Source: Methylophaga sp.
GTDB lineage: Bacteria; Pseudomonadota; Gammaproteobacteria; Nitrosococcales; Methylophagaceae
Length of the DNA: 40,253 nucleotides
Assembly (NCBI GenBank): GCA_002733105.1
Contig: NVUI01000007.1
Span: 51,093-91,345 of the forward strand
Direction: 5' to 3'
Positions within the stretch are counted from its first letter, which is position 1, and each line of letters begins with the position of its first letter. Position numbers and translations under genes: made by a program. Shown one piece after another: positions 1 to 40,253 of this stretch. The notes under the pieces are model-generated. The model was not told the DNA's origin, did no database searches, and worked only from the letters and a program-made list of their open reading frames with translations.

Positions 1-1
1 T

Positions 2-1600
2 TTTTTTCTTGCAGGGCTTGGGTTAAGGCCTAAATCGTATGCCTACAGCGGCTTAGCAGTTGTTTTTTCTTTAGACACATTGCGTTTTACTGAGTATTTA
101 GCCAATGAAGGCGGCTCAACAAGAGCTATAACAACCTATGGATGGGGTGCGGTCATTTGGGGGTTGGCAATGTGTTTACTCTTATGGGCTAACGAAAAAT
201 ATGATTATGAAGAAAAACAGAAAATTGTAGAGAAAACAGGACAAAAACTAAAACAAAGTTATATTGGCGCCTTTTTGTTTTTTTTGTTACTGAGCCTAAG
301 TGTTTTCTGGGCAATTAGCGATAGGGTCAATGCCAGTGACAATGAACTATATAACCTTAAGCATTACGCTTTTAAAAAAGGAGATATTTGTCGGCTTCAA
401 CCTGAAGAATTTATAGAGCGAATACCATTAGACCGGCAACATGGGCCGCTAGAAATTGTGGTTGTGGACAAGACCAAAGACTATACTCGAGGCTCTATAG
501 CCAACCCTAAAAGGCTTGTTAGTGCCGGAATACCTTGGGTTAGATATCAGGGTGACTTTCATCTCGAAAAAGACAGCAATACAATCGTTATAGCTGAGGC
601 AGAGGCCACGCCGCCTTTTGCCACGATATTTGTGAAAGATATAAGAGAGGATGACGAAGATTATGTAGAAGTGAAGTTAGTTGAAACATCGGCCAATAAA
701 GTCATATTTGAACAACGTTGGAATTTCAAAACATATTTCAAAGCATGCCCAGATTATTATTTTCATTCGTGGAGAAATAGGCTTGATGTACCTAGTAGAA
801 TGTTATTTGAGGCACTTAACTTGCCCATAACAGAACCCGGTAGTAGAGCTGTTATTGCACCACAAGAAGCTAAAGAAATAGAAGTTAAGGTATCAAAATA
901 TGAGTTAAATTCAGAGCATCGAATCATAGCGACTATGCGAGGTAGAAATAAACAAAATGGAATAGAGTTCAATGACTCTTTCAAAATAAATAATCGAACT
1001 TATATAGGTAGGAGTGATTTAAGGAATCTATTGGTTCAGGATGGCCGGCTATATAAATACTCAATCAATAAGTCATCTGGTAAAAAGAAAGCGGCAGTCT
1101 ATATCAGAGAAATTTATCCAGATAGCTTTTCTACGCGTTGGTATGCTTCTGTGCCTGTAGAAGTTCCTGATGTGCTAATTGATAGAACAGGTATTTCCAA
1201 ATTAGTTGTTAAATCAATCCACGAAAAAAATGGCAAATTGTCGGTAACAGTAATTGATGTGATCGAAATGGAAAAGATTGATATTCAAGCATCAATAGAA
1301 ATGGATAAAGCTGTCAGAGCTATAAGCCCAGATATCAAAGTAAATTTAAATTCTAGTGATATATCAGTCCAAACAATTGAAGATTTGATAAAAAATAAAC
1401 GAACAAGCTATAAAAAAAAGGAACAAGAGACAAATAAAAGGAAATGTAATGATGCTGCTTGGTTAAAAAAGAAACAGGCAGAATTACAACTTAAAAAACA
1501 ACAAGGAAAGAACTTAAAAGATTGGGAAGAAAATAAGCTAAAAAGAGTAGTTAAGCCTGATCCGGAATCTAAATTCTGTAAAAAATATTTAAAGAGCTAA
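2..1600 (+). CDS. Hypothetical membrane protein, 5' end truncated by window edge
   Basis: ORF track begins at a TTG (80), but the same frame is open to the window start (FFLAGLGLRPKSYAYSGLAVVFSLDTLRFTEY...). Two hydrophobic segments, then a long soluble domain with a Lys-rich C-terminus. Confidence 0.6.
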   Translation, partial: FFLAGLGLRPKSYAYSGLAVVFSLDTLRFTEYLANEGGSTRAITTYGWGAVIWGLAMCLLLWANEKYDYEEKQKIVEKTGQKLKQSYIGAFLFFLLLSLSVFWAISDRVNASDNELYNLKHYAFKKGDICRLQPEEFIERIPLDRQHGPLEIVVVDKTKDYTRGSIANPKRLVSAGIPWVRYQGDFHLEKDSNTIVIAEAEATPPFATIFVKDIREDDEDYVEVKLVETSANKVIFEQRWNFKTYFKACPDYYFHSWRNRLDVPSRMLFEALNLPITEPGSRAVIAPQEAKEIEVKVSKYELNSEHRIIATMRGRNKQNGIEFNDSFKINNRTYIGRSDLRNLLVQDGRLYKYSINKSSGKKKAAVYIREIYPDSFSTRWYASVPVEVPDVLIDRTGISKLVVKSIHEKNGKLSVTVIDVIEMEKIDIQASIEMDKAVRAISPDIKVNLNSSDISVQTIEDLIKNKRTSYKKKEQETNKRKCNDAAWLKKKQAELQLKKQQGKNLKDWEENKLKRVVKPDPESKFCKKYLKS

Positions 1601-1734
1601 TGTCTGCTTGTGGCACGTAAGCGACGGTTTACTCAAAAGTCATTATTAATTACATTTTTAGGCCATAAAATATACATTTTAACTACATACCCTATATTAT
1701 ATATAATAGGCTTCATAGTCAGAATGTATCCCAG

Positions 1735-4707
1735 TCAGACCAATCTGTAGTTATCGGGTAAGCTAAACATATCAATCGTGAAAAACTCATTCACATATAG
1801 CTTAATCGTAACGGGAGTTCCATTTCGTTTATCTTTTACGAATATTTCTTGAATTGTAAAATGTTCGTCCAACGTAATTTTATGATTACTAATAAGTTTA
1901 GGCTCAACACCTATTGCATCTGCCAGCTTTCCCACTTTAGCCATAACGTAGGTATCTTCCTTTATTTTCCACTCAATCTTATCAATCAATTCAATTGTGT
2001 TAGCTCGCCGCCTATCGTCAGGATCTTGAATTATCAACCTATCAATAACAACACGTTGCACCTCATTGGTAAATAAAAATAACTCCTTTGCTTCCTGTGT
2101 ATGTACCATCCGTAATCTATGCAATGCTTGCTCAGTTTCACCTCTACAAAAATGCTCGATCAATCCACTCATAATGGGATTGGCATAGTGAGGACGTGCT
2201 GTCTCATAATGAGGTTTGTCTTTTAAATTAAATATTTCTATATTGTTTTCAGTCACAAACTCAGAATCAAGATCATCACCAACGCGGAAACCATAATTTA
2301 ACATTCTAAACATGTTTTCAATTGCCGTATTACCAATAAAATGCCTACCAATCACATATAACTGCTCTACATCTTCAAAGCGATTTAAACCCCGTATATT
2401 GCCAAAATATCCACTTGCCACAACATTATTCAGCTTCCCTTTCAACTTACTAACAATATGACGATACGTAATAATGCCAATTTTTTTACCTTGCGAGAGC
2501 CTTGATATTTGCTTTGCTAATCGTTCAAGTTTTATGTCTGTTTCATCTTTAAAGTATGATCGGCTATAAGTTTTATACGCATATTGGGTAATCGATACTT
2601 TGCTACTTGGCTGAACATTAATCTGTTTAAAATTCTCATCAAACTTACCACCAAACACCTTACTAACCACTGCTGCATTGGCTGTAGCATCCAAGTACAT
2701 CATCGGGATATCATCAAACCTGCTCATTAATTTCTTTGGCTTGGCGACATAAAGCATGTCATTACTTACCCAAATACCATCATTTGTAATGTTTTCATCG
2801 TCATTTTGGGCATTCATTTGAAGTATCGGTTTAAATGCTGAGCAATAATTGATTCTTTCGGCAGGTATGTAATTTTTGATTATTTCATCTACATCTAGTG
2901 TGCTGTAATTTAAATTATCAAATGATGCATCATAAAGTTCTAACTGCCTCTCCTGCTCATGATAATCATCTATAAGCTGTTCTGCGTTATCATTAATAGC
3001 CTCACGCAAGGTTGTACCCATTCGCACCGTCGCCAGTATATTTTTTATACTCTCCGGCGAGCTATACATACCATAGGAGTCCGCCCCACTTTGACTAAGT
3101 ACTTGCCCAATAATATCTTCATCAACAATTAAATAATGCGTTTTATTTCGATGTTCATTCGGGCCAAAATTATCAGCATCAAATCCTCCAGCCCATAAGC
3201 TACTGTAGTTAAATAAATCATTGTGGGTAACAATTCTGATTAAAGGTGAAGCTTCAAACTGAGATACGTACTGACAGCCCACCCTTAATGGGCAATTGCA
3301 ACAAAAACGACTTATTTTCTTGTCAAATAACACCTTATCTTCTACAAGTAATGGGTGCTTACAATATGATCCTTCAGTGATTGCTACCTCACCATCAATA
3401 ATGTTCGCTTGATATCGTCCTTTGTAGTGCTGTATTAGTTTCTGGGTATTACCTTTTAACATCGCCTTTTTTTGTTTTTGCCTAAAATCTCCCCCTTCAA
3501 ACTGATACTGCTCACATAAACGGTTAAATTTATCTATATATTCCTCGGCTGTTTCGTGCGTTTTAACAAAAATGGTTACTCTTTTCCCACAACCCTTGAC
3601 GATAAATTCGTTAAACAAATACCGCTGGATAGTGTCGGTTTTACCAGCACCAGCAGTTATATTTACAAATACATCTTTTTTAGTTTCAAAAAAATCATCT
3701 ACTATTGCATTAAGTTTTTCAGTTGCATGTTCAGCAGGTATGAAATCGAACTCAAAGGTTGGCTTTAATTCAGTTATTTTCGGCTTACTATTTCGTCGTG
3801 GAGCAATGTAGCCATGCTTATGTGCAGTATAAAACAGTGATTTTATCGTGATGCCATTACTTGATGATGTTGCTTTTGTCCAATTATCTATTTGTTTGAT
3901 ATGTTTTTCTTGCGTGTTATCAGGTTTATTCCAATGTGATAGCAATAACCCTTTGACCTCTTGCTCATTAAGTACATTAAGCAATGCAAAGGTAACTTCC
4001 ATTCGCTCAGTATAGGAATAGTCTCGGGGTATATACGACAACGCTTTTTCTATGTCTTCATGATTGATTTTGTAGTTTTCAATATTACTAATCTGTTTTG
4101 CATTAACGACCTGTCTATCTTTCGTATTAAGGGCTACCTTTTTAGCAAAGAGCCAATCAGTCACTGAAACCGCCAAACAGTGCTCGTTATAATAACAAGT
4201 AGCATCAGAACCATAATAGCTACCCGCATTGATGTTTTTCATTGCCTTATCTAAGGTGATATCCAACGTGTTTTGGTATCTTTCGTGTAGATCTAAGTAA
4301 ACAAGAGCGTAGTCCTTTTTATCTTCTAGTTCGTCATCGGTATAGATGGCAAATTTTAATCCACCGCTTGGACTGTAAAAGCAAAATAATATTTCTGGTA
4401 ATACGATTAACTGCTGTCGAACAGCTTCAATATCCTTGTGTGGGTTATCTTTTTTATCTAAATCAAATAACACAACACCTGTTACCGTGTAGTTTTGAGA
4501 TAGCGCTCTAGTTTCAGAGATAATACAAGGGTTAAAAAATGGCCTGTTTTTCTTGGCTACTACCTTGTATTTTTCAGTTTTCACGTCATGTATCACATCA
4601 GACAAACTTACTGACTCAATATCATTAACCCGCCAAACATGAGGCATGCTGTAACATGTAATGGTGTGTTGTAGTGTGGTGGTTGAGGTTATTATGTGAA
4701 AATTCAT
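1735..4707 (-). CDS. Primase-helicase-like replication protein (BT4734/VirE-N-like N-terminus, PriCT-2-like segment, P-loop helicase)
   Basis: 990 aa. N-terminal GVVLFDLDKKDNP...FCFYSPSGGLKFAIYTDD resembles the VirE-N/BT4734 domain; YIPRDYSYTERMEVTFALLN resembles PriCT; Walker A ITAGAGKTDT; CxnCxxC cluster (FCCNCPLRVGCQY); YLIVDED Walker B-like. Confidence 0.65.
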   Translation of the reverse strand: MNFHIITSTTTLQHTITCYSMPHVWRVNDIESVSLSDVIHDVKTEKYKVVAKKNRPFFNPCIISETRALSQNYTVTGVVLFDLDKKDNPHKDIEAVRQQLIVLPEILFCFYSPSGGLKFAIYTDDELEDKKDYALVYLDLHERYQNTLDITLDKAMKNINAGSYYGSDATCYYNEHCLAVSVTDWLFAKKVALNTKDRQVVNAKQISNIENYKINHEDIEKALSYIPRDYSYTERMEVTFALLNVLNEQEVKGLLLSHWNKPDNTQEKHIKQIDNWTKATSSSNGITIKSLFYTAHKHGYIAPRRNSKPKITELKPTFEFDFIPAEHATEKLNAIVDDFFETKKDVFVNITAGAGKTDTIQRYLFNEFIVKGCGKRVTIFVKTHETAEEYIDKFNRLCEQYQFEGGDFRQKQKKAMLKGNTQKLIQHYKGRYQANIIDGEVAITEGSYCKHPLLVEDKVLFDKKISRFCCNCPLRVGCQYVSQFEASPLIRIVTHNDLFNYSSLWAGGFDADNFGPNEHRNKTHYLIVDEDIIGQVLSQSGADSYGMYSSPESIKNILATVRMGTTLREAINDNAEQLIDDYHEQERQLELYDASFDNLNYSTLDVDEIIKNYIPAERINYCSAFKPILQMNAQNDDENITNDGIWVSNDMLYVAKPKKLMSRFDDIPMMYLDATANAAVVSKVFGGKFDENFKQINVQPSSKVSITQYAYKTYSRSYFKDETDIKLERLAKQISRLSQGKKIGIITYRHIVSKLKGKLNNVVASGYFGNIRGLNRFEDVEQLYVIGRHFIGNTAIENMFRMLNYGFRVGDDLDSEFVTENNIEIFNLKDKPHYETARPHYANPIMSGLIEHFCRGETEQALHRLRMVHTQEAKELFLFTNEVQRVVIDRLIIQDPDDRRRANTIELIDKIEWKIKEDTYVMAKVGKLADAIGVEPKLISNHKITLDEHFTIQEIFVKDKRNGTPVTIKLYVNEFFTIDMFSLPDNYRLV

Positions 4708-4712
4708 ATCGT

Positions 4713-4994
4713 CTAAGCTCCTGTGTTACGTGAAAACTTAGTGATTGAAGACTTTACTTTTCCTTTGAGGAAATTGTCGCTGCCGGTCTTTTTTACGGAT
4801 CTGAGGCCAGCACTTTTTAAGTCAGCATAGAACTGTTCTATCAACGAGCAGGATACAAGAACGACGAGGTGGCTTTTAGTCTGGACATATTGCTTAATAT
4901 GTTGGCCTAAAGCATGGCTTTTGTTAGCACCGAAAAGTGCAGAAACGATATTTACAGTCGTATTGCTGTAATTAAAAATAGCATTAGAAGACAT
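4713..4994 (-). CDS. Small hypothetical protein upstream of primase-helicase
   Basis: 93 aa ORF, same strand, 5 nt before the helicase start; no recognised domain. Confidence 0.5.
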   Translation of the reverse strand: MSSNAIFNYSNTTVNIVSALFGANKSHALGQHIKQYVQTKSHLVVLVSCSLIEQFYADLKSAGLRSVKKTGSDNFLKGKVKSSITKFSRNTGA

Positions 4995-5222
4995 GGATAC
5001 TCCAATAGTGTCTTCATAATATAGTTGTAACTCACGGGGTTCTTAGAAAATGGTGAGATTGCCCTCACACATTGTGTTAGTTTTAGTTGTTTTCAATTCG
5101 ACTAAAAACAGCGGATATTTTAACATTTTTCAACTGATTTAACTACCCGACAGTATGACTCGACGGACAAGTTTAGTAATGGTAGAGTGCTAGTTGGAAA
5201 AATCATAAGGTCAGGATGAAAT

Positions 5223-5504
5223 ATGTTCAAAAAGCAGCCCATCTGTGAAGTATGTGGTGACAATGAAGCTACCTTCGTTTCATTAATCCCAGTCCAACCA
5301 AACTCAATGGATGGTAGTTGGAAATTTACGTGTGATTGCACGTCACAAATCGAAAAAAATCCCCTCCCGATTAACAAAATCTTTTCAAGCCCTACTGCTA
5401 CAGCTGAATGGTTAGAACACATGCGTGAAAAAAATTGGTTTAAGAAAGATGATTTCTTGGCGATGATGAACCGTTATCATGATTGGCAAGGTATAGAAAA
5501 ATAA
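5223..5504 (+). CDS. Small hypothetical protein with possible zinc-binding CxxC/CxC
   Basis: 93 aa, AGGATGAAAT before ATG; CEVC and CDC motifs. Confidence 0.55.
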   Translation: MFKKQPICEVCGDNEATFVSLIPVQPNSMDGSWKFTCDCTSQIEKNPLPINKIFSSPTATAEWLEHMREKNWFKKDDFLAMMNRYHDWQGIEK

Positions 5505-5587
5505 ATCTCATGAGTGCACAAAAGTTTGCCGAATGAAGCGATTTATGACGGAATTGCAATAAATTACTTTTCTTACAATAAAACACT

Positions 5588-5665
5588 TTACTCAAGCGAT
5601 TCACCTTTATGCCAGCGATCCCACATCAGGGCTTTCTGACTTTCCGTGTAATAAATCCGTGGTCT
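5588..5665 (-). pseudogene. IS30-family transposase N-terminal remnant
   Basis: Minus-strand translation RPRIYYTESQKALMWDRWHKGESLE followed by stop; matches the N-terminal signature of an IS30-type transposase subgroup; no rest of gene present. Confidence 0.6.
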
Positions 5666-5931
5666 TTATTGCATCTGCCTTTAGAAGACGTTCTTTTTCC
5701 GTCTTTATATCCGATGTTATAGGGTGAATGCCGAAAACAGCTTCTAAGTATATTTTAGTGGTAAGCCACTAATTCTTTGGACAAGACACCCAATATCTTC
5801 TCATAAATACTGCTTTTCCTTTTTTCAAGCTCGCAAAAATAATTGCCTTTAAAATTAAAGGCTCATGCCACCACTTAAACTAATTACTATACTTGTGTAT
5901 AAAACATCTTATTCATGATATCCCCTAAAAT

Positions 5932-6942
5932 TTAGTTACTACATTTAAATAGAGCATCCATGTAAACAACTCCAGATATTTCAGCATTCTTTAAGCCTGC
6001 TCGAAATAGCTCAGCTTCCCATTTAGACATATTTTCATTTTTGTTCTGTTCGATACGGGTTAAATCATATGCCAGGTCTTTTCTGTCATCTTTAGAGGCC
6101 TTTATTGAGTTTTTATGTATAGTTACGTAAATACAACCACAATATTCTTTAAAATCAGCTCTGCCTTCACGTACCTTATCTTCGGTAATTTCGTTAGAAT
6201 TTATTAGTAGTGCCATAGACATTATTCTTTCACCTTTAGCTAAACATGCTTCATATGGTTTATTAAAAGGTCCAGATGTAACACTTCCAATATTTTCTTG
6301 AACAAATATGGTTTGGTTTGATTTTGCAGTTTTTACAGTTTGTTGCCTCTTTATTTCTCGGTCTCTTTGAAGTTTAGCTTCAATAATTTTATTTTCAGCT
6401 CGTATATCAGAGAATATCTCACTTACAGTTCGATCATCAGTATGATTTCCAGATTTATATTGCTCTATTAGTTCTTCAGCTTTAGCTAAATTAGCAATAG
6501 ATTTTTCAGAAGAATATTTCGGACGATTACGTTTAAGACTCGAAATGATACGAATTAATTTATTCCTAATTTCATGCCCATTCATAACATCAACCTGTTC
6601 TTCTGCATATCGACATCTTTTAGTTTTAAATTTCTCTGGGCAGTATTCCTCTGCCTCCTTAATATAGGGCTCTACCGTATATTTCATAGGAGCAACTTTT
6701 ACTGTTTTCTTAACATAGAAACGATGAATTTCATTATATCTGTCACTATTTTCACCACCATTTATAATATACCCATCACGAGTCATAGTTGGTGTTTCCT
6801 CATTTGGTGATTTCGTTTCTTTTTGTGGTGTACTTACTGTTTGAATAGCTTCCTTAACAACTTCATCTAATATTTTCCCGAGATCGAATCCAGCATAAGA
6901 TGGTGTAGATATTAAAATAGTTAAAAGTAATAATTTTTTCAT
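5932..6942 (-). CDS. Hypothetical secreted protein
   Basis: 336 aa with N-terminal signal peptide (MKKLLLLTILISTPSYAG). Confidence 0.6.
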   Translation of the reverse strand: MKKLLLLTILISTPSYAGFDLGKILDEVVKEAIQTVSTPQKETKSPNEETPTMTRDGYIINGGENSDRYNEIHRFYVKKTVKVAPMKYTVEPYIKEAEEYCPEKFKTKRCRYAEEQVDVMNGHEIRNKLIRIISSLKRNRPKYSSEKSIANLAKAEELIEQYKSGNHTDDRTVSEIFSDIRAENKIIEAKLQRDREIKRQQTVKTAKSNQTIFVQENIGSVTSGPFNKPYEACLAKGERIMSMALLINSNEITEDKVREGRADFKEYCGCIYVTIHKNSIKASKDDRKDLAYDLTRIEQNKNENMSKWEAELFRAGLKNAEISGVVYMDALFKCSN

Positions 6943-7021
6943 AATATTTTCTTTCTCAAAGTCTAATAAAAAAGCCTCTGTATTTAAGAGGCTTTTATTG
7001 GTGTAATTAAGTGCAAAAGAA

Positions 7022-7384
7022 TTATTTAGATAAAGGAAGCGTTACACTTAACTTTTTTTCTATCTCATCAATTTCACCATTTTCAGCCGATGTAACTTCA
7101 TAGCCCTTTGATACCAAACCTTGTACGTATATTTTGTTGTAAATGAATCCAAATATAATACCCGTCCAAAGAGGTATTGACTGTGGTGGCACAGTTGGCG
7201 CTACTGTCGTAACAAAAGCTCCGAACACAATAACAATTAGAAACATAATGATCGCCCATTTCCAATCACCACGTAAAAGTGGAACAAAAATAGTAAAAAA
7301 CAATGTTGTCCAAGAATATCCGACTGGTGCCTTTTTCATTTGATCTGTATGTTTACTTTTAAAGTGCAGTGTCTCTTTTGCCAT
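7022..7384 (-). CDS. Small membrane protein (HrgC/DUF2628-like)
   Basis: 120 aa with two to three predicted TM segments; overall pattern resembles DUF2628/HrgC-type proteins. Confidence 0.5.
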   Translation of the reverse strand: MAKETLHFKSKHTDQMKKAPVGYSWTTLFFTIFVPLLRGDWKWAIIMFLIVIVFGAFVTTVAPTVPPQSIPLWTGIIFGFIYNKIYVQGLVSKGYEVTSAENGEIDEIEKKLSVTLPLSK

Positions 7385-7429
7385 TACATCTATCTCCTAA
7401 AAATATTTTGTAGTAGTTATCAAAAATAG

Positions 7430-7978
7430 CTATGACTCTAATAGCTGTTTCTTTTGCAGGTTAAATTCATTAAGTGTAAGAATTCCTCTATCCTTCATTG
7501 ATGCTAGTTGCTCTAGTTCATCCATAAGCTCCTTTGTTGATGTTGATGGAATATTATTTGATACAGATATTTGATTTACTTCTTGGGCTGTTGCTTTAAA
7601 TGCCTGTTTAAAATATTTGATTGGGTTATCTTTTGAGCTGAAATTGAGAACAGCGGCACATAGAAAAAAAACCATGAACACACCTGTTAAAAAACCCAAT
7701 ACACAGAAAAACCACGCCAACTTACCGAGCTTAACTGTCCCTTTTGCATTCAGTAAAAGCTGGCCATTTTGTATCCTTATTTTAGCTTCTGCCTCAACAA
7801 CACCCCACTCCCACATCCCTTTTAAACCACTACTAATCTTTACATGGTCAGAGTTGATATTAACGCTATCATCATCATAATAATTTACTAAATGAGACTG
7901 AAACATCTTCAGTATTTCTTCTTCAGTAATGGTGTTATTAGTTAATACTTCTGCTTCATGTACCTCAATAAAGGCCAT
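7430..7978 (-). CDS. Membrane protein with C-terminal SHOCT-like domain
   Basis: 182 aa; central TM; C-terminus LMDELEQLASMKDRGILTLNEFNLQKKQLLES is SHOCT-like. Confidence 0.65.
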   Translation of the reverse strand: MAFIEVHEAEVLTNNTITEEEILKMFQSHLVNYYDDDSVNINSDHVKISSGLKGMWEWGVVEAEAKIRIQNGQLLLNAKGTVKLGKLAWFFCVLGFLTGVFMVFFLCAAVLNFSSKDNPIKYFKQAFKATAQEVNQISVSNNIPSTSTKELMDELEQLASMKDRGILTLNEFNLQKKQLLES

Positions 7979-8046
7979 AACAACTTCCTTGAACTGTTTG
8001 TAAATAGCAATATATTTAAGCTCAATTATATTCTAATTTCGAATAT

Positions 8047-8060
8047 CTTGTAAGCACAAG
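8047..8060. promoter_or_regulatory. Candidate operator palindrome CTTGT-AAGC-ACAAG
   Basis: Perfect 5-bp arms in the 91-bp divergent intergenic region between the SHOCT gene and the XRE gene. Confidence 0.35.
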
Positions 8061-8075
8061 CATATTAGATTGGAT

Positions 8076-8339
8076 ATGATAAAACCCAAATCAATATACG
8101 ACCCCCTATACAACAGCTTTATTAAACGACTTGTTCAAGAACGTAAGCGACTTAATTTATCCCAAGTAGAAGTTGCCGATCGTTTGCAGATGACTCAATC
8201 TGATGTATCAAAAATAGAAAATAATGAGCGAAGGTTAGATATTTTAGAGTTGAAAAATCTACTCGCTATTTATCAACTAAATGAAAATATTGAGCTTAAA
8301 AAGGCTCTAAAGAATTTCTTTGATCTAGATATCAAATAG
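8076..8339 (+). CDS. XRE-family helix-turn-helix regulator
   Basis: RLNLSQVEVADRLQMTQSDVSKIENNERRLDILEL HTH_3 signature; ATG at 8076 in frame with the TTG at 8070. Confidence 0.85.
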   Translation: MIKPKSIYDPLYNSFIKRLVQERKRLNLSQVEVADRLQMTQSDVSKIENNERRLDILELKNLLAIYQLNENIELKKALKNFFDLDIK

Positions 8340-8403
8340 CATATCCATAAAGGCTACAAGTGGCATCTACTGATATCATTACCCCCTACTAACCAATGTG
8401 GAA

Positions 8404-8518
8404 CTAAGTTGATAATTGCTGATTTAATGCCTGCCTAATCACATTAGATACAGTTTCACTGTTTTAATGCTTCCAGTAGTTCAGGACTAATTCTAAAAGC
8501 ATATATTTTCTTATTCAT
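8404..8518 (-). pseudogene. Ribbon-helix-helix (CopG/Arc-like) small protein, frameshifted
   Basis: Frame 1 MNKKIYAFRISPELLEALKQ-stop; shifted frame SETVSNVIRQALNQQLST-stop; together an RHH-like fold pattern interrupted at an AAAA run. Confidence 0.5.
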
Positions 8519-8522
8519 TAGT

Positions 8523-8747
8523 TTACTTTTTAAATTTTCGTGATTTTTGTAATTGATATGCCATGCTACCAAGTGAAAAATGAAGTGTCTTCATCAAGAT
8601 ATCGATCTTTTTGGCAATATCGTTAGTTGAATGAACAGCAGTTAGTGCTGATTTTAATTTTCTTTCAATTGCTACAGCAAATAATAGACCTTCATTGGTC
8701 TGTTCTATTACTTTAATGTCATGTGTAAATTGTTTATACGTTTTCAT
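8523..8747 (-). CDS. Small hypothetical protein
   Basis: 74 aa ORF; stop lies 4 nt from the ATG of the RHH fragment, suggesting an operon. Confidence 0.5.
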   Translation of the reverse strand: MKTYKQFTHDIKVIEQTNEGLLFAVAIERKLKSALTAVHSTNDIAKKIDILMKTLHFSLGSMAYQLQKSRKFKK

Positions 8748-9023
8748 ATTAATAATCGTTAATCCTTAAATGTCTGACACAACTTAACAATAAAGCAATT
8801 TAAATTATGCCTTTAACCAAATTACGTAGAAGAAATTTCAAAATTAAAACACATCTTCAATGCTTTCGTTATTTACCCTATTTACTGTAACGTCTTGTGA
8901 TTTTTTATCCTTGATAACTCTACTTTTATTTGTATTACATAGTTATTTATAAAAGTTTGAATTCGTAGTCCATCATATGTTTTCCATACGCTTACTACTG
9001 CTTAATAAACAGCAAACTGAAAT

Positions 9024-9053
9024 AATGTAATAAAATATACAAAATATTACATT
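9024..9053. repeat. Inverted repeat AATGTAATA-N12-TATTACATT
   Basis: 9-bp perfect arms at 9024-9032 and 9045-9053. Confidence 0.5.
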
Positions 9054-9104
9054 TACTTATATACCAACACTTATAGAGATAAATAATTTACGTGTTCACA
9101 TATT

Positions 9105-9140
9105 TGTAATAAAATGTATAAGATTTATTTTTTTATTACA
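9105..9140. repeat. Inverted repeat TGTAATAAAA-N16-TTTTATTACA
   Basis: 10-bp perfect arms at 9105-9114 and 9131-9140, just upstream of the recombinase ATG. Confidence 0.5.
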
Positions 9141-9154
9141 TTAAGAGAGAAGGT

Positions 9155-9762
9155 ATGGGTAAAGCCGGACGACCTAAAGGAACAACTGGACAGGCACAAG
9201 TCCTCGCTGGGAACGATGTCAATGAACTATTAATTTATCTTTATCAAACCCATAAAAAAAACGGTAAGCGAAACATGGCAATAGTGATGATGAGTTTCAA
9301 ATTAGGTTTGAGGGCAAAAGAGCTGGCAGCTCTAAAAATTAAGGATGTCTACGATGGAAATAAATTAAAAAACACACTTCGATTAATCGCTGAATATACA
9401 AAAGGCAACAAACACCGAGACTTGCCATTAAACAATGAAGTACTTATCGGGATACTTGAGACCTACATCGAAACAAGAAAAGGTTAATATTCAATATAAA
9501 TGCCCCCTTGTTCAGATCACAACGAGGCAGCTATTTTTCTCCAAATGCAATGGTTCGCGTTTTAAAAAATATTTATATTAATGCTGGATTTGAAGATGCT
9601 AGCTCGCATAGTGGAAGGCGATCATTATTAACGAAGCTCGCTGATGAAGGTGTTTCAGCATTTCATATACAAGAGATTGCAGGTCACGCTAGCGTACTCA
9701 CAACTCAAAGATACATCGATCACAACCCAATTGTAATCGCTAATATTTTAAAAAATGTTTAG
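9155..9762 (+). pseudogene. Minimal tyrosine recombinase/integrase, split by a -1 frameshift
   Basis: ORF1 9155-9487 carries the first catalytic Arg (GLRAKELAALK) and a Lys region (TKGNKHRDLPL); ORF2 (9508-9762, open from upstream in the -1 frame) carries HSGRRS, AGHAS and RYIDH. Confidence 0.8.
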
Positions 9763-9845
9763 TGTAATACATCTCATTTTACATCTTATGCTAGCCTTTC
9801 CTCATTGCCAAAATAGTCTGGATATCTATCATGACGAAGTAATAC

Positions 9846-11723
9846 TTAAATTTTTAATGTTTTATTCTGTTTGTTATAAAAGTCACCAACACACCTTGGG
9901 CCGCTATTTAAATCTTCATCTATCATGGATGTTGTGAATATAATTTGATGATCTATTTCAAGAGCATCAGATAATTTTACGACTTCACGTTGAAAAAGTT
10001 GACTTCTTTCCTCTTTCATTCCCTTATCTTCAATATTATCTATCAATAAAAACCGAGGGTACAAATAAGTTGAATCCATACAAGAAGCTTTTAACATTGC
10101 CAGTCTGAATGAGTTTTTTAGATACACCATTGAACTTGCAGAAAATAAAGCCCTTTGATCAATAGACACTCTATCATCAGCAAAATCAAACTCAATATTT
10201 CTTCCATCATTAAAAACTTCTTCATGTCCAGTATCAGCATGAACTAATTCAAGTGTAGCTTGTGATAGTTTATATTTTTTTTGTCTAATTGCACTTTCAT
10301 TTCGGGCTTCTAATCTTTTAATATCTGCATCTAGAGAAGTGACTCTGCCTTGTAAATTCTCACGCTCTTCATATAATCCATAGAGTTTTGCAAACTCTTC
10401 TTTACTTTTATTTAAAGCTGAAACCTGATTATTTAGTGAGCCAATTTCATTAAGCTTCATCCGTAATTCCAGAGTAATCTCTCGTTGCGGCTTACTCAAT
10501 ACTTCAAAGTTTCGTTCTTTCTCATCAAGTTTCGTTTCTACCTGACTTAACGCAGTTTGATACTCTTGGAGGTAACTCTGCTTATATTCGATAAGCTTTA
10601 ATGACTCAGCTATCTGAAACTCAATTTCTTTTCTCACCTTAAAGGTTGGATCAAAACCACTATCTTCAACAGTTTCGTTATTACCACATACAGAACAACC
10701 TAAATCATGTTTAATAAGCTCCTTCTGGCATGCAGGGCAATGATTAAATGCAATATCTGATAATGCATTAATCGTCTGCTTAGTTTCTTTTAAAGCTTCT
10801 ATACGAGCTTGTAATGAAGTAATAAAAAGTTGTGAATCATTAATTTCAAATGAAGTTGTAGAAATTTGATCTGATACTTGAGCTTGCAGTTTTCTATTTT
10901 CTTGCACTTCTATCGTTAGTTTTTGTAGGATAGACTGTTCACTTTCAGAACTATCTTTTCCAGTAGAGGAATCAATTTCTCTTTCTAACTTGTCTACAGA
11001 GTCTTGCCTCTCATTAATCTCTGAATCAATTTCAGCCACAGTCTTAATCGTGCCACCCAGGAAAGAATGAATGGTTTTAATTTCTTTCACTCTACTATCT
11101 AAAAGGGCTTCTAATTTTTGTAAATCTACTCGTTTTTCATAAAGTGAAAAATCTGACAACCCTATTAACAGCTCGCCTATTGCTTGTCTTTTTCGTGGAG
11201 AATCAAACTGATCAAACTTAAATAATCGATCAGGTGACGTCATCTGGTCTACATACATCATTCTCAATAATTGATGCATAGTGATACTATTTTTATCTTC
11301 CGACTTTGAATATGGAATTCCTAGTTCTCTGAAAATAACCTTATAAAAACTTTCTTTAGTATCGGCATTGTATGGATATCTTATCCAGTCTGTAATTTTC
11401 GCTTGAATTGCATCATCAAATGTACCAGAAAAAATGTCCATTCCTTTACGTCCACCTTCCTTTATCTCCCGTTTAAGAGTAAATATGTTCCCACTCAAAT
11501 TAACTTCAGTAAAAACAAAGTCACATGATTTCGCCTCTTCCTTAAATTTAGTTAAATCACCACCCAGGCCATAAAAAATAAAATCAGCTATAGTAGATTT
11601 ACCTGAGCTGTTCGAACCTCGAATAATATTGACTCCTAAGCCAAACTTTTCGTCGTATGCTGTCTTATTTCCTTTCGTTATAACTAATCGATTCACCATT
11701 AAAAAGGGTTTAAACTGGGTCAT
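9846..11723 (-). CDS. SMC/RecN-like ABC ATPase, ATPase component of a putative ABC-3C system
   Basis: Walker A IIRGSNSSGKSTIADF; long coiled coil with central CPAC...CSVC zinc-binding segment; C-terminal FLLIDNIEDKG Walker B-like; operonic with MC-like and other components. Confidence 0.8.
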   Translation of the reverse strand: MTQFKPFLMVNRLVITKGNKTAYDEKFGLGVNIIRGSNSSGKSTIADFIFYGLGGDLTKFKEEAKSCDFVFTEVNLSGNIFTLKREIKEGGRKGMDIFSGTFDDAIQAKITDWIRYPYNADTKESFYKVIFRELGIPYSKSEDKNSITMHQLLRMMYVDQMTSPDRLFKFDQFDSPRKRQAIGELLIGLSDFSLYEKRVDLQKLEALLDSRVKEIKTIHSFLGGTIKTVAEIDSEINERQDSVDKLEREIDSSTGKDSSESEQSILQKLTIEVQENRKLQAQVSDQISTTSFEINDSQLFITSLQARIEALKETKQTINALSDIAFNHCPACQKELIKHDLGCSVCGNNETVEDSGFDPTFKVRKEIEFQIAESLKLIEYKQSYLQEYQTALSQVETKLDEKERNFEVLSKPQREITLELRMKLNEIGSLNNQVSALNKSKEEFAKLYGLYEERENLQGRVTSLDADIKRLEARNESAIRQKKYKLSQATLELVHADTGHEEVFNDGRNIEFDFADDRVSIDQRALFSASSMVYLKNSFRLAMLKASCMDSTYLYPRFLLIDNIEDKGMKEERSQLFQREVVKLSDALEIDHQIIFTTSMIDEDLNSGPRCVGDFYNKQNKTLKI

Positions 11724-12213
11724 ATCTGTACTCCATTAAACCTGTTCTTTTTTTCAATCCTGACTCTCCCATCAGATCAACTTGATTCAAAATATCAATT
11801 AAACTACTCATGTAGCCATCAGAATATTTCTGATTATTACTTAATAAATTAGTTATTCCTTTAGCATCAAAACCTCTTGAGAGCCTTAGCTTGCCATTAA
11901 TTTCACTAAAGATATCTTTAGCAATCAGTATTTGAAGAGCTTGAATATGATAATCTCCCATTTCAGAGAATAATCGTTTTTTATCAGGTAATATTTCATA
12001 TGGTTCATGTATCTTTGCAGCTTTTTTCTTTACATCTAATACACCCTTAACTCTTGGAAAAGCGATACTTTCAACGAGATATGGAAATACAAAAAATATA
12101 TCGTAGATTCTTAAACGAACGAAATCAAACTCTTCAAGATTTTGTAACTTAGCAATTGTGATGAACCTGTACATGCAATGATATAAATCATTGCGAGGAT
12201 GATAAATAATCAC
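11710..12213 (-). CDS. ABC-3C middle-component-like protein (MC5-like)
   Basis: 167 aa; N-terminus MIIYHPRNDLYHCMYRF resembles the MC5-type YHPxxDxYHCxxR signature as I remember it; overlaps the ATPase gene by 14 nt. Confidence 0.6.
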   Translation of the reverse strand: MIIYHPRNDLYHCMYRFITIAKLQNLEEFDFVRLRIYDIFFVFPYLVESIAFPRVKGVLDVKKKAAKIHEPYEILPDKKRLFSEMGDYHIQALQILIAKDIFSEINGKLRLSRGFDAKGITNLLSNNQKYSDGYMSSLIDILNQVDLMGESGLKKRTGLMEYRYDPV

Positions 12214-12216
12214 CGC

Positions 12217-12855
12217 TTAATCCCATTCAATGTAACAATTACCTGTAAGCACATACAATAAACCATATAAATCCTCCTTATCTATTAGCAAGCTACATCC
12301 TTCGACACTATGTAACAGAGGTCCGATAATTTTATTTACCACCAAATCGTCTATTTCATATTCTTGGAATTCACGAGACTTTACTCGTGAGCTAATTTCA
12401 GATTGAAAGGTAACTCTGATTTGCACGAGTAAATGTGTGTAAATTTTCTGAGCAGATTCAAAGTGAGAATTTTTCATTATTTTTTTTGTTATGGACTCTT
12501 TCAGATCCATCGCCATTTCAACTAAATGAGCTCTATTTCCACTATTTAGTTTTTCATTCAAATCGCGTAGAGAACCTTCTACTTTTCTATAAAGAAAATT
12601 ATTTAACTTATCAGAAAACTCTTTATATTCATGATCTAACAGTATTTCTTTCTCATGCTCTTCAACTAGTTCTTTTAATATTGTATCTTCACGATATATC
12701 AATGGCCCATAGTTATTATTTATAGAGTTATCTATTAAATCTCGGGCTGCGACCTTATCAGCAGTTATATTCTTTTGTGTCGTCTTATTCGCGTCAAATA
12801 CCGGCACTCTGTTATCCCTTCTTATCCCGCCCAGTAACATCACCTCCAGCGACAA
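12217..12855 (-). CDS. Putative ABC-3C third component
   Basis: 212 aa, operonic, gap of 3 nt to the middle component; N-terminal NITADKVAARD motif; helical body. Confidence 0.5.
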   Translation of the reverse strand: MSLEVMLLGGIRRDNRVPVFDANKTTQKNITADKVAARDLIDNSINNNYGPLIYREDTILKELVEEHEKEILLDHEYKEFSDKLNNFLYRKVEGSLRDLNEKLNSGNRAHLVEMAMDLKESITKKIMKNSHFESAQKIYTHLLVQIRVTFQSEISSRVKSREFQEYEIDDLVVNKIIGPLLHSVEGCSLLIDKEDLYGLLYVLTGNCYIEWD

Positions 12856-13003
12856 TATTCTCTTGTTTCACTTGGTTATCAGGGTTTTTTTTGCGAAAAA
12901 CTATCCATCCAAGCACACTTCCGATAACACTTATAATGAAAACGCCTATACCTGAAAAAAGCACATCAAAGTTATCCTTAACCCATTGAAAACAATCTTT
13001 CAC
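12812..13003 (-). CDS. Small single-TM protein with GGDVTGRDK motif, candidate membrane effector or anchor of the ABC-3C system
   Basis: 63 aa; TM VLFSGIGVFIISVIGSVLGWIVF then NIVAGGDVTGRDKKG; overlaps the next gene by 44 nt. Confidence 0.55.
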   Translation of the reverse strand: MKDCFQWVKDNFDVLFSGIGVFIISVIGSVLGWIVFRKKNPDNQVKQENIVAGGDVTGRDKKG

Positions 13004-13223
13004 GACAAACTACCCTCTTAATTAAAGCTACCTACTCATTCAGGGCATAATTTATAATAAACCCAAAGACTTAAGGCTAACATATCATAGAAATACAATG
13101 CAAAGATGAGTCTTTAAGTTAATCATGTGATAACTGATACACATTCCTGATACATTTGTATTATAATTAACACTTATGTGTGCTGATATAACTGCCGTAT
13201 AGCAGTGTCTTGGTTTTGGTGGT

Positions 13224-13243
13224 AAGTCCCTGACTCTCCGCCA
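13224..13243 (+). mobile_element. att-like 3' tRNA-Ser fragment
   Basis: AAGTCCCTGACTCTCCGCCA looks like a T-stem 3' strand (CCCTG), acceptor 3' strand (ACTCTCC), discriminator G and CCA; no complementary 5' half upstream. Confidence 0.5.
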
Positions 13244-13255
13244 TTATATTAAATT

Positions 13256-13288
13256 AAGCCTCTGTTTTAAGGGGCTTTTTTGTTTTTA
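13256..13288 (+). terminator. Rho-independent terminator downstream of the tRNA-like tail
   Basis: AAGCCTC-TGTTTTAA-GGGGCTT followed by a T-rich run. Confidence 0.65.
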
Positions 13289-13600
13289 CGATTTCACAAA
13301 CACGTCTGTTGTACCACGTGATAGCCGTTGAATTCTACCCATCCAATAAATCACTTTATGAAATGGAGACATTTCACCATCATCACATTCTAGTCAAACA
13401 GCTTGGAATGCCCTGCAGCATTACTCCATGTGCTATAACTGCTCTATCAGCTAAGTCTTGATCTACTGTTGATCAAGCTGGACTGGATTAAAGATATATA
13501 TAATTATCCTTAAAATGTAGGAAAAAGAGGACGAACAACATACTATGGCACATCCCAAATCATTCCGATCCTGGGCATAAATCTGAATTTAGGAATTAAC

Positions 13601-13951
13601 ATGAAAGAAATTACAGTTGATAGCAACCCAAGTGAAACACTTTTAAAAGAAATGGGTGCTGCTCACTGGCCAACATGGGAAAAAGAAGTATCTGTATTTA
13701 CGTGGGAATTTGTTACAACAGAAACAGCACTTATTTTAGAAGGTGAGTGTGAAATAACACCTGCAGATGGAGGCGCTTCAACTACTTTCAAAGCGGGTGA
13801 CTTAGTGGTATTTCCATTAGGCTATAAAGGTAGCTGGGAAGTGAAAAAAGCGCTTAAAAAACGCTTCAAACATAATGGGGGTAACGTTGTTAAATGTGCT
13901 TTTAACCGTTTGAAAATATGGTCAAACTTCACTAAATCAATTATAAAATAA
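13601..13951 (+). CDS. Cupin domain protein (EutQ/ureidoglycine-type small cupin)
   Basis: TALILEGECEITPADGGASTTFKAGDLVVFPLGYKGSWEVKKALKKRFKH matches the Cupin_3 pattern; about 25 extra C-terminal residues. Confidence 0.8.
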   Translation: MKEITVDSNPSETLLKEMGAAHWPTWEKEVSVFTWEFVTTETALILEGECEITPADGGASTTFKAGDLVVFPLGYKGSWEVKKALKKRFKHNGGNVVKCAFNRLKIWSNFTKSIIK

Positions 13952-14210
13952 AATTCACCTCTATTATTGCCACAATAACTGCTTCTGATATTTTGACAAA
14001 TTGGTATTCTGAAGATGAATAAATATCACCTTCTTTACTACCCCGTGCTATTAAAAAAATCTGGAATTTTTTCTATTTTTCTTGTTACAGCTAATATACT
14101 TATAGTGTATTATCTGTAACAAAATAAACTATATTATCTCTTTAAATCAATAATTTATTGACATTTATAACCCAGCTCTAATCTACTGTTTTGTGAGTTA
14201 AATCCCGGCT

Positions 14211-14699
14211 TCAATCATTTTTTGTTAACCATGCTAAAAATACCTCTTCAGTGATCAAGCCAGTTATTTTTGTTTTCTTATGGTGTTCATCAAATAAAAA
14301 AGTTAGTGGTAGCTCGCCTCGCCAACGCTTATCAACATCAAAATATAAAGTCTCAGCATGCGGCATAGCAAAAACCCACGCTTCCATTTGTTGCAAATTA
14401 AACGACGCTAACGTAGATCTGATCGTGTCTTTATCCAGAAAGGGATCGGTTGCTACGGTGATCAAGTTTATCTCAGGATGCTGCTGCAGAGTTTGGCCAA
14501 ACTGCTCTAATTCTTTCATGCAATATGCACAGTCCTCAGACCAAAACATGATGAGATAAGCTTTGCCCTGATAGTGTTTTTGTATGTTTTCAAATGAGCC
14601 TTTAACAAAATTGTTAACTTGTTGTTGCTCAGTGCAAGCACAAATAAGCCAAATACAGATCGAAACAATAAACAAACGGCTAATTATCAATTTCATCAC
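14211..14699 (-). CDS. TlpA-like thioredoxin-fold lipoprotein
   Basis: Lipobox-like LICAC; MFWSEDCAYCMKELEQF CxxC thioredoxin motif. Confidence 0.75.
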   Translation of the reverse strand: MMKLIISRLFIVSICIWLICACTEQQQVNNFVKGSFENIQKHYQGKAYLIMFWSEDCAYCMKELEQFGQTLQQHPEINLITVATDPFLDKDTIRSTLASFNLQQMEAWVFAMPHAETLYFDVDKRWRGELPLTFLFDEHHKKTKITGLITEEVFLAWLTKND

Positions 14700-15927
14700 C
14701 GTTAATAATTAATTTTGTTTGTAAACTATGAGCACCACCAACAGTGCTTTCAGTCCATAGCAGTAAAAATTCTTTATTCATTGCTATCACTCTAGGGTGT
14801 GATGAACGGATGCCTTTTGTTGATATTGCTATCTGCTCACCCCATGTTTCGCCACCATCCTGAGATAAGGCATATACCACTTCAAAGCCACTTTCGCTGA
14901 TCTGATCCCATGTTGCTAATACGATGCCATTGTCCAAAACAGCAATATCACTGTGTACAGCACTGCTATCACCTAATTGAATTTTGGCAGACCAACTTCG
15001 GCCTTGATCTACCGAGTTAAGATAATAAACCCCAAGGTATTGCTCATGACCTGTCGCCACAGTGGCATGAAATTGTCCTGACTCATCAAAAGCAAGACCA
15101 CCCCCAATATGTGGGCAGCCTTCAAAATCCCAGTTAAAGTCTCCGACTGAACTTAAACGCTGCCACTTTCCGTGTTGATCCACTTGGCCTAAGGCCATAT
15201 CAGACGGTTGTTTGTCTCGGTATAAAACATAGAGTTGGCCTTCACCATCAAAACGAGCCGTGTTCCAACAACATGCACAGGTTTGTTGATCTAAGGTTTT
15301 ATTAGCGAGCCATGTTATTCCGCCATTTTGGCTGTGGGTATACCGCATACCTTGTGAGCCTTTGCCAAGCTGTTGTCGGCTATCTAACCAAACTAGCGAG
15401 ATCTGTTTCTCATTGCTATCCATAGCAAAAAAACCATGTGCACCATCCCAGTCTGCCGGCATGCCTGCTTGCTGCCAACTTTGTCCACCATCAGCCGATC
15501 GAACACTCATCATCGGTCCGGCATTATGCGGTGCCCCTTCTTTTTTGCTCATCCATACCGCCACAATATTATTGCCTTGCACCGCCAAACGCGCATCATT
15601 GCCACGATGAAATTTTGCCGTGATATCCATAGTCGCAGTGATATTCACTAACTTGGACCATGTTTGGCCATGATCTGGAGAAGATTGATACCAAAGGCTT
15701 GCTTGATCTTGATCTTGATCTAATTTCCCCAGCAATAAATGCAGCCTGCCATTAACAAACTTTATATCAACACTCACCACACCGCTTGTCGAATGAGGCC
15801 GAACAGAAACGCCTGCTTGCTCAGTCGTTGAGCCATGTTGATGTGTGGTTCTATCGTGACTAAAAAAATAGACGGCTAAAGCCAACACAAGCACAGCTAA
15901 GCCTATTATTATTTTTTGCTTATTCAT
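14680..15927 (-). CDS. BNR/Asp-box (sialidase-fold) periplasmic protein with CxCC motif
   Basis: Five Asp boxes (SPDHGQTW, SADGGQSW, SQNGGITW, SVDQGRSW, SQDGGETW); TCACCW and GCPHIGGG motifs; N-terminal TM/signal. Confidence 0.8.
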   Translation of the reverse strand: MNKQKIIIGLAVLVLALAVYFFSHDRTTHQHGSTTEQAGVSVRPHSTSGVVSVDIKFVNGRLHLLLGKLDQDQDQASLWYQSSPDHGQTWSKLVNITATMDITAKFHRGNDARLAVQGNNIVAVWMSKKEGAPHNAGPMMSVRSADGGQSWQQAGMPADWDGAHGFFAMDSNEKQISLVWLDSRQQLGKGSQGMRYTHSQNGGITWLANKTLDQQTCACCWNTARFDGEGQLYVLYRDKQPSDMALGQVDQHGKWQRLSSVGDFNWDFEGCPHIGGGLAFDESGQFHATVATGHEQYLGVYYLNSVDQGRSWSAKIQLGDSSAVHSDIAVLDNGIVLATWDQISESGFEVVYALSQDGGETWGEQIAISTKGIRSSHPRVIAMNKEFLLLWTESTVGGAHSLQTKLIINGDEIDN

Positions 15928-15950
15928 TATTTATCAGCCTCAATATTACG

Positions 15951-18014
15951 CTACAGTTTAAAGTCAACACCAATATAAACTTGCCTTGGTGCACCCGGTG
16001 TATAACGTTCACTACCATAGTTAATGGTCGCACTTTCTGCATAGAGGGTATCGGTGAAATTATTCACCCGAGCATGCAAGGATAATTGCTCATCTAATTC
16101 ATACCGTAATTTGATATTACCCACGTTATGACCATCATATTTTTTGGTATTTTCATCATCCATCCAAGATGAACCCACATGTTCCCACTCCACCATCGCG
16201 GTGAGACCTTTAACTGCTTTGGGGGAGTAAATTAACCGTATATTAGCCACATTATTAGGTGCACGAGATTGCTCATTGTCACCAAAATTGTCATCATCTT
16301 TGAACTTGTGTTTAGAATAGCTATAAGCAACTTTGGATATCAATTCGTCGGTCAACTTGGATGCCAACGATAATTCGATGCCTTTATGAGTAGTTTCATT
16401 GCCATTGACATAAAAACGATCGCCCGAGCCATTTTCTCTACGTACAATCGTATCGTCAATAAGCAAATAGTAAATAGCAGAACTAAATTCATGACGTGCT
16501 GTTTGCCATTTATAGCCGATCTCATAAGTATCAGTGATTTCTTCATCTAAGGAAAAATCAATATTATTAGTTCTTAAACTATATAAACGACTGGCTTGTG
16601 GGATGCGAAAGCCATTAGCATAACGGGCATACATAGTTTGTGAGTTTGATATTTGATATGCCAAATCTAATTTTGGGCTTAAATGATTAAAGGTTGGATC
16701 ATTATCAGAACTTGCACGAGAATAACTAGAAGCAGCATATTGGCCATCCGCTAAATTATTGCTATATTTATAACTATTAATGTCATAACGCAAACCAGCC
16801 CCTAATTTGAGTTTATCATTTAGCTGAATTTCTATGCGAGAATAGGGTGCAAAAGCACGGTAGTTAACGTCATAATCATAAATTTTACCTGCCGCGACAG
16901 ATGTTCCCCAACCACTAGGAACATAATCAAACAATTGAGTATATTGACGATTTGCACGAGTAAATTCAACATCGAATCCAGAAATATTACGAATCCGGCC
17001 AAAGTTCATGCTAGCTTTTAGCAATAAGCCCACTGTCTTTTCTTCACTATCATTCTCAGGTAGATTATTTTCCCAAGTGGCGATATAACGATTACGGTTG
17101 CGTCGTAGGTAAGCGATTGAATTTAACTCAACATTATCATTTATAACATGATTCCATTCTATATTTAAACGAGCAAAATCAAATTTACGCTCAACATCAA
17201 TACCACTGGAGATAGCATTTTCTACATTACCTACAGACTCGGTATTATGTTTAAACTCATCTTCACCAATTAAGTCTCCTGCCATTTCAGCTACCGTTTT
17301 ATTGATGCTTAGGCCAAACTTTATCGTATTGTCATCATCAATATCATTGACATATTTCAGCGCAAATTCTTCACGATCATATTTAGTATGATCACGCCAA
17401 CCATCACTTTCGGCATGTGAAATAGTGGCAGAGATATTTGAGTGATCGTCAATTTCAAGGCCACCTGTTACCCCATAACGACGAAAGCCATCACTACCCA
17501 TTTCAGCAGAAACCTTAAAACCTTGTTCTTCAACGGCAGCTACAGATAAGACATTAATTGTGGCAGCCACGGCATCAGAACCATAAAGTGCCGTACCCGC
17601 CCCTTTCATTACTTCAACAGAACCTGCAGAACTGAAGTTGGTATAAGCAAGACCGTTATGATTGAAAAAACCGGAAGATTGAACAGGCACACTATCTTGC
17701 AAAAACAAATAATAGGGACCGGTATTAGTGGGCAATCGAATGCTGGTCATATGACCAATCGATGAACCTGTTTGGCTGATACGTACACCGGCAATGGAAT
17801 TTAACAATTCTTTTTGAGTTGCAGCATTATCGAGCTTCAGCTCTTCACTTTTTTTATAACCAATACTGACAGACTGTTCAAATGCAGATTGCTGTGTGCG
17901 TGTTGCTGTGACCGTCATACCATCTAATTCAGCATGTTCTGCATAGGTGTTACTCGCCGTTGCCAAAACCACAATACCAGATAAAACAGGCTTAAAATTT
18001 AACTTCATATACAT
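15951..18014 (-). CDS. TonB-dependent outer-membrane receptor
   Basis: Plug domain (VEVMKGAGTALYGSDAVAATINV) and C-terminal beta barrel (LYAESATINYGSERYTPGAPRQVYIGVDFKL). Confidence 0.92.
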   Translation of the reverse strand: MYMKLNFKPVLSGIVVLATASNTYAEHAELDGMTVTATRTQQSAFEQSVSIGYKKSEELKLDNAATQKELLNSIAGVRISQTGSSIGHMTSIRLPTNTGPYYLFLQDSVPVQSSGFFNHNGLAYTNFSSAGSVEVMKGAGTALYGSDAVAATINVLSVAAVEEQGFKVSAEMGSDGFRRYGVTGGLEIDDHSNISATISHAESDGWRDHTKYDREEFALKYVNDIDDDNTIKFGLSINKTVAEMAGDLIGEDEFKHNTESVGNVENAISSGIDVERKFDFARLNIEWNHVINDNVELNSIAYLRRNRNRYIATWENNLPENDSEEKTVGLLLKASMNFGRIRNISGFDVEFTRANRQYTQLFDYVPSGWGTSVAAGKIYDYDVNYRAFAPYSRIEIQLNDKLKLGAGLRYDINSYKYSNNLADGQYAASSYSRASSDNDPTFNHLSPKLDLAYQISNSQTMYARYANGFRIPQASRLYSLRTNNIDFSLDEEITDTYEIGYKWQTARHEFSSAIYYLLIDDTIVRRENGSGDRFYVNGNETTHKGIELSLASKLTDELISKVAYSYSKHKFKDDDNFGDNEQSRAPNNVANIRLIYSPKAVKGLTAMVEWEHVGSSWMDDENTKKYDGHNVGNIKLRYELDEQLSLHARVNNFTDTLYAESATINYGSERYTPGAPRQVYIGVDFKL

Positions 18015-18549
18015 TACTCTCTATTACTAACCAACGTTATTTCTACTCGCTAAAATAGGTTAGCAGCCTAAAATGTCATAAATAAAGTATTGATTTTTCT
18101 CCTTGTTATATTTAGGTTTTTTGACTTAATCAAAAAGTGTCATTCGGTGATATGCCACAAAAACAGACCAAAACCTGACATTTTTGTGACAGTAGAAACA
18201 AACAGGATTTAGTGGTTGCGCAAAAAGAGTCTGGGGGCAGGTTCAACTAACCGTTCGTAATCAAGTGAGGTGAATTAGATAAGAATTGAAACTATCATGA
18301 GAATAGACGGCCAAGGTACCGTTATTGAAATTGAAATGTTTTGAGGTGAGTGAAGTTGTCTAAATGGTGTTGCAGATTTTTATGTGGATAGTATTGAAGG
18401 CTTGAAAACTGTCATGAGACAACTTGTCAAAAAAAGCGCTCAGTCCTAACGATTACTTTTACTCACTCAAGCAAATGAAAACCCAGCATCAAGTGATTTA
18501 TCCAAATGCTAGTTAGGGTTTTGTCTCATATCAACAATCTTCAATTACG

Positions 18550-19473
18550 CTACTCTTTGAATAACTGCACGGCTGAAGGTTTGTTCAAGTGATATTCACT
18601 CAATTTCTTGGATTGCTCACAGAAGAAGACAGCAAGTGGTTTAGTGTTGCCAGATGTTTGTGCGTGTTCCAAAGTCGCATAGTACATCGCTTTATTATAA
18701 CCATTAATGTCAGGTGGCATTAAACCAGCTTGTAAGTATTGTGCAGTCATAATTAACCGTCCAACACGACCATTACCATCACCAAATGGGTGGATAGACT
18801 CAAAATGTGCGTGTGCTTTAGCCATATCCATAACAGATTCTATGCCACGATATTTACTCACCCAGTATTCTATTTCTGCTTCAATATCTTCAGGATCAGT
18901 GGTAGCCACTTCTGCATCAGGAATGATCCGTATATTCTTAGAATATTGACCCGCATCGCGACGAATATTTTGCATCAAATTATAATGCCAATCGCGGATC
19001 TGTCTTGAATCAATATCAAAACTGTCTTCACTAATCGTATCCATCATTCTACGTGTTGCATTAGCCACACCAACGACTTCAAGTACCGCCTGGGTATTCA
19101 TATCATTAGGTATTATATTGTCAATGACTTGCTTAAACTTTCCTTCATCAACAGACACTTCAATTTCCAACGAGCCAAAACTTAATCGCCTTGCTAATAC
19201 ATCTTTTAAATTAGGTTCAAAAAAGAAGTTATTAGGTAATACTGTTGATTCAATCTCAATATCATTAAGTGAATCCAAGCCAATGACCTTACAGTACCAA
19301 AAATCAATTGAATCGCGATTTTCTGCATTGATATGACTATCATCATCACGCCAAACCACAATCGTGTTTCGTGAAACACCAAGTAAATTGCTTAACTTAA
19401 CTGAAGTCTTAACAGTAGGATGATTTAATAAAACCTCAATTTTATCTTTGTATGAAACATCTTGATACGCCAT
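18550..19473 (-). CDS. Fic family protein with N-terminal HTH-like region
   Basis: Fic core HPFGDGNGRVGR; N-terminal VKLSNLLGVSRNTIVVWRDD HTH-like. Confidence 0.85.
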   Translation of the reverse strand: MAYQDVSYKDKIEVLLNHPTVKTSVKLSNLLGVSRNTIVVWRDDDSHINAENRDSIDFWYCKVIGLDSLNDIEIESTVLPNNFFFEPNLKDVLARRLSFGSLEIEVSVDEGKFKQVIDNIIPNDMNTQAVLEVVGVANATRRMMDTISEDSFDIDSRQIRDWHYNLMQNIRRDAGQYSKNIRIIPDAEVATTDPEDIEAEIEYWVSKYRGIESVMDMAKAHAHFESIHPFGDGNGRVGRLIMTAQYLQAGLMPPDINGYNKAMYYATLEHAQTSGNTKPLAVFFCEQSKKLSEYHLNKPSAVQLFKE

Positions 19474-19671
19474 ATTGATCACCAATAACACGGGTTAACT
19501 GTCATTTATTATGACATATTAGCACATAAAGTGCATGGTTAACTATAAACAATGCATTTTACCATGCATTTTTCGGCTTAAATTCATTATCATGAATGTA
19601 ATGTGCATTTGATTACACTAAAACCAGAAATTAGCGACGATAGTAATACTTATGAGTAGCCCTCTCACACA

Positions 19672-20907
19672 CTAAATCGTTTTCCTATGCCCAAAGGGTT
19701 TCCATGCTGGTGCAATCACATTAGGCATGCTTGAACGATCAATTAATCGTAATGGTGCGATAGTAAACTCACCATAGCGTTGATTGATGTTATCTACAGT
19801 TGTGTTAAGTTTGCTGCGTTGTTGCGTTTTATTGCTATCGATAAACAAGTCGGCTTGTTGTTCTGTGTGGGGATCAAGCGCAGTGACTTGTACTTGCCAG
19901 ACACCCTGCCCCTGCCAATGTTGCATGGTAAATTGTCGGCATATAGCAAACAAGATATGCCCATCATCGGTATCAGATGACAGTCTAGTTTTGGTTTGTA
20001 GCCAGCCTTGTTGAATTTTAAGGCCAATATAAAAATGACTCGCCTTATATTGGTGTTTTCTTAATCTAGCAGCGACCTTCTCACTCATATGCTGGAAGTA
20101 AGTTAGGATGGTGGTTAGCTCGTTAGTTTGTGGTGGCATGACTTTACCATGGCCAATAGTTTTAGGTGGCTTTACGTTAACCTGTACCGACTCTGGGTCT
20201 TTACCTTGTGCCATGAGCCATATTCGCCTGCCTACATTGCCAAATCGTTTTGCAGGAATACTAATAGGGATCTTTTTCATATCGCCACAAGTGATAACGC
20301 CATAGTCCTTTAGGAAATTGGCTATACCTTTATTGATCCCGCTTATTTCAGTGACAGCTTGTGGTGCTAAGGTTTGCTCTGCTTTCCATGGTTCAATCAG
20401 CGTTAAGCCATCTGGCTTATGTAGTTTTGCAGCATACTTGGCCGTTGTTTTATCGCCGCTAACACCCACACTACAAGTGAGTCCAGAGACATTACTCACG
20501 ACCTGTTTAACTTGTTTAGCAATGTCTAAAGGTGAGCCTAATAGGCTTTGACAATGAGTGGCATCAAGAAAGGCCTCATCAACGGAATAGACTTCTAAAT
20601 CAGGTGTAATACTTTGCAGGGCTGCCATAATATTAGTGGATATTTCGGCATATCGGTATGGCCTTGATGGTGCTTGTATCAGTTCAGGGCAAAGTTGTCT
20701 GGCTTCTTTTAGTCTCATCCCCGTTTTAATACCATAAGCCCGAGCTTCATAGCTTGAAGTGATAATAGTTGTACCTTGTTTTCCGTTAGTAACAGCGACA
20801 GGCCTATTGTGCCAGAAAGGGTTATCTTGCTGTTCTACGGCGGCAAAGAAGCAGTTCATATCCATCAGGATGATCACTCTTGGCCAAGGCTGCGCGAGAT
20901 CTTTCAT
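19672..20907 (-). CDS. Y-family DNA polymerase (DinB/ImuB/UmuC superfamily)
   Basis: MDMNCFFAAVEQQDNP, YEARAYGIKTGM and YSVDEAFLD catalytic motifs. Confidence 0.9.
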   Translation of the reverse strand: MKDLAQPWPRVIILMDMNCFFAAVEQQDNPFWHNRPVAVTNGKQGTTIITSSYEARAYGIKTGMRLKEARQLCPELIQAPSRPYRYAEISTNIMAALQSITPDLEVYSVDEAFLDATHCQSLLGSPLDIAKQVKQVVSNVSGLTCSVGVSGDKTTAKYAAKLHKPDGLTLIEPWKAEQTLAPQAVTEISGINKGIANFLKDYGVITCGDMKKIPISIPAKRFGNVGRRIWLMAQGKDPESVQVNVKPPKTIGHGKVMPPQTNELTTILTYFQHMSEKVAARLRKHQYKASHFYIGLKIQQGWLQTKTRLSSDTDDGHILFAICRQFTMQHWQGQGVWQVQVTALDPHTEQQADLFIDSNKTQQRSKLNTTVDNINQRYGEFTIAPLRLIDRSSMPNVIAPAWKPFGHRKTI

Positions 20908-21244
20908 TACATTAAAAGATCATATTTTTGAGAATAGCTGTACATATACCTGCCCTTACTCAATGAGAATATAGTGAGAAGAGAAAATATAGAGAAAATC
21001 GAACAAGAGATCAAATTGGGCTATTTATCTTGTTGATATAGCTTATCTCTAATAATAGTTATTTTTTAAAGTGCGCTAACAGCCCATTTATATTGACGGC
21101 TATTTAGTGCTGTCACGGTTATTTCAATTAGGCTATCTAAAAATAGCTCTTCAACTGTCATTGCTTCGGGTGTATCGTTAAGGTAATTTATGGTTGCTCT
21201 ACCTTTTGATCTCGTTAGTAACAACGCATATAGGTAATGACATT

Positions 21245-23944
21245 ATGGACCAGTTGAATAAGAAACCGTGGCACCACATACATCAAGATGAAGTTCTGGA
21301 ATATTTTGAAACGTCATCAATAGCTGGTTTGAGTCAATTATCTCTAACAGAACGTCAGCAAAAATATGGTCTAAATGCATTACCTGAAGAAAAATCACCT
21401 AGTGCTTGGCAACGTTTTTTGTACCAATTTCATAATGTATTGATTTATGTATTGATGATGGCTGCCATCGTCACTGCATTATTAGGGCATTGGGTTGATA
21501 CCGGTGTGATCTTTGGTGTGGTGATCATTAATTCAATTATTGGCTTTATCCAAGAAGGTAAAGCTGAAAATGCCTTGCGGGCGATCAAACAAATGCTGTC
21601 TTCAAAGGCAACCGTCATGCGAGATGGTCGACAGCTAACAGTGAGTGCAGAAACGTTAGTGCCAGGTGATATTGTATTATTACAATCAGGTGACAAAGTA
21701 CCTGCCGATCTTCGTTTAGTGCGAGTAAAGGGATTACAAATCCAAGAATCAGCCCTCACCGGAGAGTCAGTTCCTGTAGAAAAAATGGCTGAGTTGGTTG
21801 CTGAGGAAGCCGTAATTGGTGATCGTCTTTGTATGGCCTATTCAGGTACATTTGTCACACATGGTCAAGGCTGTGGTGTGGTGATCGCAACAGGTGGCCA
21901 TACTGCCTTAGGACATATCAGTGCCTTAGTTGCTAATGTCGAAGGCGTAACAACCCCCCTGCTCAGACAAATGGCACAATTTAGCCGTTGGCTAACACTG
22001 GCAATATTAGTGATCTCGGTCGTGAATTTTGCCTTTGGTTACCTAGTTAGAGACTATGGTGTTGCCGATATGTTTTTGGCATCAGTCAGTTTAGCGGTTG
22101 CAGCTATTCCTGAAGGTTTACCAGCCATTATGACGATTACTTTAGCTATTGGCGTGCAACGAATGGCACGTCGTAATGCCATTATCCGTCGATTGCCAGC
22201 AGTAGAGACGCTGGGCGTAGTATCGGTAATTTGTTCTGACAAAACGGGTACTCTCACCCGCAATGAAATGACGGTTCGTACTCTTGTAATGACCGGGAAT
22301 CAATTTAATTTTTCTGGTACAGGCTATGATCCACATGGTGAAATTACGCTAGCCAATAATGTACTTGTCACAGAATCACATCCACAATTAATGGCAGCAT
22401 TAGAAACTGCAGTTCTGTGTAATGATGCCTCACTTGAGCAACATAGTACCGGCTGGAAAGTACATGGTGACCCAATGGAGGGTGCATTATTGGTAGCAGG
22501 GTTAAAATACGGTATCTCTGCTGAATCGATTGGCAAGCGTTTACCTCGAACAGATATTATCCCGTTTGAATCTGAGCATAGGTTCATGGCAACACTGCAT
22601 CATAGTCATAATGATGAAGCCTTTATCCTGCTAAAAGGTGCACCAGAGCATGTGATTGAGATGTGTAGTTATCAACGTACCATTGGTGATGATCAACCGC
22701 TGGATAAAGCCTATTGGTTAGAACAGATTGAAGTGATGGCAACTAAGGGTCAGCGAATATTAGCTATTGCTACTCAGACTGTACGTCATGATCAACGAAC
22801 ATTGAATTTTGAAGACTTGAATAACGGTTTAACGTTGTTAGGGCTATTTGGCTTAATTGATCCGCCCCGTGAAGAAGCAATTTTAGCCGTTCAGACCTGT
22901 AAAAAAGCAGGTATTAGAGTGAAAATGATCACCGGTGATCATGGTGCAACGGCGCTTGCAATTGCCCGGCAACTTCATCTAATCAATACAGAAAAAGTGA
23001 TCACTGGACAAGATTTAGAACAAATAAGTGATGAACAATTACAACAACAAGTAGAAGAGATCGATGTTTATGCACGGGTGAGTCCAGAGCACAAATTACG
23101 GCTAGTGAAATTATTACAAAAACAAGGACTAATTATTGCTATGACCGGTGATGGCGTTAATGATGCGCCGGCGTTAAAACGTGCAGATGTGGGTATTGCA
23201 ATGGGACAAAATGGTACCGAAGCGGCGAAAGAAGCTGCCGAAATAGTATTGGTGGATGACAACTTTGCTTCTATTATTCATGCGGCAGAAGAAGGAAGAA
23301 CGGTATACGATAATTTACAAAAGGCTATTTTATTTATTTTACCGACTAATGGTGGCGAAGCTCTTATTATTCTCGCAGCCATTATATTTGGTTTTCAACA
23401 ATTACCTCTCACACCCGTGCAAATCCTATGGGTTAATCTGATTACTGCCGTGACTTTAGCGTTAACACTTGCATTTGAACCTCCAGAAAAAAATGTAATG
23501 CAACGACCACCACGTGACGCCGCTGCACCGATATTGTCACAGTTTTTAATTTGGCGAGTTTTATTTGTGTCGATAATATTGATGGTTGGCACTATAGGGT
23601 TATTTCTATGGGAAACAGCACAGGGTGCTAATATTAATTATGCACGCACGGTTGCTGTGAATACATTGGTCATGTTCGAGATTTTTTATCTATTTAATTC
23701 ACGCTATATTATTGAATCGGTACTCAATTGGGAAGGCTTTACAGGCAATCGCTTCGTACTAGTAGCCATTGGACTATTGCTTCTTTTTCAGCTTGGTTTT
23801 ACTTATTTATCACCTATGCAGACATTATTTGGCACGGCATCTATTTCTATCGATGCTTGGTTGCGGATTGTACTGGTGAGTACTTCGGTATTATTTTTAG
23901 TCGAGATTGAGAAGTGGTTGGGGCGCTATTTTAGAAAGCACTGA
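21245..23944 (+). CDS. P-type cation-transporting ATPase (P2-type, Ca2+-like)
   Basis: [15 protein letters not shown] phosphorylation motif, [22 protein letters not shown]. Likely start ATG at 21245, in frame with the TTG at 21194. Confidence 0.92.
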
Positions 23945-23980
23945 ACATTTGTTGATATAAGAAACTAGACATTAATGGTC

Positions 23981-24436
23981 TTACCAATTCGGCCGAATTA
24001 GTATATTGATTTTAATTATGCCTGATTGTTCAAACTCTAAAAATAGGGTCGCTTTACTGCCATCAATAAAGATCACGGGAGACAGATCTGAAAACATTAA
24101 ATGAAATGACATAGGTTTTAAAACCAGCTCTGAATGTGCTTCAATCACAATATTAGGTATATGGGTCATGCGTGCCTTGCCTGACTGTATCTCTGTTTTG
24201 TGCAACATTACGGCTCCAGCATTACTGGTTATTTTAAGTAATGTGTCTGAGGCCTCACCGGTATTTTTAATAATGCCATAACCTGCGGTGTGTCTAGCGA
24301 CTTCTGGTGGTAAAACAATCCAAAAACTTTCAGTTTCAATATTAGGCTGCTTGTCTGCATTGCTATTGCCAGCAGATGCTAGCATTAAAACTGAAAGCAT
24401 GATGAAAACAATTTTTAGCATGGATAGATTATTCAT
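23981..24436 (-). CDS. PCu(A)C-type periplasmic copper chaperone
   Basis: Perfect H-X10-M-X21-H-X-M: HKTEIQSGKARM...SFHLM; signal peptide. Confidence 0.85.
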   Translation of the reverse strand: MNNLSMLKIVFIMLSVLMLASAGNSNADKQPNIETESFWIVLPPEVARHTAGYGIIKNTGEASDTLLKITSNAGAVMLHKTEIQSGKARMTHIPNIVIEAHSELVLKPMSFHLMFSDLSPVIFIDGSKATLFLEFEQSGIIKINILIRPNW

Positions 24437-25088
24437 TAATTAGCTGCTGTATTTTTTTGATAAATTGTTCTACTGGTGTACCGGTATATTCTAGGCTTCG
24501 TGTAAGCCCTTGTTTATCTATTAAATATAATGTCACTGTGTGGCTGTAGAGTGAGGCGTTATCTTCTTTAGCCTGTTCATCATCAGCAAATAATTTGGGA
24601 TTAACACGACGAATATTTTGGGTGGGAATATTAAGCACTGATAGCCTGTTATATTCGGCCTGATAAAGTGACACAATATAATCAATCTGTTCTTGTGAGC
24701 CAGATAAACCAACAAAGTCTTTATTGAAGTGACCAATAAATGATTTTAAATGTCCGGGCGTATCATATTCTGGATCAATCGTAACAAATATAATACGCGT
24801 TTTTTGCTGTTCATTCGCTGATAGTCCACCGTAAAGCCGCTTTAGGTATCCTAAGGTAAAAGGACAAATATCAGCACAGTTGGTATAACCAAAAGCTAAT
24901 ACCACCACCTTGCCAGCATAGTGATTAAACTCAACCGCTTCTCCATTAGTATCCATGGCAGAGAAATCGCCACCGACACCACTTAAAACAGGCAATGTTT
25001 GCTCTGCAGTCACGATAAAACTTGAACAGCTGAATAAGCTGATAAAAGCCAGTGTAGCTAACTTGTTTAACATAGTAAGCCCGCCCAA
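24429..25088 (-). CDS. SCO1/SenC family protein
   Basis: AFGYTNCADICPFTL (CxxxC) and distal His (SLYSHTVTLYLID). Confidence 0.9.
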   Translation of the reverse strand: MGGLTMLNKLATLAFISLFSCSSFIVTAEQTLPVLSGVGGDFSAMDTNGEAVEFNHYAGKVVVLAFGYTNCADICPFTLGYLKRLYGGLSANEQQKTRIIFVTIDPEYDTPGHLKSFIGHFNKDFVGLSGSQEQIDYIVSLYQAEYNRLSVLNIPTQNIRRVNPKLFADDEQAKEDNASLYSHTVTLYLIDKQGLTRSLEYTGTPVEQFIKKIQQLINE

Positions 25089-25984
25089 GGTGCAATATCT
25101 GGCAGTAAATGTTGTTCTTTAATCGAAATAACATGCCACGCATTATTGTCTTGTATCTTGTATTCAATTTCTTGGTGTATTTTTGCCAGAACAGGCTTGC
25201 CTGTTTGGTTAATACCTTTCCATTCAACAATAAGATCCAAGATAAAGGTGTTTGATTTTCCTGCTATCTTTTTTATATCAAGCGAACGCAATAAATGCCC
25301 ACCTTTTGCTAAATACTGTTTACGCTTAGCCAATGTAGTGGCAACAGATCCCTGTATTACATCACCGCCTATTTTTACTGAATAGCTGGCTTTATCTAGC
25401 CATTGATCTGCATATATTGTTGCTTGCATCATTTCCACACCATCAAGATAGGCTATCCATGCATAGGCAAACTCACGCGCTTTATAATGAGCACGATTAA
25501 ATTTTATCGTGTGTACTACTTCTTTTTGTTCAACCTTATTTATCGATATGCTTTTAATGATGGGTTGAGCAAATGGCAATAATTGAAAGATAAATGTCTC
25601 ACTGATTAATTGGCTATGTTCACCAGTGGTATTTTTATAGCTAACAAGTGAATCAACACTAAACTGATAATTATCTGAACCTTCCACTTTGGTCAGATCG
25701 GTTTCGGTAATATGTATTTGTGTCATATTATGAGGATAATAGGAACGATACAGATCCCATTTTTTCTCGGTCGCGGCAAACGACACATTTTCATTTGTTG
25801 TGATTAAACTGCCATACCAATTCATCACGATAGAAGCTATTGAATTTAGTGATGTGGTGTATTCAACTCGGTCATCTACTTCTGCGGGGACTGCTGATAC
25901 AGTCCCCACACAAAATAGAATTATTAATAAAACAAATTTCATAACCGTTACTGTTGAAAACCTGCTTTTCAAATTTAATCTCAA
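25067..25984 (-). CDS. Hypothetical periplasmic protein, possibly two tandem NTF2-like domains
   Basis: 305 aa; signal peptide; two halves with similar helix-then-sheet layout; overlaps the SCO gene by 22 nt. Confidence 0.55.
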   Translation of the reverse strand: MRLNLKSRFSTVTVMKFVLLIILFCVGTVSAVPAEVDDRVEYTTSLNSIASIVMNWYGSLITTNENVSFAATEKKWDLYRSYYPHNMTQIHITETDLTKVEGSDNYQFSVDSLVSYKNTTGEHSQLISETFIFQLLPFAQPIIKSISINKVEQKEVVHTIKFNRAHYKAREFAYAWIAYLDGVEMMQATIYADQWLDKASYSVKIGGDVIQGSVATTLAKRKQYLAKGGHLLRSLDIKKIAGKSNTFILDLIVEWKGINQTGKPVLAKIHQEIEYKIQDNNAWHVISIKEQHLLPDIAPWAGLLC

Positions 25985-25988
25985 TAGC

Positions 25989-27110
25989 TTATTGAATCGG
26001 GCCAGGTTTTTGTACTTGTTCCATCAAGTCATTATTCCACTCACCTTCTACTGATACATGAGCCGCTGCACCCAACATCACCGCTTCGATTAAGTTATGA
26101 TTAACATAAGCATAAAGCCCTGGTTGTTTGAAGGTATATAGTGCTGCACCTGCCTCACCACCTGCTATTGACCATGTTTCACGGTTAGTTGTAGGGACAT
26201 CATTAAATGAGCCACCTGTCCAAACTAAATCACCATGACCACCAATCAAATGAATACGAGTATCACGATTGGCTTGTGAATGAAGGAATAGAACTGTTTC
26301 CCCTACTTTGGCTGTCATTGCATTTTCGCCAGTCAAAGCACCGACTTTGCCACTAAAAGTAAGGTGTGTAGGGATTAAATTTTGCATGACAGCCATCGTG
26401 TCAGCCATCGCTAATGCTGGGCCATCATAACGTTTAAAATTGCCCTCTTTATCTTGAGGAATATACCAATCTTGCTCACCGATATAATAGGCTTTGTCGT
26501 ATGTCACCGTATTACCTTTTTCATCTTTTAAACCTTCACGTGGCAATATCATAATGGCACCATTCATACCAGAGACAACGTGGTAAGGAATCATCACACC
26601 GCCTGGTGCACAATGATAAACAAACACACCTGCTTTGGTTGCTTTAAATCGAAGTATGACTTGTTGTCCTGGTGCTACATTGGTTAAACCACCACCACCC
26701 AACGCCCCTGTTGATGCGTGGAAATCTATATTATGTACCATGGTATTTGTTTTAGGATTTTTTAACGTTAGTTCAACATAATCACCCACATGGGCAACAA
26801 TCATTGGACCTGGGTTTGAGCCTTCAAATGTCATTGCTTGCACAAATACACCCGGCGCAATTTCCATTTCTTTCTCGACGATTTCCATTGTCATTGCCAC
26901 AATTTGTGGGCCGCCTTTTGCCACTTGATCATGTTTTGGTAAAAATGGTGGCGCGACTAATGTTTGTGTCACACGCTCAAGTCCTTGGGCCTGTGATGCA
27001 ATGCCCACTTTACCAACCTCAAGTTCTTCACCAGAAAATGAAGGTATTGAAAATGCTACAAGAGATGCAGCAATGGTCATGCTTAACCCTAACTTTTTCA
27101 GATAGTTCAT
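25989..27110 (-). CDS. nirK: Copper-containing nitrite reductase
   Basis: [32 protein letters not shown] type 1/type 2 Cu ligands. Likely start [10 protein letters not shown] at 27110. Confidence 0.93.
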
Positions 27111-27190
27111 ATGTTTCTCCAATAATTTATTAATAAATGGCGCTCGGTTTAATACTGATACGAGTATCCACTCAGTTAACAAGGCCATCC

Positions 27191-27204
27191 TTGACATAAA
27201 TCAA
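27191..27204 (-). promoter_or_regulatory. FNR/DNR-type box upstream of nirK
   Basis: TTGACATAAATCAA on the plus strand (TTGATTTATGTCAA on minus), about 80 nt upstream of the nirK start. Confidence 0.7.
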
Positions 27205-27268
27205 GAGAAATAGGTTAAATAACCCATATTTGGGGCTAATATGGTTATTTAACATGAAGTAATGGTTT

Positions 27269-29104
27269 TTAGCGTGTTAACCGCAAATAAAGTAAAGGTA
27301 ATTTTGCTGGTAATTCAGCTGCATTTTTGATCAGAATATAAGCATTTTTGCCAAACAGATAAGGTAAGTAGTCCTCTGCTTTTTCATCAATGGTGACACA
27401 GAATGGTTGCAGGCCTTTTTTCTCGGCCTCAAGTATTGCTTGTCGAGTGTCCTCAATGCCATAACGCCCTTCATATTTATCTAAATCATTAGGTTTACCA
27501 TCGGTAATAATCAACAACAGCTTTTGAGTTGATGTTTCTTGTTCTAATAATTGACTAGCGTAACGTATAGCCGCCCCCATACGAGTGTAATAACCGGGAC
27601 GGACAGCATCAATATAACCTCGAATATCATCGTTATAACTATCATCAAATCCTTTGATATTAGAAAATCGAACATGACTGCGGTTACGTGATGAAAACCC
27701 ATGTAAGGCAAAACGATCGCCAGTGACACTCAATGCTTCTGAGAATAGATAAAGTGAATCACGGATAACATCAATGACTCTTGAACTATTATTAATATGA
27801 GCATCTGTCGACAACGATAAATCGGCAAGTAACATACAAGAGAGATCGCGAGTTTCATTGCGAAGATCCCGATAAACAGGCGTATCACCATTCACTACAC
27901 CATGTTTGCGATCAGTCAGAAAATTGATATAGTTTTCTAAATCCAGTTCAGTACCCTCCGTTTGTCGGCTTACCCAGTGACGTTGTGGTCGTAAAATTTC
28001 AAACTGACGCCGGATCCTTCTGGCTTGAACTTTTAGTCTTATCGGTAATTCAGTCGCCTCAGTATCACGTGATGTCATCGGTATAATGCGACAGTGACCC
28101 TTTTGTAGGATCTGTTTTTTATAGTCCCATTCATCAATAGGAATACCTTCACCTAATACGATGTCATCATATTGGCTGGCCGGTAAATCAAGATCCAATT
28201 TGATTTTACTTGCTGACGTTTCTGCATCTTGAGCAACAGTGATATTATCCATATCTTCTGCTGTTTGCATGGCATTATCATCGTCGTCATCGGTGCTGGT
28301 ACGATCTAATTTGCTGTATTCCCCCCAACTCCACAGACTTTCTAGACGAAAACTCATCAAACCATCATTACCTTCAGGCATATCGGTACGATTACCTTGT
28401 TTACGCTTTTGCTGTTTTTGCTGCTCTTTTTTAGTTTGCACTGCCTCAGGCATATCAGGATCCGCAGGAGGTTTATTTGTGCTAAATTCTAGCGGTGGTG
28501 GCGACGGATGTAACCAGAGTGGTACGGGCTGTGGTGGATGTTTGGCATATTGCAGATTAATTTTTTGCGTTGAATTTAATAATGCTGCACGAATAGCGTG
28601 TTCTTGCTTGGCTTCTCGCTGAGTTAAATCCCTTGGATCTGCACGCTGCTCTAAATGAGCATCCACAAGCTGTTGATAACGACTTTTCAACCCCGGCCAT
28701 ACTGCTAATGTTTTAGCCGTGCGATATTGATTTCGGCTGATCCAATCACCCTTTTCAACACTAATAACCGATAATGCCGTTAGCCATAAATAAAGATCAA
28801 GATTAAGCTGCCTAGAGGAAAATAAGGCAATATTTTCTGGTAATCGCAGTGTTTCTTCATCTCGCCACGCATATTGCGTTTTATCACCTATCCCGGCAAT
28901 CCGTTGTAACAATGAACGTCTGGCATTCACTGTAGAATCAGTGGCATTTTCAACACGTAAACCACCTTCACCACCCAAGGCACGAAAAAATATCCCTGCT
29001 GTGAGCCGAATATCATCCAGATAAACAATGGCTTCAGGAAATTGTTTATTGGCATGTTTGGTGATGAACCGATGCCATGTTGAACCGACTAATTCTTCTA
29101 GCAT
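27269..29104 (-). CDS. norD: NorD, nitric oxide reductase activation protein (VWA domain)
   Basis: MLLADLSLSTDAHI VWA/MIDAS motif; LLIITDGKPNDLDKYEGRYGIEDT; located with norQ and norCB. Confidence 0.9.
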   Translation of the reverse strand: MLEELVGSTWHRFITKHANKQFPEAIVYLDDIRLTAGIFFRALGGEGGLRVENATDSTVNARRSLLQRIAGIGDKTQYAWRDEETLRLPENIALFSSRQLNLDLYLWLTALSVISVEKGDWISRNQYRTAKTLAVWPGLKSRYQQLVDAHLEQRADPRDLTQREAKQEHAIRAALLNSTQKINLQYAKHPPQPVPLWLHPSPPPLEFSTNKPPADPDMPEAVQTKKEQQKQQKRKQGNRTDMPEGNDGLMSFRLESLWSWGEYSKLDRTSTDDDDDNAMQTAEDMDNITVAQDAETSASKIKLDLDLPASQYDDIVLGEGIPIDEWDYKKQILQKGHCRIIPMTSRDTEATELPIRLKVQARRIRRQFEILRPQRHWVSRQTEGTELDLENYINFLTDRKHGVVNGDTPVYRDLRNETRDLSCMLLADLSLSTDAHINNSSRVIDVIRDSLYLFSEALSVTGDRFALHGFSSRNRSHVRFSNIKGFDDSYNDDIRGYIDAVRPGYYTRMGAAIRYASQLLEQETSTQKLLLIITDGKPNDLDKYEGRYGIEDTRQAILEAEKKGLQPFCVTIDEKAEDYLPYLFGKNAYILIKNAAELPAKLPLLYLRLTR

Positions 29105-29107
29105 AAG

Positions 29108-29311
29108 TTATTTGCCTATGAAGGGTGACCAATCTGGTGGTAACCAAAACATCATAAAAAAGCAGAAAATAACGATGGCTATAAACCAGTAAATAAACGT
29201 TCTCTGCCGCTGCGTGCCGTGATTGGGAGGCAAGGGAATACCACAGCTATGGCAATATTCATCACTCTCTTTAACACCTCGATCACAGTGTTTGCATGTC
29301 AAATTATTCAT
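29108..29311 (-). CDS. Small zinc-ribbon membrane protein
   Basis: CKHCDRG...CHSCG then a TM segment; between norQ and norD. Confidence 0.65.
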   Translation of the reverse strand: MNNLTCKHCDRGVKESDEYCHSCGIPLPPNHGTQRQRTFIYWFIAIVIFCFFMMFWLPPDWSPFIGK

Positions 29312-29688
29312 TTTGAAAAAGAGCCTATTAAGGGACAGTTGTACTCCATTCCTTTAATTGCCCTAGAGAACCCAACGATACCCACAAATAAGAATAGCGG
29401 TACAACCAGCATAAAATAAACCTCTAGAGAAAATAATGCCGTTAACGATGCATAACCATCTGTTAACAATATAAAGGTATTAATCGCAATGAAAATAGTC
29501 AGGCTGATAGTACTGGCAATCAAGCTTTGTGTTAAATGTTTTTTGCCAACAGATGAAGTCTGTTGATATTTCATAAAATAAAGGGCCCATAATGCCAAAT
29601 AGAAGATACCCACAAACAGCAGATTAGCCATAAAAAAAGCTTCTGCAAAAGCAGCTGTATGATCATTTAGTGAAGCTCTCTGATCCAT
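29308..29688 (-). CDS. Small integral membrane protein in nor cluster
   Basis: 126 aa, several TM segments; overlaps the zinc-ribbon gene by 4 nt. Confidence 0.6.
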   Translation of the reverse strand: MDQRASLNDHTAAFAEAFFMANLLFVGIFYLALWALYFMKYQQTSSVGKKHLTQSLIASTISLTIFIAINTFILLTDGYASLTALFSLEVYFMLVVPLFLFVGIVGFSRAIKGMEYNCPLIGSFSK

Positions 29689-29699
29689 AAAAATATCCC

Positions 29700-30497
29700 T
29701 TAAGCTATCGCTATTTTTGCTTTAACCACTTCCATTAGTGCTGCTACTGTTTCTTCATCATCACTTAATGGTTCTATAATAGCTGCACGACAAGCGGCTA
29801 TCGGATCAAAACCTGACTTGATCAATGTTGCCGCATACACCAGCAATCGTGTTGATGCTGATTCTTCCAAATCATGATCTTTTAACACTCGTAATGCATG
29901 TGCTAATTCGATTAGCTGTGTAGCAATACCATGGCTGATATCGGTTTCTTGCTGGATAATTTTTGTTTCTGTTTCAAGATCAGGATAATCAAATCTCATG
30001 GCAACAAAACGCTGTCGAGTTGATGGTTTCATACCTTTTAATAAATTTTGATAACCCGGATTGTAAGACACCACCAGCATAAATTCTGCTGGTGCTTTTA
30101 GTATTTCACCGGTACGTTCTATCGGTAATATACGGCGGTCATCTGACAAGGGATGAAGGACTACCGTTGTGTCTTTACGTGCTTCTACAACCTCATCCAA
30201 ATAACAGATAGCGCCCTCGCGTACCGCTTTAGTTAAAGGCCCATCATGCCAATAAGTCTCACCATCACCAATTAAATGCCGTCCTACCAAATCGGCGGCA
30301 GTCAGATCATCATGGCAGGCAATTGTATATAATTTTCGACCTAATTTAGCGGCCATATGTTGAATAAATCGGGTTTTACCACATCCTGTCGGCCCCTTTA
30401 TTAATAAGGGCAATTGATTGTTATAAGCATGTTCAAATAACTCAATTTCATTATGCTGATCTTGATAATAAGGCAGGTCAATTGTTGTTTCATTCAT
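29700..30497 (-). CDS. norQ: NorQ/CbbQ MoxR-type AAA+ ATPase
   Basis: LIKGPTGCGKTRF Walker A, CYLDEVVEAR Walker B. Confidence 0.92.
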   Translation of the reverse strand: MNETTIDLPYYQDQHNEIELFEHAYNNQLPLLIKGPTGCGKTRFIQHMAAKLGRKLYTIACHDDLTAADLVGRHLIGDGETYWHDGPLTKAVREGAICYLDEVVEARKDTTVVLHPLSDDRRILPIERTGEILKAPAEFMLVVSYNPGYQNLLKGMKPSTRQRFVAMRFDYPDLETETKIIQQETDISHGIATQLIELAHALRVLKDHDLEESASTRLLVYAATLIKSGFDPIAACRAAIIEPLSDDEETVAALMEVVKAKIAIA

Positions 30498-30506
30498 GTT
30501 AAATTC

Positions 30507-30980
30507 CTACTTAGACGGTAATGAATGAGGATCAAAACCATTCATCACCGCAAACTGTGCTGTAATCATATCCATCGAGTTAACGTGATTATTGAACCAC
30601 TCAGGCCAAACGTTAAAAACATAGTCTGCAAGCATGCCAATATCCTTATCTAATTCCCATGTTGTTACTATTCTCGTCATTTCAGCCAAGGCATTGTCAT
30701 GTTCACCAGAATGTACCGGATACATTGGAAAATTAGTCTCTAACATTAGGCTGTTTTCTCGATCAAAGTGGGCTAGTGTATGTTGTAGCCAATTTCCTAA
30801 TAATGGCGTAATTTTGTTTGCTTCATTTTCCTTAGACGTCTCATTCTGTTGATACTCAGTAATTAATTCACCCAATTCTTGAACCATGTCAATTTCTTCA
30901 AAATGCGTATTATTCATAAAATCAATATCGACATGGGGGATACGTTCTTTATTCAAAATTATTTTAATGACTGACGTCAT
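30507..30980 (-). CDS. Hemerythrin-like protein
   Basis: From the internal start MTSVIKIIL: MNNTHFEEI, HTLAHFDREN, HSGEHDNAL, NNHVNSMD correspond to hemerythrin His/Glu/Asp ligands. Confidence 0.8.
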   Translation of the reverse strand: MTSVIKIILNKERIPHVDIDFMNNTHFEEIDMVQELGELITEYQQNETSKENEANKITPLLGNWLQHTLAHFDRENSLMLETNFPMYPVHSGEHDNALAEMTRIVTTWELDKDIGMLADYVFNVWPEWFNNHVNSMDMITAQFAVMNGFDPHSLPSK

Positions 30981-31243
30981 ATGGATGCCCCTATTAAATA
31001 TAGAATGGCAATGGCCAGGCAGACCATTGATAACCAGCCATACATGATGGCCCGCCATAAGAAAGACACACCTTTTAATTCCATAAAATCACGGATAATA
31101 AAAATGCCTTTTGTGTAGGCCGTTATGACTAAAATAACAACGGCAATACTACCGCTATGGCCAAATTCACCCATGGCATAACTAGATAATGTCAGTAACA
31201 TCATTGTTAGCCAAATTGTATGTATGTTGTAGTAGGATTTCAT
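30977..31243 (-). CDS. Cytochrome c oxidase subunit IV-like/NorF-like small membrane protein
   Basis: Three TM segments; ATGA overlap with the preceding NorE-like gene. Confidence 0.65.
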   Translation of the reverse strand: MKSYYNIHTIWLTMMLLTLSSYAMGEFGHSGSIAVVILVITAYTKGIFIIRDFMELKGVSFLWRAIMYGWLSMVCLAIAILYLIGASI

Positions 31244-31827
31244 CGAATTATGTACACCAATGGGAATAAAATGATCCAAACCAAATCAACCATATGCCAA
31301 TAAGAAGCACCTGTTTCTACCCCGGTGTGGTTCTGAGCATTGTATGCGCCTCGTTGCGCTTTTATCGCCACCGCTAATAAAATTATCATGCCTAAAATGA
31401 CATGCAAAACATGAAATAGTGTCAATGAAAGATAAAACATATAAAAAGTATTGGTGCTTAAACTAATGCCTGTTGCAAAAGTACCCACATATTCGATTGA
31501 CTTTAAAATCAGAAACCCTGCCCCTGCCGCAAGTGCTGCATAAAGCCAATAAATGCAACTTTTAACCTGGTTAAGCCTAATCGCATGTACTGCACGAATA
31601 ACAAAATAGCTAGAGCTAATTAATAGCAGTGTATTAGCCGCACCTAATTCACTATTAAGTGTTAACTGATACTGATTAAACAGTTCAATATTCTGTAAAC
31701 GGGTGACAGCATAGGAGATAAAGAACAAGCCAAACACAAGTAATTCCATAAAAATAAAAAACCAGATGGCTAAATCACCCGGTAATAATTTTGGCTCTGT
31801 TTCAATATATTCAGTCAATACGATCAT
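31240..31827 (-). CDS. norE: NorE-like cytochrome c oxidase subunit III family protein
   Basis: GDLAIWFFIFMELLVFGLFF and YWHMVDLVWIILFPLVYI COX3 signatures. Confidence 0.85.
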   Translation of the reverse strand: MIVLTEYIETEPKLLPGDLAIWFFIFMELLVFGLFFISYAVTRLQNIELFNQYQLTLNSELGAANTLLLISSSYFVIRAVHAIRLNQVKSCIYWLYAALAAGAGFLILKSIEYVGTFATGISLSTNTFYMFYLSLTLFHVLHVILGMIILLAVAIKAQRGAYNAQNHTGVETGASYWHMVDLVWIILFPLVYIIR

Positions 31828-31879
31828 CTTATTTCAATAAATTAAGTGTCTATATTGAAGCTTTAGATTGTTTTATGCC

Positions 31880-31893
31880 TTGATACGTATCAA
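31880..31893. promoter_or_regulatory. FNR/DNR-type box upstream of norE operon
   Basis: Perfect palindrome TTGATACGTATCAA about 53 nt upstream of the norE start. Confidence 0.75.
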
Positions 31894-31894
31894 G

Positions 31895-32257
31895 TCATTT
31901 TGATAAGAAAGTCTTTTTTAATTTCTCACCAGTCCAAGATCGGGTGAGTGTCCATGTTGCAAACAAGATAAACATGGCGTGAACAATCACAAAATAAGTA
32001 ATCACATAAACCCAAGTCCATGGTGAATCAAAACCACCCAGAAGAATCATCAGAGCACTCACTAGTAGCAATGCTACAGCTGCCACTAAATTGGTCTTTA
32101 TACCGACAATTACATAATATCGATCAATCATATTTGGGCTCGTTTTCTTATAGAGCAGTAACAAGAAAATAAAACTGATGACGGGGAAAACCGTCAGATT
32201 TAATAATGAAACTAAAGCAGCTGTTGATGCCCGTTTTAACTGTAATTTATCTGCCAT
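31895..32257 (-). CDS. Hypothetical membrane protein downstream of norB
   Basis: About 120 aa, three TM segments; start MADKLQLKR. Confidence 0.6.
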   Translation of the reverse strand: MADKLQLKRASTAALVSLLNLTVFPVISFIFLLLLYKKTSPNMIDRYYVIVGIKTNLVAAVALLLVSALMILLGGFDSPWTWVYVITYFVIVHAMFILFATWTLTRSWTGEKLKKTFLSK

Positions 32258-32334
32258 CACTTCTCCTATTCCCAAGCAAAGATACCGCCATTATAGGCGG
32301 TATCTTTCTAACACTATTGTCATCAAACAATAGT

Positions 32335-33723
<1,389 letters not shown>

Positions 33724-33730
33724 CTACCCC

Positions 33731-34168
33731 TTAACCTTGAATATTTGGTGGCCAGTCTCTGGCAGTCTTAACGCCATCAACATATTTGAGAAACTGAGCA
33801 AGTGCTTCCAATTGTTCGTCTGTTAAATTGAACTGCGGCATACTGCGTCGGCCAGGGATCCCATCTACAGGACGATATTTGATAAACGCTTTAATCGCTT
33901 CAGTACTCTCACCAAAACGGGTATAGACATTGCCAAGCTCGGGTGCAAAATAAGCCCCCTCGCCTAGCAAGGTATGGCAACCAATACAGTTGTTGATTTC
34001 CCACAACCGTTTTCCTGCTGCAACTTGTTCGGTCAAATTTTCTGAATTATCCGTTTTGGGTAAACTTTTAACGGTATCAACAGTCAAACCAATAAGTACT
34101 AGGAAGAAGAAGACAGCCCCCCCATAGTAAATATTGCGGGCCATACCCTTTGTAAAGGTTTCTCTCAT
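33731..34168 (-). CDS. norC: Nitric oxide reductase cytochrome c subunit
   Basis: NNCIGCHTLLGEGAYFAPELG heme-binding site; adjacent to norB. Confidence 0.95.
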   Translation of the reverse strand: MRETFTKGMARNIYYGGAVFFFLVLIGLTVDTVKSLPKTDNSENLTEQVAAGKRLWEINNCIGCHTLLGEGAYFAPELGNVYTRFGESTEAIKAFIKYRPVDGIPGRRSMPQFNLTDEQLEALAQFLKYVDGVKTARDWPPNIQG

Positions 34169-34231
34169 CGTTAATTCTCCTCTCCTATTAGAATTGTGGC
34201 ACAGTATATTGTGTGCAGAGACGAGCCCGCA

Positions 34232-34245
34232 TTGACTTATATCAA
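34232..34245. promoter_or_regulatory. FNR/DNR-type box upstream of norC
   Basis: TTGACTTATATCAA about 64 nt upstream of the norC start. Confidence 0.7.
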
Positions 34246-34298
34246 GTCATACAATTGAGTATCGGAGAATAGTGTTTGAACGGGTGCAGAACTAGATG

Positions 34299-35018
34299 TT
34301 ATCCCTCAAGCGAAATTAATTGACGTAGCCTTTCAATATCAATTAATTCAACCTGTGGGCCATCCAATTTAATTAATCCTTGTTTAGAAAGATTTTTTAA
34401 TGTTCTAGATAGTGTTTCAGGCTTAATAGATAGACGTGAAGCAATAACATGTTTAGGTGCCACCAGACTCACACCCGTACGGTCATTATTATCTGTTGGA
34501 ATATGGCTTAATAGGTAATCAACTAAACGAAAGGTGGCATTGTGTAGTGTTAATCTATCAACCTCGTTCACCATCCAATGCAGTCTTTGACTCAAATTCC
34601 CCAGCAAATTAATACATAAATCATTTGATGTATTCAGTAATTTTAAATAGGTTTTCGCATGAATACCCACCACGACTGATGGTGATATTGTGATCGCAGA
34701 AACAGGATAACGAGACCCGCCAAAAAAAAGAACAGCTTCGGCAAAGGTCTGGCCAGAGCGAATGATCTCAATGACTTTTTCATCACCACTGGGGGCCAAC
34801 CGTTGTAGTTTAATACTTCCTGAAATAAGCAAATAGATGTCAGTAAATACGGCACCTCGCTCAAAAAGAGTGCCATTTTCAGAAAGTTGTACTGCATGTG
34901 ACGCCTGCACAACCTCATCAAATTGCTCAGGCTCTAGTGGCTGCAACAGAACACATTGCCGCATCATATTTAAAATAGTGTCATTTAACTCAATACTTTC
35001 TATTGTAGAAAATTTCAT
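34299..35018 (-). CDS. Crp/Fnr-family regulator (DNR-like)
   Basis: cNMP-binding-like domain and HTH (IASRLSIKPETLSRTLKNLSKQGLI); lacks an FNR N-terminal Cys cluster; adjacent to the nor genes. Confidence 0.85.
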   Translation of the reverse strand: MKFSTIESIELNDTILNMMRQCVLLQPLEPEQFDEVVQASHAVQLSENGTLFERGAVFTDIYLLISGSIKLQRLAPSGDEKVIEIIRSGQTFAEAVLFFGGSRYPVSAITISPSVVVGIHAKTYLKLLNTSNDLCINLLGNLSQRLHWMVNEVDRLTLHNATFRLVDYLLSHIPTDNNDRTGVSLVAPKHVIASRLSIKPETLSRTLKNLSKQGLIKLDGPQVELIDIERLRQLISLEG

Positions 35019-35281
35019 AAGTTTTATGACTCACTCTGAGATGGTTAATTAAGGCTAGACCGATGAATATTACCACTATTTTAATGGTTGCTTTTATTAA
35101 TATTGGTTTTAAAAACAAGCTATATATCTTATTTAGAATCATAAATCGACTAAATCTCAAATTTTCTGGGCAATACCTTGTAATCGTAATTTTCGATTAC
35201 TATAATTAAAATATCTTGTTTTACTAATGATTAATTATGGCCGACAATCATCATTTATCGACTCTTAACTAGGAATTAATA

Positions 35282-35800
35282 ATGACAAATCAAGTACCAG
35301 ACATTACATTTAAAACTCGAGTTCGTGATGAAAGCATAGATGGAGATAATCCTTTCCGCTGGCAGGATGTGACAACTAACGATATATTTAAAGGAAAAAG
35401 TATTGTCGTTCTGGCTTTGCCTGGTGCATTCACCCCGACTTGTTCAAGTACACATCTTCCTGGTTTTGAAGCTAAATATGATGAATTTAAAGCAAAAGGT
35501 ATAGATGAAATATATTGCTTGAGTGTTAACGATGCTTTTACCATGTTCCAATGGTCTAAAAACCTAGGGGTGGAAAAAGTAAAAATGCTCCCTGATGGTA
35601 ATGCTGACTTCACCCGGTTAATGGGCATGTTAGTCAAAAAGGAAAACCTAGGTTTTGGTGACCGTACCTGGCGTTATTCAATGCATGTGGTGGATGGTGA
35701 GATCAAACAACTATTTGCTGAGCCGGGTTTAATGGATAACTGCCCAGATGATCCTTTCACATGTAGTGATGCTGATACGATGCTGAACTACTTAGTTTAA
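35282..35800 (+). CDS. Peroxiredoxin (Prx5 type)
   Basis: LPGAFTPTCSSTHLPGF active site. Confidence 0.9.
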   Translation: MTNQVPDITFKTRVRDESIDGDNPFRWQDVTTNDIFKGKSIVVLALPGAFTPTCSSTHLPGFEAKYDEFKAKGIDEIYCLSVNDAFTMFQWSKNLGVEKVKMLPDGNADFTRLMGMLVKKENLGFGDRTWRYSMHVVDGEIKQLFAEPGLMDNCPDDPFTCSDADTMLNYLV

Positions 35801-35822
35801 TAATTAAGTCAGTATTATAAAA

Positions 35823-35855
35823 GGCATCAGGCGATTTAGTCTGGTGCTTTTTTAA
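35823..35855 (+). terminator. Rho-independent terminator after peroxiredoxin
   Basis: GCATCAG...CTGGTGC stem followed by a T-run. Confidence 0.65.
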
Positions 35856-35875
35856 TTTGGATTAGAGAATTTATT

Positions 35876-35947
35876 ATGTGGACTACACCAGAATATTCAG
35901 ACATTCGTTTCGGTTTCGAAGTCACAATGTACATCTGTAACCGTTAA
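35876..35947 (+). CDS. pqqA: PqqA, coenzyme PQQ precursor peptide (orphan copy)
   Basis: ATG...TAA encodes [23 protein letters not shown], matching the PqqA consensus with the conserved EVTMY (Glu/Tyr cross-link residues). Not in the supplied ORF track. Confidence 0.92.
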
Positions 35948-35964
35948 GCAATAGTTAAAAAAAT

Positions 35965-36000
35965 AAAAGCCCCAGTATCGTGAGATATTGGGGCTTTTTT
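35965..36000. terminator. Rho-independent terminator after pqqA, possibly bidirectional
   Basis: AAAAGCCCCAGTATC-GTGA-GATATTGGGGCTTTTTT. Confidence 0.85.
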
Positions 36001-36022
36001 ATTGTAAAATTACAACAATAAT

Positions 36023-36322
36023 TTAACGAGATATTATTTGGTAATAAGCATCACTTGCAGGGTGAAATTGATGGCCTTTTAATTGTTGCATTTGGCTATC
36101 TAGTTGCTCTTTAAATGAAGGCTTCTGTATGTTAGTAGCGACCAACTGGTTATGGGCCTTCACTTGCTTATAGCGATCACTAAAGAAGTTAAACTCTTGT
36201 GGACGCAACTGCTCTTTCTGTACTTCTAGTTGATCGGAAAAACTATAATCTGTAGCAGCCTGTGCAGACGTTAATGATGCACTTATAGACAAAAATGTCG
36301 TTGCTAAAATAATATATTTCAT
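36023..36322 (-). CDS. Small hypothetical secreted protein
   Basis: 99 aa with signal peptide (MKYIILATTFLSISASLTSAQA); two similar segments (DQLEVQKEQLRPQEFNFFSDRYKQ / EQLDSQMQQLKGHQFHPASDAYYQ). Confidence 0.6.
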   Translation of the reverse strand: MKYIILATTFLSISASLTSAQAATDYSFSDQLEVQKEQLRPQEFNFFSDRYKQVKAHNQLVATNIQKPSFKEQLDSQMQQLKGHQFHPASDAYYQIISR

Positions 36323-36484
36323 CGCTTTACTCCAATAAAGTTAACACATTAAAATTCTGAAAAATAATGTATTTATTGTAATAAATCGACTCACTTATAT
36401 GAAGGGATAAATATCCTATTCTGATAAGGAACCTCTTCCCGAATATACGGCTAAAGGCTACCTGTCCTTAGTTTATAGCCAAAA

Positions 36485-36958
36485 TTAATGTCTTATCGAG
36501 CGATCTTGGATAATCTGATATACGATTCCGTCTCGAAAAATTACCTGTGTCCTGAATTGGCCATATTTCTTAAAAGTCCATTTTTCCATTTCATATGTTT
36601 CAACTGAAACATATCTCACCTCATAGGTATAATGATAAACCTCAAAGCTCTCCAGATAATACTCAATATCACTTGGCTGATAATTCTTAGGGCAAGCTTT
36701 ATTGACGTCATCCCAAGACATACCCTGTTGGATCAATCGATTACTACAGCGATAAGAATCTATCAATTTTTGACTGTCCATTAATTTGTTCCTTTTTAAT
36801 GGAATTCCGTTAATCTCAGTTGCCGACTTAGCGTCATAACAGTTAAGCCGTTCCCGCTTATTAACCATTGACTCACATGAAGGTTCATAGAACATGGCTT
36901 CAGCCGAAGCCAGAACAGAAACTAACAACAAACAGAGTGTAAATATCGCTTTAATCAT
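36485..36958 (-). CDS. Hypothetical secreted protein (DUF2845-like)
   Basis: Signal peptide MIKAIFTLCLLLVSVLASAEA; YRCSNRLIQQGMSWDDVNKACPKN. Confidence 0.55.
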   Translation of the reverse strand: MIKAIFTLCLLLVSVLASAEAMFYEPSCESMVNKRERLNCYDAKSATEINGIPLKRNKLMDSQKLIDSYRCSNRLIQQGMSWDDVNKACPKNYQPSDIEYYLESFEVYHYTYEVRYVSVETYEMEKWTFKKYGQFRTQVIFRDGIVYQIIQDRSIRH

Positions 36959-37024
36959 GGTAGATACTGTTTCAAATTGAAATATATAGCTTATCGACAG
37001 GTTCAGGCCAAATCGGTTCAATCA

Positions 37025-37999
37025 TTACTTCGGTGCAGTTGCAACAAATGTTGCTCGCACGGGTGCAGGATATCCTTCCATCGTCTTTGTCCGATCGTTA
37101 GGATCAAGAAAATCAGCTAATGATTCAAATATCATCCAATCAGTTTGGCGTTGTTCTTCAATACTAGTGGTGTTGACATCAACACAACGTATATTTTTAA
37201 ACCCACTCCTTCGTAGCCAAAGCTCCATTGTTGTTATCGAAGGAATAAACCAAACATTTCGCATTTTGGCATAGCGATCTTCAGGCATAAGAGTGGTCTC
37301 ACTATCCCCTTCAATAATAAGTGTTTCAAGCACTAATTCTCCACCGGGACGTAAGCAGGAGCGTAAGTCATATAAATGTTCTATAGGCGAGCGACGATGA
37401 TAGAGTACCCCCATCGAAAAGACAGTATCGAAACAGGCTAGTTGAGTAGGTAGATCTTCAATACCTATTGGCAGTACATAATGATTCTTATCGCCTATGT
37501 ATTTTTGCATTAGCTGATATTGCATAACAAAAATTAAGGTGGGGTCAATCCCCAGCACTAAGTCTGCACCCTCACCTATCATTCGCCAACCGTGATATCC
37601 ATTACCGCCACCAATATCTAACACCTTCTTGCCTTTTAATGAATGGATATGAGGCAACACTCGCTCCCATTTCCAATCAGATCGCCACTCAGTGTCAATA
37701 TCGATACCAAATAAACGATATGGTCCTTTTCTCCAGGGATGGAATTGTTTCAATTGTTCAATAAAAGCATCACGACGGCTGTCAGCCAGATCTGCTTTGC
37801 AACCAATTTCAATGTTATCTTTTAATGCCACATGTGAAGGCTTAAGTTCTGGCAAAGCATTCATGGTAGCTTGCCACCTCTCCATATCACCATGACCATC
37901 AGCCACTAGTTTTTCAGCCACCAAATCTTGTAATTGTCGAGCCCAGTCTTCCAAGCCCATTTGTTCAAGCTGAGGATATAAAGACTGATAAGGGTTCAC
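37025..37999 (-). CDS. cmoB: tRNA U34 carboxymethyltransferase
   Basis: [54 protein letters not shown]; adjacent to cmoA. Confidence 0.95.
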
Positions 38000-38730
38000 T
38001 TAATCGCCACCAATGACATAAAATTAAAGCACTGAAACCAAGTATGACTAAATGTAAATCCAGCATCGCTTAAACGCTGCTGATGGCAGGATAATGTTTC
38101 TGCAATAAGTACATTTTCTAGCGCAGCCCGCTTCTGGCTTATTTCTAGATCACTATAACCATTAGTACGTTTAAAATCATGATGTATTGCCGTTTGGAAG
38201 TCTTGTTGCTTAGGATCTTCAAAGGCTATTTTCTCTGACAATATCAATATACCACCCGCTTTTAAACCTTGATAAATACGTGTTATTAATATCAAGCGTT
38301 CATCCAGTGGAATAAATTGTAAAGTAAAATTCAATACCACCACTGAGGCATTTTCAATATCGATCTTTTGTATATCAGCACAGACAAGTTTTACTGGAAC
38401 CGTTGATGACGGATCTGAATCCAGTATTTTTTGGCCTCGCGTTATCATTGCTGGTGAATTATCTACAGCAATAATGTCACATCCTGGCTGCTTGATTCGC
38501 TGGCGCATTGATAAGGTGACGGCGCCCAATGAACATCCTAAATCGTAACAATGGCTATTTTTTTGGGCATATCGTGCCGCCAAGATACCTATATTAGAAA
38601 TCAAAGTGCCATAACCAGGAACAGAACGTTGAATCATGTCAGGAAAGACATCCACAACACGTTCATCGAAACGAAAATCAATCATTTCATCCAGTGGCGA
38701 GGCATAAATAGCATCTGGATTTTTTGCCAT
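37996..38730 (-). CDS. cmoA: Carboxy-SAM synthase
   Basis: [48 protein letters not shown]. Confidence 0.95.
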
Positions 38731-39413
38731 TATTGCTCGCCTTTCTTTTTTGCTACATTATTTCTTAAGTAAACGGGTAAGGCCTGTTCTGCCGGCAATA
38801 AAAGCCCGGCTTCAGCTTCGCGTTGAGCAAGCTTAATAATACTACTCGCTTGAGGATAGTGTTTAACGCTTACTTTCGTTAAATTACCCTCAAAATGGTC
38901 CGTTAATATTGACTCATATTCACCCCACCCTGTGCCTATGCCTATCCATGATTTATCGCTTTGAACAACAAAATCTTCAGGAGGACAGACTCGTTCTTGA
39001 TCCAGAATACTAGCCAAACCATTGATACGCTGAAAACTGGCACAATATATCTCACCCATTCGGGCATCCATTGCCACGGCAATATATTCAGCATCGGAAC
39101 TATCCATTACACCTTGAGCAACCGCTGCTAACGATGAAACAGGAATCACTGGCACATCACGAGCATAGGCAATACCTTGAGCAACACCCACACCAATGCG
39201 CACACCAGTAAAGGATCCAGGTCCTCGACCAAAGGCCACTGCATCAATCATAGAGATAGTCGTGCCAGCCTGGTTAAATAACTCATCCATCATCCCCAAT
39301 ATAAGGTCTGAATGACCACGCTGCGTCATTTCAATACGTTCATATAGCTTGCCCTGATAAAGCAAAGCAGCTGAGCAACATTCAGTACAAGTGTCTAATG
39401 CAAGGATATTCAT
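38730..39413 (-). CDS. tsaB: tRNA t6A biosynthesis protein TsaB
   Basis: MNILALDTCTECCSAALL, AFGRGPGSFTGVRIGVGVAQGIA. Confidence 0.95.
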   Translation of the reverse strand: MNILALDTCTECCSAALLYQGKLYERIEMTQRGHSDLILGMMDELFNQAGTTISMIDAVAFGRGPGSFTGVRIGVGVAQGIAYARDVPVIPVSSLAAVAQGVMDSSDAEYIAVAMDARMGEIYCASFQRINGLASILDQERVCPPEDFVVQSDKSWIGIGTGWGEYESILTDHFEGNLTKVSVKHYPQASSIIKLAQREAEAGLLLPAEQALPVYLRNNVAKKKGEQ

Positions 39414-39501
39414 TTGTTCATAAAACTGTCAATTAAGGGTAATAACTGCTCATTATAATTCAAACCATGCATCGTGTTCACAGTAAAAGGAGATCAAAAT
39501 A

Positions 39502-39609
39502 ATGGGATACATTATTGATGTTATTTACATCATGCGTGAAGTGATGATTCTAAGCTTTGTGGTCATCACATCACCTATGGGAATTATTAGTGGTCTGCTA
39601 CTATTATAG
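39502..39609 (+). CDS. 35 aa single-TM small protein
   Basis: MGYIIDVIYIMREVMILSFVVITSPMGIISGLLLL; SD-like AAAGGAG upstream; not in the ORF track. Confidence 0.45.
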   Translation: MGYIIDVIYIMREVMILSFVVITSPMGIISGLLLL

Positions 39610-39637
39610 ATAGTAGTAGCTTATGAAGGAGATAGTG

Positions 39638-39889
39638 ATGGCCGAACAACATATTCAAGCACTCAACCTGTCTGCACAAGGTGATTGGCATGCTGCTCAT
39701 CGACTTATTCAAGAATATAGCGACGAATTAGCCTGTCTGGTTCATGGCTACTTACATCGTGAAGAAGGCGATATGAGTAATGCCAGCTATTGGTATAGCC
39801 GAGTAAGCCAAGATATCCCTGAAAATAGTCTGGAAGACGAATTTAATCGCTTACAGCAGATGGCTAATAATGTGGGATCAGACTGGTAA
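39638..39889 (+). CDS. Conserved hypothetical protein
   Basis: MAEQHIQALNLSAQGDWHAAHRLIQEYSDELACLVHGYLHREEGDMSNASYWYSRV; ATG at 39638 after GAAGGAG. Confidence 0.7.
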   Translation: MAEQHIQALNLSAQGDWHAAHRLIQEYSDELACLVHGYLHREEGDMSNASYWYSRVSQDIPENSLEDEFNRLQQMANNVGSDW

Positions 39890-40253
39890 TTAACCGCGTC
39901 GGCGTTTTGTAGGCTTGGTCGCCTTTCTTACATGTTGAGTTTGAAATGTTTTGCCTGTTGAGACACGGTGACTGGTTCGTTTTCCTTCACCATTACTACC
40001 TGTCCCTGCCGGTTGCCATGTTGGAATTAAATGTTTTTTGCCATTACCAATTAAATCAGTTCGTCCCATTTTCTGTAATGCTTCTCGTAACAGTGGCCAG
40101 TTTTCAGCATCGTGATATCGTAAAAAGGCTTTATGAAGACGTCTAACTTTAATCCCTTTTGGTACGCTAATATCTCCGCCTTTCCGTTTCACTTTGTGCA
40201 AGGTGTTTTTGCCAGAATGATACATGGCCGCCGCAGCAGACATTGGCGATGGC
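39890..40253 (-). CDS. ygiQ: YgiQ-family radical SAM protein, C-terminal part, truncated by window edge
   Basis: [66 protein letters not shown] matches the YgiQ C-terminus; frame open to the window end. Confidence 0.88.

Follow-up and report, generated by a model that had tools for sequence, protein, structure and literature searches.

A spare pqqA gene outside the family-wide PQQ box lies behind a peroxiredoxin gene with an OxyR-type operator in a Methylophaga genome

Supernumerary genes for PqqA, the precursor peptide of PQQ, are well documented in methylotrophs. Genomes of Methylophilaceae hold 3-12 pqqA copies (PMC4109929), Methylovorus has five that are unequally expressed (PMC9851590), and M. 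extorquens carries the orphans pqqA2 and pqqA3 (PMC11317620). The availability of PqqA can be rate-determining, according to Ge 2015 as cited in PMC11317620. In Pseudomonas, expression of pqq has been connected with the LuxR-type response regulator AgmR/ErbR (PMC12997753). It is puzzling that methylotrophs should retain as many as twelve precursor genes alongside only one set of processing enzymes.

The gene described here lies in a 40,253-nt stretch (the window) of a 131-kb contig, C15, from a metagenome-assembled Methylophaga genome (2.06 Mb, 82.5% complete). With a probability of roughly 0.6, it would be a functional additional precursor gene, weakly coupled in its expression to the peroxide-responsive promoter of the preceding peroxiredoxin gene, prx. 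The features on which the argument turns are the following.

34299-35018, minus strand: Crp/Fnr-family regulator gene (fnr), divergent from prx and heading norC-norB; Crp/Fnr-like matches below equivalog cut-offs
35183-35219, plus strand: OxyR-type operator of the prx promoter, ATCG-N7-CGAT-N7-ATTA-N7-TTGT; matrix score 33.9 bits
35219-35248, plus strand: predicted prx promoter, -35 TTTTAC (35219-35224) and -10 GACAAT (35243-35248), spacing 18, from alignment with relatives' prx promoters
35282-35800, plus strand: peroxiredoxin gene (prx), Prx5/Redoxin type; Pfam Redoxin 84.7 bits
35819-35852, plus strand: terminator-like hairpin with T-run; -18.9 kcal/mol, z=-6.3
35864-35868, plus strand: Shine-Dalgarno-like AGAGA, 7 nt 5' of the pqqA ATG
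35876-35947, plus strand: pqqA, 23-residue PQQ precursor peptide; TIGR02107 and PF08042 profile matches, purifying selection
35965-35998, plus strand: intrinsic terminator of pqqA, 15-pair stem; -26.8 kcal/mol with tail, z=-7.2

The reading frame at 35876-35947 is a genuine PqqA gene. Two independent profile libraries agree on this assignment, with a full-length match to the NCBIfam equivalog TIGR02107 (49.8 bits, E=2e-13, cut-off 20) and a match to Pfam PF08042 (43.4 bits, E=3e-11, cut-off 21.1), and the Glu15-x-x-x-Tyr19 pair from which PQQ derives is kept (FEVTMY). The original prediction had proposed a 23-codon PqqA precursor gene that has its own strong terminator and follows a peroxiredoxin; the translation is exact, both profiles score above their cut-offs, and the terminator and the Redoxin-family gene are where they were said to be. 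The signals around the gene are also typical of its kind: AGAG(G) precedes the ATG in many pqqA copies of relatives, and most of those copies have a terminator-like hairpin 3' of the gene. Related genomes contain 88 genes for a 23-residue PqqA, with 63 distinct coding sequences that encode only 12 peptides. Comparison of the window gene with other copies gives a mean pS of 0.43 and a mean pN of 0.036, values by which it is under strong purifying selection. The sole private feature of its peptide is Ile10 (M10I), the other 23-residue copies having Met10. The Cys near the C-terminus, which had been thought unusual, is the norm in Methylophagaceae PqqA, where nearly all of the 88 copies end in ICNR.

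No pqqB-E was found across the window, so the label of orphan given to the gene at the outset fits its surroundings; it does not fit the genome, in which contig C2 carries a complete operon with pqqA directly before pqqBCDE. Curated models on C2 score 410 bits for pqqB, 365 for pqqC, 92-99 for pqqD and 575 for pqqE, which rules out a true orphan lacking a pathway. Three intact pqqA genes are present in all, the window copy on C15, a lone copy on C18 and the operon copy on C2, and the window gene is thus an additional precursor copy, as had been proposed. A fourth pqqA frame on C2, just upstream of the operon copy (L005 1671-1744), is frameshifted, through either real decay or an assembly error. 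The expected use of PQQ is likewise borne out by the complete pqqABCDE on C2 and by a PQQ-dependent alcohol dehydrogenase on C21 (558 bits; L193 5711-7468), a likely PQQ user; a partial one lies on C7. The C21 enzyme gene is followed by that of a cytochrome c-like protein, and its product has a DYD motif, as in lanthanide-type enzymes. Since the same genome also encodes PqqBCDE and a PQQ dehydrogenase, the window pqqA is spare rather than pathway-less. Because PqqE and PqqD are encoded on C2, its peptide should feed the same single PQQ pathway: these proteins would cross-link Glu15 and Tyr19 of the window PqqA, with processing to PQQ thereafter.

What sets the window copy apart is its upstream region. 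Among Methylophagaceae pqqA copies with at least 150 bp of upstream sequence (n=93), 86 are preceded by the palindrome TMAGGAAAATCCTGA (four mismatches at most), 98-139 bp before the ATG, as against 3.7% of first-order Markov shuffles that contain it within four mismatches. The box precedes operon copies, tandem copies and distant orphans alike, and both other intact pqqA genes of the source genome, on C18 (L004) and C2 (L005), have it. Upstream of the window pqqA, the best match within 170 bp has 7 mismatches, which places this copy outside the PQQ-box regulon by sequence, and the box is also missing upstream of the window prx.

The palindrome is likely the operator of a family-wide PQQ regulon. 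Across 12 genomes, the box occurs 44 times with no more than one mismatch, and 28 of these occurrences have a pqqA within 300 bp. The recurring exception is a box 88-111 bp before a gene for a TonB-dependent receptor in three genomes including the source genome (L198, at G000 C12:149476; L274; L283). Among PDB structures, this receptor is closest to YncD and the pyrroloquinoline quinone transporter, only slightly ahead of BtuB, which makes it a candidate PQQ importer of the same regulon. In many relatives, a boxed pqqA is immediately preceded by genes for a histidine kinase and a response regulator of the LuxR type, and we infer that this pair is the putative reader of the box. The source genome (82.5% complete) yielded no counterpart of the LuxR regulator that adjoins pqqA in relatives (best match 43%). 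The literature searched, partly by title, yielded no bacterial promoter report or matching binding motif for the box string. Divergent boxed pqqA genes (e.g., MKNWIDPEYCDVRLGFEVTAYVHTR) occur at four loci (L137, L150, L174 and L178), three of which have their own pqqD and pqqE copies (pqqADE).

The window gene stands instead behind a promoter of another type. The best PDB match of the prx product is HI0572 (1nm3). The OxyR operator consensus is ATAG-N7-CTAT-N7-ATAG-N7-CTAT. In the window, four tetramers spaced by N7 precede the -35 of prx, and in Cycloclasticus and further relatives the promoters of prx orthologues show the canonical ATAG-N7-CTAT at this position. The matrix used for scoring drew on 31 prx promoters and left out that of the window; none of 3000 Markov shuffles scored as well as the window site, and the runner-up across the window reaches 10.0 bits. 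The promoter assigned to prx is probable, with a weak -10. An OxyR homologue encoded on C17 scores 235 bits against the OxyR model, below the cut-off of 329 although this is its best match among all models; it has GHC-N8-C cysteines, 9 residues apart, in GHCLREHALSAC, a spacing that we take to correspond to that of E. coli Cys199/Cys208. Control by Fnr or NO through the divergent fnr-norCB genes, suggested by their position, appears less likely on two grounds, the OxyR spacing of the operator and the lack of a prx neighbour for fnr in relatives. The adjoining region of the window, 25989-34168, is a denitrification island with a nirK-like copper nitrite reductase gene and nor genes, alongside the Crp/Fnr regulator; its norB, norC and norQ/norD-like genes were named by eye.

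Transcription from prx into pqqA would have to pass the hairpin at 35819-35852. No sigma-70 promoter for pqqA is recognisable in the few bases between this hairpin and the ATG, and the idea that the gene has one of its own was dropped. Because the terminator-like hairpin intervenes, pqqA would be reached only by partial read-through, as would gor on C2, where the counterpart hairpin between prx and gor has -18.6 kcal/mol. With a hairpin of -18.9 kcal/mol and no recognisable promoter before the ATG, it may be that hardly any pqqA is expressed. As regards the initial suggestion that expression of this copy may set PQQ output, the absence of the family pqqA promoter and the hairpin in front make support from the locus for high expression weak. 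These same features, the missing box and the terminator in front, would be expected of a decaying remnant, that is, a pqqA duplicate severed from its promoter, intact only since the event is recent and effectively silent. The unique M10I change points the same way, as does the frameshifted sibling in the same genome, which indicates that pqqA copies do decay and so counts against a functional reading. The window and C2 copies, however, differ at five synonymous sites and one conservative nonsynonymous site, a mostly synonymous pattern that argues for divergence under constraint, and the Shine-Dalgarno sequence and terminator of pqqA are intact. We therefore regard decay as improbable. A working extra gene would be expressed from the prx transcript, in second place, by partial read-through of the prx hairpin; the modest, peroxide-linked supply of precursor that resulted would replace the regulated supply of the boxed copies.

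The origin of this arrangement can be approached through synteny. In relatives the genes run (HK-RR)-pqqA-prx-gor-pqqA, with pqqBCDE next in some of them, and in the window pqqA stands where gor stands after prx in relatives and on C2. Contig C2 itself begins inside a prx, its first 99 bases being identical to the 3' coding end of the window prx (before the final difference), and continues through gor to pqqBCDE, so that the window prx is a second copy. On the other side, 16 fnr orthologue loci in the genus (~70-80% identity) adjoin norC-norB in nearly all cases, and none of these 16 other loci has prx or pqqA beside fnr; as judged from these loci, the placement of prx-pqqA beside fnr-norCB is unique in the genus sample. 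An overlap of exactly 99 bases suggests a branch in the assembly graph, so that a misjoin or a mixture of strains is possible. On that account, a prx of the pqq locus, or one from another strain, was joined to the norCB contig, and both the k-mer-like length of the overlap and the absence of the fnr-prx-pqqA order from every relative would follow. Such an artefact is nevertheless very improbable: the hairpin and the genes differ beyond the shared 99 bases, so that both continuations are real; a single 131-kb contig holds fnr, prx and pqqA; and the pqqA-terminator cassette is not at the C2 junction. On the favoured reading, the working extra copy would have arisen when a duplicate of prx came to lie near norCB together with a pqqA cassette at the gor position.

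Orphan pqqA genes near peroxide-scavenging genes occur elsewhere in the family. By raw count, this holds for 4 of roughly 28 distinct orphan contexts (26 groups, one merged group having been split by eye): the window, the prx-gor context, a single genus with ahpC-ahpF, and a copy beside a DyP peroxidase gene. In genus g3 (L131, L159 and L169), the orphan lies directly before ahpC-ahpF (AhpC, 341 bits), with OxyR-like sites of 23.5-29.8 bits between pqqA and ahpC. The DyP-linked pqqA, on the minus strand at the start of L155, has the peroxidase gene on one side and an OxyR-like site (30.8 bits) on the other. Two orphans that lack the box and neighbour cysM (copies 52 and 54) have their own OxyR-like sites of 8.0 and 12.7 bits, against a shuffle background with a 99.9% quantile of 7.4 bits and a highest value of 12.6. 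A site at copy 43 (G032), at -0.5 bits, is suggestive at most and was rejected. Across the family, the majority of orphan context groups lack an adjacent peroxide gene, in keeping with the possibility that the window gene is an ordinary redundant gene-dosage copy, with low constitutive expression and a place behind prx that has no regulatory meaning; the generality of multi-copy pqqA in methylotrophs (PMC4109929, PMC9851590) agrees with this as well. Against a dosage copy stand the lack of a box found in 86 of 93 copies and the strong OxyR-type site before the upstream prx, and we consider this explanation unlikely, if less so than decay.

A broader reading, offered tentatively from sequence evidence and with less than even confidence, is that pqqA in Methylophagaceae may fall under two separate controls, the PQQ-regulon box and, for a minority including the window copy, OxyR-type peroxide control. 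The boxed class would be tied to the LuxR-type two-component system and would share its control with the PqqU-like TonB receptor. The minority class would comprise prx-pqqA, the cysM-linked copies with OxyR-like sites, and the copies that abut ahpCF or the DyP peroxidase gene. If this were so, PQQ precursor supply would be part of the peroxide response, perhaps for the reason that PqqC releases H2O2 or that PQQ acts as an antioxidant. The literature searched on pqqA with OxyR, mostly judged by title, showed no link between the two. As nearly all copies look co-regulated, the family-wide box offers a concrete handle on the multi-copy puzzle, and since a handful of copies, that of the window among them, depart from the box rule and lie with peroxide genes, whether PQQ supply is connected with peroxide stress can be tested in cultured Methylophaga.

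Compared with described systems, the window peptide shares with the PqqA family (PF08042/TIGR02107) the E-x-x-x-Y core and a length of 23 residues and differs by Ile10. The OxyR-regulated prx-gor operon has in common with the window the OxyR-type operator and the hairpin after prx, but the second gene here is pqqA, not gor. The AgmR/ErbR PQQ regulon has a parallel in the histidine kinase-LuxR pair upstream of pqqA in relatives, and by its sequence the window copy stands outside that arrangement. Like the methylotroph orphans of Methylovorus (pqqA3-5), Methylophilaceae and M. extorquens, the window copy is solitary and lies away from a single pqqBCDE; unlike the published orphans it sits behind a peroxiredoxin gene, the absence of the box being a comparison with Methylophagaceae copies only. 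The window pqqA is thus of a documented kind, spare pqqA copies being known in methylotrophs.
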